A stretch of 64,000 nt of DNA from Comamonadaceae bacterium CD01. Lineage in GTDB: Bacteria; Pseudomonadota; Gammaproteobacteria; Burkholderiales; Burkholderiaceae_C. The DNA is taken from positions 1 to 64,000 of the forward strand of contig PGEI01000005.1 of assembly GCA_002894305.1 (NCBI GenBank), in the 5' to 3' direction. Made by a program: the position numbers and the translations under genes. The notes under the pieces were generated by a model, which was not told the DNA's origin, made no database searches, and saw only the letters and a list, made by a program, of their open reading frames with translations. Below, piece after piece: positions 1 through 64,000 of this stretch (position 1 is its first letter; each line of letters opens with the position of its first letter).

Positions 1-1
1 G

Positions 2-196
2 CGCCCGGGCGGCAAGCGCGGGTCGCAGCAGCGCGCGCCCGGCGCCAACGCGCGCGGCGGTGACCGCAACAGCGAGCGCGGCGGCGCGGCCCAGCCCGAC
101 CCGATGAAGACTTCGGTGGGCTACATCGGCGCCGACAGCCTGATGCGCCAACGCCAGCAGCAGCGCAACAACCGTTCGCGCCGCGGCGGCCGGTAA
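2..196 (+). CDS. C-terminal tail of a basic, low-complexity protein (5' end outside window)
   Basis: An open frame enters from the left edge and ends at TAA 194-196. The visible 64 residues are rich in Arg, Gly, Gln and Asn, with a short conserved-looking segment [15 protein letters not shown] followed by [16 protein letters not shown] at the end. Such RNA-binding tails occur on pseudouridine synthases of the RluB type and on DEAD-box helicases; in related genomes I recall a pseudouridine synthase upstream of ndk, so RluB is my guess. No catalytic domain is in the window, so the function stays an inference. Confidence 0.5.
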
Positions 197-297
197 GCGC
201 CACCCCGGAGCCGGCATCGGGGCTATTGCGAAAAGTTAAAATCTCCCGTTTTGCCCAAAAAGCAAACCCTCTTTTCAAACCATCCACAGGAAAAACC

Positions 298-723
298 ATG
301 GCTATCGAACGCACCCTCTCCATCATCAAGCCCGACGCCGTCGCCAAGAACGTGATCGGCCAGATCTACGCACGCTTCGAGGCCGCCGGCCTGAAGATCG
401 CCGCCGCCCGCATGATCCACCTCTCGCGCGCCGAGGCCGAGCAGTTCTACGCCGTGCACAAGGAGCGTCCCTTCTTCAAGGATCTGGTCGAATTCATGAT
501 CTCCGGCCCGGTGATGGTGCAGGCGCTCGAAGGCGAGAACGCCATCCTGAAGAACCGCGAGCTGATGGGCGCGACCGACCCCTCCAAGGCCGAGGCCGGC
601 ACGATTCGCGCCGACTTTGCCGACAGCATCGACGCCAATGCGGTGCACGGCTCGGACGCGGCCGAGACCGCTGCCGTCGAAGTGGCCTTCTTCTTCCCTG
701 GCCTGAACATCTACGCCCGCTGA
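298..723 (+). CDS. ndk: Nucleoside diphosphate kinase
   Basis: Transfers the gamma phosphate from NTPs to NDPs through a phosphohistidine, balancing (d)NTP pools in the cytoplasm. The product is 141 residues, the normal family length. It opens with [15 protein letters not shown] and carries the active-site histidine in NAVHGSD (His117) near the end. The start at 298 is preceded by AGGA at good spacing; the open frame extends further upstream, but that part has no family similarity. It stands at the head of the ndk-rlmN-pilW-rodZ-ispG series, 57 nt before rlmN. Confidence 0.97.
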
Positions 724-780
724 GCGGGCGGGCGGCGCGCCGGGCAGGCAGCGCCGTGCGACATAGGAAAAACGAGCGCC

Positions 781-1902
781 ATGACCACGAACTTGCTGGA
801 TTTCGACCTCGATGGCATGGCCGCTTTTTGCGAGCGGCTGGGTGAGAAGCGCTTTCGCGCCACGCAGCTGTTTCGCTGGATCCACCAGCGCGGGGTGGCC
901 GACTTCGACCAGATGAGCGATCTGGCCAAGAGTCTGCGCGACAAGCTCAAGGGCTGCGCCCACGTGGCGGCGCCGCCGGTGATGAGCGAGCACGCTTCGC
1001 GCGACGGCACCGTCAAGTGGCTGTTCGACATGGGTGGCGGCAACGCCATCGAGACCGTCTTCATCCCCGAGGACGACCGCGGCACGCTGTGCATCTCCTC
1101 GCAGGCGGGCTGCGCGGTGGGCTGCCGCTTTTGCTCCACCGGCCACCAGGGCTTCAGCCGCAACCTGACCAGCGGCGAGATCGTCGCCCAGCTGTGGTTT
1201 GCCGAGCACGCGCTGCGCGCACGCCTGGGCCGCAGCGACCGCGTGATCACCAACGTCGTGATGATGGGCATGGGCGAGCCGCTGCAGAACTACTCGGCGC
1301 TGGTGCCGGCGCTGCGCACCATGCTGGCCGACCACGGCTATGGCCTGTCGCGCCGGCGCGTGACGGTGTCGACCTCGGGCGTCGTGCCGATGATCGACCG
1401 CCTGGCGCTCGATTGCCCGGTGGCGCTGGCCGTCTCGTTGCACGCGCCGTTCGATGCGCTGCGCGACGACCTGGTGCCGCTGAACCGCAAATACCCGCTG
1501 CACGAGCTGCTGGCCGCGTGCCGGGGCTACCTGCAGTACGCGCCGCGCGACTTCATCACCTTCGAATACTGCATGCTCGACGGCGTCAACGACCAGCCCG
1601 AGCACGCGCGCGCGCTCATCGAGCTGGTCGGCCCGCGCGGCAGTGACCCGGTGGCGTGCAAGTTCAACCTGATTCCGTTCAACCCCTTTCCCGCATCGGG
1701 CCTGAAGCGCTCGCCGCAGCCGCAGGTGGCGGCGTTTGCCCGCATGCTCGGCGACGCCGGCATCGTGACCACGGTGCGCAAGACGCGCGGCGACGACATC
1801 GACGCCGCCTGTGGCCAACTGGCCGGCGACGTCAAGGATCGCACCCGCGTGCACGAACGCATGGCGCGGCTGCGGATCGTGAAAACACGCAGCGCATCCT
1901 GA
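781..1902 (+). CDS. rlmN: Dual-specificity 23S rRNA/tRNA adenine-C2 methyltransferase RlmN
   Basis: Radical-SAM enzyme that methylates C2 of A2503 in 23S rRNA and A37 in a set of tRNAs. The 373-residue product contains the radical-SAM cluster motif CAVGCRFC (Cys111, Cys115, Cys118), a GEPLQNY segment and the C-terminal cysteine region [12 protein letters not shown] that supplies a methyl-carrier Cys. Length matches the family. It lies between ndk and pilW in the same direction, a common arrangement in Burkholderiales. Confidence 0.96.
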
Positions 1903-1933
1903 CTGCAGGGTGCGCCAGACATGGGAGCAATGC

Positions 1934-2749
1934 ATGAGTCGTGACGCAGCAACGCACCGCTGGCTGCTGGCCGCGGTGCTGGCCGGCGCACTGGCGGGCC
2001 TGGGCGGCTGCGCCAGCCAGATCGGGGGCGCCGGCGCGTCCGCGAGCGGGCAGGCCGCATCGAGCAGCGAGGCAGACATCCAGCGGCGCGCGCGGTTGCG
2101 CCTGGAGCTGGCGGTCACCTACCTGGAGTCGGGCAATCTGCCGGTGGCGATGGAAGAGGCCAACCAGGCACTGGCCACCGACCCGGGCTACGCCGACGCC
2201 TACCATGTGCGCGGCCTGGTCTACATGGCGCAGCAGGATCTGGCGCATGCCGAGACCGACCTCAAGCGCGCCCAGGGCATGAAGCCCAATGACCCCGACA
2301 TCCAGCAAAACCTGGGCTGGCTGCTGTGCCAGCGCGGGCAGTACGCGCAGGCCAATGCCTTGTTCGAGCGCGCGCTGGCGGCGCCCGGCTATCTGCAGCG
2401 CAGCCGCACATTCCTGTCGCAAGGCATGTGCCACCAGCGTGCCGGCCAGCTGGCCGAGGCCGAGCAGGCCGTGCTGCACGCCTACGAGATCGACGCCGGC
2501 AACCCGCTGGTCGGCTATCACCTGGCATCCATCATCTTTGCCCGGGGCGACGCCCAACGCGCACGGTTCTACGTCCGGCGCATCAACAACAGCGAGGCGG
2601 CCAACGCCGAGTCGCTGTGGCTGGGCGTGAAGATCGAGCGCGCGCTCAAGGACCTGGTCGCGATGCGCCAGCTCGGCGACCAGCTGCAGCGGCGCTTCCC
2701 CCAGTCGCGCCAGACGCTGGCGCTGGAGCGGGGGGCGTTCGATGAGTGA
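1934..2749 (+). CDS. pilW: Type IV pilus biogenesis/stability lipoprotein PilW (PilF)
   Basis: Outer-membrane lipoprotein with TPR repeats that helps the PilQ secretin assemble and pili remain stable. The product has 271 residues. The start at 1934 was chosen because GGAG lies about 7 nt upstream and it gives a clean signal peptide with lipobox LGGC; the frame opens 24 nt earlier but that adds an unlikely N-terminus. Helical TPR units follow (for example the segments around AYHVRGLVYMAQQDLAHAE and LGWLLCQRGQYAQA). Its last 8 nt overlap the start of the rodZ-like gene, suggesting translational coupling. Confidence 0.9.
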   Translation: MSRDAATHRWLLAAVLAGALAGLGGCASQIGGAGASASGQAASSSEADIQRRARLRLELAVTYLESGNLPVAMEEANQALATDPGYADAYHVRGLVYMAQQDLAHAETDLKRAQGMKPNDPDIQQNLGWLLCQRGQYAQANALFERALAAPGYLQRSRTFLSQGMCHQRAGQLAEAEQAVLHAYEIDAGNPLVGYHLASIIFARGDAQRARFYVRRINNSEAANAESLWLGVKIERALKDLVAMRQLGDQLQRRFPQSRQTLALERGAFDE

Positions 2750-3776
2750 TTTCTCTCCGCTGCAGCAGGCGGCGGACACCAATGCCCCGGCGGCGCAGCC
2801 CACCGCCGGGCAGCTGCTGCGCCAGTACCGCGAGGCGGCGGGCGTGTACCTGCCGGCGCTCGAAGGCGTGCTCAAGGTGCCGGTGTTCAAGCTGCAGGCG
2901 CTCGAAGCCGACCAGTACGATGCGTTTCCCGACGCGGCCTTTCTGCGGGCGCTGGCGTCCAGCATGTGCCGTGCGCTTCAGGTCGATGCCGCGCCCGTGC
3001 TCGCGCTGCTGCCGCACAACCACCTGGCGCCGCTGACCGCGGGCGAGGGCATCAACGCCAGTTTCAAGGATCGCCACGAGCGCGCCTCGCAGGCGGCGCT
3101 GGGCCATTCGCCCAAGAACCGCATCATCGGTATCGCGGTCGCGCTGCTGTTGCTGGCGGCGCTGGTCGTGGTGCTGTTGCCCTCGTCGGTGCTCGAACGC
3201 ATTGGCCAGTTGACCGGGCGCGGCGGCACGGACGCGGCGCAGGCCGTAACGCCGGCGCAACCCGCCGACATGCCGGCGGCGCCCGCCGAGCCGCCCGCTG
3301 AAGATCCATTGCCCGAGGAGTCCGGGCCTGAAGAGCCCGCTGCCGCGTCGACGTCGGCGCAAAGCGGCGGGCAGCCGCCAGAGACGGCGGCGCAGGCGAC
3401 CTTGCCTGCGCTGGATGCCGTGCCCGTGGCGGCGCAAACGCCCACGCTGCAGACCGTGCCAGACGCAGTGCAGGCTGCCAGCACGTCCCCGGATGCGGTC
3501 ATGGATACGGCTCAAAATGGTGCCATTGATGGCGTACCGGCCGGCGCGCTGGTGCTGCGTACCCGGGCATCGTCGTGGGTGCAGGTGCGCGACGCTTCGG
3601 GCGCCGTCGTGCTGGAGAGAATCATGGGCGCGGGCGACAGCGCCCAGGTGCCGGGCGACGCGCCGTGGAAGGTCGTCGTCGGCCGCGCCGACGCCACCGA
3701 GGTGCTGGTGCGCGGCAAGCCGCTGGATCTGGCCGCGCTGGCGCGCGACAACGTCGCCCGTTTCGAGGTGAATTGA
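2742..3776 (+). CDS. rodZ: RodZ-like membrane protein (HTH plus DUF4115)
   Basis: Predicted cytoskeletal/cell-shape protein: a cytoplasmic Xre-type helix-turn-helix domain (about residues 20-90, with GQLLRQYREAAGVYLPALE), a single transmembrane helix near residues 127-148 (IIGIAVALLLLAALVVVLL), a long Pro/Ala-rich periplasmic linker and a C-terminal DUF4115 beta domain (about 255-344). The 344-residue architecture fits RodZ. It overlaps pilW by 8 nt, and its TGA directly abuts the ATG of ispG. The linkage to ispG is conserved in many proteobacteria. Symbol assigned from architecture rather than close sequence match. Confidence 0.82.
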   Translation: MSDFSPLQQAADTNAPAAQPTAGQLLRQYREAAGVYLPALEGVLKVPVFKLQALEADQYDAFPDAAFLRALASSMCRALQVDAAPVLALLPHNHLAPLTAGEGINASFKDRHERASQAALGHSPKNRIIGIAVALLLLAALVVVLLPSSVLERIGQLTGRGGTDAAQAVTPAQPADMPAAPAEPPAEDPLPEESGPEEPAAASTSAQSGGQPPETAAQATLPALDAVPVAAQTPTLQTVPDAVQAASTSPDAVMDTAQNGAIDGVPAGALVLRTRASSWVQVRDASGAVVLERIMGAGDSAQVPGDAPWKVVVGRADATEVLVRGKPLDLAALARDNVARFEVN

Positions 3777-5060
3777 ATGAACACATTGAATGAAGCCTGG
3801 CTGGCCGGCGAGCAGCCGGTGGCCATGGTTGCCCCCGCCAAGCGCATGACGCGCCAGGCGCGCGTGGCCTGGAAGGAGCGCGTCGTCACCGTCGGCGGCG
3901 GTGCGCCGGTGCGCGTGCAGTCGATGACCAATACCGATACCGTCGACATCGACGGCACGGTGCGCCAGGTGGCGCAGCTGGCGCAGGCGGGCTCGGAGCT
4001 GGTGCGCATCACGGTGAACACGCCCGAGGCGGCGGCTGCCGTGCCCGCGATCCGCGAGCGTCTGGACGCCATGGGTGAGCTGGTGCCGCTAGTGGGCGAC
4101 TTCCACTACAACGGCCACCGCCTGCTGACCGAGTTTCCCGAATGCGCGCAGGCGCTGTCCAAATACCGCATCAACCCCGGCAACGTCGGCAAGGGCGACA
4201 AGCACGACAAGCAGTTCGCCCAGATGATCGAGGCGGCCGTGCGCTGGGACAAGCCGGTGCGCATCGGCGTGAACTGGGGCAGCCTGGATCAGGAGCTGCT
4301 CACCGCGCTGATGGACGCCAACGGCCGGCGCGCCCAGCCCTGGGACGTGCGCCAGGTGATGTACGAGGCGCTCATCGTCTCGGCCCTGCAGTCGGCGCAG
4401 CGCGCCGAGGAACTGGGGCTGGACGGCAGGCAGATCATTCTGTCGTGCAAGGTCAGCGGTGTGCAGGATCTGATTGCCGTCTACCGCGGGCTTGCACAGC
4501 GCTGCGACTACGCGCTGCACCTGGGGCTGACCGAGGCCGGCATGGGCACCAAGGGCATCGTCGCGTCGACCGCGGCGATGGCCATCCTGCTGCAGGAAGG
4601 CATTGGCGAGACGATCCGCGTGTCGCTCACGCCCCAGCCGGGCGAGGCGCGCACGCAGGAGGTGGTCACCGCCTCGGAGATTTTGCAGTCGCTGGGCCTG
4701 CGCGCCTTCGTGCCCAGCGTCACCGCCTGCCCGGGTTGCGGGCGCACGACGAGCACCGTGTTCCAGGAGTTGGCCAAGCAGATCGATGACTATCTGCGCG
4801 CGCAGATGCCTGTCTGGCGCGAGAGCTACCCCGGCGTCGAGCGCATGAAGGTGGCCGTGATGGGCTGCATCGTCAACGGCCCGGGAGAGAGCAAGCATGC
4901 CGACATCGGCATCAGCCTGCCGGGCACGGGCGAGGCGCCGGTGGCGCCGGTGTTCATCGACGGCGCCAAGGCCATGACGCTGCGCGGCGAGCGCATTGCC
5001 GAGGAATTCCAGGCCATCGTGCTCGACTATGTCGAGCGCCGCTATGGCAAGCAGGGGTGA
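3777..5060 (+). CDS. ispG: 4-hydroxy-3-methylbut-2-enyl diphosphate synthase (flavodoxin)
   Basis: Catalyses the penultimate step of the MEP isoprenoid pathway, reductive ring opening of methylerythritol cyclodiphosphate, with a [4Fe-4S] cluster. The three cluster cysteines are visible in [12 protein letters not shown] and [18 protein letters not shown]. The protein has 427 residues, longer than the E. coli form, as is usual in betaproteobacteria. It starts immediately after the rodZ stop codon (TGA-ATG, no gap). The squalene genes hpnCDE elsewhere in the window depend on this pathway for prenyl precursors. Confidence 0.96.
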
Positions 5061-5115
5061 GCGGGCATGGCTTGCGGGCGCCGTGCGCGCCCGGGCGACT
5101 GCATCCCTTTCGTGA

Positions 5116-5159
5116 CGGCTGCGGCCCTTGCCGGCGCTCTGGCGCCGGCGGCGCAGCCG
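5116..5159 (+). terminator. Two-tier GC-rich hairpin between ispG and hisS
   Basis: An inner perfect stem (GCCGGCGC / GCGCCGGC, loop TCTG, 5130-5149) sits inside an outer stem (CGGCTGCG 5116-5123 with CGCAGCCG 5152-5159). The trailing sequence is CTTTG, so the T-run is weak. It may act as a terminator or as mRNA structure in the hisS leader; hisS starts 21 nt later. Confidence 0.4.
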
Positions 5160-5180
5160 CTTTGATTTGACAGAACCACC

Positions 5181-6476
5181 ATGGCCAAGAACGAAAAAAT
5201 TGCTGCCGTCAAAGGCATGAACGACATCCTGCCGGGCCAGTCCGAGCGCTGGCAGTGGCTGGAGGCGCAGATCCGCGAGCTGATGGACGGCTTTGCCTAC
5301 CGCAACGTGCGCACGCCCATCGTCGAGCACACGCAGCTGTTCGTGCGCGGCATCGGCGAGGTGACCGACATCGTCGAGAAAGAGATGTACTCGTTCGAGG
5401 ACAAGTTGAATGGCGAACGCCTGACGCTGCGCCCCGAGGGCACGGCCAGCCTGGTGCGCGCCACCATCGAGCACAATCTGCTGTACGACGGCGGCAAGCG
5501 CATGTGGTACATCGGCCCGATGTTTCGCCACGAGCGGCCGCAGCGCGGGCGCTATCGCCAGTTCCACCAGGTGGGCGCCGAGGCGCTGGGCTTTGCCGGC
5601 CCGGACGTGGACGCCGAGCTGATCCTGCTGGCCGTCGCTCTGTGGAAGCGCCTGGGCCTGACGCAGTGGCGCCTTGAGATCAACAGCCTGGGCCAGCCCG
5701 AGGAGCGCGCAGCGCACCGCGCCGCGCTGATTGCCTGGCTGGAGCAGCACCAGGGCGTGATGGACGAGGAGGCCAAGCGCCGCATGCACACCAACCCGCT
5801 GCGCGTGCTCGACACCAAGAACCCGGCGATGCAGGACATGGTCAACGCCGCGCCCAAGCTGCTCGACTATCTGGGCGAGGCGTCGCTGGCGCACTTCGAC
5901 GGCGTCAAGGCCATCCTGGATGCCAATGGCGTTCCGTGGACGGTCAACCCCCGCCTGGTGCGCGGGCTGGACTACTACAACCTGACGGTGTTCGAATTCG
6001 TCACCGACCTGCTGGGCGCGCAGGGCACGATCTGCGCCGGCGGGCGCTACGACTACCTGGTCGAGCAGATCGGCGGCAAGCCGGCGCCGGCCGTCGGCTG
6101 GGCGCTGGGCGTGGAGCGGGTGCTCGAACTGGTCAAGGAGCTGGGCACCGACATTCCCGCGCCGCGCCTGGATGCCTACGCCATCGTGCCCGACGCCGCG
6201 GCCATGCCGCAGGTGCTGCGCACGCTCACCCGGCTGCGCGAGGCGGGTGTGCGCGTGCAGATGCACGCGGCGACGGTCGACGGCATGGCCGGCATGAAGT
6301 CGCAATTCAAGAAGGCGGACGCCAGCGGCGCGCACCATGCGCTGGTCTTTGGCGCCGACGAGCTCGCCCGCGGCGAGGTCACGGTCAAGGCGCTGCGCGA
6401 CGGCCAGGGTGCGCAGACCGCGCAGCGCCTGGATGACGTGGCGGGCTGGGCCGCCACCCTACAATCGGCGCGCTGA
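5181..6476 (+). CDS. hisS: Histidine--tRNA ligase
   Basis: Class II aminoacyl-tRNA synthetase that charges tRNA-His. The 431-residue product shows the family N-terminus [10 protein letters not shown], motif 2 around [17 protein letters not shown], the histidine-specific segment [15 protein letters not shown] and the motif 3 region [14 protein letters not shown], followed by an anticodon-binding domain. Same-strand neighbours are ispG (120 nt upstream) and yfgM (14 nt downstream), the usual order. Confidence 0.97.
6460..6465 (+). promoter_or_regulatory. Possible -10 element for yfgM-bamB inside the end of hisS
   Basis: TACAAT lies 26 nt before the yfgM start, inside the last codons of hisS. 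It matches the sigma-70 -10 consensus at five of six positions, but no convincing -35 is visible. Confidence 0.3.
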
Positions 6477-6490
6477 ACGAAAGCAGGAAC

Positions 6491-7147
6491 ATGGCACATT
6501 TCGACCTCGAAGAACAAGAGCAACTTGAACAGTTCAAACATTTCTGGAAAACCTGGGGCACGCTGATCACCTGGCTGGTGATCGTCGTGCTGGGCGGCTT
6601 TGCCGCCTGGAACGGCTGGCGCCTGTGGCAAAGCCGCCAGGCGCTGCAGGCCACTGCGCTGAGCGAGGCCGTCGAGCTGGCCGTGCAGGGCGGCGATGCG
6701 GCCCGCGTGCAGCAGGCCTTTGGCGACCTGCGCAAGGACTATGGCGGCACCGTCCAGGCGGCTCAGGCCGGCCTGATGGCGGCCAAGTCGCAGGCCGACG
6801 CCGGCAAGTGGGACGGCGCCAAGGCCACGCTGACCTGGGTGGCGGACAACAGCAGCGACAAGGGCTATGCCGCCGTGGCGCGCCTGCGCCTGGCCAGCGT
6901 GCTGGTGCAGGAAAAGGCCTACGACCAGGCGTTGGCCCAGCTGTCGGGCAGCTTCCCTCCTGAATTCGTCGCGCTGGTGGCCGACCGCAAGGGCGACGTG
7001 CTGGCACTGCAGGACAAGAAGGCCGAGGCGATCGACGCCTACCGCGTGGCCTGGAGGGCCATGGCGCAGGACGCCGAGTACCGCCGCCTGGTCGAAGCCA
7101 AACTCAACGCCCTGGGCGCGCGCGCCGACGCGGTCGCCGCGGGCTGA
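6491..7147 (+). CDS. yfgM: YfgM-family TPR-like inner-membrane protein
   Basis: Predicted ancillary SecYEG-associated periplasmic chaperone of the YfgM family. The 218-residue protein has a short acidic cytoplasmic N-terminus (MAHFDLEEQEQLEQF), one membrane helix at about residues 24-42 (LITWLVIVVLGGFAAW) and a periplasmic alpha-helical repeat domain. It sits between hisS and bamB, exactly as in many proteobacteria, 14 nt after hisS and 20 nt before bamB. AGGA precedes the start. Confidence 0.9.
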   Translation: MAHFDLEEQEQLEQFKHFWKTWGTLITWLVIVVLGGFAAWNGWRLWQSRQALQATALSEAVELAVQGGDAARVQQAFGDLRKDYGGTVQAAQAGLMAAKSQADAGKWDGAKATLTWVADNSSDKGYAAVARLRLASVLVQEKAYDQALAQLSGSFPPEFVALVADRKGDVLALQDKKAEAIDAYRVAWRAMAQDAEYRRLVEAKLNALGARADAVAAG

Positions 7148-7167
7148 ATCACGATAAAGGACTGCGC

Positions 7168-8316
7168 ATGAAACGCATGCTGCGATGGAGTCGGCCCGCC
7201 TGGGCTGCGCTGGCGGCCACGGCGCTGCTGACGCTGGGAGGTTGTTCGCTGTGGGGCGGATCGTCCGCGCCCAAGCCTGCCGAGCTGGGGCCGAACGTGC
7301 CGGTGCTGGGCGTGCGCCAGGCGTGGACCGCGCGCATCGGGCCGCTGTCGGGCATGGAGCCGACGGTGCACGTGCAGGGCGACCAGGTGCTGCTGGCCTC
7401 GGCCAAGGGTGAGGTCGCGGCCATCGATGCGCGCACCGGCGGCGACGTCTGGCGCGCGCAGCTGGACACGCCGCTGGCTACCGGCCTGGGCAGCGACGGA
7501 CAGGTCAGCGCCGTCGTCTCGCGCAACAACCAGCTGATTGCGCTGCAGGACGGCAAGAAGCTGTGGAGCCAGCCGCTGGCCGCGCAGGGCTATACCGCGC
7601 CGCTGGTGGCGGGCGCACGCGTCTTCGTGCTGACGGCCGACCGCACGGTCTCGGCATTCGATGCAAAAACCGGCTACCCGCTGTGGAGCCAGAAGCGCAC
7701 GGGCGAGCCTTTGATCCTGCGCCAAAGCGGTGTGCTGCTGGCCGTGGGCGACACGCTGGTCGCCGGCCTGTCCGGGCGCCTGGTCGGCTTCAACCCTGAT
7801 AACGGTGCGGTGCGCTGGGAGGCGCCGCTGGCCAGCCCGCGCGGCACCAACGACATCGAGCGCCTGGTCGAGTTGGTCGGTCCTGCCAGCCGCGTGCATG
7901 ACAGCGTCTGCGCGCGCGCCTTCCAGGCGGCCGTGGGCTGTGTGGATGCGCAGCGCGGCGCCACCGTCTGGGCGCAGCCCGCGGCCGGCAGCGTCGGCAT
8001 TGCCGGCGACGACAGCGCGCTGTACGGCACAGAAAGCAACGGCCTGGTGCAGGCCTGGAGCCGCGCCGACGGTGCGCGCGGCTGGTCCAGCGACCGGCTC
8101 AAATACCGCCGCCTCACGGCGCCGCTGCTGCTGGGGCGCTCCATCGTGATCGGCGACGCCGACGGCCTGGTGCACCTGCTTTCGCGCGACGATGGCACGC
8201 CGCTCAACCGCCTGTCCACCGACGGCTCGGGCGTGGCTGCCACGCCGGTCGTCTCGGGCAACACGCTGGTCGTCGTCACGCGCGGCGGCGCCGTCTACGG
8301 CTTCCGCCCGGACTGA
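7168..8316 (+). CDS. bamB: Outer-membrane assembly lipoprotein BamB
   Basis: Accessory subunit of the BAM complex that inserts beta-barrel proteins into the outer membrane. The 382-residue product has a signal peptide and lipobox (LTLGGC, Cys26) and repeated PQQ-like beta-propeller blades (for example the recurring W-x-A-L-x-T-G-x-x-W type segments, such as [11 protein letters not shown] and [11 protein letters not shown]). Length and position between yfgM and der fit the family. It ends 11 nt before der. Confidence 0.95.
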
Positions 8317-8327
8317 AAAGGACTGGC

Positions 8328-9674
8328 ATGCAACCCGTGATCGCGCTGGTGGGGCGGCCCAATGTGGGCAAGTCCACGCTGTTCAACCGCATGACGAAGT
8401 CGCGCGACGCCATCGTGGCCGACTACGCCGGCCTCACGCGCGACCGCCACTATGGCCACGCGCGCCTGGGCCGGCGCGAGTTCATCGTGATCGACACCGG
8501 CGGCTTCGAGCCCGATGCCAGCGGCGGCATCTTCAAGGAGATGGCGCGCCAGACGCAGCAGGCGGTGGCCGAGGCCGACGTGGTCGTCTTCGTCGTCGAC
8601 GTGCGCGCCGGCGTCTCGGCGCAGGATCACGACATCGCCAACTACCTGCGCCGCCTGGGCAAGCCCTGCGTGCTGGCGGGCAACAAGGCCGAGGGCATGG
8701 AGAACCACGCCCAGCTGGCCGAGTTCTACGAACTGGGGCTGGGTGCGCTGCATCCGGTATCGGCCGCGCATGGCCAGGGCGTGCGCAGCCTGCTGGAACT
8801 GGCGCTGCAGCCTCTGAACCTGCCCGAGGACGACGACGACCCGATGGACGTGCAGGGCAGCGGCGCCATCCGCCTGGCAGTCGCCGGGCGGCCCAACGTC
8901 GGCAAGTCGACGCTGATCAACGCATGGCTGGGCGAGGAGCGGCTGGTGGTGTTCGACCTGGCGGGCACGACGCGCGACGCGATCACGGTGCCGTTCGAGC
9001 GCCAGGGCCAGCGTTTCGAGCTGATCGACACGGCCGGCCTGCGCCGCAAGGGCAAGGTGTTCGAGGCGATCGAGAAGTTCTCGGTCGTCAAGACGCTGCA
9101 GGCCATCGAGTCGGCGCACGTCGTCGTGCTGCTGCTGGACGCTACCGAGGGCGTGACCGACCAGGATGCGCACATTGCCGGCTACATCCTGGAGAGCGGC
9201 CGCTCGGTCGTCATCGCGATCAACAAATGGGACGCGGTCGACGACTATGGCCGCCAGCAGTTGCAGCGCTCGATCGAGACGCGGCTGGCGTTTTTGAAGT
9301 TCGCGCCGCTGCACTTCATCTCGGCGCAGCGCCGCCAGGGGCTGGCGCCGCTGTGGAAGTCCATCGTGCGCGCGCACAAGGCGGCGGTCTGCAAAATGCC
9401 CACGCCGGTGCTCACGCGGTTGTTGCTGGAGTCGGTGCAGTTCCAGGCGCCCAAGCGCGCCGGCGGCCACCGCCCCAAGATGCGCTACGCCCACCAGGGC
9501 GGCATGAACCCGCCGGTCATCGTGATCCACGGCAATGCGCTCGATCATGTGACCGACGCGTACAAGCGTTTTCTGGAAGGACGTTTCCGCAAGGAATTCG
9601 ACCTGGTCGGCACGCCTTTGCGCATCGAATTGCGCACTTCGCACAACCCGTACACCGACGCGAAGAAGTCCTGA
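8328..9674 (+). CDS. der: Ribosome biogenesis GTPase Der (EngA)
   Basis: Essential tandem GTPase acting in 50S subunit maturation. Two complete G domains are visible, each starting with [10 protein letters not shown] (residues about 8-17 and 186-195), with matching DTAG/DTGG G3 and NKxD-type G4 motifs (INKWD). A C-terminal KH-like domain ends in the basic stretch. The 448-residue length is typical. It closes the hisS-yfgM-bamB-der run. Confidence 0.97.
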
Positions 9675-9771
9675 TCACCTCCCGCGAAAGCCTATCCCCT
9701 GTGTGGTACGGGGTGGTTTTGCTGTGTTAAGGTGCCGCTTTACAACAACATTTCCGAACACGGAGAATATC

Positions 9772-10017
9772 GTGAGCAACAAAGGTCAACTGCTGCAGGA
9801 TCCTTTTCTGAACGCCCTGCGACGCGAGCATGTGCCGGTCTCGATCTACCTGGTCAACGGCATCAAGCTGCAAGGCCAGATCGAATCGTTCGACCAATAT
9901 GTCGTGTTGCTGCGCAACACGGTCACGCAAATGGTCTACAAGCACGCCATTTCCACCATCGTTCCGGGCCGCGCCGTCAATTTCTCGACGGCCGAGGCGC
10001 CCGAAAACAACGCTTGA
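9772..10017 (+). CDS. hfq: RNA chaperone Hfq
   Basis: Sm-like hexameric RNA chaperone that pairs small RNAs with mRNAs. The 81-residue product begins [16 protein letters not shown] and contains the Sm2 motif YKHAIST. The GTG at 9772 was chosen because it gives exactly the conserved Hfq N-terminus and has GGAG upstream; the open frame begins earlier at 9703 but those residues are not Hfq-like. Followed 48 nt later by hflX, the conserved hfq-hflX-hflK-hflC order. Confidence 0.97.
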
Positions 10018-10065
10018 TCCGCGCCGCTACAGCGCAGCTGCCCATGCCGGCAAAGGCCCGCAGTC

Positions 10066-11238
10066 TTGCGTTCTGACGACACCACCGCTTCCGCCGATGC
10101 CACGCCCGTCGTTCTTGTAGGCGTGGATTTCGGCTTGCCGCATTTCGACGGCGAGCTCGAAGAACTGGGCCTGCTGGCGCAGACCGCGGGCCTGTCTGCG
10201 GTCGCCCGCCTGACCTGCAAGCGCAAGGTGCCCGACGCCGCGCTGTTCGTCGGCAGCGGCAAGGCCGACGAGATCAGGCTGCTGGCCGACATGCACGGCG
10301 CGCAGGAGGTCTGGTTCGACCAGGCGCTCAGCCCCGCGCAGCAACGCAACCTGGAGCGCCACCTTGGCCTGCCGGTGGGCGACCGCACGCTGTTGATCCT
10401 GGAGATCTTCGCGCAGCGCGCGCGCAGCCACGAGGGCAAGCTGCAAGTCGAGCTGGCCCGCCTGCAATACCTGAGCACGCGCCTGGTGCGCCGCTGGTCG
10501 CACCTGGAGCGCCAGCGCGGCGGCATTGGCGCGCGCGGCGGCCCGGGCGAGCGCCAGATCGAGCTGGACAGCCGCATGATTCGCGAGGCGATCAAGCGTA
10601 CGCGCGAGCGCCTGGCCAAGGTGCAGCGCCAGCGCGGCACGCAGCGGCGCCAGCGCCAGCGCCGCGGTACGTTCAACGTCTCGCTGGTGGGCTATACCAA
10701 CGCCGGAAAATCCACGCTGTTCAATGCGCTGGTCAAGGCGCAGGCCTATGCGGCCGACCAGCTGTTTGCCACGCTGGACACCACCACGCGCCAGCTTTAC
10801 CTGGGAGGCGAGGCGGGCGTGGTATCGCTGTCCGACACGGTGGGCTTCATTCGCGAGCTGCCGCACGGCCTGGTCGATGCCTTCCAGGCGACGCTGCAGG
10901 AGGCGATCGACGCCGACCTGTTGCTGCACGTGGTCGACGCGTCCAACCCCGGTTTCCCCGAGCAGATCGCCCAGGTGCAGCAGGTGCTGGGCGAGATCGG
11001 CGCGCTAGATATCCCGCAGATGCTGGTCTTCAACAAGCTCGACGCGCTGGCGCCCGAGGCGCTCCCGGCCCGGTTGCACGACCGCTACGAGGTGGACGGA
11101 CGCCAACTCGAGCGCATCTTCGTGAGTGCACGCAGCGGCCAGGGCCTGGGCGAGTTGCGCGCCCTGCTGGCTCAAGCCGCCACCCGTGCAGATGAATCTC
11201 CGCCCGCACAGCCCGAATTGCCCGGCGCCCAGCTGTGA
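10066..11238 (+). CDS. hflX: GTPase HflX
   Basis: Ribosome-associated GTPase that splits stalled or heat-damaged 70S ribosomes. Visible features are the HflX N-terminal domain with the Gly-rich ERQRGGIGARGGPGERQIE linker and a G domain with P-loop GYTNAGKSTL, G3 DTVGF and G4 NKLD. 390 residues. No ATG fits; a TTG at 10066 is the most plausible start, giving a short Ser/Asp-rich N-terminus before VVLVGVDFG. Start position is therefore uncertain by a few codons. Confidence 0.94.
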   Translation: MRSDDTTASADATPVVLVGVDFGLPHFDGELEELGLLAQTAGLSAVARLTCKRKVPDAALFVGSGKADEIRLLADMHGAQEVWFDQALSPAQQRNLERHLGLPVGDRTLLILEIFAQRARSHEGKLQVELARLQYLSTRLVRRWSHLERQRGGIGARGGPGERQIELDSRMIREAIKRTRERLAKVQRQRGTQRRQRQRRGTFNVSLVGYTNAGKSTLFNALVKAQAYAADQLFATLDTTTRQLYLGGEAGVVSLSDTVGFIRELPHGLVDAFQATLQEAIDADLLLHVVDASNPGFPEQIAQVQQVLGEIGALDIPQMLVFNKLDALAPEALPARLHDRYEVDGRQLERIFVSARSGQGLGELRALLAQAATRADESPPAQPELPGAQL

Positions 11239-11294
11239 TTGGGCACAATGCCACCCGCCATTGGATGTCTTCGAATCAAGCAGAGACTTTGCGC

Positions 11295-12683
11295 ATGAAT
11301 TCTCACTACCTCAACTCCCGCTGGGCCGTGCTGCCCGCACGCCTGCGGGGGATGTTCAATCTCAATGACCCGCGCTGGGGACGTTCGGACGAGCAGGATC
11401 CGCAAGGCCAGCGTCCCGAGGAAACACCACCCCCTGAGCAACGCCCCTGGGGCGACGGCCCGCAGGGCGGGCGTGAGCGCGACCGCGCGTCGGGCTCGGG
11501 CGCCAATCCGCCCGATCTGGACGAGCTGTGGCGTGACCTCAACCGCAAGCTCGGGGGCCTGCTGGGCGGGCGCGGTGGGCGTGGCAACGGCTCGCGGCCG
11601 CCACAGGGGCCGGGTGGCGGGGGTTTTCAGCCCGACATGAAGAACACCGGCGTCGGCGTTGGGCTGGTCGCCCTGATTGCGGTGCTGATCTGGCTGAGTT
11701 CGGGTTTTTTCATCGTCCAGGAAGGCCAGCAGGCGGTCATCACGCAATTTGGCAAATACCACAGCACGGTGAACGCCGGCTTCAACTGGCGCCTGCCGTA
11801 CCCGATCCAGCGCCATGAGCTGGTCTTCGTCACGCAGATCCGCTCGGTCGACATCGGGCGCGACTCCATCATCAAGGCCACCGGCCTGCGCGAGTCGGCC
11901 ATGCTGACCGAGGACGAGAACATCGTCGAGATCAAGTTTGCGGTGCAATACCGCCTGAACGACGCGCGCGCCTGGCTGTTCGAGAGCCGCAATCCCGGCA
12001 ACGCCGTGGTGCAGGCGGCTGAGACAGCGGTGCGCGAGGTGGTCGGCAAGATGAAGATGGACTCGGCGCTGGCCGAGGAGCGCGACCAGATCGCGCCGCG
12101 CGTGCGCGACCTGATGCAAACCATCCTGGATCGCTACAAGGTTGGCGTCGAGGTGGTCGGCATCAACCTGCAGCAAGGCGGCGTGCGCCCGCCCGAGCAG
12201 GTGCAGGCGGCGTTCGACGACGTGCTCAAGGCAGGACAGGAGCGCGAGCGCGCCAAGAACGAGGCCCAGGCCTATGCCAACGACGTGGTTCCGCGCGCCG
12301 TCGGTACCGCCTCGCGCCTGGAGCAGGAGGCCGAGGCCTACAAGGCGCGCATCACGGCCCAGGCCCAGGGCGATGCCCAGCGCTTCACCTCGGTGCTCAA
12401 TGAATACCAGAAGGCGCCCCAGGTCACGCGTGACCGCATGTACCTGGAGTCCATGCAGCAGGTCTACAGCAACGTGACCAAGGTGCTGGTCGAGTCGCGC
12501 CAGGGCTCTAACCTGCTGTACCTGCCGCTGGACAAGATCATGCAGGGTGTGACACAGGCCGCGCCAGCCGCGCCCGAGCATGCCGCAAACAGCAGCGCGC
12601 CAGCGACGGGCAGCGCAGCGCCCGTGACCGTCCCCGCGCATCTGCGCGACGCCAGCCGCAGCCGCGAGCGCGAAACCCGATAG
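11295..12683 (+). CDS. hflK: FtsH protease modulator HflK
   Basis: SPFH/Band-7 membrane protein that forms a cage with HflC around the FtsH protease. A Gly/Arg/Pro-rich cytoplasmic N-terminus (MFNLNDPRWGR ... ) precedes a transmembrane helix (VGLVALIAVLIWLSSGFFIV) and the Band-7 domain, then an Ala/Gln-rich coiled-coil region and a Pro/Ala-rich tail. The start at 11295 gives 462 residues; 11235 is an upstream in-frame ATG and 11352 (MFNLNDPRWGR) a shorter possibility. It precedes hflC by 9 nt. Confidence 0.93.
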   Translation: MNSHYLNSRWAVLPARLRGMFNLNDPRWGRSDEQDPQGQRPEETPPPEQRPWGDGPQGGRERDRASGSGANPPDLDELWRDLNRKLGGLLGGRGGRGNGSRPPQGPGGGGFQPDMKNTGVGVGLVALIAVLIWLSSGFFIVQEGQQAVITQFGKYHSTVNAGFNWRLPYPIQRHELVFVTQIRSVDIGRDSIIKATGLRESAMLTEDENIVEIKFAVQYRLNDARAWLFESRNPGNAVVQAAETAVREVVGKMKMDSALAEERDQIAPRVRDLMQTILDRYKVGVEVVGINLQQGGVRPPEQVQAAFDDVLKAGQERERAKNEAQAYANDVVPRAVGTASRLEQEAEAYKARITAQAQGDAQRFTSVLNEYQKAPQVTRDRMYLESMQQVYSNVTKVLVESRQGSNLLYLPLDKIMQGVTQAAPAAPEHAANSSAPATGSAAPVTVPAHLRDASRSRERETR

Positions 12684-12692
12684 GAGCGAAGT

Positions 12693-13589
12693 GTGAACAG
12701 AATCGGATTTTTCCTCTCCACGCTGGTACTGCTCCTGGTAGTGGCCAGCTCCATGGTGTTCGTCGTCGACCAGCGCCAGTACGGCGTGGTCTATGCGCTG
12801 GGCCAGATCAAGGAAGTGATCACCGAGCCGGGGCTGAACTTCAAGCTGCCGCCGCCGTTCCAGAACGTGCGCTACATCGACAAACGCCTGCTCACGCTCG
12901 ACAGCTCGGACACCGAGTCCATGCTCACGGCCGAGAAGCAGCGCGTGGTCATCGACTGGTATGTGCGCTGGCGCATCTCCGACCCGTCGCAGTACATCCG
13001 CAACGTCGGGCTCGACGAGAACGCCGGCGCGCTGCAACTCAACCGCGTGGTGCGCAACGCCTTCCAGGAGGAGGTCAACCGCCGCACGGTCAAGGAGCTG
13101 ATCGCCACCAAGCGCGACGCGCTGATGGCCGACGTCAAGAAGGAAGTGCTGGCCGCCGTGAAAAGCGGCAAGCCCTGGGGAATGGACGTGGTCGACGTGC
13201 GCATCACGCGCGTGGACTACGTCGAGGCGATCACCGAGTCGGTCTACCGCCGCATGGAGGCCGAGCGCAAGCGCGTGGCCAACGAGCTGCGCTCCACCGG
13301 CGCGGCCGAGGGCGAGAAAATCCGCGCCGACGCCGACCGCCAGCGCGAAGTGACCATTGCCAATGCCTACAGCCAGGCGCAGAAGGTCAAGGGCGAGGGC
13401 GACGGCGAGGCAGCGCGCCTGTACGCCCAGGCCTTTGGGCGCGACCCGCAGTTCGCCCAGTTCTACCGCAGCCTGGAGGCCTACAAGGCCAGCTTCAACA
13501 AGAAGAGCGACGTCGTCGTGCTCGACCCGGCGTCCACAGAGTTCTTCAAGGCCTTGCGCTCGGGCGTGCCCGCGGCGCCTGGCAAGTAA
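12693..13589 (+). CDS. hflC: FtsH protease modulator HflC
   Basis: Partner of HflK in the HflKC complex on the periplasmic face of the inner membrane. The 298-residue product has an N-terminal signal-anchor (GFFLSTLVLLLVVASSMVFV) followed by a Band-7/SPFH domain with the family segment VVDQRQYGVVYALGQI. The start codon is GTG at 12693, preceded by TAGGAGCG. Nine nt downstream of hflK. Confidence 0.96.
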   Translation: MNRIGFFLSTLVLLLVVASSMVFVVDQRQYGVVYALGQIKEVITEPGLNFKLPPPFQNVRYIDKRLLTLDSSDTESMLTAEKQRVVIDWYVRWRISDPSQYIRNVGLDENAGALQLNRVVRNAFQEEVNRRTVKELIATKRDALMADVKKEVLAAVKSGKPWGMDVVDVRITRVDYVEAITESVYRRMEAERKRVANELRSTGAAEGEKIRADADRQREVTIANAYSQAQKVKGEGDGEAARLYAQAFGRDPQFAQFYRSLEAYKASFNKKSDVVVLDPASTEFFKALRSGVPAAPGK

Positions 13590-13613
13590 GCGCAGAAGTC
13601 CGGCGCCAAGCCA

Positions 13614-13808
13614 ATGCCGCCGATCGACAGCTGGTGGAGTGCGCTGGCCATGGTGCTGGTGATCGAAGGGCTGCTGCCCTTTGCCGCGCCGGCGGGTTGG
13701 CGGCGCATGTTCGCGCAGTTGCTGCAGCTGCGCGACGGCCAGATCCGCTTCGTCGGTCTGGCCAGCGTGCTGGCCGGCCTGCTGATGCTGTGGGTGCTGG
13801 CCGCTTGA
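13614..13808 (+). CDS. DUF2065 (YjeT-like) small membrane protein
   Basis: A 64-residue protein with two predicted transmembrane helices (about residues 9-26, ALAMVLVIEGLLPFAA, and 45-63, VGLASVLAGLLMLWVLA) and a short Arg-rich loop between them. This size, topology and location directly after hflC match the DUF2065/YjeT family found next to hflKC in many proteobacteria. No molecular function is established. Confidence 0.85.
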   Translation: MPPIDSWWSALAMVLVIEGLLPFAAPAGWRRMFAQLLQLRDGQIRFVGLASVLAGLLMLWVLAA

Positions 13809-13840
13809 GTGGCCGGCAGCGCCCGCCGCGGCCAAGCCGG

Positions 13841-13846
13841 TAGAAT
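13841..13846 (+). promoter_or_regulatory. Possible -10 element for hisZ
   Basis: TAGAAT lies 33 nt upstream of the hisZ ATG in an otherwise GC-rich gap. It matches five of six consensus positions; a good -35 is not evident. Confidence 0.3.
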
Positions 13847-13879
13847 CACTGTTTCCCTTCTTTCTTCCCCCCTGTACGT

Positions 13880-16430
<2,551 letters not shown>

Positions 16431-16471
16431 GCGCCGCGCTTTTCTCTCCCAAAGCCCAGGAGCCACGAACC

Positions 16472-16996
16472 ATGCTCACCGAAGACGGCAAGCACCTGTA
16501 TGTCAGCTACGACGAGTACCACAGCCTGATCGAGAAACTGGCACTGAAGGTGCACCAGTCGGGCTGGGACTTCGACACCATCCTGTGCCTGGCGCGCGGA
16601 GGACTGCGCCCGGGCGACATCCTCAGCCGCATCTTCGACAAGCCGCTGGCCATCATGTCCACCAGCTCCTACCGCGCCGAGGGCGGCAAGCTGCAGGGCC
16701 ATCTGGACATCGCCCGCTTCATCACCACGCCCAAGGGCGAGATCGCCGGGCGCGTGCTGCTGGTCGACGACCTGGCCGACTCGGGCCACACGCTGCACTC
16801 GGTCGTGGACATGCTCAAGACCAACTACCCGCCGATCAGCGAACTGCGCAGCGCGGTGATCTGGACCAAAGGGCTGTCGACCTTCCAGGCCGACTACTCG
16901 GTCGATTTCCTGCCGACCAACCCCTGGATCCACCAGCCGTTCGAAGGCTATGACGACCTGACGCCGGCGAAGCTGCTGGACAAGTGGCGCGTCTGA
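16472..16996 (+). CDS. Purine-type phosphoribosyltransferase
   Basis: A 174-residue type I phosphoribosyltransferase. The PRPP-binding signature VLLVDDLADSGHTL is at about residues 95-108, and an ARGGLRPGDILSR segment typical of hypoxanthine/xanthine-guanine enzymes is at about 41-53. It probably salvages a 6-oxopurine base with PRPP in the cytoplasm, which fits its place 41 nt after purA, but the exact base cannot be told from sequence. A CCCACC/GGTGGG stem (17038-17062) follows the stop codon without a clear T-run. Confidence 0.85.
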   Translation: MLTEDGKHLYVSYDEYHSLIEKLALKVHQSGWDFDTILCLARGGLRPGDILSRIFDKPLAIMSTSSYRAEGGKLQGHLDIARFITTPKGEIAGRVLLVDDLADSGHTLHSVVDMLKTNYPPISELRSAVIWTKGLSTFQADYSVDFLPTNPWIHQPFEGYDDLTPAKLLDKWRV

Positions 16997-17144
16997 GCGA
17001 CGCATGAACGCCTGAGCGCGCACCCCGCTGCGGCCGGCCCACCTTCGCGCGACGCGGGTGGGGTCTTGCGGCGCAAGGGCATTGCCCCCCGGGTACCATC
17101 GCGCCTTGGGCCGGCGCAGCCGCCTTGCCGGCCAGTGAGACACC

Positions 17145-18200
17145 ATGAGCGCTTCCACCTCTCCCACGCACACCATTACCCGCACCGCCCCGGGCACCAA
17201 GTTCGTCAGCCCCCAGGGCACGACGGCGATCAAGGACGGCATCAAGGTCAACGCCATTGCCCAAGTGCCCGACGCCCAGCGCAAGCCCGAGTGGCTGCGC
17301 ATGAAGTTGCCCACCGGCGCCAAGTACCACGAGGTGATGGAGATCGTGCGCAGCCACCAGCTGGCCACGGTGTGCGCCGAATCCAAGTGCCCCAACATCG
17401 CCGAATGCTGGGGCCGCGGCACGGCCACGCTGATGCTGATGGGCTCGGTGTGTACGCGCGCGTGCAAGTTCTGTTCGGTCAGCACCGGCAACCCCAACGG
17501 TTGGCTGGACCACGACGAGCCGGCCAAGGTGGCCGACGCGGTGGCGCTGATGAATCTGCGCTACGTGGTGCTGACCTCGGTGGACCGCGACGACCTGGCC
17601 GACCTGGGCGCGGGCCACTACGCCGCCTGCATCCGCGCCATCCACGCGCGCACGCCTGACACGGCGGTGGAGGCGCTGACCCCCGACTTCCAGGGCCGCG
17701 AAGACCTGGTGGCCCAGGTGCTCGATGCTGGCCTTGCCACCTACGCGCAGAACCTGGAGACCGTCGAGCGCCTGACGCACCCGGTGCGCGACGTGCGCGC
17801 CGGCTACCGGGTGACGCTGGACGTGCTGGCATTTGCCAAGCGCCACGCACCGACCACCGTGACCAAGACCAGCATGATGCTGGGCCTGGGCGAGACCGAT
17901 GCCGAGATAGAGCAGGCGCTGGCCGACGTGCGCGCGGCCAACGTCGATGTGGTGACCATGGGCCAGTACATGCGCCCGACCAAGAACCACCTGCCGGTGC
18001 AGCGCTACGTCACGCCTGACGAATTCAAGCGCTACCGCGACCTCGCGTTGTCTATGGGCTTTCTCGAAGCCGTGGCAGGCCCGTTCGTGCGTTCGAGCTA
18101 CCGCGCCGAGCGCGTGCTGGAGCACAACAACGTCGGCCTGGATACGCACGCCGTGCTCGACGGCATCCGCGAGTCGGCTGCGTCCAGCATGCGTTGCTGA
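17145..18200 (+). CDS. lipA: Lipoyl synthase
   Basis: Radical-SAM enzyme that inserts two sulfur atoms into protein-bound octanoyl groups. Both iron-sulfur motifs are intact: the auxiliary cluster CX4CX5C (Cys77, Cys82, Cys88 in [12 protein letters not shown]) and the SAM cluster CX3CX2C (Cys103, Cys107, Cys110 in CTRACKFC). The 351-residue length includes a longer N-terminus than in E. coli. lipB is not adjacent. The end of the gene faces the minus-strand folate genes across a 180-nt gap holding REP-like repeats. Confidence 0.96.
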
Positions 18201-18238
18201 TACCTATCGGCGCCTGTATGGCGCGTGTGTAGGCTGTC

Positions 18239-18345
18239 ATGGAGCCTGCTTGCGGGCCATCGGAACATCCATCGCGGCGAGGGCGCTGCTCTCACCACAG
18301 CAGGCCCCGGTCAGCGTCCGGTAGGAGCGGTGTCCTCACCGCGAT
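18239..18345. repeat. REP-like inverted pair between lipA and the folate genes
   Basis: Two 25-nt elements, 18271-18295 and 18321-18345, are inverted copies of each other with 19 of 25 matches when one is reverse-complemented. The right copy reads GTAGGAGCGG...CCGCGAT, with internal GCGGTG/CACCGC pairing. A further stem, GCCTGC/GCGGGC, lies at 18244-18257. The shape resembles REP palindromes and REPIN doublets of pseudomonads and relatives. No coding potential was seen in the gap 18201-18381. Confidence 0.5.
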
Positions 18346-18381
18346 CAGCACTGGCGCAGCACTTGTCGACCTGCCCCCGGA

Positions 18382-18606
18382 TCAGGCCGGCTCCCACGGA
18401 TCGGCCTCGGCCAGCCAGGCGGCAAGTGCGGCGTCGTCGGCCGCGTCCAGCTGCTCCTGTGCCTGCGCCAGGTATTCGGCCTGCATCAGGTGCTGGCGAA
18501 AGCCGCTGCCGTGTTCCGGGCTGAAGATCAGCAGCACCTGGCCGTAGGAGGCCTCCAGCAGCGCCGCCTGCCAGCGCCGGTTCTGGGTGTCGTCGAACAT
18601 TCGCAT
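18382..18606 (-). CDS. Hypothetical 74-residue protein at the end of the thyA-folA cluster
   Basis: A short frame begins MRMFDDTQNRRWQAALLEAS and ends AEADPWEPA. It is rich in Ala, Gln and acidic residues, is probably cytoplasmic and helical, and shows no signal peptide or recognised motif. It starts 5 nt after the folA stop on the same strand, so it is likely co-transcribed. The start shown is the first Met in frame after folA; the Met two codons later (18600) is equally possible. Function unknown. Confidence 0.6.
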   Translation of the reverse strand: MRMFDDTQNRRWQAALLEASYGQVLLIFSPEHGSGFRQHLMQAEYLAQAQEQLDAADDAALAAWLAEADPWEPA

Positions 18607-18611
18607 TGCAA

Positions 18612-19109
18612 TCAACCTTCCTGGCGCAGATAGCGCACGAAATCGAACTGCAGGCCGCTGGCGTCCACCTGGTGGCTGCGCTGCGCCTCGCGCCATCCGG
18701 CGCCCAGCTCGGGGGCAAAGGTGTCGCCATCGAAGGCCTGGGCAATCTCGGTCACTTCGGCGCGCTGCGCCAGCGGCAGCGCGTCGGCAAAGACCTGTCC
18801 GCCGCCAATCACCCAGGCGGTGGCAGTGCCCGATTGCCGTGCCAGCTCCAACGCCTGCGCCAGGCTGGCTGCGCGCTGCGCGCCGTCGGCATGCCAGTCG
18901 GGCTGGCGTGTGATCACCAGGTTCAACCGCCCGGGCAGTGGCCGAAAGCGCGGCGGCAGCGAGTCCCAGGTCTTGCGCCCCATCAGCACCGGCGCGCCGT
19001 GGGTGAGCTGCTTGAAATGCGCCAGGTCCTGCGGCAGGTGCCAGGGCATGGTGCCGTGCTGGCCGATCACGCCATTGGTGGCGCGGGCGTAGATCAGTGC
19101 AATTTCCAT
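18612..19109 (-). CDS. folA: Dihydrofolate reductase
   Basis: Reduces dihydrofolate to tetrahydrofolate with NADPH, regenerating the cofactor oxidised by the neighbouring thymidylate synthase. Family motifs are IYARATNGVIGQHGTMPWHLP, VLMGRKTWDSLP and the cofactor-binding WVIGGGQVFADAL. From 19109 the product is 165 residues. That ATG has AGGA six nt upstream; the ATG at 19115 overlaps the hemerythrin stop in an ATGA but has AGGA pressed against it, so I prefer 19109. Transcribed with thyA and the hemerythrin gene. Confidence 0.95.
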   Translation of the reverse strand: MEIALIYARATNGVIGQHGTMPWHLPQDLAHFKQLTHGAPVLMGRKTWDSLPPRFRPLPGRLNLVITRQPDWHADGAQRAASLAQALELARQSGTATAWVIGGGQVFADALPLAQRAEVTEIAQAFDGDTFAPELGAGWREAQRSHQVDASGLQFDFVRYLRQEG

Positions 19110-19111
19110 CG

Positions 19112-19576
19112 TCATTCCTGTGTGCCGACGCGGGCCCAAACCTGGGCCTGCAGCGCCTCGGGAAGTTCCATCGCCAGCGCGTTGTGCTCGCGCTCATGGT
19201 GGTGTTCGATTACATGGCGCAGCGCATGGGCGCCGTCGATCAGCGCCAGAGCGGTGCGCCGCTGCTGCAGTGCGTCGGTCGGCGGGCTGGCGGCCACGGC
19301 CTGCAGGCGGGCCGTGTGTTCCTCGGCCAGCAGGTCGATGCGCTCGTGCTCCAGCAGGTAGACGCGCGCGGCCCAGCGGGCGCCTTCGGGCAGGTGGGGC
19401 AGCAGTTGCTGCTCTTCGACGGCAATGTGCTGCGCCAGCGCCTGGCGCCACGCCTGCAGCTGCGCGAGCGCCTGGACGAAGTCGCCGCCGATCACGTTGA
19501 GCAGGTGGGCGTGCAGCTGTTCTTCCAGGCGTTCGTGCTCGCGCTGGAAATACGGTGGGGCGCTGCGCTCGTCCAT
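19112..19576 (-). CDS. Hemerythrin HHE-domain protein
   Basis: A 154-residue all-helical protein with the spaced histidine/glutamate ligands expected of a di-iron hemerythrin fold: REHERLEEQLHAH, AQHIAVEEQQLLPHL, LLEHERIDLLAEEHTARL and RHVIEHHHEREHN. Such domains bind a diiron centre and sense or carry oxygen, NO or iron. No signal peptide is present. It lies 13 nt after thyA and touches folA, so it shares the folate operon, but its role there is unknown. Confidence 0.82.
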   Translation of the reverse strand: MDERSAPPYFQREHERLEEQLHAHLLNVIGGDFVQALAQLQAWRQALAQHIAVEEQQLLPHLPEGARWAARVYLLEHERIDLLAEEHTARLQAVAASPPTDALQQRRTALALIDGAHALRHVIEHHHEREHNALAMELPEALQAQVWARVGTQE

Positions 19577-19589
19577 GGCGGAGCCTGTG

Positions 19590-20399
19590 TCAGACGGCTA
19601 CCGGCGCCTTGATGGCCGGGTGGTGTTCGTAGCCAATCACCTCGAAGTCCTCGTATTCGTAATCGAAGATCGACGCCGGGCGGCGTTTGATGTGCAGGGT
19701 GGGGTAGGAGTAGGGCTGACGCGCCAGCTGCGTGCGCACCTGCTCGAAGTGGTTGCTGTAGATATGGCAGTCGCCGCCGGTCCAGATGAAGTCGCCCACG
19801 GCCAGGTCGCACTGCTGCGCCAGCATGTGGGTCAGCAGCGCGTAGGACGCGATGTTGAACGGCACGCCGAGGAAGATGTCGGCGCTGCGTTGGTAGAGCT
19901 GGCAGCTCAGCTTGCCGCCCGCCACGTAGAACTGGAAGAAGGCGTGGCAGGGCATCAGCGCCATCTGGTCGAGCTCGGCGACGTTCCAGGCGGAGACGAT
20001 GATGCGGCGGCTGTCGGGGTTGGTCTTGAGCTGGTCGACCACCTGGGCGATCTGGTCGATGTGCGTACCGTCTGCCTTGGGCCAGCTGCGCCACTGCACG
20101 CCGTAGACCGGGCCGAGGTCGCCGTCTGCCCTGGCCCATTCGTCCCAGATGGTTACGCCGCGCTCCTGCAGCCAGCGGGCGTTGCCGTCTCCGCGCAGAA
20201 ACCACAGCAGCTCCAGGATGATGCTCTTGAGGTGCACCTTCTTGGTCGTGACGAGCGGAAAGCCCTCCGACAGGTCAAAGCGCATCTGGTGGCCGAACAC
20301 GCTGCGCGTGCCGGTGCCGGTGCGGTCGCCCTTGGCCACGCCGTGCTCGTAGACGTGGCGCATCAGGTCTTCGTATTGGTGGCGGATGGGGTGAGTCAT
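19590..20399 (-). CDS. thyA: Thymidylate synthase
   Basis: Makes dTMP from dUMP using methylene-tetrahydrofolate as both carbon donor and reductant, yielding dihydrofolate for folA. The 269-residue protein has the catalytic Cys in [12 protein letters not shown], the Arg motif [13 protein letters not shown] and the dUMP-binding [20 protein letters not shown]. Length matches ThyA rather than the unrelated ThyX. It heads the thyA-hemerythrin-folA-small ORF cluster; the ccdAB pair lies immediately upstream, ending 3 nt before its start codon. Confidence 0.97.
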
Positions 20400-20402
20400 C
20401 GG

Positions 20403-20717
20403 TCAATAGCTTCCGAACAGGAGATCCATGGCATTTTGAATGTCCAGCTGCTGCGATGCCAGGTTGCCGACTTTGCGGCGCAGAAAGCTGTCGGGAACGG
20501 CGCCCAGGGCGGCGGTTTCCATTACCACGCGCTGGCCGCCCACCTCCAGGGTGGGATGAAGATCTTGTGCACGTTGGCTGACCTGGCCTTCGGCGTACAG
20601 CGGCACCACGATGCGCGTATGCAGCCCCTGCACGAAGTCGCTCTGCACGTCCAGGAAGTACGGGATGCGCGACTGTTCCTCGGAGTCGGGATTGGTATAG
20701 ACGTCGAAGCGGGCCAT
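20403..20717 (-). CDS. ccdB: CcdB-family toxin of a type II toxin-antitoxin system
   Basis: Predicted gyrase-poison family toxin. The 104-residue product aligns with CcdB along its length: MARFDVYTNP, then YFLDVQSDFVQGLHTRIVVPL, and a C-terminal DIQNAMDLLFGSY. In F-plasmid CcdB the last three residues Trp-Gly-Ile are needed for gyrase killing; here they are Gly-Ser-Tyr, so activity may differ. The gene overlaps or abuts ccdA: an in-frame GTG nine nt upstream overlaps the ccdA TGA as GTGA, with the ATG at 20717 as alternative. It ends 3 nt before thyA. Confidence 0.86.
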   Translation of the reverse strand: MARFDVYTNPDSEEQSRIPYFLDVQSDFVQGLHTRIVVPLYAEGQVSQRAQDLHPTLEVGGQRVVMETAALGAVPDSFLRRKVGNLASQQLDIQNAMDLLFGSY

Positions 20718-20722
20718 GCGAT

Positions 20723-20995
20723 TCACTCGCCCGCCTTGCCGTCTCCCAGTTGCTTGCCGAAGCTGCGGTAGCGGGCCAGCGGCAGGCCATATTGCGCAAT
20801 GCGTGCGTTGTAGGCGGCGATGGCGTCCTTGTTGCGCTCGTTCCATTGCTCCCGGTAGCGCCGCCTGACCTCCTCGGCCAGCAACTCGTCCACGGTCTGC
20901 GAGATATTGAGCCCCAGCTCGCGCGCCATCTCCAGCACCTTGCTGTTCAAGCTGAGGTTGGTGGCTTTCTTGGGGGCGTTGTCGAACTGGAGCAT
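20723..20995 (-). CDS. ccdA: CcdA-family antitoxin
   Basis: A 90-residue protein with an N-terminal ribbon-helix-helix DNA-binding region (KKATNLSLNSKVLEMARELG, about residues 9-28) and a charged, flexible C-terminus (WNERNKDAIAAYNARI) that matches the toxin-binding tail of CcdA. The start at 20995 has GGAGG five nt upstream. The open frame reaches further upstream but lacks family similarity. It precedes ccdB and likely represses its own promoter through the palindrome at 21009-21037. Confidence 0.88.
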   Translation of the reverse strand: MLQFDNAPKKATNLSLNSKVLEMARELGLNISQTVDELLAEEVRRRYREQWNERNKDAIAAYNARIAQYGLPLARYRSFGKQLGDGKAGE

Positions 20996-21008
20996 AAAAC
21001 CCTCCATG

Positions 21009-21037
21009 GCGAATGCGCATATCTTATGCGCATTCGC
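21009..21037 (-). promoter_or_regulatory. Palindromic operator of ccdAB
   Basis: A perfect 13-bp inverted repeat, GCGAATGCGCATA and TATGCGCATTCGC, is separated by TCT and ends 13 nt before the ccdA start codon. On the minus strand a TAAGAT -10-like hexamer runs from the spacer into one arm, with TTCACC 18 nt further upstream as a possible -35. This is the place and shape expected for CcdA/CcdAB autoregulation. Confidence 0.7.
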
Positions 21038-21096
21038 TCGGGCGGTGAAGCCGTGCCGTACGCTGGGCCAGCCTTGGCGACCGGCCGGGCCGCTTG

Positions 21097-22521
21097 TCAC
21101 TCCACCGCCAGAATGCACCCCGGGTTCATGAGGCCCTGCGGGTCGAGCGCCTGCTTGATCGCGCGCATCATCGACAGCGCCACCGGCGATTTGTAGTGCG
21201 TCAGTTCCCCGGTCTTGAGCTGGCCCACGCCATGCTCGGCCGAGAACGAGCCGCCAAACTTCGCTACCGCGTCGTAGACCAGCTGGTTGACGCGCGCTTC
21301 CTGCTCGCGCAGAAAGGCCTTGGCGTCGCCGCCCTCGGGCGCCTGCACGTTGTAGTGCAGATTGCCGTCGCCCAGGTGGCCGAAGTTGACCAGGCGCACG
21401 CCGGGGATCTCGCGCTGCAAGAGCGCGTCGGCGTATTCCACATAGGCAGGAATGCGCGATGCGGCAATCGAGATGTCGTGCTTGATGTTCAGCCCTTCCT
21501 CGGCCTGCGCCAGCGGGATGCTCTCGCGCACGTGCCACAGCTCATGCGCCTGGGCGAGACTCTCGGCCACCACGGCGTCGAGCACGCAGCCGTCGTCGAT
21601 GGCCTGCTCCAGCAGGTGCTCGAAGCGCTCGCGCGCGTGGGCCTCGCTCTCGCTGTCGCTGTTTTCCAGCAGCACGCAGTAGGGCGCGCCCTCCATGCCG
21701 GCAAACGGCACGCGCAGCTGCGGCATGTGCCTGGCGACCAGCGACAGCGCGAACTGGCCCATGGCTTCGAAGCCGGTCAGCCCCGCGCCCAGGTGCCGGT
21801 GCGCCAGGCCCAGCAGGCGCACGGCGGCCTTCATCGACGGCACGGCGGCCCAGGCGGTGAGCTGGGCGGCGGGCTGGGGAAAGAGCTTCATCGTCGCCGC
21901 GGTGATCACGCCCAGCGTGCCTTCGCTGCCGATGAACAGATGGCGCAGGTCGTAGCCGGTGTTGTCTTTCCTCAGGCCGCTGAGGCCGTCCCAGACCTCG
22001 CCCTGCGGCGTGACGACTTCCAGCCCCAGGCACAGCTCGCGCGTGTTGCCGTAGCGCACCACCTGCGTGCCGCCGGCATTGGTGCCCAGGTTGCCGCCAA
22101 TGGTGCAGCTGCCTTCGGCGGCCAGGCTGAGAGGGAACAGCAGGCCTTCCTTGTCGGCGGTTTCCTGCAGCGTCTGCAGGATGCAGCCGGCCTCTACGGT
22201 CATGGTCAGGTTGTCGCGGTCGATGGTGCGCACGCGGTTCATGCGCGTGAGGCTGAGCACCACCTGGGTGCCGGACTCGTCGGGCGTGCTGCCCACCGAC
22301 AGGCTGGTGTTGCCGCCCTGGGGAATCAGCGGCGTGCCCGCATCGGCGCAGGCGCGCACCACGGCGGCCACCTCCTGCGTGCTGGCCGGGCGCACCACGG
22401 CCAGCGCGCGGCCGGTGCGGCGCCCGCGCCAGTCGCGCGTGTAGGCGGCAAGATCGCCGTCGGTCAGGACATGGTCGGCGCCGACGGCGGCGCGCAGGTG
22501 TTCAAGAAGTGCAGAGGTCAT
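21097..22521 (-). CDS. FAD-linked D-2-hydroxyacid dehydrogenase (GlcD/D2HGDH-like)
   Basis: A 474-residue flavoprotein of the VAO/PCMH superfamily that oxidises a D-2-hydroxyacid such as glycolate, D-lactate or D-2-hydroxyglutarate. The FAD-binding half contains PQGGNTSLSVGSTP and EGSCTIGGNLGTNAGG; the catalytic half carries NFGHLGDGNLHYN and GSFSAEHGVGQLK, motifs shared by D-2-hydroxyglutarate dehydrogenases. It lacks the Fe-S domain of longer relatives. The substrate cannot be fixed from sequence. It stands 10 nt after the DUF2069 gene on the same strand. Confidence 0.85.
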   Translation of the reverse strand: MTSALLEHLRAAVGADHVLTDGDLAAYTRDWRGRRTGRALAVVRPASTQEVAAVVRACADAGTPLIPQGGNTSLSVGSTPDESGTQVVLSLTRMNRVRTIDRDNLTMTVEAGCILQTLQETADKEGLLFPLSLAAEGSCTIGGNLGTNAGGTQVVRYGNTRELCLGLEVVTPQGEVWDGLSGLRKDNTGYDLRHLFIGSEGTLGVITAATMKLFPQPAAQLTAWAAVPSMKAAVRLLGLAHRHLGAGLTGFEAMGQFALSLVARHMPQLRVPFAGMEGAPYCVLLENSDSESEAHARERFEHLLEQAIDDGCVLDAVVAESLAQAHELWHVRESIPLAQAEEGLNIKHDISIAASRIPAYVEYADALLQREIPGVRLVNFGHLGDGNLHYNVQAPEGGDAKAFLREQEARVNQLVYDAVAKFGGSFSAEHGVGQLKTGELTHYKSPVALSMMRAIKQALDPQGLMNPGCILAVE

Positions 22522-22531
22522 GGCGGCAATC

Positions 22532-22954
22532 TCAGGCGGCAGGAGCGGCTTGCGCCCGTGCCCTGGCCGCGCGCTGGCGCAGCCGGATGTGCAGGATGCA
22601 GGCGAGAAACAGAATCAGGGTCAACGCCACTTCGAGCAGTGCCAGCCAGCGGCTGGGCGCCGGGTCGCTCCAGGCACGCACCACGCCCTCGGTGAAATAC
22701 AGCCACAGCACCAGGCTGAGCCAGCGGTAGGTGTACATGCGCCGCTTCAGGAGCCCCGCCAGCGGCAGCGCCAGCGGCAGCGCCTTGAGCACCAGCCATG
22801 AGCCGCCCGGGCGCAGCGGCGCCAGCCACAGCTCCCAGGCCAGGCACAGCAGCGCCAGCGCCAGCACGCTGGCGGCGGCCAGCCAGCGGGTGGCTTCAAT
22901 GGCGGGGGCAATGGTTGCGTCGGCAGCGCGAAGATCGGCGGTGTGGGAAGTCAT
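22532..22954 (-). CDS. DUF2069 integral membrane protein
   Basis: About 140 residues with four predicted transmembrane segments (WLAAASVLALALLCLAWELW, WLVLKALPLALPLAGLL, WLSLVLWLYFTEGVV, LLEVALTLILFLACIL) and an Arg/Ala-rich cytoplasmic tail, matching DUF2069. The start MTSHTADL at 22954 leaves a 37-nt divergent gap to yihY. An upstream in-frame ATG at 22993 has a purine-rich GGGGGAAAGG before it but would overlap yihY; I regard it as less likely. No function is known. Confidence 0.78.
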   Translation of the reverse strand: MTSHTADLRAADATIAPAIEATRWLAAASVLALALLCLAWELWLAPLRPGGSWLVLKALPLALPLAGLLKRRMYTYRWLSLVLWLYFTEGVVRAWSDPAPSRWLALLEVALTLILFLACILHIRLRQRAARARAQAAPAA

Positions 22955-22991
22955 GGGAGCGTGCGGTGGCGAATCTGCGATCATATCGGCC

Positions 22992-24245
22992 ATGCCTTTC
23001 CCCCAGACCCTGACGCAGCGTTTGCATGCGCTGCCCCACGATCTGCTGAATTTTCCCTGGCGCAACACGGCGCGCGTGCTGCTGGAGCGCTACCGCGAAG
23101 ACCGCCTGGGGCAGACCGCATCCAGCCTCACCTTCACCACCTTGCTCGCGCTCGTGCCCTTCGTCACGGTGGCACTGGCGCTGTTCACCGCGTTCCCCAT
23201 CTTTGCCGAGATGCAGGAGGTGCTGCAGAAGTGGCTGATGCAAAGCCTGATTCCCGAGAGCATCGGGCAGCAGGTGCAGGGCTATCTGACGCAGTTCGCC
23301 GCCAAGGCCAGCGGGTTGGGGGCGGCCAGCTTTTCGTTCCTGATCGTCACCGCGCTGTCGCTCATCCTGACGATGGATCGCACGCTCAACACCATCTGGC
23401 GCGTACCGCGCCTGCGCCCGCTGGGCCAGCGCGTGCTGATCTACTGGGCGGCGATCACGCTGGGCCCGCTGGTGCTGGCTGGCGGCCTGGCGCTGACCAT
23501 GTCGGCTGCGTCGGCCGCATCGCACAGCCTGCGCGGCACGCTGCCCGGCGGCGTGCGCCTGCTGTTCGGCACCATCGAATTTCTCGTCATGGCCTGCGGC
23601 GTGGGGGCGCTGTACCGCTACGTGCCCAACACCCAGGTGCAGTGGCGCCACGCGCTGGCGGGCGGAGTGTTCGTCGCGCTGTGCCTGGCGCTGGCCAAGA
23701 AGGGCCTGGGCATGTACCTGGCGTCGGTGCCCACGTATTCGGTGATCTACGGCACCTTTGCCACGCTGCCCATCCTGCTGCTGTGGATTTACATCGCCTG
23801 GATCGTCGTGCTGCTGGGCGCGGTGGTTGCCGCCTACCTGCCCAGCCTGCTGGCCGGCGTGGCACGCAAAAGGCCGGCGCACGGCGGCGTCTTCCTGCTG
23901 GCGGTCGAGCTGCTGCAACTGTTGCACGCGGCGCGCGGCGGCGAGCGCCACGGCCTGACCGCGGCGCAGATGGCGCATGCGCTGCTGGTGGACGACCTGC
24001 AGCTGGTGCCGGTGCTGGACGCGCTGACCACACTGGACTGGGTGGCGCAGGTCAACGAGCAGGCCGGCGGTGCCGCGGCGTCCGAGCCCGCACGCTATGT
24101 GCTGCTGGCCGACCCGGCGACGACGCATATGGAGCCGCTGGTGCGCCGCCTGCTGATCGATCGCGGCGATGTGCTGGAGCGCTTCTGGGCCCATACGGGC
24201 ATGGAGGTGCTCAAGCTGGCCGACGTGCTGCAACGGCCGGAGTGA
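22992..24245 (+). CDS. YihY/BrkB-family inner-membrane protein
   Basis: A 417-residue protein with the YihY fold: six or more membrane helices with the family hallmarks SSLTFTTLLALVPF near residue 45, LILTMDRTLNTIW, ALYRYVPNTQVQWRHALAGG and SVIYGTFATLPILLLWIYIAW. Roughly the last 120 residues form a soluble winged-helix-like domain. Members were once called ribonuclease BN in error; the true function is unknown. The start at 22992 gives MPFPQTLTQRL, and the longer upstream frame runs into the divergent gene. Confidence 0.9.
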   Translation: MPFPQTLTQRLHALPHDLLNFPWRNTARVLLERYREDRLGQTASSLTFTTLLALVPFVTVALALFTAFPIFAEMQEVLQKWLMQSLIPESIGQQVQGYLTQFAAKASGLGAASFSFLIVTALSLILTMDRTLNTIWRVPRLRPLGQRVLIYWAAITLGPLVLAGGLALTMSAASAASHSLRGTLPGGVRLLFGTIEFLVMACGVGALYRYVPNTQVQWRHALAGGVFVALCLALAKKGLGMYLASVPTYSVIYGTFATLPILLLWIYIAWIVVLLGAVVAAYLPSLLAGVARKRPAHGGVFLLAVELLQLLHAARGGERHGLTAAQMAHALLVDDLQLVPVLDALTTLDWVAQVNEQAGGAAASEPARYVLLADPATTHMEPLVRRLLIDRGDVLERFWAHTGMEVLKLADVLQRPE

Positions 24246-24278
24246 GGCGCTGCTCGACATCGCTTTCGAGCAAGCCGG

Positions 24279-26558
24279 CTACTGCCGCGCCATCTCCGCC
24301 TGACCGATGCCGTGGCCGTCCAGCGGCTGCTGCGGCTGCAGATCCACCGTCACGCACAGAAGCCGCCCGGTGAAGACGAACGGCGCTGCGTAGTGCGACA
24401 CCGGACTGGCGCGGTCGCGGCCGATGTCCAGACCCGACCAGGAGATCAGCGTGGCGAAGCCGAAGCGGCATGGCCCTTCGGCGACGCAGGCGTCGTCGAT
24501 CCACAGGCGCGCATGGCGGCTGGCCGGGACGATGGCCTGGCCGTGGCCGGGCAGCGGCACGCGCTGCAGCGGGCCCAGTTCCATCTGCACCGCCAGGCGC
24601 CGGCGGCCGGGGGCGACCGGGCGGTCCGAGCGCAGCACCTGGTGCACGCCGCCGACGTTCAGGTCGTGCACCAGGTGGCCGTCCTGCAGGTACAGGCTGT
24701 AGCCGCTGGTGGCGTCGCCGTGGGCGACGAGCACGCCCTCGGCGCCGCCTTCGGGAATCAGCACCTGCGCTTCGATCCGGTAGGCGCGGGCGCGCAGGTC
24801 GGGCGCCACGTCGCTGGGCAGATGGCCCATGCCGTGGTGGAAGACGAAGCGCGTGCGCGCCCCCTGCGCGCGCTGCGCGTTCTCGGCAAAGCGCGCGCCG
24901 AAGCGGTCATCCAGCGGCAGCACCTGGTGCGCCTCGGCCTCCTGCCACCACAGCGCCTGCAGGCGCGCCAGGCGCTCGGGCTCGGCGGCGGCCAGGTCGT
25001 GGTTTTCGGCGAAGTCCTGGTCCAGGTGGTACAGCTCCCAGCGGTCTGCGTCGAACGGCGTGCCGGGCGCGTGCCAGGCGACGGCCTTCCAGCCGCCGTG
25101 CCAGAGACCGCGGTGGCCGAACATCTCGAAAATCTGCGCGCCCTGGCGGCTGCGCGGCGCGGGGTCGGCCAGCGTGGCGCGCAGGCTCTCGCCGGTGACG
25201 GGCTGCTGGGCGATGCCGTGGATCGTCTCGGGCGGCGTGACGCCGCAGACGTCCAGCAGCGTGGGCAGCAGGTCGCGCGCGTGCCAGAAGCCGTGGCGCA
25301 GCTCGCCGCGCGCGGCGATGCCCCGGGGCCAGGCCATGACCAGCGGGTCGCGGATGCCGCCGCCGTGCGTGTTCTGCTTGTAGCGCTTGAGGGGGGTGTT
25401 GGACGCCATGGCCCAGCCGTGCGGAAAGTTGGCGTGCGTGCCTGGGCCGCCGATTTCGTCGATGCGCGCGAGCTTCTCGGCCATCTCCTCGCGGCGCAGG
25501 TTGTACGGGCCCATGGCGTTGACGAAGCCGGCCACGCCGCCTTCCTGGCTGGCGCCGTTGTCCGACAGCACCAGCACCAGCGTGTCGTCCGCCATGCCGC
25601 TGGCGTCCAGAAACTGCATCAGCCGCGCCAGTTGCTCATCGGCGTGCGTCAGCATGCCGGCGTAGGCGCTTTGCAGCCGGGTGAAGACGCGCCGCTCGGC
25701 CTCGCCCAGGCTGTCCCAGGCGGGCACGCCGTCGTTCCTCGGCGGCAATTCGGTGTCGGGCGGCACCAGGCCCAGCGCCTTCTGGCGCGCCAGGCGCTGT
25801 TCGCGCTCCACGTCCCAGCCGTGGGCGAACTGCGCGTCGTAGCCGCGGATCAGCTCCTGCGGCGCCTGGTGCGGCGCGTGGCAGGCGCCCAGCGCGAGCC
25901 ACAGCAGCCAGGGCGCATCGGGCGCATCGGCCTGGTGCTCGGCCAGCATGCGCATCGATTGGTCGACCAGGTCGCTGGTCAGGTGGTAGCCGCTCTCGAA
26001 GCTGCCGGGCGGGTCGACGTGGGTGTTGTCGCGCACCAGCTCGGGGGCGAACTGGTCGGTCTCGGCGTCGAGGAAGCCGTAGAAGCGGTCGAACCCCCGG
26101 CCCAGCGGCCAGCCGTCGAACGGCCCGGCCGGGCCGCTTTGCGTGAGCGGCGTGACGTGCCACTTGCCCACCATGTAGTTGCGCCAGCCGTGCGGGCGCA
26201 GCATCTCGGCGAGCGTGCCCGCGTCCGGACTGATCTTGCCGCGGTAGCCGGGAAAGCCGCTGTCGAAGTTGGCGAGGCACCCGACGCCGACCGCGTGGTG
26301 GTTGCGCCCGGTCAGCAGCGCGGCGCGCGTGGTCGAGCACATGGCCGTGGTGTGAAAGCCGCTGTAGCGCAGGCCGCGCGCGGCGATGGCGTCGATGGCG
26401 GGCGTGCGGATGCTGGAGCCGTAGCAGCCGAAGTCGGAGAAGCCCACGTCGTCGAACAGCACCAGCAGGATGTTGGGCGCGCCCGCCGGGCGCCGGGGCG
26501 CGGCGGGCCAGTGCGGCGTGGAATCGTGGATGGTCTTGCCGATGCGGGGCTGGGTCAT
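24279..26558 (-). CDS. Formylglycine-type (arylsulfatase-like) sulfatase
   Basis: A 759-residue sulfatase of the alkaline-phosphatase superfamily that would hydrolyse sulfate esters. Metal site residues are in NILLVLFDDVGFSDFG (Asp36-Asp37) and VLVLSDNGA; the modification site reads AMCSTTRAALLTGR with Cys74, where the usual CxPxR has Thr instead of Pro. An extra C-terminal beta-rich domain (about 560-759) follows. No signal peptide is visible, so a cytoplasmic location is inferred. It is the last gene of the sulfate-ester operon, 197 nt after the GMC gene, with its own GGGAGA ribosome site. No maturase gene is in the window. Confidence 0.85.
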   Translation of the reverse strand: MTQPRIGKTIHDSTPHWPAAPRRPAGAPNILLVLFDDVGFSDFGCYGSSIRTPAIDAIAARGLRYSGFHTTAMCSTTRAALLTGRNHHAVGVGCLANFDSGFPGYRGKISPDAGTLAEMLRPHGWRNYMVGKWHVTPLTQSGPAGPFDGWPLGRGFDRFYGFLDAETDQFAPELVRDNTHVDPPGSFESGYHLTSDLVDQSMRMLAEHQADAPDAPWLLWLALGACHAPHQAPQELIRGYDAQFAHGWDVEREQRLARQKALGLVPPDTELPPRNDGVPAWDSLGEAERRVFTRLQSAYAGMLTHADEQLARLMQFLDASGMADDTLVLVLSDNGASQEGGVAGFVNAMGPYNLRREEMAEKLARIDEIGGPGTHANFPHGWAMASNTPLKRYKQNTHGGGIRDPLVMAWPRGIAARGELRHGFWHARDLLPTLLDVCGVTPPETIHGIAQQPVTGESLRATLADPAPRSRQGAQIFEMFGHRGLWHGGWKAVAWHAPGTPFDADRWELYHLDQDFAENHDLAAAEPERLARLQALWWQEAEAHQVLPLDDRFGARFAENAQRAQGARTRFVFHHGMGHLPSDVAPDLRARAYRIEAQVLIPEGGAEGVLVAHGDATSGYSLYLQDGHLVHDLNVGGVHQVLRSDRPVAPGRRRLAVQMELGPLQRVPLPGHGQAIVPASRHARLWIDDACVAEGPCRFGFATLISWSGLDIGRDRASPVSHYAAPFVFTGRLLCVTVDLQPQQPLDGHGIGQAEMARQ

Positions 26559-26638
26559 GGAAGTCTCCCGATGGGGTGGCTGTTTTGATGGCTGCTGACG
26601 CTTGCTGGGTAAGCGCTAAATGGTGATTTGGCTTGAAT

Positions 26639-26676
26639 TTCTCCCTCCTCCTCTGGGGGAGGGCTAGGGTGGGGCC
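26639..26676 (+). repeat. REP-like repeat copy A
   Basis: A 38-nt element with a GC hairpin (CCCTCCTCC / GGGGGAGGG around TCT, one mismatch) followed by CTAGGGTGGGGCC. It pairs with the inverted copy 42 nt downstream and resembles the single copy at 59478-59516. It lies in the 197-nt gap between the GMC and sulfatase genes, which otherwise shows nothing recognisable. Confidence 0.6.
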
Positions 26677-26718
26677 AGCAGTGTCTTGTGGCTTCGCCTC
26701 CCTTGCCCATGGCCGGCC

Positions 26719-26754
26719 GGCCCCCATCCCGGCCTTCCCCCAGAGGGGGAAGGA
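26719..26754 (-). repeat. REP-like repeat copy B (inverted relative to A)
   Basis: On the minus strand it reads CTCCTTCCCCCTCTGGGGG then AAGGCCGGGATGGGGGCC, the same layout as copies A and C, with a perfect 9-bp hairpin around TCT. It lies directly after the GMC stop codon. A and B together form a REPIN-like doublet. Confidence 0.6.
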
Positions 26755-26755
26755 G

Positions 26756-28378
26756 TCAAGCGGGGGCACTGCTGCGCCCCAGGATCAGATCGGCCGCGCG
26801 CTCGGCGATCATGATCGTGGGCGCGTTGGTGTTGCCGCCGATCAGGCTGGGCATCACGCTCGCGTCCACCACGCGCAGCGCCTGGACGCCGCGCACGCGC
26901 AGCGCGGCATCGACGACCGAGTCGGCGTCGGCGCCCATGCGGCAGGTGCCGACCGGGTGGTAGATGGTGTCCACGTGCGCGCGCAGGAAGGCTTCGATTG
27001 CCTCGTCACGGCCCTGCCAGTCGGGCTCGGGCTGCAGCGGTGTCTGCGCATACAGGCCGAGCGCCTTGGTGCGCAGCAGCTCGGCCGTCTTGCGGGCCGC
27101 GCGGGTGAGGGCCGCCACGTCGTCCGGGTGCGTCAGGAAGGCCGGGTCGATCAGCGGCGCGGCCAGCGGATCCGTGCTTGCCAGCTTCACGCTGCCGCGC
27201 GACTTGGGCCGCAGGATGCAGGCGTGCAGGCTGAAGCCGTGGCCCAGGTGGCGCTTGCGGCCGTGGCTGTCGACCATGCCCATCACGAAGTGCCACTGCG
27301 CGTCGGGCCGCTCCAGATCCGGCTGCGTGCGGAAGAACCCGCCGCTTTCGGCGTAGTTGGTCGAGAGCATGCCGGATTGATCTCGCTTGTATTGCCCCCA
27401 GGCGCTCCAGAGCGTGCGCAGCCCGGCGAGGCTCAGGCCGAAGAGCCGGGTGTCGTTCAAGCGGCGCGAGAGGATGGCGTCAGGATGGTCCTGCAGGTTG
27501 GCGCCCACCTGCGCGCGGTCGGCCACGCAGGCGATACCCAGGCGCTGCAGCTCGGCGCCCGGGCCGATGCCCGACAGTTGCAGCAGCTGCGGGCTGCCGA
27601 AGGCGCCGGCGCTCACGATGACCTCGCGGTGCGCCGCCAGGTGCCGCTTGCTGGCGCCCTCGATGATTTCGACGCCGCTGGCGCGCTGGCCGTCGAAGGT
27701 GATGCGTGCGGCGTGCGCGTTCGCCATCAGCGCCAGGTTGGCGCGGCCGCGCACCGGGTCGAGGTAGGCATGTGCCGCGTCCGAGCGCACGCCGCGCTCC
27801 TGCGTCACGTGGTACAGGCCCACGCCGTCCTGCTGTGCGCCGTTGAAGTCGCCGTTGCGCGCGTGGCCGCATTCGGCGGCGGCGTCGAGCATCAGCCGGT
27901 TGAAGCCGCTGGGCGAGCGCAGTTCGCTCACCTTGAGCGGCCCGTCGAAGCCGTGCACGCTTGCGTCCGCGTCGGGCACGAGGCAGCCTTCGGCGCGCTT
28001 GAAGTAGGGCAGCACCTCGCTCCAGCCCCAGCCGGTGCAGCCGCCCGCCGCCCAGTCGTCGTAGTCGCTGGCGTGGCCGCGGATGTAGCACATGGCGTTG
28101 ATGGCCGAACTGCCTCCCATCACCTTGCCGCGCGGCTGGTAGCCCCTGCGCCCGTTCAGCCCTGCCTGCGGCACGGTGTCGAAGGCCCAGTTGAGCCTGT
28201 GCGTGGGCACGGTGCCGATCAGTCCCGCCGGGATGCTGACCCAGCGCCCGCCGCTGGCCGGGCCGGCTTCGACGAGAGCCACGCGCACGCCCGGGTCGCT
28301 GCTGAGCCGGTGCGCCAGCACGCAGCCGGCCGAGCCGCCGCCGACGATCACGTAGTCGAAGGTGAGTGCGTCATCCAT
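26756..28378 (-). CDS. GMC-family FAD alcohol/choline-type oxidoreductase
   Basis: A 540-residue FAD-dependent glucose-methanol-choline family dehydrogenase that oxidises an alcohol to an aldehyde or ketone. The FAD dinucleotide motif is VIVGGGSAG near the N-terminus, the GMC signature PRGKVMGGSSAINAMCYIRG lies near residues 80-100, and the C-terminus has the catalytic His in YHPVGTCRMG and the Asn segment GGNTNAPTIMIAE. The ATG at 28378 has AGGA overlapping the end of the alkylsulfatase gene; an ATG at 28411 lies inside that gene. It probably oxidises the alcohol released by sulfatase action. Confidence 0.87.
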   Translation of the reverse strand: MDDALTFDYVIVGGGSAGCVLAHRLSSDPGVRVALVEAGPASGGRWVSIPAGLIGTVPTHRLNWAFDTVPQAGLNGRRGYQPRGKVMGGSSAINAMCYIRGHASDYDDWAAGGCTGWGWSEVLPYFKRAEGCLVPDADASVHGFDGPLKVSELRSPSGFNRLMLDAAAECGHARNGDFNGAQQDGVGLYHVTQERGVRSDAAHAYLDPVRGRANLALMANAHAARITFDGQRASGVEIIEGASKRHLAAHREVIVSAGAFGSPQLLQLSGIGPGAELQRLGIACVADRAQVGANLQDHPDAILSRRLNDTRLFGLSLAGLRTLWSAWGQYKRDQSGMLSTNYAESGGFFRTQPDLERPDAQWHFVMGMVDSHGRKRHLGHGFSLHACILRPKSRGSVKLASTDPLAAPLIDPAFLTHPDDVAALTRAARKTAELLRTKALGLYAQTPLQPEPDWQGRDEAIEAFLRAHVDTIYHPVGTCRMGADADSVVDAALRVRGVQALRVVDASVMPSLIGGNTNAPTIMIAERAADLILGRSSAPA

Positions 28379-28388
28379 CGCGCGTTCC

Positions 28389-30299
28389 TCATTGCTCTGC
28401 GTGGGCGGCATTGACCACGGGGAAGGCGCCGCTGAACCGATCCAGCAGCCCCAGGAAGCGCGCCAGCAGCGGCAGCTGGCCGCCGACCTGCAGGCGGCTG
28501 CCGGCCAGCGCGTCGGCGGGCGCGAGCTGCTGCGACAGCAGCGCGTCGAGCGTGGCGCGGTCGGTGCGCACGCTGGCGTCGGCGGCGGGCGGCGCGTCCA
28601 GCGCGATGCTGCTGAGCGCGCCGTGGGACAGGCTGGTCAGCCAGTGCTCGCCGCTGTCGCTGAAATGCCAGGCGATGTCGAAGGCCAGCCCCTCGGCGCG
28701 CGGCGCGACCACGCGCATCGCCAGCAGGTCGAACAGCAGGCCGTTGGGCAGCGCCCCCAGCATCGCCGCACCCGCGCCGGGCTGGGGCTTGGGCGGTCCG
28801 TTGCGGTATTCGTGCGCGCCCAGCAGGTAGGCGTTGCGCCAGGTGGCCGATTCGGCCTGGAAGCCCATCTGCTCCAGCGCCGCCGCCGCCAGCGCGCGGG
28901 CCGCCTCGTTCTGCGGCTCGGCGTAGACCAGGTGCGCCATGACTTCCGCCACCCAGCGGAATTCGCCGCGCTCGAAGTCCTCGCGCGCCCGCGCCAGCAG
29001 CGCGCCGGCGCCGCCCATGTAGGCGACGTACTTGCGCGCCGCATGAACCGGCGGCAGCCGGTTCAGGTTGGCCGGGTGCGCGTCGTACCAGCTCAGGTAG
29101 TGCTGGTAGATGGCCTTGACGTTGTGCGAGACGGTGCCGTAGAAGCCGCGCGCGTGCCAGCGGCCGGCCAGGCCCGGCGGCAGCTGCAGGCGCTCGGCGA
29201 TCTCGGCGGGCTTGAGGCCGTGGTTCATCAGCCGCACCGTCTGGTCGTGCAGGTAGCGGTACAGGTCGCGCTGCTCGGCCAGGAAGCGCACGGCCCGCTC
29301 GCGGCCCCAGGTGGGCCAATGGTGCTGGCCCAGGATGACCTCGGTGCGCGGGCCGTAGCGGTGCAGCGCCTCGTTCAGGTATTTGGACCAGGCCAGCGCG
29401 TCGCGCACCTTGGCGCCGCGCAGCGGGCACAGGTTGTGCAGCGTGTGCGTGGCGTTCTCGGCCAGGTTGAGCGCGCCCTCGCTCGGGATGAACAGATGCA
29501 TCTCGGCCGGCGCTTCGGTCTCGGGCGCCAGTTGAAACTCCAGCACCAGGCCGTCGATTTCGATCACCTCGTGCGGCTGGGCGATCTCGCGCGTCGGCGC
29601 GATCAGCCCCGGGCGCCCGCGCGGCATGTTCTTGCCCAGGCCGGAATCGACCTGCCCCGCCGGCCCGACGGGCAGCGTGTGGCCGAACTGGAACTGCGCG
29701 CGCCGCGCCATCGCCGGGCCGGCCATCACGTTCTCGGCCACCGCGGCGTGCAGAAAGCCCGCCGGCGCGATGATCTGCACGCGCCCGGCGTCCACGTCCG
29801 CCTGGCGCACCAGGCCCGGCGCGCCGCCGAAGTGATCGACGTGGCTGTGGCTGTAGATCACCGCCAGCAGCGGCCGCTCGCCCCGGTGCGCGCGGTAGAG
29901 CGCCAGCGCGGCGGCGGCGGTCTCGGGTACGGTGAGCGCGTCGAACGCGAGCACGCCGCTGTCGGTCTCGATGAAGGTGATGTTGGCCAGGTCGAAGCCG
30001 CGCACCTGGAAGATGCGCTTGGTGACCTGGAACAGCCCGTGCTCGCGGTTCAGCCGCGCCTGGCGCCACAACAGCGGGTTGACCGTGTCGGGCGCCTGTT
30101 CCTCGGCCAGGAAGCCGTAGGCCGCCAGGTTCCAGACCGGGGCGCCGTCGGGGCGCAGGATGGCCGCGTCCGGAATGCTGCCGAGAAAGCCGCGCCGGGC
30201 GTCGGCCGCGTCCTCGTCGTCCGGGGGCGGCTGCTGGCCGGCCACCAGGCGCTGGAAATCGACGGTGGCGGGGTGGGCGCAGTGGGTGGGGAGGTTCAT
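28389..30299 (-). CDS. SdsA1-type alkylsulfatase (metallo-beta-lactamase fold)
   Basis: A 636-residue zinc alkylsulfatase that would release sulfate and an alcohol from alkyl sulfate esters such as dodecyl sulfate. The metal motif HSHVDH is at residues 151-156, followed by FGGA; the family segment NLAENATHTLHNLCPLRGA is present, then an alpha-helical dimerisation domain and a C-terminal SCP2-like domain (about 510-630). The start at 30299 has AAGGA eight nt upstream; ATG 30308 abuts that site. Unlike Pseudomonas SdsA1, no signal peptide is visible, pointing to cytoplasmic hydrolysis after import. Confidence 0.88.
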   Translation of the reverse strand: MNLPTHCAHPATVDFQRLVAGQQPPPDDEDAADARRGFLGSIPDAAILRPDGAPVWNLAAYGFLAEEQAPDTVNPLLWRQARLNREHGLFQVTKRIFQVRGFDLANITFIETDSGVLAFDALTVPETAAAALALYRAHRGERPLLAVIYSHSHVDHFGGAPGLVRQADVDAGRVQIIAPAGFLHAAVAENVMAGPAMARRAQFQFGHTLPVGPAGQVDSGLGKNMPRGRPGLIAPTREIAQPHEVIEIDGLVLEFQLAPETEAPAEMHLFIPSEGALNLAENATHTLHNLCPLRGAKVRDALAWSKYLNEALHRYGPRTEVILGQHHWPTWGRERAVRFLAEQRDLYRYLHDQTVRLMNHGLKPAEIAERLQLPPGLAGRWHARGFYGTVSHNVKAIYQHYLSWYDAHPANLNRLPPVHAARKYVAYMGGAGALLARAREDFERGEFRWVAEVMAHLVYAEPQNEAARALAAAALEQMGFQAESATWRNAYLLGAHEYRNGPPKPQPGAGAAMLGALPNGLLFDLLAMRVVAPRAEGLAFDIAWHFSDSGEHWLTSLSHGALSSIALDAPPAADASVRTDRATLDALLSQQLAPADALAGSRLQVGGQLPLLARFLGLLDRFSGAFPVVNAAHAEQ

Positions 30300-30322
30300 T
30301 GCATGCATCCTTGTCGTCGCGC

Positions 30323-31132
30323 TCATTGCCAGCGCAGCAGCCAGCGCTCCAGCCGCGCCATGCCCTTGACCACGACCATGCCGAGCGCGGCCAGCAGGAA
30401 CAGCAGCGCCATCACGCCGTCCATGTTGAAGTTCGATTGCAGATAGGCCAGCGTCTGGCCCAGGCCGTGCTCGGCGGCGATGATCTCGGCGCCGACCACG
30501 CCCAGCATCGAGAAGATCAGCCCCAGGCGCAGGCCCGAGAAGATCACCGGCACCGCAGACGGCAGCGTGACCTTCCAGAACAGCTGCAGCGGCGTCGCGC
30601 CCAGCGAGCGGCTGAGCGTGAGGAAGTCCTGCGGCACGCCGCGAATGCCGGCCACCGTGTTGGCCAGCACGATGAAGAAGCTCAGGCTGGTGCCCATGGC
30701 GATCTTGGACGGCAGGCCCAGGCCGAACCACAGCAAAAACAGCGGCGCCAGCGCAAAGCGCGGCATGGCGTTGATGACGGTCAGATACGGATCGAGTGCG
30801 CGCTCCAGCGGCGGCCACTGCGTGAACGCCAGCCCCAGCACGATGGCCGCGGCGCTGCCGAGCAGGAACGAGATGAAGGTGCCCGCCAGCGTGTAGCCCA
30901 GCTCCAGCCACAGGTCGCCGCGCACGAAGAAGCCGCGCCACAGGTACAGCGCGATCTCGCTGGGCTGGCCGAACAGCGTGCGGTCGAGCCAGCCGGCGCG
31001 ACTGCCCCATTCCCACAGGCCGAAGAAGGCGATGAGGAACAGCAGGTGGCGCAGCGCGCTGGCGCCACGTCCGGTGCCAGCGGCGCGCGTGGTCGATGCC
31101 GGCAGCGCGGCGTTCAGGGGCGTTGCGCTCAT
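30323..31132 (-). CDS. ABC transporter permease (NitT/TauT/SsuC type)
   Basis: A 269-residue inner-membrane permease with about six helices and the BPD_transp_1 EAA-type loop SLGATPLQLFWKVTLPSAVPVIFSGLRLGL. The family carries sulfonates, taurine, nitrate or similar anions. Its ATG overlaps the stop codon of the ATPase gene (ATGA), and it ends 23 nt before the alkylsulfatase start, so uptake and hydrolysis genes are tightly joined. Substrate is inferred from the neighbours to be a sulfate ester. Confidence 0.88.
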   Translation of the reverse strand: MSATPLNAALPASTTRAAGTGRGASALRHLLFLIAFFGLWEWGSRAGWLDRTLFGQPSEIALYLWRGFFVRGDLWLELGYTLAGTFISFLLGSAAAIVLGLAFTQWPPLERALDPYLTVINAMPRFALAPLFLLWFGLGLPSKIAMGTSLSFFIVLANTVAGIRGVPQDFLTLSRSLGATPLQLFWKVTLPSAVPVIFSGLRLGLIFSMLGVVGAEIIAAEHGLGQTLAYLQSNFNMDGVMALLFLLAALGMVVVKGMARLERWLLRWQ

Positions 31133-31917
31133 GCCATCGCTCCTTCGGCCTGCGTTTCCGACAGGCGGATGCCGCGCTCCAACTGCTCCCATACCTGCGA
31201 GTACAGCTGCAGGAAGGCCGGGTCGCGCTGCAGCTCGCGCACGTGGCGCGGGCGCGGCAGGTCGATGGCCATGTCGGCGACGATGCGCCCGGGGCGCGCG
31301 CTCATCACCACCACGCGGTCGGCCAGTGCCACCGCCTCGGCCAGGTCGTGGGTGATGAAGACGACGGTGCGCCTGGTCTCGCCCCACAGCTGCAGCAACA
31401 GGTCTTCGAGCTGGATCTTGGTCTGCGCGTCGAGCGCGCCGAAGGGCTCGTCCATCAGCAGCACCTCCGATTCCAGGCAAAAGCCCCGCGCCAGGGCGCA
31501 GCGCTGGCGCATGCCGTGCGACAGCGCCTTGGGGTAGGCGTCGGCAAAGCGGCCCAGGCCCACGCGCTCCAACTCGCGGCGCGCCAGCGCCTCGCGTTCG
31601 GCCAGTGGCACGCCGCGCAGCTCCATGCCGAAGCAGACGTTCTGCAGCGCGGTGCGCCAGGGGAACAGGCAGTCGCGCGCCATGGTGTAGGTCACGCGCG
31701 GGCTGCCGGCGCGCGGCGCCTCGCCGCCGATGGCGATCTGCCCCTGCTGCACCGGCAGCAGCCCGGTCAGGTGGTTCAGGATCGTCGTCTTGCCGCAGCC
31801 GCTGGGGCCGACGATGGCGACGAACTGCCCGGAGGGAATCTCCAGGCTGACGTGGTCCACCGCCAGCACCGCGCCGCCGAAATCGACGCACAGGTCACGG
31901 ATCGAGATGGCTGCCAT
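31129..31917 (-). CDS. ABC transporter ATP-binding protein (SsuB/TauB-like)
   Basis: A 262-residue ABC ATPase. Walker A GPSGCGKTT is at 37-45, the signature LSHGMRQRCALAR at 132-144, Walker B VLLMDEPFGALD at 152-163 and the switch His in VFITHDLAEA. Two departures from the textbook family are visible: LSHGM instead of LSGGM, and YTMARDCLFPW where most relatives have a Gln in the Q-loop; I recall a subfamily with this ARD-LPW pattern. Overlaps the permease by 4 nt and follows the binding protein by 33 nt. Confidence 0.9.
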   Translation of the reverse strand: MAAISIRDLCVDFGGAVLAVDHVSLEIPSGQFVAIVGPSGCGKTTILNHLTGLLPVQQGQIAIGGEAPRAGSPRVTYTMARDCLFPWRTALQNVCFGMELRGVPLAEREALARRELERVGLGRFADAYPKALSHGMRQRCALARGFCLESEVLLMDEPFGALDAQTKIQLEDLLLQLWGETRRTVVFITHDLAEAVALADRVVVMSARPGRIVADMAIDLPRPRHVRELQRDPAFLQLYSQVWEQLERGIRLSETQAEGAMA

Positions 31918-31950
31918 GGCGCGTCTCCCTGAGGGGTGAAAGGGATGGAT

Positions 31951-32988
31951 TCACTCTTGCGGCGCGCCGTCCCAGACCAGGTCTTCCACCTTGGGCGCGC
32001 CCGGCAACTGCTTGGTCTGCTGCAGATAGGTGAGCGTGGACTGCACCGCGCTGCGGCGCACCATGGCCTTGTAGGCGTTGCTGTCGATGCCCAGCTCCAG
32101 CGCGCGCTTGGCGATGGCGTCGCCCTGCGGCATGTCGTAGGGGAAGTACTGGGCGGAGATCTTCAGCACCTCGGCCTCATTGGCGCGGTCGTTGACGAAG
32201 TCGGCCGCCTGCTGCGAAATCTTCACCACCGCCTTTGCAATCTGCGGCTGCTCGGCGATTTGCTGGGCACGCATCACCAGGGCGACGCCGGCGCCGTACA
32301 TCGAGCGCAGCAGCGCCGGTTTTTCGGCCGTGGCGCCGCGGTAGACCACGCGGCAGGCGCGGCTGACCTCGCACATCGTGCCGGCGGGCTCGAAGCTGGA
32401 GATCGCGTCTACCTGGCCCTGGCGCAGCGCGGCAAACGCGGTGTTGGGCGCGCCGACGGCGACGTAGGTCACGTCGTCGGCCTGGTGGCCGGCCTGCTGC
32501 ATCAGCCAGGCGAAGAAGGATTCGCTGGCCGAGCCGCGCGCGACGACGCCGATCTTCTTGCCCTTGAAGTCCTGCATCAGCGCCGGATAGCCCTCGCCCT
32601 CGTGCGCCAGCGCGAGGCCGGCGGCGGCGTCGATCTGGAAGATGTTGGTGACTGCCGAACCGGCCACCGCGCGCAGCTTGGCGCCGCGCAGCACGGCCGA
32701 GGCCAGCACCTCGATGGGCGTCTGCGCGACGTCGATCGAGTTGCCGATCAGCGCCTGCACACCGAGCGGCGCCTGCGGGATGGGTTTGAGCTCGCAGGTG
32801 ATGCCCGCCGCCTGGCACCAGCCCTTGCTGCGCGCGACGCGGATGAGCAGGTTGCCGTGGCCGGGGTAGTCCTGGAAGCGCACCACGGGCGGCGCGTCGG
32901 CGGCCAGGGCGGGCGCGGGCAGGAGGGCCGCGCCCGCCGCCAGGGCCAGGGCCGGCAGGAGCCGGGCCAGGGGGGATGGTGTCGTCAT
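31951..32988 (-). CDS. Periplasmic substrate-binding protein (NMT1/SsuA-like)
   Basis: A 345-residue periplasmic binding protein for the adjoining ABC transporter. A signal peptide (RLLPALALAAGAALLPAPALA) precedes the mature protein; the type II binding fold shows the family segments GNSIDVAQTPIEVLASAVLRGAKL, FKGKKIGVVARGSASE and FAALRQGQVDAISSFEPAG. The ligand is not determined, but the flanking sulfatases suggest an organic sulfate. Its ATG overlaps the tetR stop codon (ATGA), so regulator and transporter are translated together. Confidence 0.87.
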   Translation of the reverse strand: MTTPSPLARLLPALALAAGAALLPAPALAADAPPVVRFQDYPGHGNLLIRVARSKGWCQAAGITCELKPIPQAPLGVQALIGNSIDVAQTPIEVLASAVLRGAKLRAVAGSAVTNIFQIDAAAGLALAHEGEGYPALMQDFKGKKIGVVARGSASESFFAWLMQQAGHQADDVTYVAVGAPNTAFAALRQGQVDAISSFEPAGTMCEVSRACRVVYRGATAEKPALLRSMYGAGVALVMRAQQIAEQPQIAKAVVKISQQAADFVNDRANEAEVLKISAQYFPYDMPQGDAIAKRALELGIDSNAYKAMVRRSAVQSTLTYLQQTKQLPGAPKVEDLVWDGAPQE

Positions 32989-33728
32989 GGTGTCGTCTCC
33001 TGTGCGGGGGGTGGGGAGGGGCGCCGGCGCGCCCGTGTGGGCGGCGTGGCAGCGGGGGTGGCGGGAGGGGTGGGCGCCGGCGCCAGGCCCAGGTAGGCGT
33101 GGACCATGGCCGACAGCTCGGTCTCGAAGGCCGCGTCGTCCAGGTGCAGCGGCCCGGGGTCGGTGAGCACGGCGTTGATCAGCACGCCCTGCATCATCTG
33201 GTGCGCGAACACCAGGCGCTGCTGCGCGGACGGCGTGCTCCAGCCAGCGTGGCGCGCCATGGTTTGCAGCAGCCGGGCGCGGCTGGCCTCGCGCAGGCGC
33301 ACCAGCGGCGAGGCGGCGCGCGCCGCAGGCTCCAGCCGGCGCAGCTTGAGCATGGCGGTGGCGTACAGGCCGCGGTGCTGGCGAAACGACTGCACGCCCA
33401 TGTGCACCCAGTGGCCGACGAACGCGGCGGCGCTCTCGTGCTCGCGCTGCGGGTCGGCGTGGAAGGCCTCGGTGCGGCGCACCATGGCCTGCACCAGCAG
33501 GTCGAGCAGCACGTCGAAGTACGCGTCCTTGTTGTGAAAGCGGGTGTAGAAGGTGCCGGTGGAGCAGCCGATTTCCGCGGCGATGTCGCTGACCTTGACG
33601 TCGTCCCAGTCGCGCGTCTCGGTCAGGCGAAGGCCGGCGTGGATCAGCGCTTTTTCGCGTTCGTGGCCGCGCCGCTGCTGCGGTGCGCGCACTCGCGGAG
33701 CGGACGATGGGAAGCGGGGCGCAGTCAT
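32985..33728 (-). CDS. TetR-family transcriptional regulator, first gene of the sulfate-ester operon
   Basis: A 247-residue regulator with an N-terminal TetR helix-turn-helix (VKVSDIAAEIGCSTGTFYTRFHNKDAYF, about 44-71, broken here only for description) and a ligand-binding helical domain, ending in a Pro/Thr/Arg-rich tail. It is the promoter-proximal gene of the seven-gene minus-strand operon and overlaps the binding-protein gene by 4 nt. A near-perfect 24-bp palindrome 22 nt upstream of its start is a likely operator, so it probably represses itself and the operon until a sulfate ester or its alcohol is bound. Confidence 0.88.
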   Translation of the reverse strand: MTAPRFPSSAPRVRAPQQRRGHEREKALIHAGLRLTETRDWDDVKVSDIAAEIGCSTGTFYTRFHNKDAYFDVLLDLLVQAMVRRTEAFHADPQREHESAAAFVGHWVHMGVQSFRQHRGLYATAMLKLRRLEPAARAASPLVRLREASRARLLQTMARHAGWSTPSAQQRLVFAHQMMQGVLINAVLTDPGPLHLDDAAFETELSAMVHAYLGLAPAPTPPATPAATPPTRARRRPSPPPAQETTP

Positions 33729-33750
33729 GGTCGTGAAGTTGTTTCAAAAG

Positions 33751-33774
33751 TATGAATATGAATTCATGTTCATA
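33751..33774 (-). promoter_or_regulatory. Palindromic operator upstream of tetR
   Basis: Arms TATGAATATGAA and TTCATGTTCATA form a 24-bp palindrome with one mismatched base pair, centred on GAATTC, in an AT-rich island that stands out from the GC-rich surroundings. It lies 22 nt upstream of tetR, where a TetR dimer site is expected. Promoter hexamers in the same AT-rich stretch are ambiguous. Confidence 0.6.
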
Positions 33775-33898
33775 AATTTAAAACGCCAGCCAGCGGGTGC
33801 CAACGGGGTTTTCCCGTGGTGCAGGAAACGTGTTTTGCGGTGCCTGGCGAGCGGGCTGCTTCCGCTGGCCTCAGCCGCCGGGCATTAACGTCTGGCCA

Positions 33899-35227
33899 TC
33901 AGCGCTGCAATTGGTGCGCAGCTGCAACGCCATGGCGCACCGCGCCTTCGAGCGTGGCCGGGTAGGGCCCGTCGACATAGTCGCCGCAGGCGAGCAGCCC
34001 CGGCGCGATGTGCAGCGGAGGGCGCTGCAGCGACGGGCTGCAGACGAAGGTGGCGCGTTTTTCCACGACGGTCTGCAGTGGGCGCAGTCCATCCAGTCCG
34101 AGCTGCGCGCGTGCCTGATCGAGCACCTGCGCCGCCAGCGCGCCGCGGTCGCCGTCGAACGCGCTGACGACGAAGGCCAGCACGCCGGCGCTGCCGTCCA
34201 GTTGTGCGCGGTCAAAAGCGAATTGCGCCGGATGTTGCGCGCTGGGCTGCAGCGTCACCATGGGCTGAGACAGCAGCGGGCCGCGCGCATGTGGCTGTTC
34301 GGCGTAGACGGTGGCGATCGCCGCGTGCCGCAGGCGCTGGGCGGTTGCGGCCCAGTCGTGCAGCGCGGCGTGTTTTTCGACATGCTCGCCGGAGTGTGCG
34401 CCGGCAGCATCCCCGGCGGCGGCCACCAGCCGGGCTGATTCGCCGGCGGGCGTGGCCAGTACGGCGGCGTCGAAGACCTGCTCGTCCAGGGCCCAGCCCT
34501 GGCCGCTGCGCTGCAGCCGTTGCACGCGCCGGCCCAGGTGCAGCGCGTGGCCGCGCGCCTGCAGCCAGGCGGCGGCGGGTGCGGGGAACAGGCCGGCCAT
34601 GTCGGTGCGCGGCAGCAGCAGATGGGAGCCGCCGCGTCCGGCAAACAGGCTGTCGTGCAGCACGCGCAGAAATACCTGGCCGCTGGCCTGGCGCGCCGGT
34701 GTGTTCAGCGCCGACACGCACAGCGGGTCGATGAAATGCGTGAGCAGCCGCGGTGGCAGGCCGGCGCACAGGTCGGCCACGCTGGCCTGTGGCGCGCAGG
34801 CAAAGCCCTGCAGCCGCCAGCGCGCGGCGCGCGCCAGCAGCGCGGCGCGCTCGCCCCAACTCCAGCCGCGCGCGCGGGCAATGCCCCACAGCGCGTCCCA
34901 GGGCGGCGCCGCATGGGGCAGGCGCAGGCCGGCGCCTGCAGGGTCGGTCAGGGTGAGCGGCAGGCGCAGAAAGGCGCGCTCGGGTTGCACGCCCACGGCG
35001 CGCATGAGCCGCAGGCATTCGGCGTAGGCGCCGATCAGGATGTGCTGGCCGTTGTCCAGCGTGATTGGCGCGCCGTCGCTGCGTTGCGCGGCGACGGCGC
35101 GGGCGCGCCCGCCCAACTGGCGGCTGGCTTCGAACATGGTGATGCGGTGGCCGGCCTGCGCTGCGGTGACCGCCGCCGCCATGCCGGCCCAGCCGGCGCC
35201 GACGATGGCGACGTTCAACACCGGCAT
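33899..35227 (-). CDS. hpnE: Hydroxysqualene dehydroxylase HpnE
   Basis: FAD-dependent enzyme that reduces hydroxysqualene to squalene, the last step of the bacterial HpnCDE route. The 442-residue protein opens with the dinucleotide motif VAIVGAGWAGMAAAV and has the amine-oxidase-like segment FEASRQLGGRARA and a C-terminal GLLACGDYVDGPYPATLEGAVRHG. It is the last gene of hpnC-hpnD-hpnE, 22 nt after hpnD. About 170 nt downstream the sulfate-ester operon begins from its own promoter region. Confidence 0.9.
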   Translation of the reverse strand: MPVLNVAIVGAGWAGMAAAVTAAQAGHRITMFEASRQLGGRARAVAAQRSDGAPITLDNGQHILIGAYAECLRLMRAVGVQPERAFLRLPLTLTDPAGAGLRLPHAAPPWDALWGIARARGWSWGERAALLARAARWRLQGFACAPQASVADLCAGLPPRLLTHFIDPLCVSALNTPARQASGQVFLRVLHDSLFAGRGGSHLLLPRTDMAGLFPAPAAAWLQARGHALHLGRRVQRLQRSGQGWALDEQVFDAAVLATPAGESARLVAAAGDAAGAHSGEHVEKHAALHDWAATAQRLRHAAIATVYAEQPHARGPLLSQPMVTLQPSAQHPAQFAFDRAQLDGSAGVLAFVVSAFDGDRGALAAQVLDQARAQLGLDGLRPLQTVVEKRATFVCSPSLQRPPLHIAPGLLACGDYVDGPYPATLEGAVRHGVAAAHQLQR

Positions 35228-35249
35228 GCGCGGGCGGGTGTGTGGCCGC

Positions 35250-36089
35250 TCACATGCGCCCCAGCGCCTGCACCTTCCAGGCCAGCCAGAATTTGCGCAG
35301 CGGTGTCAGGCTGGTGCGGTGGTCGAGCACGCGAAAGCCGTCCGCCTCGATCTCGCGCAGCAGTGTGCGGTAGATGCTGGCCATCATCAGCCCGGGCTTC
35401 TGGCTGCGTCGGTCGGCGGTGGGCAGCAGCGCAAACGCTTCTTCGTACAACGCGTGGGCGCGTTCGGTCTCGAAGCGCATCAGCGCGCTGAAGGCGTCGC
35501 TGTAGCGGCGTTCGAGAATGTCTTGCGCGGTCACGCCATGCTGCTGCAGGTCGCTGATTGGCAGGTAGATGCGCCCGCGCAGCGCATCCTCGCCCACGTC
35601 GCGAATGATGTTGGTGAGCTGGAATGCCAGGCCCAGCTTGTGCGCGTACTGTGTGGTTGCCGGGTCGGTCTGGCCGAAGATCAGCGCCGACACCTCGCCG
35701 ACGACGCCGGCCACCAGGTGGCAGTAGCTGGCCAGGCAGTCGAAGTCGTTGTAGCGGAACTGCTCCAGGTCGACCTGGCAGCCGCGGATGACCGCGTGCA
35801 GGTGCTCGCGCGTGATGCCGTAGACCGGCGCGTGCGACATCAGGGCCTTCATGGCCGGGTGGCTGGGCTTGCCGGCAAAGGATTTGTCGACCTCGCTGCG
35901 CCACCAGCCGAGTTTGGAGGCGGCCACGCCCGGGTCGCTGATGAAGTCGGCCACGTCGTCGACTTCGCGGCAGAACGCGTAGAACGCGGTGATTGCCGCG
36001 CGCCGGGGCTTGGGCAGGAAGAGAAAGGCGTAATAAAAGCTGCTGCCGGAGGCGGCGGCCTTGTCCTGGACGTACTGCTCGGGGGTCAT
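35250..36089 (-). CDS. hpnD: Presqualene diphosphate synthase HpnD
   Basis: Condenses two farnesyl diphosphates to presqualene diphosphate. The 279-residue all-helical protein has both Asp-rich metal motifs, CREVDDVAD near residues 40-48 and NIIRDVGEDALRGRIYLP near 185, plus the SSFYYAFLFLPKPRR start typical of HpnD. It lies between hpnC and hpnE on the same strand. Confidence 0.92.
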   Translation of the reverse strand: MTPEQYVQDKAAASGSSFYYAFLFLPKPRRAAITAFYAFCREVDDVADFISDPGVAASKLGWWRSEVDKSFAGKPSHPAMKALMSHAPVYGITREHLHAVIRGCQVDLEQFRYNDFDCLASYCHLVAGVVGEVSALIFGQTDPATTQYAHKLGLAFQLTNIIRDVGEDALRGRIYLPISDLQQHGVTAQDILERRYSDAFSALMRFETERAHALYEEAFALLPTADRRSQKPGLMMASIYRTLLREIEADGFRVLDHRTSLTPLRKFWLAWKVQALGRM

Positions 36090-36153
36090 TTGGGCGGCGA
36101 TTGTCCCATGGCCGCGCTATGCCACAGGGCATGCCGGTTGTTGCGCGGCAGCG

Positions 36154-37032
36154 CTACATGCGCACTGCGCGCGTCAGCATGACAAGCCAGTCGCGCGCGC
36201 CGAGCGTGGGACGCTGGCACAGGTTGCCGCCCTGCAGCGCGTCGATGCGATCGAGGATGCGCAGGCCGCCCTGCACGACCAGGCGCAGTTCCCAGCCGAT
36301 ACGCCCGGGCAGGCGGCGCGCCAGTGGTGCGCCCTGCAGCATCAGCGCACGCGCGTGCGCCGACAGCGCGGCCAGCAGCGCCGTGGTCGGCGCGCTGGGC
36401 TGCAGCGCCTGCAGCTGCGCGCGGCTCACCCCGTGGGCGGTGCAGTCGGCGTCGGTAACGTAGTGGCGCCCGCGGGGAATGTCCACGCTCAAGTCCTGCC
36501 AGAAGTTGATCAATTGCAGCGCGCTGCAGATGGCGTCGCTCTCGCGCAGGCTTGGTGCGTCGTGCACGCCGTATAGGTGCAGCAGCAGCCGCCCGACGGG
36601 GTTGGCCGAGCGGCTGCAGTAGCCGAGCAGCGCCGCATGGTCTGCGTAGGTGGCGCCGCCCTGCGTCATCTCCACGTCCTGAACGAAGGCGTCCAGCAGG
36701 TCGTCGAGCAATTGCTGCGGCAGCCGGTGCGCCTGCATCTGTACCTGGAGCGCGGCAAACAGCGCCGCCCAGCGCGGCGACGGTGCGCCGCCGGCGGCAA
36801 TTGCGTGCAGGTCGGCGCGAAAGGCTTGCAGGTCGGCCAGGCGCTGCCCGGCGCTGGCGTCGCCCTCGTCGGCCAGGTCGTCGGCGGTGCGTGCAAAGGC
36901 GTAGAGGGCGCGGATCGGTGCGCGCAACCGCGCCGGACACAGCAGGGAGGCGACGGGGAAATTCTCGTAATGCGCCACGCGTGGCGGCGTGGCGGCAGCT
37001 GGGATGGGGGGCGGGAGGTTCACGGCTGCCAT
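36154..37032 (-). CDS. hpnC: Hydroxysqualene synthase HpnC
   Basis: Converts presqualene diphosphate to hydroxysqualene. The 292-residue squalene/phytoene-synthase fold protein shows ENFPVASLLCPARLR, the first Asp-rich motif YAFARTADDLADEGD and the second, LQLINFWQDLSVDIPRGRHY. First gene of hpnCDE; 64 nt separate it from hpnD. Squalene-hopene cyclase is not in the window, so the end product (hopanoids or squalene itself) cannot be confirmed here. Confidence 0.92.
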   Translation of the reverse strand: MAAVNLPPPIPAAATPPRVAHYENFPVASLLCPARLRAPIRALYAFARTADDLADEGDASAGQRLADLQAFRADLHAIAAGGAPSPRWAALFAALQVQMQAHRLPQQLLDDLLDAFVQDVEMTQGGATYADHAALLGYCSRSANPVGRLLLHLYGVHDAPSLRESDAICSALQLINFWQDLSVDIPRGRHYVTDADCTAHGVSRAQLQALQPSAPTTALLAALSAHARALMLQGAPLARRLPGRIGWELRLVVQGGLRILDRIDALQGGNLCQRPTLGARDWLVMLTRAVRM

Positions 37033-37172
37033 TGTCGCGGCTGTGGCGCTTGGCCCCTCATGCTTGCCCGCGTGGGGGTTGCGGCTTGTCTACGGGCACG
37101 TTACTGGTGTCGATTGCCGATATTTTTGCTGCTGCTGCCACGGTTGGCGGACAAGGCGTGCGCGCAACACGC

Positions 37173-37178
37173 TAAAAT
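37173..37178 (+). promoter_or_regulatory. Possible -10 of the tRNA-Leu/tig promoter
   Basis: TAAAAT lies 66 nt upstream of the tRNA-Leu gene, in the divergent gap from hpnC (37033-37243). It matches five of six -10 positions; only a poor -35 (GGACAA at 37149) is at the right distance. Confidence 0.35.
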
Positions 37179-37243
37179 CGCGCGTTTGGCCTTTTGCCGC
37201 AGCCGCCCGGGGTGCCCCGGAGCGCAGGCGCTGGCCACGAACC

Positions 37244-37330
37244 GCGCGGGTGGCGAAATTGGTAGACGCACCAGGTTTAGGTCCTGACGCCAGCAATGGT
37301 GTGGGGGTTCGAGTCCCCCCCCGCGCACCA
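37244..37330 (+). tRNA. tRNA-Leu (anticodon UAG)
   Basis: An 87-nt gene including the encoded CCA. The acceptor arms GCGCGGG and CCCGCGC pair fully, the D-arm GGCGAAATTGGTAGACGC is typical of tRNA-Leu, the anticodon loop TTTAGGT carries TAG, a short variable arm is present and the T-arm GGGGGTTCGAGTCCCCC is intact. It lies 78 nt ahead of tig in the same direction. Confidence 0.95.
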
Positions 37331-37408
37331 CTCACCTATGGACACCGGTTGAAGGTGGTTTGCACCACGGCCGGGGCCTGATTCATTCAGACATCGCAAG
37401 GAGCCAGC

Positions 37409-38725
37409 ATGGCCATCACCGTTGAAACCCTTGAAAAGCTCGAGCGCAAGATCACGCTGCAACTGCCCGCCACGGCCATCCAGGCCGAGGTGGACAGCCG
37501 TCTGAAGCGCCTGGCGCGCACCGTGAAGATGGACGGCTTTCGCCCCGGCAAGGTGCCGATGAGCGTGGTCGCGCAGCGCTATGGCTACTCGGTGCACTAC
37601 GAGGTGCTCAACGACAAGGTGGGCGAGGCCTTTGCCCAGGCGGCCAACGAGGCGCAGCTGCGCGTGGCCGGCCAGCCGCGGATCTCTGAAAAAGAGGGCG
37701 CTCCCGAGGGCGAGATCGCCTTTGACGCGATCTTCGAGGTCTTCCCCGAGGTCAAGATCGGCAACCTGACCGAGGTCGAGGTCGAGCGGGTGTCGGCCGA
37801 GGTGACCGACGAGGCGATCGACAAGACGCTGGACATCCTGCGCAAGCAGCGCCGCACCTTTGCCCAGCGCGCCAAGGATGCGCCTGCGCAGGATGGTGAC
37901 CGCGTGACCGTCGACTTCGAGGGCAAGATCGACGGCGAGGCGTTCGCTGGCGGCAAGGCCGAGGACTTCCAGTTCCTGGTCGGCGAAGGCCAGATGCTCA
38001 AGGAATTCGAGGACGCGGTGCGCGGCATGAAGAGCGGCGAGAGCAAGACCTTCCCGCTGGCCTTCCCCGAGGACTACCACGGCAAGGACGTGGCCGGCAA
38101 GACGGCCGACTTCCTGGTCACCATCAAGAAGATCGAGGCGGCCCACCTGCCCGAAGTCAACGACGAGCTGGCCGCGTCGCTGGGCGTCGACGGTGGCACC
38201 GTCGAGGCGCTGCGTGCCGACATCAAGAAGAACCTGGAGCGCGAGGTCAAGTTCCGCCTGCTGGCACGCAACAAGCAGGCTGTGATGGACGCGCTGCTGG
38301 AGAAGGCCGAGCTGGACCTGCCCAACGCCAGCGTGCAGGGCGAGATCGAGCGCCTGAGCGATGCGGCGCGCGCCGATCTCAAGCAGCGCGGCATGAAGGA
38401 CGCCGACAAGGCTGAACTGCCCGAGGACATCTTCCGCCCGCAGGCCGAGCGCCGCGTGCGCCTGGGCCTGGTGATGGCAGAGCTGGTCAAGGCCAACGAG
38501 CTGCAGGCCAAGCCCGAGCAGCTCAAGGCCCATGTGGACGAGCTGGCCGCCAGCTACGAGAAGCCCGAGGACGTGGCGCGCTGGTACTTCAGCGACCGCA
38601 ACCGCATGGCCGACGTCGAAGCCGTGGTGATGGAGAACAACGTCACCGACTTCGTGCTGGCCCAGGCCAAGGTCACTGACAAGGCGATCTCGTTCGACGA
38701 GCTTATGGGCCAGCAGCAGGCCTGA
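37409..38725 (+). CDS. tig: Trigger factor (ribosome-bound chaperone and prolyl isomerase)
   Basis: Binds nascent chains at the ribosome exit tunnel. The 438-residue product has the ribosome-binding N domain with the signature GFRPGKVPMSVVAQRYG (about residues 46-62), a PPIase domain starting near 155 (DGDRVTVDFEGKIDGEAF) and a helical C domain. AAGGAG sits at good spacing before the ATG. It begins the conserved tig-clpP-clpX-lon series. Confidence 0.97.
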   Translation: MAITVETLEKLERKITLQLPATAIQAEVDSRLKRLARTVKMDGFRPGKVPMSVVAQRYGYSVHYEVLNDKVGEAFAQAANEAQLRVAGQPRISEKEGAPEGEIAFDAIFEVFPEVKIGNLTEVEVERVSAEVTDEAIDKTLDILRKQRRTFAQRAKDAPAQDGDRVTVDFEGKIDGEAFAGGKAEDFQFLVGEGQMLKEFEDAVRGMKSGESKTFPLAFPEDYHGKDVAGKTADFLVTIKKIEAAHLPEVNDELAASLGVDGGTVEALRADIKKNLEREVKFRLLARNKQAVMDALLEKAELDLPNASVQGEIERLSDAARADLKQRGMKDADKAELPEDIFRPQAERRVRLGLVMAELVKANELQAKPEQLKAHVDELAASYEKPEDVARWYFSDRNRMADVEAVVMENNVTDFVLAQAKVTDKAISFDELMGQQQA

Positions 38726-38751
38726 TCGGCACCGGCGCCGACCTTCTGGGG

Positions 38752-38779
38752 CTTGTGCCTGCGCGCACAGGCCCCATTT
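38752..38779 (+). promoter_or_regulatory. Candidate sigma-32 (heat-shock) promoter for clpP, overlapping a hairpin
   Basis: CTTGTG and CCCCATTT are separated by 14 nt, close to the sigma-32 pattern CTTGAA-N13-17-CCCCATNT, about 100 nt before clpP. The same bases form an 11-bp stem (38748-38758 with 38765-38775, one G-T pair) that could instead end tig transcription, though its T-run is weak. A second small stem, CCCGCGCC/GGCGCGGG, follows near 38807. Confidence 0.4.
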
Positions 38780-38880
38780 GCGTTTCTGGCCAGGCCGATG
38801 GATGGCCCGCGCCCGGCGCGGGCAAGCCCCCGGCCGGTACAAAAACTGAGGTTAAAGTAACCGACTGATTTGGAGAATTT

Positions 38881-39489
38881 ATGAGCGCACTGGAAACCCA
38901 GGCCCTGGGCATGATCCCCATGGTCATCGAGCAGTCCGGCCGCGGCGAGCGGTCGTACGACATTTATTCGCGCCTCTTGAAGGAGCGCGTGATCTTTCTG
39001 GTGGGCGAGGTCAACGACCAGACCGCCAACCTGGTGGTTGCCCAGTTGCTGTTCCTGGAAAGCGAGAACCCGGACAAGGACATTTCGTTCTACATCAACT
39101 CGCCCGGTGGCAGCGTGACGGCCGGCATGGCGATCTACGACACCATGCAGTTCATCAAGCCCGACGTGTCGACGCTGTGCTGCGGCTTTGCCGCCAGCAT
39201 GGGCGCCTTCCTGCTGGCCGCCGGCGCCAAGGGCAAGCGCTACTCGCTGCCCAACAGCAAGATCATGATCCACCAGGTGCTGGGTGGCGCGCGCGGCCAG
39301 GCGACCGACATCGAGATCCACGCCCGCGACATCCTGCGCACCAAGGAGCAGATGAACCGCATTCTGGCCGAACGTACTGGCCAGTCCTACGAGAAAATCG
39401 TCAACGACACCGAGCGTGACTACTTCATGACCGCCGACGAGGCGAGCGCCTACGGCATCGTCGACCAGGTGATCGCCAAGCGCCCCTGA
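38881..39489 (+). CDS. clpP: ATP-dependent Clp protease proteolytic subunit
   Basis: Serine protease that forms the tetradecameric barrel partnered by ClpX or ClpA. The 202-residue protein shows the catalytic Ser in [14 protein letters not shown], the His in [10 protein letters not shown] and the family segments [23 protein letters not shown] and [24 protein letters not shown] precedes the ATG. A strong terminator follows, so clpX may depend on readthrough or its own promoter. Confidence 0.98.
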
Positions 39490-39532
39490 GGGCGCTGAGA
39501 GCGCTCCCGCACACCCGCAGGCCGCCTGGGCG

Positions 39533-39565
39533 ACGGCGTTTCCCCCTGCGGGAAGCGCCGTTTTT
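39533..39565 (+). terminator. Rho-independent terminator between clpP and clpX
   Basis: A 12-bp stem (ACGGCGTTTCCC with GGGAAGCGCCGT, one G-T pair) with loop CCTGC is followed by TTTTTAATT. A TATCAT hexamer 8 nt beyond could be the -10 of a clpX promoter. Confidence 0.75.
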
Positions 39566-39611
39566 AATTCGCTATCATCCCATTACGTTCCCCGTCACAA
39601 GGCATTGCTCC

Positions 39612-40874
39612 ATGGCCGAGAAAAAAGGCTCCTCCAGCGAAAAAACCCTTTATTGCTCCTTTTGCGGCAAAAGCCAGCATGAGGTCAAGAAGCTGATCGC
39701 CGGGCCGTCCGTCTTCATCTGCGACGAGTGCATCGACCTGTGCAATGAAATCATTCGCGACGAACTGCCGGCCGAGACGCAGCAGGCCGCGCGTGGCGAC
39801 CTGCCCACGCCCGCCGAGATCAAGTCCAACCTGGATAACTACGTCATCGGTCAGGAGGGGCCTAAACGCACGCTGGCCGTTGCCGTTTACAACCACTACA
39901 AGCGTCTGCGCCACAAGGAAAAGGCGGGCAGGGACGAGGTGGAACTGTCCAAGAGCAACATCCTCCTGATCGGGCCCACCGGCTCGGGCAAGACGCTGCT
40001 GGCGCAGACGCTGGCGCGCCAACTGGACGTGCCTTTCGTGATGGCCGACGCCACGACACTGACCGAGGCCGGGTACGTCGGCGAGGATGTCGAGAACATC
40101 GTGCAAAAGCTGCTGCAAAGCTGCAACTACGATATCGATCGCGCCCAGCGCGGCATTGTCTACATCGACGAGATCGACAAGATCACGCGCAAGAGCGACA
40201 ACCCCAGCATTACGCGCGACGTCTCGGGCGAGGGCGTGCAGCAGGCGCTGCTCAAACTCATCGAGGGCACGATGGCCAGCATTCCGCCGCAAGGCGGCAG
40301 AAAGCACCCCAACCAGGACTTTCTGCAGGTGGACACGACCAACATCCTGTTCATCTGCGGCGGCGCCTTTGCGGGGCTCGAAAAAGTCATCGAGAACCGC
40401 ACCGAGGCCTCGGGCATCGGCTTTGGCGCCACGGTCAAGAGCAAGAAGCAGCGCTCGCTCACCGAGGTGTTCCAGGACATCGAGCCCGAGGATCTGATCA
40501 AGTACGGCCTGATCCCCGAACTGGTCGGGCGCATGCCCGTCGTCACCGCGCTGGCCGAGCTGGGTGAAGACGCGCTGGTGCGCATCCTCACCGAGCCCAA
40601 GAACGCACTGATCAAACAGTACAGCAAGCTGCTGGCGATGGAGGGCGTCGACCTGGAGGTGCGCCCCGCCGCGCTCAAGGCGATTGCCCGCAAGGCGATT
40701 GCGCGCAAGACCGGCGCGCGCGGCCTGCGCTCCATCCTGGAACAGTCGCTGATCGCCACGATGTTCGACCTGCCCAATAGCAGCAACGTCGAGAAGGTGG
40801 TGGTCGACGAGTCGACGATCGACGAAGGCAAGGCGCCTTTGCTGGTCTATCGCGAGGCAGCCAAGAAGGCCTGA
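39612..40874 (+). CDS. clpX: ATP-dependent Clp protease ATP-binding subunit ClpX
   Basis: AAA+ unfoldase that feeds substrates to ClpP. The N-terminal zinc domain has CSFCGK and [10 protein letters not shown]; the AAA+ core has Walker A GPTGSGKT, Walker [10 protein letters not shown] and the family IGF-loop region [10 protein letters not shown] for ClpP docking. 420 residues, the usual length. Downstream of clpP with a terminator between them. Confidence 0.98.
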
Positions 40875-40959
40875 CACCCTGGGCTGGGCTGCCCGCACCG
40901 CGGACGGCCGCCCCTTGGCTCCGCCGAGCGCGAGTCTGCAGTCAACAGCGCTGCACGGG

Positions 40960-40986
40960 TTGATATTTACCGCTTCCAGCCCATAT
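40960..40986 (+). promoter_or_regulatory. Candidate sigma-32 promoter for lon
   Basis: TTGATA and CCCATAT, separated by 14 nt, match the heat-shock promoter pattern; the downstream half ends 28 nt before the lon ATG. lon is a classical sigma-32 gene in E. coli. AAGGA sits six nt before the start codon. Confidence 0.5.
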
Positions 40987-41014
40987 GTGCCTGGAAGTTT
41001 TTCAAGGATGAACC

Positions 41015-43465
<2,451 letters not shown>

Positions 43466-43539
43466 AGGGCGGCATAGATTTTGAGAGCGTGGCAGGTTTG
43501 CGCAGAATTTTTCTGAAAGGGTCAGAAATTACGCTACAA

Positions 43540-43570
43540 TTGCCACCATTGATGCTTCGCACGTTATAAT
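43540..43570 (+). promoter_or_regulatory. Promoter of tRNA-Gly
   Basis: A perfect TATAAT (43565-43570) lies 17 nt before the tRNA; TTGCCA (43540-43545), five of six to the -35 consensus, is 19 nt upstream of it, slightly wide spacing. Confidence 0.6.
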
Positions 43571-43587
43571 GCAAGGCTTCGGTAAAT

Positions 43588-43663
43588 GCGGGAATAGCTC
43601 AGTTGGTAGAGCGCAACCTTGCCAAGGTTGAGGTCGTCGGTTCGAGACCGATTTCCCGCTCCA
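43588..43663 (+). tRNA. tRNA-Gly (anticodon GCC)
   Basis: A 76-nt gene including CCA. The acceptor arms GCGGGAA and TTCCCGC pair, the D-arm is GCTCAGTTGGTAGAGC, the anticodon stem-loop ACCTTGCCAAGGT carries GCC, and the T-arm CGGTTCGAGACCG is intact. Confidence 0.96.
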
Positions 43664-43672
43664 TAGATACAC

Positions 43673-43699
43673 AAAGGGAAGCCCAGGCTTCCCTTTTTT
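43673..43699 (+). terminator. Rho-independent terminator after tRNA-Gly
   Basis: An 11-bp perfect stem, AAAGGGAAGCC and GGCTTCCCTTT, with a two-base loop and a six-T run, begins 10 nt after the tRNA. Confidence 0.85.
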
Positions 43700-43808
43700 A
43701 TTGCGCCCTTTCCTTTTTGGCCAAGAGCGCGCGAAGGCGCATGAATGTGTCGCTCTTGCAGCACCATTGATGATGCTGTACCGTCTTTTTGCACGCTTGG
43801 CGTGCGTC

Positions 43809-43902
43809 GCCCCGATGGTGAAATTGGTAGACACTGCGGACTTAAAATCCGCCGCTTTCCTGCATAAGGGGCGTGCCGGTTCGACCCCGGCTCGGGGCAC
43901 CA
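43809..43902 (+). tRNA. tRNA-Leu (anticodon UAA)
   Basis: A 94-nt gene including CCA. The acceptor arms GCCCCGA and TCGGGGC pair, the D-arm has the Leu-type TGAAATTGGTAGACA, the anticodon stem GCGGA/TCCGC encloses CTTAAAA with TAA, and a long class II variable arm and a T-arm CCGGTTCGACCCCGG are present. Confidence 0.95.
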
Positions 43903-43914
43903 CCAGATATTGCT

Positions 43915-44541
43915 ATGTCGCACTACAACCCCCCGTTTGAAATTCACGTCCACGGTCAGGTGCTGTTGCGCCCGGGCATCGACTTTGCGCAGCTTCAGGA
44001 GGCTTTGCGTCCGCTGTGGAAGTACGCCGGTGCGCGCTCTCTGGCTGATGGTGCAGCCAGCTACTATGAGGAAGAGCCGGGCATCCAGTACGACGCGCGC
44101 GAGCGTACGCTGCAGATATGCTGGACTGTGTGCGGCGACGAGGATTTTCGCCAGTCGCTGGACGATATGTGCATGAGCCTGAATGAATTGGCCGAGCAGG
44201 GCGCGGCGATCGAGGTGACCTTCTACGACACCGAATTCGATGAGGACGAGGCGCCCGAGGATGCCGAATCGCGCGATGATTTCTTGATGCTGTTCGTCGG
44301 TCCCACGCCGGCGGCCATCATGCAGGTGCAGCGTGATTTGCTGGTGCAGGATGTGGTCGATCTGATGGAGCGTCACTTCGACGGCTCCGAACTGGGCGGG
44401 GTCGTCGCCGAGATCGACAAGCTGTTTTCGCAGCGTTTCGACGCACTGGTCAATTCGCTGGAGATCGGCAAGCCCCCACGTGGCGGCAACCCGGGTGGCA
44501 GCCACGGCGGCGGCGGGCGCCGCCCGCGTCATCTGCATTGA
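43915..44541 (+). CDS. DUF6806-like protein directly behind tRNA-Leu
   Basis: A 208-residue acidic cytoplasmic protein starting MSHYNPPFEIHVHGQV, with LRPLWKYAGARSLADGAAS, a very acidic middle (EFDEDEAPEDAESRDD) and a Gly/Arg/His-rich tail. I recall this as the DUF6806 family of Comamonadaceae; no function is known. The ATG lies only 12 nt after the tRNA 3' end with no Shine-Dalgarno, so its mRNA may arise by processing of a tRNA co-transcript. The longer upstream frame runs through the tRNA and is not coding. Confidence 0.78.
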   Translation: MSHYNPPFEIHVHGQVLLRPGIDFAQLQEALRPLWKYAGARSLADGAASYYEEEPGIQYDARERTLQICWTVCGDEDFRQSLDDMCMSLNELAEQGAAIEVTFYDTEFDEDEAPEDAESRDDFLMLFVGPTPAAIMQVQRDLLVQDVVDLMERHFDGSELGGVVAEIDKLFSQRFDALVNSLEIGKPPRGGNPGGSHGGGGRRPRHLH

Positions 44542-44613
44542 GCGCATGCGCGCGCGTCGCAGGCCGGCGCGCGCCAGCAGATTTTCAACTTTCCTGTTGC
44601 TCTGCCAGGTGGC

Positions 44614-45540
44614 TCATTCCACCTCGGCGGCGGTGCAGTGCGCCGCATCCAGCGCCAGCCAGCGCTGCGCCGCACTGGCCAGCGCCGCCAGCGCGCCGGT
44701 GGTCAGCAGCGTGGTGGCTCCGGCGGTGTCGCGGTGGGCCAGCAGGTCGCGCTGTGCCAGTAATTGATGCGTGTGCCGGGCCACGGCGGGGCCTGTTTCG
44801 ATGATTTGTACCTGCGGGCCGGCCAGATCCTGCAGCCAGGGCAGCGCAAATACATAGTGTGTGCAGCCCAGCACCAGGGTGTCGATCTGTCCCGGTTGTT
44901 CGCCCAGGTTGCCCAACGCATGGACGTAGCGAGCACACAGCGCCTGGATACGCGCCTGCGCTTGTGCATCGTCCGCGGGGGCTGCCGTGCTTTGCTCGAT
45001 GGCCCAGGCCAGCCCGTCGCAGGCCTGGATGGCGAACTGCGTGCCGCTGCCTTGGGCGGCCAGCAGCCGCGCAAAGCGCTCGCTGGTCACGGTGCCGCGC
45101 GTGGCCAGCACACCGACGTGGTGGGTACGACTGTGCGCGGCCGCGGGCTTGAGGGCGGGCTCCACACCCACGATGGGCAGGCCGGGCAATTCGCTGCGTA
45201 GCAATTGCACCGCTGCGGCGGTGGCGGTGTTGCAGGCGACGACGAATGCCTTGATCTGGTGGCGCTGGTGCAGGAATCGGGCAATCGTCAGGCTGCGCTG
45301 CTGCACCAGTGCGTCGCCTTTTTCGCCGTAGGGCGCATGGCTGCTGTCGGCCAGGTAGACGAAGTGCTCGTGCGGCATGCGGTTGCGCAGCGCGCGCAGC
45401 ACGCTCAGTCCGCCCACGCCGCTGTCGAACACGCCAATTGGCGCGTCGCGCTCTGCCACCCCCTGTCGTTGCGGGATGCCGGCGGCGCTGGAGTCGGGGG
45501 GAGGGTGCATCGGGACGCGGAGCAGGTCAAAACCCGCCAT
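44614..45540 (-). CDS. murI: Glutamate racemase
   Basis: Supplies D-glutamate for peptidoglycan by a two-base mechanism. Both catalytic cysteines are visible in VVACNTATAAAV and TLVLGCTHYVFAL, and the family start IGVFDSGVGGLSVLRAL follows an N-terminal extension of about 34 residues. The start at 45540 has AGAGGA close upstream; the Met at 45510 is a shorter alternative. 308 residues. Same strand as the DUF3014 gene, 87 nt apart. Confidence 0.94.
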   Translation of the reverse strand: MAGFDLLRVPMHPPPDSSAAGIPQRQGVAERDAPIGVFDSGVGGLSVLRALRNRMPHEHFVYLADSSHAPYGEKGDALVQQRSLTIARFLHQRHQIKAFVVACNTATAAAVQLLRSELPGLPIVGVEPALKPAAAHSRTHHVGVLATRGTVTSERFARLLAAQGSGTQFAIQACDGLAWAIEQSTAAPADDAQAQARIQALCARYVHALGNLGEQPGQIDTLVLGCTHYVFALPWLQDLAGPQVQIIETGPAVARHTHQLLAQRDLLAHRDTAGATTLLTTGALAALASAAQRWLALDAAHCTAAEVE

Positions 45541-45627
45541 TGTCCTCTTTTGTGCCGTGCTTCAAGGGGCAGCAGAGTGGGAGTGGCCGCGCCGCGCGGG
45601 TCGAGTTCAAGCCTCAGCTTCAGCCTC

Positions 45628-46563
45628 TCAAGGCCGCTGGGCAGTCTCGTCGGCACCGACGGCCACGCGCGCGCGAAAGCCCGCCAGCACGGTCTTCAGG
45701 CGCCTGGCGTTGTCCGCGCCCATGCGCAGCAGGATTTTCTGGCCGCTGGAGCGCTGCTGCAGGGCGGCATCGGCGAACTCGTAGCGCACCCAGGGGCGCA
45801 GTGACGGAACCTCGCCCGCGACCGGGGTGAGCTGCACGCGCAGCGGCTGGGCCGGCTCGGGCGTGGCCAGCAGGTGGTCGAGCACGGCCACCAGCCGGTC
45901 GTTGAAATACTGCTCGGGGTAGCCCAGATCTTCATAGGCCTGCTGGAACAGCGGGTACAGGTGGCGGTACAGGCGCGCCGCGCCGTCCAGCGGTAGAGAC
46001 TCGGCCAGCGCGACCAGCGGGCGGTAGCGCGCCACATTGGCTTGTGCAATCACCAGGCCTTGCTCAGTCTGTTCGGCGCTGAAACGCCCCGGTGTGGGAT
46101 GCACCGGCCACAGTTGCGCGGGCGCCAGCGGGCGCGCCAGGTTGTCCACCGTGGCGACGATGCGCCGAACCAGGGCGTCGAGCTGGAAAAACTGCAGCAC
46201 TTGCGCCTTGCCAAGCAAGTCTTGCGCTGCCTGTGCAACCAGCGCATCGCCGTCGGCCTGGGCGGGCAGGGGTAGGGGCAGGGTGTCGTCACCGGCCTCG
46301 GGCGGCAGCGGGTACAACGGGGCCTCGGCGTCGGTGCTGGCCGGTTCGGCGGGCGGCTGGTCAGGCGAGGACTGTCCCGAGGTGGCGGTCGTGCTGGCCG
46401 CAGGCGTGTTGGCGGGCATTGGCAGTTCGGTCGGGCGCATCCACACCCACCAGGCGGCGGCCAGCGCCAGCAGGGCCAAGGCCAAGACCACCAACCAGGC
46501 TGGCCAACGGCTGGCGCGGGGCTGGTAACGCGAAGGAATGTTGGGCGAAGGGCGGTCAGACAT
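45628..46563 (-). CDS. DUF3014 membrane-anchored protein
   Basis: A 311-residue protein with a short N-terminal cytoplasmic part, one transmembrane helix (WLVVLALALLALAAAWWVW, about 23-41), a Pro/Ala/Ser-rich linker and a periplasmic domain that matches my memory of DUF3014 (LLGKAQVLQFFQLDALVRRIVATVDNL, LYPLFQQAYEDLGYPEQYFNDRL). Function unknown. A 182-nt divergent gap (46564-46745) separates it from the EamA gene and holds no clear signal. Confidence 0.82.
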   Translation of the reverse strand: MSDRPSPNIPSRYQPRASRWPAWLVVLALALLALAAAWWVWMRPTELPMPANTPAASTTATSGQSSPDQPPAEPASTDAEAPLYPLPPEAGDDTLPLPLPAQADGDALVAQAAQDLLGKAQVLQFFQLDALVRRIVATVDNLARPLAPAQLWPVHPTPGRFSAEQTEQGLVIAQANVARYRPLVALAESLPLDGAARLYRHLYPLFQQAYEDLGYPEQYFNDRLVAVLDHLLATPEPAQPLRVQLTPVAGEVPSLRPWVRYEFADAALQQRSSGQKILLRMGADNARRLKTVLAGFRARVAVGADETAQRP

Positions 46564-46745
46564 GGGTGCATTGTGCAGCGCTTGCCGCGGCGCGGCCAGT
46601 GCCGCGGTGCCCGGCGGGGGGGGGCTGTCCGGCCATCGCCGCTGTTGATGGCTTGGTTCGGCGATTGCGCAGGGCGCGCCGGCGTCGGCTAGAGCCGCAC
46701 GGTAGGGCGATCGGTGACACTGGCGTGTTCCCGCCCTTGTTTGCC

Positions 46746-47624
46746 ATGACCGCCCTGTCCCGCCGCCAGCTCATTGGCCTGCTGCTGCTGACCTTGATGT
46801 GGGGCCTGAACTGGCCCGTGATGAAGTTGGCGCTGCGCGAGCTCTCGCCGCTGTACTTTCGTGCGCTGACCATGGGCCTGGGCGCACTGGCGCTGGCCTG
46901 GTACTTTGGCGCGCGCGGCCTGCCGATGCTGCCGCGCGGCGAGCGCCAGTGGCGCGACGTGGTGGTGCTGGGCCTGCCCAACATCCTGGGCTGGCACGCG
47001 CTGTCGATCATTGGCGTGGCGCACCTGCCGGCCGGGCGCGCGGCCACGCTGGGCTTTACCATGCCGGTGTGGACCGTGCTGCTGGGCGTGCTGTTCTATG
47101 GCGAGCGGCTGACCGGTCGGCTGGTATTGGCAGTGGCCGCGGTGCTTGCCGGCATTGCGCTGCTGCTGGGCAATGAGCTGGCGCAGCTGGCTGGCAGCCC
47201 GCTGGGTATTGCCTGGATGCAGGGCGCGGCGCTGAGTTGGGCGCTGGGCACGATTTGGATGCGCCGCGCGCATCTGACGATGCCGGCCGAGACACTGGTG
47301 GTGTGGATGATGGTGCTGTCCGCGCTGGTCATTGCCGCGCTGGCACTGTGGCTGGAGCCGCCGCAGAACTGGCATTTCAGCGCGGTAATGTGGGTGGTAC
47401 TGGTCTGGACGGTGCTGATCAACTACGGTGCGGCGCAGGTAGTCTGGTTTGCGTTGGCGCGCGCGCTGCCGCCGGCCACCAGCGCGATGAGCGTGATGGC
47501 CGTGCCACTGATTGGCACGCTCAGCGCGCCTTTGGTCATTGGCGAGTGGCCGCACTGGCAGGACATGGCGGCGATGGTCTGTGTGGTCGTCGCCATCGGC
47601 GCGGTGCTGCTGCGCCGCGATTGA
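46746..47624 (+). CDS. EamA/DMT-family transporter
   Basis: A 292-residue inner-membrane protein with about ten helices in two EamA repeats; repeat 1 begins LLLLTLMWGLNWPVMKLALRELSPLYFRALTM and repeat 2 near residue 150 (ALSWALGTIWMRRA). Drug/metabolite transporters of this type export amino acids or other small metabolites, but the substrate is not predictable. The start at 46746 was preferred because the upstream part of the open frame is antisense to the DUF3014 gene. It converges with the hydrolase gene, 21 nt apart. Confidence 0.85.
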   Translation: MTALSRRQLIGLLLLTLMWGLNWPVMKLALRELSPLYFRALTMGLGALALAWYFGARGLPMLPRGERQWRDVVVLGLPNILGWHALSIIGVAHLPAGRAATLGFTMPVWTVLLGVLFYGERLTGRLVLAVAAVLAGIALLLGNELAQLAGSPLGIAWMQGAALSWALGTIWMRRAHLTMPAETLVVWMMVLSALVIAALALWLEPPQNWHFSAVMWVVLVWTVLINYGAAQVVWFALARALPPATSAMSVMAVPLIGTLSAPLVIGEWPHWQDMAAMVCVVVAIGAVLLRRD

Positions 47625-47645
47625 CGCGCGCCGGTGCGAGGGCTG

Positions 47646-48518
47646 TCAGCCCAGCACGCGCAGCAGCGCCGCGTTGAACGTCTGCGGCTGCTCGTACTGC
47701 ACCCAGTGCCCGGCATCCGCAATCAGCTGCAGGCCGCGGTAGGGCGCGCCGGTGGCGGCAAAGGCGCTGTCCAGGTGGCTGATCCAGGATTTGTACAGTG
47801 CGTCGTGGGCGCCGTAGATGGCGTGGACGGGGCTGGTCACCTGCGCGAGGGCACGCGCCAGCGCGTCGGTGTCCGAGGTGCGTCGCTGCGGCAGACGGTC
47901 GCGCAGCACGTTGTGCACATGCAGTTGCAACGTGGGTGCGTCGATGCGCGCGGCGTCGTGCAGCATCAGTTCGGCCAGGTTGTGATGGTGCACCGCGTTG
48001 CGGGCCTCTTCGTTCTTCAGGTGGCGCCAGCCGCGCAACTGGAACTGGCGCCGCGGAACCACGCCCATGGCCGGCGCGCCGGCCAGCACCAGGCGCTGAA
48101 CCCGCTCGGGGTGGGCGCCGGCCAGCAGGCCGCCGGTGAGTCCGCCGAACGAGAAACCGACCAGGTCGCATTCCTGAGCGCCCAGCAGCAGCTGCAGGCC
48201 ATCGGCCAGCGGCTGCACCATGGCCTGCGCGTCGCAGCCCTGCGGGGGCGGATCGGAGTCGCCAAAGCCCGGCAGGTCGGGCACCCACAGCGTGCGGCCG
48301 CTGGCGGCCAGCGCGTCGATGTTGTGCGCCCAGTGCGTCCAGCTGCCGCTGCCTCCGTGCAGCAGCACCAGCGGCGCGTGGTCGCTGGTATCCGTCCCCC
48401 AGTGGTGCCACACCATGCGCCCGCCTCCGGCCATGGCGGTGGCGTGGCGGCTGGCGCGCTGCTCCAGCGGTTGCAGCCACGCGGGCAGCTCCAGCGCGTG
48501 GCCTTGCGGCTTCACCAT
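47646..48518 (-). CDS. Alpha/beta-hydrolase fold protein
   Basis: A 290-residue hydrolase with the oxyanion segment [13 protein letters not shown], the nucleophile elbow GFSFGG (Ser in G-x-S-x-G), an acid residue in [11 protein letters not shown] and the catalytic His in [12 protein letters not shown], so the triad is complete. Substrate unknown; relatives include ring-cleavage (MhpC-like) hydrolases and esterases. Its ATG overlaps the 3' end of aroQ by 7 nt, implying co-translation, although no shared pathway is obvious. Confidence 0.84.
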
Positions 48519-48958
48519 TGGGCGATGGCGTCGATCGCCAGGCCGTAGCCGGCAACGCCAAAGCCGCACATCACGGCGCGCGCCGCCGTTGCGATATAGG
48601 AGTGGTGGCGAAACGGCTCGCGCGCGTGGACGTTGCTGATGTGCAACTCGACCAGTGGCACGCCCGTGCCCTTGATCGCATCAAGCAACGCCACGCTGGT
48701 GTGCGTGTAGGCCGCGGCATTGAGCACCACGCCGGCCAGGCCGCCCGATGCGTGCAGGCGACCGGCTTCATGGATCCAGTCGACCAACTGGCCTTCATGG
48801 TTGCTTTGGTGAAACGCAAGCGTCAGGCCGTGGCGGGTGCAGGCGACCTCGCACAGCTGGCGTACGTCGTCCAGCGTCTGCGCGCCGTAGATGCCGGGCT
48901 CGCGCGTGCCCAGCAGATTCAGGTTGGGGCCATTGAGGACGTAGACGGTTTGGGGCAT
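48512..48958 (-). CDS. aroQ: Type II 3-dehydroquinate dehydratase
   Basis: Third step of the shikimate pathway, dehydrating 3-dehydroquinate. The 148-residue protein has [17 protein letters not shown] with the catalytic Arg/Tyr loop, [33 protein letters not shown] and the catalytic-His segment [16 protein letters not shown]. Length is typical of the dodecameric type II enzyme. It overlaps the hydrolase gene at its 3' end. Confidence 0.96.
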
Positions 48959-49009
48959 GGCGTGGGCTGAGAAGCAGTCAGCCGGCCATTATGCGGCTGT
49001 GGCCGACCC

Positions 49010-49360
49010 TCAGCGCCGGTGGCCGCCGTGGCCGCGGCCCGGGTGGCCATGGCCGTAGTGGTGGCCGCGTGGCGGAGCGTAATGCTTGTGCTTGCGGTGG
49101 TGCCCGCGCCAGACTGGCGGGGCATAGACCACCGGCGGCGGTGCGTAATACACCGGTGCCGGCGCGTAGTAGACCGGTGGCGTGGCGTAGACCACGGCCG
49201 GCGGCACACTGCCCACGCCAACGACCATGCCGGGGGCGTTCACGCCGACCGACCAGTACACGTCGCTGCGCGCCTGGGCGCTGCCGGCGGCGGCCAGCAA
49301 GGCTGTAGCCAGAACGGCTACGGCTGCGCGGGGGCGCCAGAGGGCGGAAAGCTTGGACAT
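49010..49360 (-). CDS. Secreted Pro/Tyr-rich protein with a His-rich tail
   Basis: A 116-residue protein: signal peptide (AAVAVLATALLAAAGSAQA, about 10-28), a short beta-like segment DVYWSVGVNAPGMVVGVG, tandem Tyr/Pro units (VYYAPAPVYYAPPPVVYAPP) and a C-terminus dense in His, Lys, Gly and Arg (HHRKHKHYAPPRGHHYGHGH). AGGAGA seven nt upstream supports the start at 49360. Similar YXAP-repeat proteins occur as unknown periplasmic proteins; metal binding is suggested only by the histidines. It is divergent from glnS. Confidence 0.72.
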   Translation of the reverse strand: MSKLSALWRPRAAVAVLATALLAAAGSAQARSDVYWSVGVNAPGMVVGVGSVPPAVVYATPPVYYAPAPVYYAPPPVVYAPPVWRGHHRKHKHYAPPRGHHYGHGHPGRGHGGHRR

Positions 49361-49595
49361 GGTGGTATCTCCTGGGCAGTGGCGCATGCGCCGGGTGCAT
49401 GGGCAGACCGGGGCGCTGCCTGTGGCAGGCAGTCCTGGTCTTGATCGTGGTTCATTGTCTTAACGCGCGACAGGCCTTCAGGTTGGCAGGGTTGTGTTGC
49501 GTTTGTGTGTCCGTTGGTCAACAGGACGTGTCAGCCGGTTACTTGCGGCGCTGGTGAGCAGGTGCCGGGCAGCCGGGCGCGGAGCGCCTCCACAC

Positions 49596-49601
49596 TAGAA
49601 T
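49596..49601 (+). promoter_or_regulatory. Possible -10 of a leaderless glnS promoter
   Basis: TAGAAT ends 7 nt before the glnS ATG, so transcription would start at or next to the start codon. No Shine-Dalgarno is available, and no good -35 is seen. Confidence 0.35.
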
Positions 49602-49608
49602 CCCCGGG

Positions 49609-51420
49609 ATGAGCACTCCTGCCCCTTTTGTACCGTCGGCTGAGCCGACCAAACCCAGCCATTTCCTGCGCCAGATCATCGAAGCCGACCTGGCCGCCGG
49701 CAAGCACGCACACAACCATTGGGCCGGCAGCCCCGGCGACGCGGCGCACCAGCGCGCCGGCGCGCTGGATGCTGCGGCGATTCGCACGCGCTTTCCGCCC
49801 GAGCCCAATGGCTATTTGCACGTGGGCCACGCCAAGAGCATTTGCCTGAACTTTGGCCTGGCGCGCGACTACCAGGGCGTGTGCCACCTGCGCTTCGACG
49901 ACACCAACCCGGAGAAGGAAGACCAGGAGTACGTGGACAGCATCATCGATGCGGTGCACTGGCTGGGCTTTGACTGGAAGGACACCGACGGCGCCGAGCA
50001 CCAGTATTTCGCCAGCGACTACTTCGACTTCATGTACCGCGCTGCCGAGTACCTGATCGAGGCCGGCCACGCCTACGTCGACGAGCAGACTGCCGACGAG
50101 ATGCGCGCCAGCCGCGGCGATTTCAGCAAGCCCGGCGTGAACAGCCCGTTTCGCGACCGCACCCCGGCCGAGAGTCTGGCGCGCTTTCGCGCGATGCGCG
50201 ACGGCCAGCTGCCCGACGGTGCGGCGGTGCTGCGCGCAAAAATCGACATGGCGTCGCCCAACATCAATATGCGCGACCCGGCGATTTACCGCATTCGCCG
50301 CGCCACGCACCACAATACCGGCGACCGGTGGTGCATCTACCCGATGTACACCTTTGCGCACCCGATCGAAGACGCGCTCGAATGCATCACGCACAGCATC
50401 TGCACGCTGGAATTCGAGGATCAGCGCCCGTTTTACGACTGGCTGCTCGACCGCCTGGCCGAGGGCGACCTGATTGCCACGCCCCAGCCGCGCCAATATG
50501 AATTTGCGCGGCTGAATCTCACCTACGTCATCACCAGCAAGCGCAAGCTCAAGCACCTGGTGGACAACGGCATCGTCGCCGGCTGGGACGACCCGCGCAT
50601 GCCCACCATCGTCGGGTTGCGCCGGCGCGGATACACGCCGGCGGCCATCCGGCTGTTTTGCGACCGCATCGGCGTGACCAAGGACTACAGCTGGATCGAC
50701 TATGCGACGCTGGAAGGCTGCCTGCGCGAGGATTTGGAGCCGCGTGCCCACCGCGCCATGGTGGTGCTCGACCCGGTGCCGCTGGTGCTGACCAACTGGG
50801 CCGAGGTCTTTGGCAGCGACGGCCACCTGGAGGACTGCCAACTGCCCGCGCTGCCGCACGCGGTGGACGGGCAGGAGGCGCCCGCGCCGCGCCGGTTCAA
50901 GCTGGGGCGGCAGGTGTGGATCGAGCGCGAGGACTTCGAGGAGACCCCGCCCAAGGGCTACAAGCGCCTGTTCCCGGGCAACCTGGTACGCCTCAAAGGC
51001 GGCTACGTCGTCGAGTGCACCGGCTGCGTGCGCGGCGCGGACGGCCAGGTGGCCGAAGTACACGCCAAGGTCATCGCCGACACCAAGAGCGGCACGCCCG
51101 GCGCCGACAGCGTCAAGGCCAAGTCCGCCATCACCTGGGTGGGCGCGCACGACGGCGTGCAGGCCGAGGTGCGGCTGTACGACCGCCTGTTCACCGACGC
51201 CCAGCCCGACGCCGGCGGCAAGGATTTTCTGACACTGCTTAACCCGGGCAGCCTGCGCGTGGCCACCGCCTGGGCCGAGCCCTCGCTGGCCGCAGCGCGG
51301 GCCGACGACAAATTCCAATTCGAGCGCCACGGCTACTTCGTCGCCGACCGCCACGACCATGCGTCCGGCAAGCCGGTGTTCAACCGCATCACCAGTCTCA
51401 AGGACAGCTGGGGCAAGTAA
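49609..51420 (+). CDS. glnS: Glutamine--tRNA ligase
   Basis: Class Ic synthetase that charges tRNA-Gln. The HIGH-type motif is PPEPNGYLHVGHAKSICLNF, the KMSKS-like loop is VITSKRKLKHLV, and the catalytic LRFDDTNPEKE segment is present; a beta-barrel anticodon-binding domain makes up the C-terminal third. 603 residues is slightly above the E. coli size owing to an N-terminal extension of about 55 residues. The 248-nt gap upstream contains only the possible promoter noted. Confidence 0.97.
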   Translation: MSTPAPFVPSAEPTKPSHFLRQIIEADLAAGKHAHNHWAGSPGDAAHQRAGALDAAAIRTRFPPEPNGYLHVGHAKSICLNFGLARDYQGVCHLRFDDTNPEKEDQEYVDSIIDAVHWLGFDWKDTDGAEHQYFASDYFDFMYRAAEYLIEAGHAYVDEQTADEMRASRGDFSKPGVNSPFRDRTPAESLARFRAMRDGQLPDGAAVLRAKIDMASPNINMRDPAIYRIRRATHHNTGDRWCIYPMYTFAHPIEDALECITHSICTLEFEDQRPFYDWLLDRLAEGDLIATPQPRQYEFARLNLTYVITSKRKLKHLVDNGIVAGWDDPRMPTIVGLRRRGYTPAAIRLFCDRIGVTKDYSWIDYATLEGCLREDLEPRAHRAMVVLDPVPLVLTNWAEVFGSDGHLEDCQLPALPHAVDGQEAPAPRRFKLGRQVWIEREDFEETPPKGYKRLFPGNLVRLKGGYVVECTGCVRGADGQVAEVHAKVIADTKSGTPGADSVKAKSAITWVGAHDGVQAEVRLYDRLFTDAQPDAGGKDFLTLLNPGSLRVATAWAEPSLAAARADDKFQFERHGYFVADRHDHASGKPVFNRITSLKDSWGK

Positions 51421-51501
51421 GCCCAGCATTGGCAGCGGGCTGTTCGCGCCCCGGGCCGATGCCGCGGAACTTGTGCCCCGCCGCATTACTCTGATTTCGC
51501 C

Positions 51502-52299
51502 ATGATCCATTTCAAAAGCATTACCCGCATTGGCCTGCTGGCCGGCGCTGCCTTGCTGGCAGCCTGCGCGCAGCAGCCCGCCCAGACCATGAACCAGGCC
51601 GCCCCCACCGCCGAGCAACTGCAAGCCTATGTATGGGATTTGCGCACCGCGCACGACGGCGCCGGCCAGGCAACGCAGGCCTGGCAGTTGAAGGGCCGCA
51701 AGCCACTGCGTCTGCAGTTCAACGCCCGCCAGTTGTCGGTGCAGCAGCTGTGCAACATCATGAATGCCGGCTACCGAATCGATGGCACGCAGTTGCAGGT
51801 ACAGCGCCCGATGAGCACGATGCGCGCCTGCGCCGAGGACGGCCTGATGCAGTTGGAGCATCGCGTCGGTCAGCAACTGCCCAGCGCGCGCAGCGCGCAG
51901 CTGGCGCAGGGTGGCGGCGCACCGGTGCTCACGCTCGGCTTTGCCGACGGCAGCCGCTGGGAGCTGGCGGGCACGCCTACGCCGCAGACGCGCTACGGTA
52001 GCGCGCCAGAGCGCGTCTTCTGGGAAGTTGCCCCCGACCGCGTGGCCTGCAGCCACGGCGTCGTCAAGGACGCGCAATGCCTGCGTGTGCGCGAGATCCG
52101 CTATGCCGACAACGGAGTCAAGCAAGGCGCAGGGCCGTGGGAGCTGTTCTACGGCCAGATCGAAGGCTGGCAGCACCAGGACGGCGTGCGCAACGTGCTG
52201 CGCCTGGATCGCTACCGCGTGAAGAACCCGCCGGCCGACGCCTCGTCGCTGGCCTATGTGCTGGACATGGTCGTCGAGTCCGAGCAGGTCAAAAAGTAA
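51502..52299 (+). CDS. Lipoprotein with META and DUF4377 domains
   Basis: A 265-residue protein with a signal peptide and lipobox (LLAACAQQ, Cys22). Residues about 38-150 resemble a META (HslJ-like) domain (YVWDLRTAHDGAG ... QLSVQQLCNIMNAGYRIDGTQL ... MSTMRACAEDGLMQLE), and the C-terminal part resembles DUF4377 (WEVAPDRVACSHG, CLRVREIRYAD, WELFYGQIEGWQHQDG). META proteins are linked to heat and novobiocin tolerance in E. coli; the role here is unknown. A terminator follows. Confidence 0.8.
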   Translation: MIHFKSITRIGLLAGAALLAACAQQPAQTMNQAAPTAEQLQAYVWDLRTAHDGAGQATQAWQLKGRKPLRLQFNARQLSVQQLCNIMNAGYRIDGTQLQVQRPMSTMRACAEDGLMQLEHRVGQQLPSARSAQLAQGGGAPVLTLGFADGSRWELAGTPTPQTRYGSAPERVFWEVAPDRVACSHGVVKDAQCLRVREIRYADNGVKQGAGPWELFYGQIEGWQHQDGVRNVLRLDRYRVKNPPADASSLAYVLDMVVESEQVKK

Positions 52300-52317
52300 C
52301 GGGCGCCCCTGTACGGC

Positions 52318-52343
52318 AAAGCCGCTCCGAGAGCGGCTTTTTT
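52318..52343 (+). terminator. Rho-independent terminator after the META lipoprotein gene
   Basis: GCCGCTC and GAGCGGC flank a CGA loop, with AAA before and TTTTTT after, so it could work in both directions between this gene and the convergent aspartase gene. Confidence 0.85.
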
Positions 52344-52387
52344 ATTGTTCGTGCGCGCAGTGCAGGCGCTGGGCGGCGCCTGCCGGT

Positions 52388-53791
52388 TCAGGCCGTGGCC
52401 TTGAGCGCGCCGGCCTGCGTCAGCCGCTCGACCACGAGCAGTGCGCGCATTTCCTGCTGGCTCATGATGCCCAGATCCTCGGCCACCTGGGCGATCGGCT
52501 TGCCGCTGGCAATGGCCAGCTTGGCGATGGCCGCGGCCTTCTCGTAGCCGATCAGCGGGTTGAGCGCGGTCACCAGCGTCACCGACTCGGCAATGCGCTC
52601 GCTCAGCAGATCCTGGTTGGCCGTGATGCCCTCGACGCAGTTGACCTGCAGCGTGCGGCAGGCGTTGGCCAGGTGGGCCAGGCTTTTGTGCAGCGACCAG
52701 GCCATCAGCGGCTCGAAGGCGTTGAGCTGCAGCTGGCCGGCCTCCACCGCCATGGTGATGGCCACGTCGTTGCCGATGACCTCGAAGCACACCAGGTTCA
52801 TCACTTCCGGGATCACCGGATTGACCTTGCCCGGCATGATGGACGAGCCCGCCTGGCGCGCCGGCAGGCGGATGTCGCGCACGCCGGCTTGCGGGCCCGA
52901 GGACAGCAGGCGCAGGTCGTTGCTGATTTTGGACAGCTTGGCGGCGATGCGCTTCAAGATGCCCGAGATGTCGACGAAGGCGCCAGTGTCGCTGGTGGCG
53001 GCGATCAGGTTGCCCGCCAGGTGCACCGGCACGCCCGACAGCGCGGCCAGGCGCTGCGTGACCACCTCGGCATAGCCCACCGGCGCGTTGATGCCGGTGC
53101 CAATGGCGGTGCCGCCCATGTTCACCTCGCACATCAGTGCGGCGCTGTCCTTCAGGCGCTGCTCGTCGTCGGCCAGCATGCTGGCAATCGCCTCGAACTC
53201 CTGGCCCAGCGTCATCGGCACCGCGTCCTGCAGTTGGGTGCGGCCGATCTTGAGGATGCCCTTGAACTCAACCGCCTTGGCCTCGAACGCGCCGCGCAGC
53301 CCGGCCAGGGCCTGCAGCAGCGTCTGGATCCCGAACCAGGTCGCCAGCTTGACCGCGGTGGGGTAGGCGTCGTTGGTGCTTTGCGAGGCGTTGACGTGGT
53401 CGTTGGGGTGGATGGCGTCGTAGTGGCCCTTGGCCAGCCCCAGATGCTCCAGTGCGCGGTTGGCGATCACCTCGTTGGCGTTCATATTGGTCGAGGTGCC
53501 GGCGCCGCCCTGCATCACGTCGACGACGAACTGCGCGTTCAGCTGCCCGGCGATCACGTCGTCGCAGGCGCGGGCAATGGCGTCGGCCTGGTGCGCCGTG
53601 ATGGCGCCCAGCTGTGCGTTGGCCTGGGCCGCAGCCTTTTTGACGTAGCCGAAGGCGCGCACCAGGTCGGGCATCTGCGCCACGGTGTGGCCCGAGATCG
53701 GGAAATTCTCCACTGCGCGTGCGGTGTGCACGCCCCAGTAGGCGTCATCGGGGATGGGCATGCTGCCCAGGAAGTCTTGTTCTTGACGCAT
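52388..53791 (-). CDS. aspA: Aspartate ammonia-lyase
   Basis: Deaminates L-aspartate to fumarate. The 467-residue protein belongs to the fumarase/aspartase superfamily: the signature GSSIMPGKVNPVIPEVMN holds the catalytic Ser loop, GGAGTSTNMNANEVIANRA and MGGTAIGTGINAP are further conserved blocks. The GTGIN block and the overall match favour aspartase over class II fumarase, though the two are close. The start at 53791 gives MRQEQDFLGSMPIP; the longer frame upstream is not conserved. Confidence 0.85.
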   Translation of the reverse strand: MRQEQDFLGSMPIPDDAYWGVHTARAVENFPISGHTVAQMPDLVRAFGYVKKAAAQANAQLGAITAHQADAIARACDDVIAGQLNAQFVVDVMQGGAGTSTNMNANEVIANRALEHLGLAKGHYDAIHPNDHVNASQSTNDAYPTAVKLATWFGIQTLLQALAGLRGAFEAKAVEFKGILKIGRTQLQDAVPMTLGQEFEAIASMLADDEQRLKDSAALMCEVNMGGTAIGTGINAPVGYAEVVTQRLAALSGVPVHLAGNLIAATSDTGAFVDISGILKRIAAKLSKISNDLRLLSSGPQAGVRDIRLPARQAGSSIMPGKVNPVIPEVMNLVCFEVIGNDVAITMAVEAGQLQLNAFEPLMAWSLHKSLAHLANACRTLQVNCVEGITANQDLLSERIAESVTLVTALNPLIGYEKAAAIAKLAIASGKPIAQVAEDLGIMSQQEMRALLVVERLTQAGALKATA

Positions 53792-53832
53792 GGTCAACCA
53801 CTCTTGAGACGGATCGGAAATTGAGGGAAACG

Positions 53833-53855
53833 GCCATCCACCCGCGGTGGATGGC
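53833..53855. repeat. Perfect inverted repeat in the aspA leader region
   Basis: GCCATCCACC and GGTGGATGGC flank a CGC loop, 42 nt upstream of aspA. A second stem, TCATCCG/CGGATGA (53949-53967), and CAATGC/GCATTG (54005-54024) lie in the same 292-nt divergent gap to rluE. They may be mRNA structure or regulator sites; no T-run follows any of them. Confidence 0.5.
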
Positions 53856-54083
53856 TGCAGACAACGCAATGCCTGTGCCTTGTGGGCGCAGCCACGGCGC
53901 ACGGCATGTGCGTGGTGCCAACGTGGGAATGCCCTGGCTGCCAGTGGTTCATCCGTTTGGCGGATGAGCCGCTGCAGCGCAGGGCATGGGCCGCGATTAT
54001 GACCCAATGCGCAAATGATGCATTGCGGTAAAAGTTTTTTGCATAACGTGCGCCGACCGGCCGCGGCCTACACTCCAGGCGCC

Positions 54084-54710
54084 ATGTCTGCCCATCCTCC
54101 CTACCGTTTGCTGCGCCTGAACAAGCCCTATGGCGTGCTCAGCCAGTTCACGCCGGAGGGGCGTTGGCGCGGTCTGAAGGATGTGCTGCCAGTTCCCGGC
54201 GTCTACGCCTGCGGGCGGCTGGACGCCGACAGCGAGGGGCTGTTGCTGCTGACTGACGATGGCCGGTTGCAGGCGCGCATCAGCGACCCGCGCCACAAGC
54301 TGCCCAAGACCTATTGGGTGCAGGTCGAGGGCGTGCCGGATACGCAGGCGCTGGATGCGCTGCGCCGCGGCGTCGCGCTGCGCGACGGGGTAACGCTGCC
54401 TGCGCAGGTGCGCCGGCTCGACCCGCCGCCTCTGCTGTGGCCGCGCGATCCGCCGATCCGCGTGCGCCAGAGCGTGCCCGACAGCTGGATCGAGCTGGTC
54501 ATCAGCGAGGGCCGCAACCGCCAGGTACGCCGCATGACCGCCGCGGTCGGCCACCCCACGCTGCGCCTGGTGCGGGTGGCCATCGGCCCCTACACGCTGG
54601 ATGGACTGGCGCCCGGCCAGTGGGAGGACGTGGCGCTGGACGCCAGGACGCGGGCTGCGCCCGGCAGTGTCAGCCGCCCGCGCGGCGCAGGCGCAGCGCG
54701 CCGTCGATGA
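54084..54710 (+). CDS. rluE: RsuA-family pseudouridine synthase (RluE-like)
   Basis: A 208-residue pseudouridine synthase without an S4 domain, like RluE, which modifies U2457 of 23S rRNA. It opens LLRLNKPYGVLSQFT and has the catalytic Asp motif CGRLDADSEGLLLLTDDG and the late block ISEGRNRQVRRMTAAVGHPTLRLVR. The start at 54084 is the first Met that gives the family N-terminus. Its last 41 nt overlap the tail of the convergent transporter gene. Confidence 0.9.
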   Translation: MSAHPPYRLLRLNKPYGVLSQFTPEGRWRGLKDVLPVPGVYACGRLDADSEGLLLLTDDGRLQARISDPRHKLPKTYWVQVEGVPDTQALDALRRGVALRDGVTLPAQVRRLDPPPLLWPRDPPIRVRQSVPDSWIELVISEGRNRQVRRMTAAVGHPTLRLVRVAIGPYTLDGLAPGQWEDVALDARTRAAPGSVSRPRGAGAARRR

Positions 54711-55548
54711 CCAGCACGCCGACGGCGACGAAAATCGGCCCGTAGGTGGGCCACTGCGCCGGCGAGATGCTCTCGCCCAGCGCCAGGGCTGCCAGCGCCA
54801 GCAGCACCGGTTCCACGTAGCTGAGCAGTCCGAACAGCCCCAGCGGCAACAGCCGGCTGGCGGCCATGTACAGCGCCAGCGCCACCGCGCTGATCACGCC
54901 CAGCACCGGCACCATGGCCCACAGGTGGGGCTGCTCCAGCACCAGCGGCAGCGACGACGGTGTGCGCAGCACGTACCACAGCGCGGGCGGCACCAGCAGC
55001 AGCATGTCCAGCCAGTGTCCGCCCAGATGGTCGCTGGCCAGCTGGCGGCGCGTGACGAAATACACCGTGTAGCCCAGCGCCACCAGCCAGGTCTCCCACG
55101 ACATGTTGCCCGCGCGCAGCAGCTCGTGCGCAACGCCGGCGGCGGCCAGCAGCGTGGCCAGTGTCTGCAGCCGAGTGAGCCGCTCGCGGTAGAGCAGGCG
55201 GCCGGCCAGCACCATGACCAGCGGCAGCAAAAAATAGCCCAGCGACACCGGCAGCGCCCGCCCGTGCAGCGGTGCCCACAGAAACAGCCACAGTTGCACG
55301 CCCAGCATGGCCGCGCTGGCCAGCAGGCCCAGCGCCAGCAGTGGCGTGCGCCGTACGCGCTGCGCCAGCAGCCGCACCCGCTGCCACTGGCCCATGCCCA
55401 GCAGCAGCGCAGTGGTGAACGGCAGCGTGGCGATGACGCGCCAGCCAAAGATCTGCTCGCCGTCCAGCGGTGCCAGCAGCGGCGCCAGGTAGTACATGGC
55501 GCCAAACAGCACGGAGGCGATGAGCGATGCGGCCAGGCCTTTGATCAC
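54670..55548 (-). CDS. RarD-like EamA-family permease
   Basis: A 292-residue polytopic membrane protein with about ten helices. The N-terminus KGLAASLIASVLFGAMYYLAPLL and the mid segment FLLPLVMVLAGRLLYRERLTRLQ resemble RarD/chloramphenicol-sensitive-type members of the drug/metabolite transporter superfamily. Substrate unknown. It is divergent from denD across 134 nt, so a link to erythronate transport is possible but unproven. Confidence 0.8.
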   Translation of the reverse strand: MIKGLAASLIASVLFGAMYYLAPLLAPLDGEQIFGWRVIATLPFTTALLLGMGQWQRVRLLAQRVRRTPLLALGLLASAAMLGVQLWLFLWAPLHGRALPVSLGYFLLPLVMVLAGRLLYRERLTRLQTLATLLAAAGVAHELLRAGNMSWETWLVALGYTVYFVTRRQLASDHLGGHWLDMLLLVPPALWYVLRTPSSLPLVLEQPHLWAMVPVLGVISAVALALYMAASRLLPLGLFGLLSYVEPVLLALAALALGESISPAQWPTYGPIFVAVGVLVIDGALRLRRAGG

Positions 55549-55682
55549 GGAGGTGGACGATGGGTAAAAGAGTGGGAAGACAGATGCAGGGGGCGATTGT
55601 CAGCGACGGCGGGCCCGCGGATTTGGTCACAATGCCAATCCAGGTGGCGCGGCAATGCGCGCCAAGTGCAAAGGACATTGGC

Positions 55683-56696
55683 ATGAACATCTTGATTACC
55701 GGCGGCTGTGGTTTTCTGGGCGCGCGCCTGGCGCGTGAATTGCTGGCGCAGGGCAGCCTTGCGCTGGACGGCGCCGCACCCCGGCCCATTGCGCGGCTGT
55801 GGCTGGTGGATCGCGTGGCGCCGCCCGCCGACCTGCTGGCGGATGCGCGCGTGCAGGGCCTGCAGGGTGACCTGCTGGAGCAGATCGATGGGGGCGCGCT
55901 GCCGCTGGCCGACGCCGACTTGGTTTACCACCTGGCCGCGGCGGTGAGCGGCGAGTGCGAGGCCGATTTCGACCTGGGCATGCGCAGCAATGTGCGCACC
56001 ACGCGGGCGCTGCTGCAGGCCTGCCGCAACGCGGGCCGCGCGCCGGTGTTCGTGTTCTCCAGCTCGGTGGCGGTGTTTGGCAGTGCGCCCGGCGTGCCGC
56101 TGCCCGCAGTGGTGCAGGACGACACGCTGCCCACGCCGCAAAACAGCTACGGCATTCAGAAGTTCATTGGCGAGCAGTTGGTGGCCGACTGCACACGCAA
56201 GGGCTTTGTGCGCGGGCGCAGCGTGCGCTTGATGACGGTGAGCGTGCGCCCGGGGCGGCCCAACGCAGCGGCGTCCAGCTTTTTGAGCGGCCTGCTGCGC
56301 GAGCCGCTGGCCGGTGAGCGCACCGTCTGCCCGGTGCCGCCCGAGACGGCGGTGGCGCTGTCATCGCCCGCCAGCGCGGTGCGCGGCCTGCTGCGCGCGG
56401 CCACGGCCGGCAGTGCCGAATGGGGGCCGCGCACCGCGGTCAACCTGCCGGCACTGACCACCACGGTGGCCGAGATGGTGCAGGCGCTGCACGCGCTGGC
56501 CGGCGACGCGGCAACGGCGCTGATCGACTGGCGGTGCGATGCGGCCATCGAGGCCATCGTGGGCAGTTGGCCCAGCCGCTTCGACGCGCGCCGCGCCGCA
56601 GCGCTGGGGCTGCTGCCCGACGAAGGCTTTGCCGCCATCCTGCGCGAATACGTGCGCGAGAACCCGCAGGCCATCCAGCTGGCGCTGAAAGGTTGA
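55683..56696 (+). CDS. denD: D-erythronate dehydrogenase DenD
   Basis: NAD-dependent oxidation of D-erythronate at C2 to 2-oxo-tetronate. The 337-residue short-chain (extended SDR) enzyme has the Rossmann motif TGGCGFLG at the N-terminus, LVYHLAAAVSGECEADFDLGMRSN, and the catalytic Tyr-x3-Lys in NSYGIQKFIGE. The start at 55683 gives MNILITGGCGF; the longer upstream frame adds unlikely residues. First gene of denD-otnK-otnC-otnI, two nt before otnK. Confidence 0.9.
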   Translation: MNILITGGCGFLGARLARELLAQGSLALDGAAPRPIARLWLVDRVAPPADLLADARVQGLQGDLLEQIDGGALPLADADLVYHLAAAVSGECEADFDLGMRSNVRTTRALLQACRNAGRAPVFVFSSSVAVFGSAPGVPLPAVVQDDTLPTPQNSYGIQKFIGEQLVADCTRKGFVRGRSVRLMTVSVRPGRPNAAASSFLSGLLREPLAGERTVCPVPPETAVALSSPASAVRGLLRAATAGSAEWGPRTAVNLPALTTTVAEMVQALHALAGDAATALIDWRCDAAIEAIVGSWPSRFDARRAAALGLLPDEGFAAILREYVRENPQAIQLALKG

Positions 56697-56698
56697 CC

Positions 56699-57961
56699 AT
56701 GGGCCAACTGCTGCTCGGCTGCATTGCCGATGACTTCACCGGCGCAACCGACCTGGCCAACAACCTGGTGCGCGCCGGCATGCGCGTGGTGCAGGCCATT
56801 GGCGTGCCCGCCGGCCCGCCGGCGGCCGATGTTGATGTGGTGGTCATCGCGCTCAAGTCGCGCACCATTCCCGCAAGCGAGGCGGTGGTGCAGTCGCTGG
56901 CCGCACTTGCCTGGCTGCGGGCGCAGGGCGCGCGCCAGATCTATTTCAAATACTGCTCGACCTTCGACAGCACGCCGGCCGGCAACATCGGCCCGGTGAC
57001 CGAGGCGCTGATGGACGCGCTGGGCTGCGACTTCACCATCGCCACCCCGGCCTTCCCGGACAACCAGCGCACGGTGTTCAAGGGCCACCTGTTCGTCGGC
57101 GATCTGCTGCTGAGCGACAGCGGCATGCGCGACCATCCGCTGACGCCGATGACCGACGCCAATCTGGTGCGCGTGCTGCAGGCGCAGTGCCGGCGCAAGG
57201 TGGGGCTGATCGACCACGCCGTGGTTGCGCGCGGGCCGCAGGCCATCACCGAGCGCATCGCGCAGCTGCGCGCCGAGGGCGTGGGCATTGCCATCGTCGA
57301 TGCGGTATCGAACGGCGACCTGCTGCGCCTGGGGCCGGCGCTGGCCGGCATGCCGCTGGTGACGGCCGGCTCGGGCGTGGCCATCGGGCTGCCGGCCAAC
57401 TTCGGCTTGGTACCCTCGCGCGCTGCCAGCCAGCTGCCGTCCGCTCAGGGGCTGCGCGCCGTGGTGTCGGGCAGCTGCTCGCAGGCCACGCAGCGCCAGG
57501 TGCAGGACTTCATCGCGCGCGGCGGGCAGGCGCTGGCCATCGATCCGCAGCGCATCGCCGAGGGCGCGGACATGGCAGCCGAGGCGCTGGCCTGGGCCAC
57601 ACCGCTGCTGGCACGTGGCCCGGTGCTGGTCTATTCGACGGCGGACAGCGCCGCCGTGCAGTCGGTGCAGGCGCGCCTGGGCGTGGAAGCCGCCGGCGCG
57701 CTGGTCGAGCGCACGCTGGCCGCCGTCGCGCGCGGGCTGGTGGAGCACGGCGTGCGCCAGCTGGTGGTCGCCGGCGGCGAGACCTCGGGCGCCTGCGTGC
57801 AGGCTTTGGGCGTGGCGCAGATGCAGATCGGCGCGCAGATCGACCCCGGCGTGCCGTGGTGCCACGCGCAGGCGCTGGGCGGCGGGCTGCACCTTGCGCT
57901 CAAGTCCGGCAACTTTGGCGGCGACGACTTCTTCACGCGTGCTTTCGAGGTGCTGGCATGA
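56699..57961 (+). CDS. otnK: 3-oxo-tetronate kinase OtnK
   Basis: Phosphorylates 3-oxo-tetronate at C4 with ATP. The 420-residue DUF1537 four-carbon acid sugar kinase opens LLGCIADDFTGATDLANNLV, shows KYCSTFDSTPAGNIGPV and PAFPDNQRTVFKGHLFVGDLLL, and ends with the ATP-binding VAGGETSGACVQALG and GNFGGDDFF. Its stop overlaps the otnC start (ATGA). Third step of the tetronate route after DenD and OtnI. Confidence 0.93.
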   Translation: MGQLLLGCIADDFTGATDLANNLVRAGMRVVQAIGVPAGPPAADVDVVVIALKSRTIPASEAVVQSLAALAWLRAQGARQIYFKYCSTFDSTPAGNIGPVTEALMDALGCDFTIATPAFPDNQRTVFKGHLFVGDLLLSDSGMRDHPLTPMTDANLVRVLQAQCRRKVGLIDHAVVARGPQAITERIAQLRAEGVGIAIVDAVSNGDLLRLGPALAGMPLVTAGSGVAIGLPANFGLVPSRAASQLPSAQGLRAVVSGSCSQATQRQVQDFIARGGQALAIDPQRIAEGADMAAEALAWATPLLARGPVLVYSTADSAAVQSVQARLGVEAAGALVERTLAAVARGLVEHGVRQLVVAGGETSGACVQALGVAQMQIGAQIDPGVPWCHAQALGGGLHLALKSGNFGGDDFFTRAFEVLA

Positions 57962-58620
57962 CCGAGACGCAGGCGCGCAAGGAGATTTGCCGCGTCGGCG
58001 CCAGCCTGTTCGCGCGCGGCTACGCGCACGCCACGGCGGGCAACATCAGCGTGCGGCTCGATGACGGCTTTCTCATCACACCCACCGACGCCTGCCTGGG
58101 TTTTCTCGATCCGGCGCGCCTGGCGCGGCTGGACGGCGAGGGCCGGCAGGTCAGCGGCGACCGCGCGAGCAAGACCATTGCGCTGCACGCGCGCATCTAC
58201 GCCGCCGCTCGCGTGTTCGACGCGCAGACCGCCTGCGTGATCCACACCCACAGCACGCACTGCGTGGCGCTGACGCTGCAGCCCCAGGGCGGGGAGCTGC
58301 TACCCGCCCTCACGCCATACTTCGTGATGAAGGTCGGCCATGTGCCCGTCATCCCCTACCACCGCCCCGGCGCGCCCGAGGCCGCCGAGGCCGTGGCCCG
58401 GGCGATTGCGCGCTACGGCGCGCAGGGCGCTCCGCTGCGCGCCGTCATGCTGGCGCGCCTGGGGCCCAACGTGTGGCACGACAGCCCGGCCGCCGCGATG
58501 GCGGTGCTGGAGGAACTGGAGGAGACGGCGCGGCTGTGGCTGCTGTCGTCGCCCAAACCGGCCGCGCTGGACGCGGTACAAATTGATGAGTTGCGCGCTA
58601 CTTTCAATGCGCGCTGGTGA
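57958..58620 (+). CDS. otnC: 3-oxo-tetronate 4-phosphate decarboxylase OtnC
   Basis: Class II aldolase/adducin-family enzyme that decarboxylates 3-oxo-tetronate 4-phosphate to dihydroxyacetone phosphate. The 220-residue protein has GYAHATAGNISVRLDDGFLITPT, the zinc ligands in VIHTHSTHCVAL and a third His in VWHDSPAAAMAVLEELEETARL. Overlaps otnK by 4 nt and is 10 nt before otnI. Confidence 0.92.
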   Translation: MTETQARKEICRVGASLFARGYAHATAGNISVRLDDGFLITPTDACLGFLDPARLARLDGEGRQVSGDRASKTIALHARIYAAARVFDAQTACVIHTHSTHCVALTLQPQGGELLPALTPYFVMKVGHVPVIPYHRPGAPEAAEAVARAIARYGAQGAPLRAVMLARLGPNVWHDSPAAAMAVLEELEETARLWLLSSPKPAALDAVQIDELRATFNARW

Positions 58621-58630
58621 GGAATAAAAC

Positions 58631-59458
58631 ATGCCGCGCTTTGCTGCCAATCTGACCATGCTCTACAACGAGCATGCCTTCCTCGACCGCTTCGCCGCCG
58701 CCGCCGCCGATGGCTTCAAGGGCGTCGAATACCTGTTCCCCTACGAGCACCCCGCTGCCGACATCGCCAAGCGCCTCCAGGATCACGGCCTGCAGCAGGT
58801 GTTGTTCAACGCCCCGCCCGGCGACTGGGCCGCGGGCGAGCGCGGCCTGGCTTGCCTGCCGGGGCGCGAGGCGGAGTTCCGTAATGGCATTGACCGCGCG
58901 CTGGACTACGCCGCTGCGCTCGACTGTCCGCGCATCCACGTGATGGCCGGCCTGGTGCCCGCCGGCCAGGCGCGCGAGGCGCTGCGCCTCCTGTACCTGG
59001 ACAACCTGCGCTGGGCGGCCGAACAGGCGCAGCAGGTGGGGCGCTGCGTTCTGATCGAACCGATCAACCAGCGCGACATGCCCGGCTATTTCCTCAGCCG
59101 CCAGGACGAGGCGCACGCGCTGGTGCAGGCCGTGGGTGCACCCAACCTGCAGGTGCAGTTCGATCTCTACCACTGCCAGGTCACCGAGGGCGACGTGGCG
59201 ATGAAAATCCGCCAATACCTGCCCACGGGCCGCGTCGGTCATTTCCAGATCGCCGGCGTGCCGGAGCGCCACGAGCCCGACCGGGGCGAACTGCACCACC
59301 CCTATTTGTTCTCCGTCATCGACGAGGTGGCAGCGCAGTGCGGCTGGCAGGGCTGGGTGGGCTGCGAGTACCGGCCCTGGCGCGGTGCAGTGCCGGGCGG
59401 CACCAGCACCGGGCTGGGCTGGATGGACGCTTTCAGGAACAAGGCCGCCCGCATTTGA
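58631..59458 (+). CDS. otnI: 2-oxo-tetronate isomerase OtnI
   Basis: TIM-barrel isomerase of the hydroxypyruvate-isomerase family that converts 2-oxo- to 3-oxo-tetronate. The 275-residue protein starts [20 protein letters not shown] and has the metal-binding Glu/Asp segments [21 protein letters not shown] and VGCEYRPW. Last gene of the operon; a REP-like repeat follows 20 nt after it. Alone it could be called hydroxypyruvate isomerase; context decides for OtnI. Confidence 0.9.
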
Positions 59459-59477
59459 TAACGGAGGAAATTCTTAT

Positions 59478-59516
59478 TTCTCCTTCCCCCTCTGGGGGAA
59501 GGCAGGAATGGGGGCC
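59478..59516 (+). repeat. REP-like repeat copy C
   Basis: Same layout as the copies at 26639 and 26719: a perfect 9-bp hairpin CCTTCCCCC/GGGGGAAGG around TCT, then CAGGAATGGGGGCC. It stands alone downstream of otnI. The remaining gap to the mtfA stop shows nothing else. Confidence 0.6.
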
Positions 59517-59594
59517 GCCAGCGGTGGTGGCTAAGGTGTGGGTTATGCGAACCGCGTATAAACGCCGGCCTGGCTTTCTCTGAAGGCCCGCCAA

Positions 59595-60422
59595 TCAGGC
59601 GCCAGCCGGCCTGAACAGCGCATCGAGCACCGGCAGCAGCGTCGGAAACTCCTGCGCGAAGCGCGTGCGGTGCACGAAGTAGGCCTCGCAGGCTACGGCA
59701 AAGAATTCGGCCGGAGCAGTGGCGGCATAGGCGTCCAGCCAGGGCCAGTCACCGCCGAAGCGCTCGGCAAGAATGACCTTCTCGCGCAGTTGTTCGTAGG
59801 CCGGGTTCCATGCGTCGCGCCACAGCGCGTGTGCGGCGCGCGCGCTCGTCGTGCCCATGAAGCCCGCCGGCAGCGGAGGGCAGCCGTCGGCAGGGCCGTT
59901 CTTCATGTCGATCTTGTGCACGAATTCGTGGATCACCACGCTGTGCACCTGTTCGCCTGCCTGGCCAGCCTGCTCCACGGCCGGCCAGCTGAGCATCACC
60001 GGGCCATGCTCCATCGCCTCGCCCAGCAGCACCTCGTTGTAGTAGTGCACCACACCGGCCTCGTCGACCGCGGTGCGCCGCGCCACCGCCTCGGCAGGGT
60101 GCACGACGATGCCGACGAAGTCGTCGTACCAGGTCAGCGCCTGGCGCGGCGTGCCCCAGTGCAGTATGGGCAGGCAGGCCTGGGCGGCGATCGCCACGGC
60201 CATCGCGTCGGTGACGACGAGGCTGTGGGCACCGGTGAATTCCTTGTGGCGCAGGAAACGCGCGGCCAGCGCGCGCAGCTTGGCCTGGTCGGCCAGCGGC
60301 AGCGCGGCAAGAAAGCGGTAGTGCTGCACCGTGGGCAGCCACAGCGCGTCGTCGATCACCGGCTGCCCCGCCACCGTGGCGCGCAGCCGGTGGAGCAGGC
60401 GGCGCAGGCCGGCGGCAGCCAT
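59595..60422 (-). CDS. mtfA: MtfA-like zinc-dependent peptidase
   Basis: A 275-residue cytoplasmic peptidase of the DgsA anti-repressor (MtfA) family. The zinc motif is HEFVHKID, and the downstream Glu ligand lies in APAEFFAVACEAYF; the leader segment FRFLAALP-like (HYRFLAALPLADQAKLRALAARFLRHKEF) is typical. In E. coli MtfA binds Mlc; no mlc or pts genes are in the window. Its ATG overlaps the lpxH stop by 1 nt (TGATG). Confidence 0.88.
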   Translation of the reverse strand: MAAAGLRRLLHRLRATVAGQPVIDDALWLPTVQHYRFLAALPLADQAKLRALAARFLRHKEFTGAHSLVVTDAMAVAIAAQACLPILHWGTPRQALTWYDDFVGIVVHPAEAVARRTAVDEAGVVHYYNEVLLGEAMEHGPVMLSWPAVEQAGQAGEQVHSVVIHEFVHKIDMKNGPADGCPPLPAGFMGTTSARAAHALWRDAWNPAYEQLREKVILAERFGGDWPWLDAYAATAPAEFFAVACEAYFVHRTRFAQEFPTLLPVLDALFRPAGA

Positions 60423-61207
60423 CAGAGCGCGCCCAGGCCCAGGCGCTTCAGGCTGCCATCAGTGCCCAGGCGCAGCACCTCGGCGCGGTGGGGGGCGTCG
60501 TCCAGATCCCAGTCGGTCAGCACGTGGCGCGTCCGACCGCCGGGCAGGGTGTGGTCGGCGGGGCGGTGGGTGTGGCCGTGGATCAGGGTCGGGGCGCGGG
60601 CCGCGCGCAGCCAGGCGAGGGCTGCGCCGGTGTCCACGTCGGCATAGATGGCGCGCGGGTTGCTCTTGCGCGCCTCGCTTTCGCTGCGGGCGGCCTTGCC
60701 ATGGGCGCGGCGCGCGGTCAGCGGCTGGGCCAGCAATTGCGCCTGCCACGCTGGGTCGCGCGCCAGTGCGCGAAAGCGTTGGTATTCGACGTCGTCCAGG
60801 CACAGCGCGTCGCCGTGCGAGAGCAGCCAGCGCGCGCTGCCCAGCGTGAGCACCGTGGGGTCGTCCAGCAGCGCCACGCCGGTGGCGCGGGCAAAGCCGG
60901 CACCGACCAGGAAGTCGCGGTTGCCGTGCATGAAGTACAGCGGCCTTTGCGCGGCGGCGCGCTGCAGCAGCGCGCAGGCCTCGGCCTCGAAGCTGCCCGG
61001 CTCGTCGATGGCGTCGTCACCCACCCAGACCTCGAACAGGTCGCCCAGCAGCAGTATGGCGTCCGCCTGTGTGTGCTGCAGATAGCTAGCAAACGCGGCC
61101 AGCGTGGCCGGGTGCTGGCGGTCCAGGTGCAGATCCGACAGCAGGTCGACCGTGCGCCAGCCGGCCGGCGCCACGAGCTCGGCCATGGGCGGCACGGCCG
61201 GGGCCAT
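60422..61207 (-). CDS. lpxH: UDP-2,3-diacylglucosamine diphosphatase LpxH
   Basis: Fourth step of lipid A synthesis: cleaves UDP-2,3-diacylglucosamine to lipid X and UMP at the inner membrane. The 261-residue calcineurin-like phosphoesterase has the metal motifs LSDLHLDRQHP, LGDLFEVWVGDD, MHGNRDFL, LSHGDALCLDD and HGHTHRP. It starts 2 nt after ppiB and overlaps mtfA by 1 nt, so it belongs to a tight ppiA-ppiB-lpxH-mtfA operon. Confidence 0.95.
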   Translation of the reverse strand: MAPAVPPMAELVAPAGWRTVDLLSDLHLDRQHPATLAAFASYLQHTQADAILLLGDLFEVWVGDDAIDEPGSFEAEACALLQRAAAQRPLYFMHGNRDFLVGAGFARATGVALLDDPTVLTLGSARWLLSHGDALCLDDVEYQRFRALARDPAWQAQLLAQPLTARRAHGKAARSESEARKSNPRAIYADVDTGAALAWLRAARAPTLIHGHTHRPADHTLPGGRTRHVLTDWDLDDAPHRAEVLRLGTDGSLKRLGLGAL

Positions 61208-61209
61208 GA

Positions 61210-61737
61210 TCAGAGCGCGACGGCCTTGTCGATCACCACGGCGTCGAACGGCACGTCGTCGTGGAAGCCCTTGCGCGTGGTGCGCACCTTCTTGATCTGG
61301 TCGACGATGTCCTTGCCGTCGACCACCTTGCCGAACACCGCGTAGCCCCAGCCCTGGGGTGTGGGCGAGGTGTGGTTTAGGAAGCCGTTGTCGGTGACGT
61401 TGATGAAGAACTGCGCGGTGGCGCTATGCGGGTCGCTGGTGCGCGCCATCGCGATGGTGTAGTCGTCGTTCTTCAGGCCGTTGGCGGCTTCGTTCTCGAT
61501 CGGGTCGAGCGTCGACTTCTGCTTCATGTCGGCGGTGAAGCCCCCGCCCTGGATCATGAAGCCCTTGATCACGCGGTGAAAGATGGTGCCGTCGTAGTGG
61601 CCGTTGTTTACGTAGGCCAGGAAGTTCTCGGTGCTCTTGGGCGCGTTGACAGCGTCCAGCTCCAGCGTGATCACGCCTTGCGTGGCGGTCTCGGCGACGT
61701 TGATGGTGACGTGCAGTTCGACTTTCGGGTTGCTCAT
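61210..61737 (-). CDS. ppiB: Cytoplasmic peptidyl-prolyl isomerase (cyclophilin)
   Basis: A 175-residue cyclophilin without a signal peptide, catalysing cis-trans proline isomerisation in the cytoplasm. Catalytic-site segments are [32 protein letters not shown] and [11 protein letters not shown]. It lies 21 nt after the exported paralogue ppiA and is clearly its sister gene, differing mainly at the N-terminus. Confidence 0.95.
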
Positions 61738-61758
61738 GGGGGTGTCCTGTGAAAAAAA

Positions 61759-62343
61759 TTAGGGGAGCACGGTGGCCGATTGGATCACGACCGCCGTAGT
61801 GGGCACGTTCTGGTGCATGCCGCGGTTGCCGGTGGCGACGGCGCGGATTTTGTCGACCACGGCCTGGCCCTGCACAACCTTGCCGAACACCGTGTAACCG
61901 TGGCCGTCGGGGTTGGGGGCGTTGAGCATGGTGTTATCAGCCACGTTGATGAAGAACTGCGCGGTGGCCGAGTTCGGATCCTGCGTGCGTGCCATCGCGA
62001 TGGTGTAGCGATTGTTCTTCAGGCCGTTGGCCGCCTCCAGCGGGATGGGCGCGCGCGTGGGCTTTTGCGCCATGTCGGGTGTGAAGCCGCCGCCCTGGAT
62101 CATGAAGCCGTCGATCACGCGGTGAAAGATGGTGCCGTCGTAATGCCCGTCCTGCACGTACTGCAGGAAGTTGGCCACCGTCTTGGGCGCCCTGGCTGCA
62201 TTCAACTGCAGCACGATGTCGCCGGCGGTGGTGGCCAGCTTGACCTGTGCCGGCGCGTCCTGCGCCTGGGCTGCGCCCGTGGCGAGCAGGGCTGCCAGGG
62301 CCAGGGCGGTCAATCCGCCCAGGGCATTGCGTCGTGCAATCAT
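61759..62343 (-). CDS. ppiA: Periplasmic peptidyl-prolyl isomerase (cyclophilin)
   Basis: A 194-residue cyclophilin with an N-terminal signal peptide ([19 protein letters not shown], cleavage near residue 27), so exported. The catalytic blocks [32 protein letters not shown] and [11 protein letters not shown] parallel those of ppiB. First gene of the ppiA-ppiB-lpxH-mtfA operon, divergent from cysS across 314 nt (62344-62657) that holds the leader ORF described below. Confidence 0.95.
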
Positions 62344-62535
62344 CCAATCACTCCTTCATTGATCCAAATGCTGTGCCCCGGCCCGTTCGCGGGCTGCTCG
62401 TCGCGCCTGCAAACCAAAAGGTGTGACCGGGGTGGGGTGTGTTGGCCCAGCCATTGGAAAGGGGCGCTGCCGCCTGGTTTGGCGCCACTTGGCCGCTTCG
62501 GCGCGGCCCTCGCCCGAGTCCCTGGCGGGCCGGTT

Positions 62536-62541
62536 TATACT
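62536..62541 (+). promoter_or_regulatory. Possible -10 of the cysS promoter
   Basis: TATACT matches five of six -10 positions in the only AT-richer patch of the cysS upstream region. The -35 is weak. It would start transcription near 62548, just before the leader ORF ATG at 62554. Confidence 0.4.
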
Positions 62542-62553
62542 TGTCCGATTGTA

Positions 62554-62643
62554 ATGGTGCGAGCATGCCCGGGCGGGACATGCACTCACTCTGGAATGCC
62601 GGCGCGGCGCCCTGGATGCGCATGCCGGCATGTTTTTTGCTGA
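62554..62643 (+). CDS. Possible cysteine-rich leader peptide (uORF) of cysS
   Basis: A 29-codon frame, ATG to TGA, in which five codons are Cys (codons 5, 10, 22, 24 and 29; the end reads GCACRHVFC). It lies between the putative cysS promoter and cysS and stops 14 nt before the cysS ATG. It overlaps a hairpin with a T-run. No Shine-Dalgarno precedes its ATG, so it might be leaderless; an internal ATG at 62596 gives a 15-residue version with three Cys. A role in Cys-dependent control is inferred. Confidence 0.35.
62596..62638 (+). terminator. Attenuator-like hairpin in the cysS leader
   Basis: ATGCCGGC (62596-62603) pairs with GCCGGCAT (62624-62631) over a 20-nt loop and is followed by G and six T. 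An alternative GCGC/GCGC pairing exists inside the loop. The Cys codons of the leader ORF fall within and around this hairpin. Confidence 0.4.
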
Positions 62644-62657
62644 TTCCTACCCCTTTC

Positions 62658-64000
62658 ATGAGCTTGCGTATCTACAACACGCTCACGCGTGCATTGGAGC
62701 GCTTTTCGCCGCTTCAGCCCGGCCATGTGCGCATGTACGTGTGCGGCATGACGGTGTACGACCTGTGCCACCTGGGCCATGCGCGCTCGATGGTGGCCTT
62801 TGACGTGGTGCAGCGCTGGCTGCGCGCGTCGGGCCTGGCGGTGACCTATGTGCGCAACATCACTGACATCGACGACAAGATCATCCGCCGCGCCGTGGAG
62901 AACGGCGAGAGCATCCGCAGCCTGACCGACCGCATGATCGACGCGCTGCACCAGGATGCCGACGCGCTGGGCATTGCGCGCCCCGACCACGAACCGCGGG
63001 CCACCGACTATGTGCCGCAGATGCAGATCATGATCGGCCGTCTGCAAGCCCATGGCCTGGCCTACCAGGCCGAGGGCGGCGACGTCAACTTTGCGGTGCG
63101 CAAGTTTCCAGGCTATGGCCGCCTGTCGGGCAAGTCGATCGACGAACTGCACGTTGGCGAGCGCGTGGCGGTGCTTGACGGCAAGAATGATCCGCTGGAC
63201 TTCGTGCTCTGGAAGTCGGCCAAGCCCGAGGAACCGGCCGAGGTGAAGTGGGACAGCCCCTGGGGCCCCGGGCGCCCGGGCTGGCATATCGAGTGCTCGG
63301 CCATGGGTTGCGAGCTGCTCGGTGAGAGCTTCGACATCCATGGCGGCGGCGCCGACCTGGCCTTTCCGCACCACGAAAACGAGATTGCGCAAAGCGAGGG
63401 TGCCACGGGCAAGCCCTTTGTGCAGGTTTGGATGCACAACGGGTTCATCAACGTGGACAACGAGAAGATGTCCAAGAGCCTGGGCAATTTCTTCACGATC
63501 CGCCAGGTGCTGGAGCACTACGACGCCGAGGTCGTGCGCTTCTTCGTCGTGCGCAGTCACTACCGCAGCCCGCTGAACTACAGCAATGTGCACCTGGACG
63601 ACGCGCGCGGCGCGCTCAAGCGCTTGTACACCGCGCTGAGCCTGGTGCCGGCCGAGGAGGGCGTCGCCATCGACTGGACCAACCCCTACGCGGCGCGCTT
63701 CAAGGCGGCGATGGACGAAGACTTCGGCACGCCCGAGGCCATTGCCGTGCTGTTCGACCTGGCCGGCGAGGTCAACCGCAGCCGCAGCCCGCAGGCAGCC
63801 GGCCTGCTCAAGGCGCTGGGCGCGATTCTGGGGCTGCTGCAGTCCGATCCGCGGGCTTATCTGCAGGCCGGGGCGGGCGTCGACGCCGCTGAGATCGAGG
63901 CCCAGGTGGCCGCGCGAGCGGCCGCCAAGGCGGCGAAAAACTGGGCCGAGGCCGACCGCATTCGCGATGCGCTGCTGGCGCGCGGCATCGTGCTCAAGGA
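62658..64000 (+). CDS. cysS: Cysteine--tRNA ligase (3' end outside window)
   Basis: Class I synthetase that charges tRNA-Cys. The first 447 codons are visible. The zinc/active-site segment [19 protein letters not shown] contains the HIGH-type motif [18 protein letters not shown] and [12 protein letters not shown] supply further zinc ligands, and the KMSKS loop reads [10 protein letters not shown]. The reading frame is open at the right edge. The pyrimidine-rich stretch before the ATG at 62658 contains no Shine-Dalgarno, which is unusual and may mean coupling to the upstream ORF. Confidence 0.96.

Follow-up and report, generated by a model that had tools for sequence, protein, structure and literature searches.

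A TetR-linked gene cluster of Comamonas with two sulfatases and an importer, a probable operon for the catabolism of organic sulfate esters

Described systems and the organization of the cluster

In the bet operon of Sinorhizobium, which includes the choline sulfatase gene betC, a TetR regulator is encoded with an S1 sulfatase and a GMC dehydrogenase, which act in series. Related transport functions are represented by the AtsRBC, SsuABC and TauABC importers, and the Ats type is accompanied by the arylsulfatase AtsA. Operons that combine an alkylsulfatase gene with a GMC gene are already known experimentally. According to the accessible text of the respective papers, the operon slfRCHSL resides on the Psychrobacter plasmid pP62BP1 (PMC3346939; PMC10779009), is repressed by SlfR and confers breakdown of SDS on E. 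coli (PMC10779009). In P. aeruginosa, the available part of the report assigns to laoABCR the oxidation of long-chain alcohols, serving after alkylsulfate cleavage (PMC6107682); judged by the gene numbers alone, laoABCR (PA0364, PA0366) and sdsA1 (PA0740) belong to separate operons.

The cluster considered here is found in a genome of the genus Comamonas, and the window, that is, the whole stretch of DNA that was analysed, comprises 64,000 nt. Seven genes occupy the minus strand from 33728 to 24279 and encode, in this order, a TetR repressor, a periplasmic binding protein, an ABC ATPase, an ABC permease, a type III alkylsulfatase, a GMC oxidoreductase and an S1-family sulfatase. All seven proteins have Pfam matches above the cut-offs (TetR_N; NMT1; ABC_tran; BPD_transp_1; Lactamase_B, Alkyl_sulf_dimr and Alkyl_sulf_C; GMC_oxred_N/C; Sulfatase). 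The third-position G + C of 0.91–0.95 in each gene fits the expectation for real genes in a window with a G + C content of 68.5%. The successive intergenic distances are −4, 33, −4, 23, 10 and 197 nt, the two −4 nt values representing ATGA overlaps, exactly as the sequence-only reading had described. An alternative ATG start of the alkylsulfatase gene at 30326 would create an additional ATGA overlap, with the permease gene. The 197 nt gap in front of the last gene contains an inverted repeat with 34 nt arms (26641..26755), a related copy of which is located near 59488.

The cluster resembles the slf operon in that a type III alkylsulfatase gene adjoins a GMC alcohol dehydrogenase gene and a dedicated regulator is present. 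However, as far as the accessible parts of the slf papers describe it, that operon has an AraC-type regulator, an aldehyde dehydrogenase, a CoA ligase and an alkylsulfatase with a signal peptide, and its five genes include neither a transporter nor an S1 sulfatase, both of which are encoded in the window. Pfam and NCBIfam searches detected no aldehyde dehydrogenase or CoA ligase among the seven Comamonas genes. With the bet operon, the cluster shares the TetR regulator, the S1 sulfatase and the GMC dehydrogenase, but the respective proteins score below the BetI, BetC and BetA equivalog cut-offs, and a second, zinc-type sulfatase and the importer cassette are additional. The likeness to the Ats, Ssu and Tau systems consists of an Ssu/Tau-type ATPase and permease and a binding protein of the NMT1 fold beside a cytoplasmic S1 sulfatase, the comparison with AtsR being by description only; the differences are the added tetR, zinc alkylsulfatase and GMC genes and a binding protein that falls below the SsuA_fam cut-off. 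Among the papers listed for alkylsulfatase operons of Comamonas in the open-licence literature, with subscription papers outside the search, none described this unit, and no paper on the ats operon was found there.

The two sulfatases and the GMC oxidoreductase

The sequence-only reading had proposed two kinds of desulfation followed by alcohol oxidation, and the predicted gene products agree with this, since two sulfatases of different families and a GMC protein of the alcohol dehydrogenase type are encoded. The alkylsulfatase (636 aa; 28389..30299, minus strand) matches SdsA1 in phmmer at 9.1e-184, and its three Pfam domains, which constitute the SdsA1-family domain set, all exceed the cut-offs. 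It shares full-length similarity, these three domains and the zinc ligand residues with SdsA1, SdsAP and Pisa1. The zinc motif HxHxDH...E...AE...H (H151, H153, D155, H156, E262, A280-E281, H326) is invariant across nine aligned sequences including that of the window. SdsA1, SdsAP and SlfS are exported with a signal peptide, whereas no signal peptide was recognized in the window alkylsulfatase or in 18 distinct relatives of at least 61% identity, as judged from hydropathy and by eye rather than with a trained predictor. In the six checked SdsA1-type relatives of 42–46% (L043, L044, L046–L049), the N-termini are hydrophobic or resemble those of lipoproteins, and on the tree these proteins constitute a distinct group with support; the L120 protein (51%), with a hydrophobic stretch ahead of a possible start, is ambiguous in this respect. 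On plasmids there was no close relative, the best among the matches listed reaching 57% and a single record falling into the band of 60–80%.

Two positions have been associated with specificity, with Tyr/Gly in primary alkylsulfatases, such as SdsA1, and Ser/Phe in secondary ones, such as Pisa1, according to the available part of the study (PMC5426288). The window enzyme has Phe/Gly (F205/G222, corresponding to Y223/G240 of SdsA1) and is thus nearer to the primary type. A link to the secondary alkylsulfatases CS1 and CS2 of C. terrigena (PMC3920027, accessible in part) therefore finds no support.

The GMC flavoprotein oxidoreductase (540 aa; 26756..28378, minus strand), choline/alcohol dehydrogenase-like by Pfam and NCBIfam and below the BetA equivalog cut-off, is encoded 10 nt after the alkylsulfatase gene on the same strand. 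The gene was retained in all four Comamonas operons and was missing beside the sulfatases in L055, L056, L041 and L066/L233. Therefore, alcohol oxidation appears not to be essential to the unit.

The S1-family sulfatase (759 aa; 24279..26558, minus strand), which has no signal peptide, matches the P. aeruginosa arylsulfatase at 1.9e-73 (phmmer), and its residues D36, D37, C74, R78, K132, H134, H227, D333, N334 and K394 align with catalytic or metal-binding residues of PAS. The canonical maturation motif (C/S)-x-(P/A)-x-R is absent, and the sequence C74-S-T-T-R78 is found instead; the accessible text on the updated S1 catalytic pattern gives solely P or A at that position (PMC5066984). The C-S-T-T-R motif is shared by an entire clade on a tree of rows covering query residues 60–480 (59 rows less two duplicates), and locus L250 (G615) contains the second half of the gene only, with the motif outside it. 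No description of the CSTTR motif was found in the open-licence literature, and the sequence-only reading had been silent on both the motif and the missing FGE match described below.

The 99.96% complete genome of the window contains no PF03781 match indicative of FGE, and the radical-SAM match that came up in the test for an anSME maturase reaches 42 bits, far below the cut-off of 349. FGE with the cysteine pair was present in 9 of the 48 genomes searched and was commonly lacking also in relatives with the normal motif. The general claim that FGE absence is specific to CSTTR genomes was rejected (0/9 CSTTR-only genomes versus 8/38 others, p = 0.32). Compared with their eight nearest non-CSTTR relatives, of which six have FGE, the CSTTR-only genomes differed with p = 0.002, a value that ignores relatedness and is based on a grade picked from the tree and not on a clade. 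Counted among these eight was G677, which combines CSTTR and CSPTR sulfatases with an FGE containing the cysteine pair. The survey covered genomes other than those of L056 and L057; G475, G672 and G476 were searched with the FGE protein query alone. Inspection covered the matches with an assigned locus, and two of the locus-less matches belong to G228 and G423, genomes counted as lacking the FGE cysteine pair. According to the available part of the paper (PMC5870055), CxPxR sulfatases are modified in E. coli by an endogenous but unknown enzyme, so that modification is conceivable even in a genome that lacks FGE. We tentatively suggest, as one possibility, that in the CSTTR clade, mostly in FGE-less genomes, threonine replaced the near-universal P/A, and that these sulfatases may be matured independently of FGE with a recognition signal of their own, or may work with an unmodified cysteine.

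Conservation, importer exchange and the putative operator

The conservation of the gene set was analysed in the best 80 of 397 loci. Neighbours were judged by tblastn maps, because in some loci genes had been overlooked or called incorrectly by the gene caller, and entries from the same genome were counted once each (L066/L233, L055/L232, L051/G007, L052/G004, L053/G002). As the sample is confined to the best 80 loci and several of these are short contigs, the neighbour counts are lower bounds. The full set of seven genes was found in only two loci, one of which is cut in the last gene. Judged from these neighbourhoods, the stable core is tetR, the alkylsulfatase gene and the S1 sulfatase gene, often with the GMC gene. 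The sequence-only reading had regarded all seven genes as one unit and had named rare co-occurrence as evidence against it; such rarity indeed applies to the exact set, whereas the TetR-linked core is conserved.

The variable part is the importer. The binding protein (345 aa; 31951..32988, minus strand) belongs to the NMT1 family (Pfam) and carries a signal peptide; the TauB/SsuB-like ATPase (31129..31917, minus strand) and the SsuC/TauC-like permease (30323..31132, minus strand) both score below the NCBIfam equivalog cut-offs, and the binding protein reaches 95 bits against SsuA_fam, for which the cut-off is 163.5. A fold search with its predicted structure (pLDDT 88.6) returned SsuA (Z 27.4, rmsd 2.6, 278 aligned), PqqT (Z 27.5, rmsd 2.7, 287 aligned), thiamin binders and bicarbonate binders with about equal scores, and, thus, the predicted fold does not single out sulfonates. 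No plasmid record covered 80% of the binding protein.

The ABC cassette is present in the window, L051, L056 and L057, whereas an MFS gene directly follows the sulfatase gene in L052, L053, L055, L231 and L250. No locus among these nine has both, although L057 and L250 are truncated, at the 3′ and the 5′ end, respectively. In whole-genome checks, no relative of the binding protein was detected at E 1e-20 in G004, G002, G475 and G672; in these four sister genomes, the ABC importer is absent altogether and the MFS gene is found after the sulfatase gene instead. Conversely, G007 has no MFS orthologue, and G000 has a 29% relative only. Neither orthologous importer is in place in L234, L041, L233/L066 and L175. 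On the 38-row alkylsulfatase tree, a selected subset of loci fixed before the tree was seen, the MFS label requires three gains or losses, forced by well-supported branches, and the importer labels, which are based on nine related loci, are no more clustered than in shuffles (101/500 and 176/500 as low). The gene content thus indicates that the ABC importer is an exchangeable part, the place of which is taken by the MFS transporter in sister operons, suggesting that transport is required but interchangeable. The MFS protein scores below the cut-off of the subfamily that it matches, so that its role in import is inferred.

Related importer genes also occur in other contexts. In L105 of Camelimonas, a related set of binding protein, ATPase and permease genes immediately precedes the alkylsulfatase gene and is itself preceded by the gene of a TauD-family dioxygenase, another class that cleaves alkylsulfates or sulfonates; members of the same dioxygenase sequence cluster lie near six paralogues of the set. 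In L238, a related importer (binding protein 48%, ATPase 68%, permease 71%) is located beside a P450 gene.

The repressor gene tetR (247 aa; 32985..33728, minus strand; TetR_N) encodes a protein scoring far below the NCBIfam cut-offs for BetI, AcuR and FadR. A consensus scan of 24100–34000 identified one promoter-like site, TTGGCA-17-TAAATT (33775..33803, minus strand), compared with a mean of 0.3 in shuffles; alone, such a site is no evidence of function. Directly downstream, adjoining it without overlapping the −10/−35 stretch, is a 22-base palindrome, ATGAACATGAATTCATATTCAT (33752..33773, minus strand), a candidate TetR-type operator. Its 18-base core matches at this position only, on both strands of the palindrome, whereas shuffles expect none. 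Related operator-like sites were found upstream of tetR in 12 of 12 loci with orthologous tetR, with a consensus picked after the results of an unguided palindrome search had been seen; the tetR of L105 (28%, opposite strand) was excluded as non-orthologous. The unguided search itself, performed for 11 loci, ranked the operator best in eight and other palindromes on top in L051, L231 and L058; the operator palindrome was not above shuffles in L053 and L056 (p = 0.15–0.16). The proposed control of the unit by one TetR repressor is therefore backed by a recurrent operator-like site, the control itself being predicted.

Proposed function and its alternatives

We consider it likely, from the predicted gene functions, that the cluster forms an operon by which an organic sulfate ester is catabolized, with an alkyl-type sulfate of small or medium size as the probable substrate. 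The binding protein and the ABC transporter would bring the organosulfate anion into the cytoplasm, where one or both sulfatases would remove the sulfate, the zinc enzyme by C–O attack and the S1 enzyme by S–O attack, as assigned from their families. Two sulfatases may allow the use of mixtures that contain different esters or stereoisomers. The GMC flavoenzyme would oxidize the freed alcohol, and the aldehyde would be passed to enzymes encoded elsewhere. TetR may occupy the palindrome by the single promoter until an inducer, the substrate or the alcohol, releases it. The predicted locations, a signal peptide on the binding protein and none on either sulfatase, support import before desulfation. 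The previously proposed order of uptake and hydrolysis is thus retained, but the ABC importer is not a constant part of it.

Scavenging of sulfur instead of carbon use, with sulfate directed to assimilation when scarce and the alcohol merely disposed of, would explain why the ATPase and permease resemble the Ssu/Tau importers of sulfur starvation, why the operon lacks aldehyde dehydrogenase and CoA ligase genes, and why the GMC gene is dispensable in several loci. We regard it as rather unlikely, as the operon has a dedicated, conserved TetR operator-like site instead of a sulfur-starvation regulator gene, and all four Comamonas operons keep the GMC gene. That the importer carries another cargo, such as an aromatic anion or one resembling a vitamin, and neighbours the sulfatase genes fortuitously or for reasons of regulation, would be compatible with the near tie in the fold search and with the P450 neighbour in L238. 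This is improbable, however, given that the same cassette lies between tetR and the alkylsulfatase gene in four loci, that it is reciprocally replaced by an MFS gene, and that a related set is found directly 5′ of the alkylsulfatase gene in Camelimonas.

Least plausible is a bet-type module for choline-O-sulfate and betaine, which is very improbable despite the same three families (TetR, S1 sulfatase, GMC dehydrogenase), a GMC score of 471 bits to BetA and a weak TetR match to BetI. The scores, on which a choline-sulfate operon was rejected, miss the NCBIfam equivalog cut-offs (BetA 471/732, choline-sulfatase 61/433, BetI 23/201), a betaine aldehyde dehydrogenase gene is absent from the operon, and, in the accessible part of the source, SdsA1 and Pisa1 are inactive on choline sulfate (PMC5870055). 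A last alternative concerns the S1 protein, which might no longer be a formylglycine sulfatase, remaining unmodified or hydrolysing another ester. The clade-wide replacement of CxPxR/CxAxR by CSTTR and the genome without an FGE match are in line with this, but the retention of the cysteine, the arginine and the other catalytic residues, the position of the gene beside the alkylsulfatase gene in 11 of 12 genomes, and the modification of CxPxR sulfatases by E. coli with its own enzyme render it rather unlikely.

Among the organosulfates are detergents and numerous natural products. If the cluster indeed serves the catabolism of an organic sulfate ester, the use of organosulfates by relatives of Comamonas without loss of products to their neighbours would be explained by a pathway that runs in the cytoplasm and comprises a dedicated importer, sulfatases of two families and an alcohol dehydrogenase. 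A natural test of substrate identity would be offered by the alternation between ABC and MFS transporters around the same enzymes, and the CSTTR sulfatase, encoded in a genome without FGE, would provide a concrete system for studying how bacteria that lack FGE make formylglycine.

Operon structure and a putative operator

The seven genes of the operon are located on the minus strand, from 33728 to 24279, and the recomputed intergenic distances of −4, 33, −4, 23, 10, and 197 nt bear out the gene order, strand, and spacing of the sequence-only reading. The third-position G+C is 0.91–0.95 for each gene, in a window of 68.5% G+C from a 3.76 Mb genome (212 contigs, 99.96% complete) of the same genus as the Comamonas genomes G007, G004, and G002. 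The low-coordinate neighbor is a plus-strand YihY/BrkB-family gene ending at 24245, and the high-coordinate neighbors are hpnE, hpnD, and hpnC. The yihY gene adjoins the operon in the window (22731–24279), where the two are convergent, and in C. badia (L052) and Comamonas sp. SCN 65-56 (L053), where they are co-directional, which reflects either an inversion or a separate insertion at one site. The gap between the GMC and sulfatase genes contains an inverted repeat with 34-nt arms (26641–26755), perhaps a dispersed palindromic element, with a related copy near 59488.

TetR_N is the sole Pfam domain of the TetR protein. The binding protein belongs to the NMT1 family (SsuA_fam score 95, cut-off 163.5 bits), and the best models for the ATPase (TauB-type) and the permease (SaoP/SsuC-type) score under their equivalog cut-offs. 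The alkylsulfatase, with three Pfam domains, matches SdsA1 over almost its whole length (9.1e-184). The top PDB match of the GMC protein is an oxygen-dependent choline dehydrogenase (2.6e-109), and its score against BetA is 471 bits (cut-off 732). Residues 27–539 of the S1 sulfatase match the P. aeruginosa arylsulfatase PAS (1.9e-73), with D36, D37, C74, R78, K132, H134, H227, D333, N334, and K394 at the positions of the PAS catalytic residues, and another 220 residues extend the C-terminus.

The only promoter-like site in a scan of 24100–34000 (mean of 0.3 in shuffles) is at 33803–33775 on the minus strand. Two bases downstream, at 33773–33752, is the almost perfect palindrome ATGAACATGAATTCATATTCAT, whose 18-base core has no other match in the window (0 expected). 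With the consensus AACATGAATTCATATTCATGTT, picked after an unguided palindrome search, an operator-like site with at most 5/22 mismatches was found at or just 5' of the tetR start in all 12 loci with an orthologous tetR (the window, L051–L058, L061, L231, and L234). In the unguided search, the operator ranked top in 8 of 11 loci, with p ≤0.015 against shuffles in six. L059 has a site with five mismatches, though a tetR match was not found there; in the same scan, the best matches in L062, L064, L066, L105, and L175 had 6–7 mismatches, and L041 had none. Presumably, the TetR protein binds this palindrome.

Conservation of the gene set and exchange of the importer

Co-occurrence was assessed by mapping the seven proteins onto the best 80 of 397 alkylsulfatase loci, several of which are short contigs. 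Among these 80, the complete set is present in two, L051 and L057 (the L057 contig ends within the sulfatase); the ABC importer genes are beside the alkylsulfatase gene in four (L051, L056, L057, and L105), the S1 sulfatase gene adjoins it in seven (L051, L052, L053, L055, L056, L057, and L066), and the GMC gene is directly 3' of it in eight (L051, L052, L053, L057, L061, L062, L064, and L074). Within L051–L057 (at least 74% identity), tetR is found in 7/7, the S1 sulfatase gene in 6/7 (L054 ends at the alkylsulfatase), and the GMC gene in 4/7. Thus, in these best 80 of 397 loci, the exact seven-gene combination that had been proposed as a unit is rare, but its core is not.

In L052, L053, L055, L231, and L250, the S1 sulfatase gene is directly followed by an MFS-class gene; the L052 and L055 proteins match TIGR00893 (anion:cation symporter-type) under the cut-off. 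The ABC importer was not seen in these five loci (the L250 operon is cut at its 5' end), and the MFS gene was not found in the operons of the window, L051, and L056, that of L057 being cut at its 3' end. Across the whole genomes G004, G002, G475, and G672, no binding-protein relatives were found at E 1e-20; G615, where the operon start is cut, has a 39% relative on a different contig. Of 11 genomes searched, only the five with the MFS-type operon have orthologues of the MFS protein (at least 68%).

On the alkylsulfatase tree (38 rows), well-supported branches force the MFS label to be gained or lost three times: L055 (MFS) is the sister of L056 (ABC), and L052/L053 (MFS) group with the window and L051 (ABC). 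Neither importer label clusters more than in shuffles on this tree, which fits repeated exchange, with the small number of rows also contributing. Neither importer orthologue is in place in L234, L041, L233/L066 (one genome), and L175. That unrelated transporters are swapped while the enzymes and operator stay the same is the strongest indication that the operon function includes transport. A related importer in G677 (L238, contig C72; ATPase 68%, permease 71%, binding protein 48%) adjoins a cytochrome P450 gene.

Maturation motif and predicted location of the sulfatases

The maturation motif of the S1 sulfatase reads C-S-T-T-R. Among 59 homologues with a visible motif, from order and family searches plus the best alkylsulfatase loci, CSTTR is present in 13, all at least 66% identical (11 rows after duplicate removal), which form one group with full support on the S1 sulfatase tree; threonine at that position occurs in none of the remaining 46. 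The motif was observed in 12 genomes, L057 included, with an adjacent alkylsulfatase gene in all except G061. In a survey of 4058 sulfatases, proline accounts for 87% at this position, otherwise mainly alanine, and any other residue for less than 1% (PMC5066984).

CXPXR is described as the target motif of the formylglycine-generating enzyme (FGE), whose copper is bound by two active-site cysteines (PMC12123546). In the window genome, PF03781 had no match, and nothing scored over the cut-off for anSME. We recognized FGE by the spacing of its cysteine pair. By this measure, only G677 of ten CSTTR genomes searched has an FGE, and it also has a CSPTR paralogue; the pair is absent from the inspected PF03781-type proteins of G007, G004, G002, G019, G061, and G476. 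Six of the eight genomes of the nearest non-CSTTR relatives have the enzyme, directly beside the sulfatase in G298 and G268. A tie between lack of FGE and the threonine motif was nevertheless rejected, because many normal-motif genomes of the order are also without FGE (8/38 have it; p 0.32 against the CSTTR-only genomes). In C. badia (G004), another S1 sulfatase (L237, contig C4) carries the motif CSATR, even though no Cys-pair FGE was found in that genome. In two genomes of one genus (L178 and L179), a Cys-pair FGE gene lies directly 5' of a CSPTR sulfatase relative.

A hydropathy check, rather than a trained predictor, gave a signal peptide for the binding protein and none for the alkylsulfatases of the window and 18 distinct relatives (at least 61%) or for the S1 sulfatases of ten loci. 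The 42–46% alkylsulfatase relatives in L043, L044, and L046–L049, a separate supported group on the tree, have hydrophobic or lipoprotein-like N-termini. SdsAP and SlfS/SdsA1 carry signal peptides (PMC5426288, PMC3346939).

Substrate clues and known systems

Primary and secondary alkylsulfatases are distinguished at Tyr223/Gly240 of SdsA1 and Ser233/Phe250 of Pisa1 (PMC5426288). The window enzyme has Phe205/Gly222 there, invariant in a nine-sequence alignment that includes it. A TauD-family dioxygenase gene is 5' of the importer and alkylsulfatase genes in Camelimonas L105 and 3' of the alkylsulfatase gene in L041; proteins of its sequence cluster occur near importer paralogues in L241, L242, L245, L246, L247, and L249, as assigned by a family-library scan for L241 and by sequence clustering for the rest. 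The modeled binding protein (pLDDT 88.6) resembles SsuA (Z 27.4) and PqqT (27.5), with thiamin-type and bicarbonate binders close, so that the predicted fold does not decide the ligand.

The importer relatives near the dioxygenase in L241, L242, L245, L246 (Comamonas G007), and L249 are accompanied by an acylating aldehyde dehydrogenase (EutE/SauS-like, under cut-offs) and CcmP-like microcompartment shell proteins, with families assigned by library scan in L241 and by clustering in the others. These are candidate sulfonate or organosulfate microcompartment loci in this bacterial family.

In slf, an alkylsulfatase and a GMC gene form one regulated operon, tested for SDS (PMC10779009). In the window, the corresponding two genes are adjacent on one strand, 10 nt apart. 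The bet operon combines TetR, an S1 sulfatase, and a GMC enzyme, the same three-family plan, but the window proteins score under the bet equivalog cut-offs. The ats plan pairs an importer with an S1 sulfatase, as does the window operon. The unit merges the slf, bet, and ats plans, with both sulfatases predicted to be cytoplasmic. Its anatomy, conservation, operator-like site, predicted protein locations, and importer exchange can be read from the sequences; by inference, the unit would provide for uptake, desulfation, and oxidation under inducible control.
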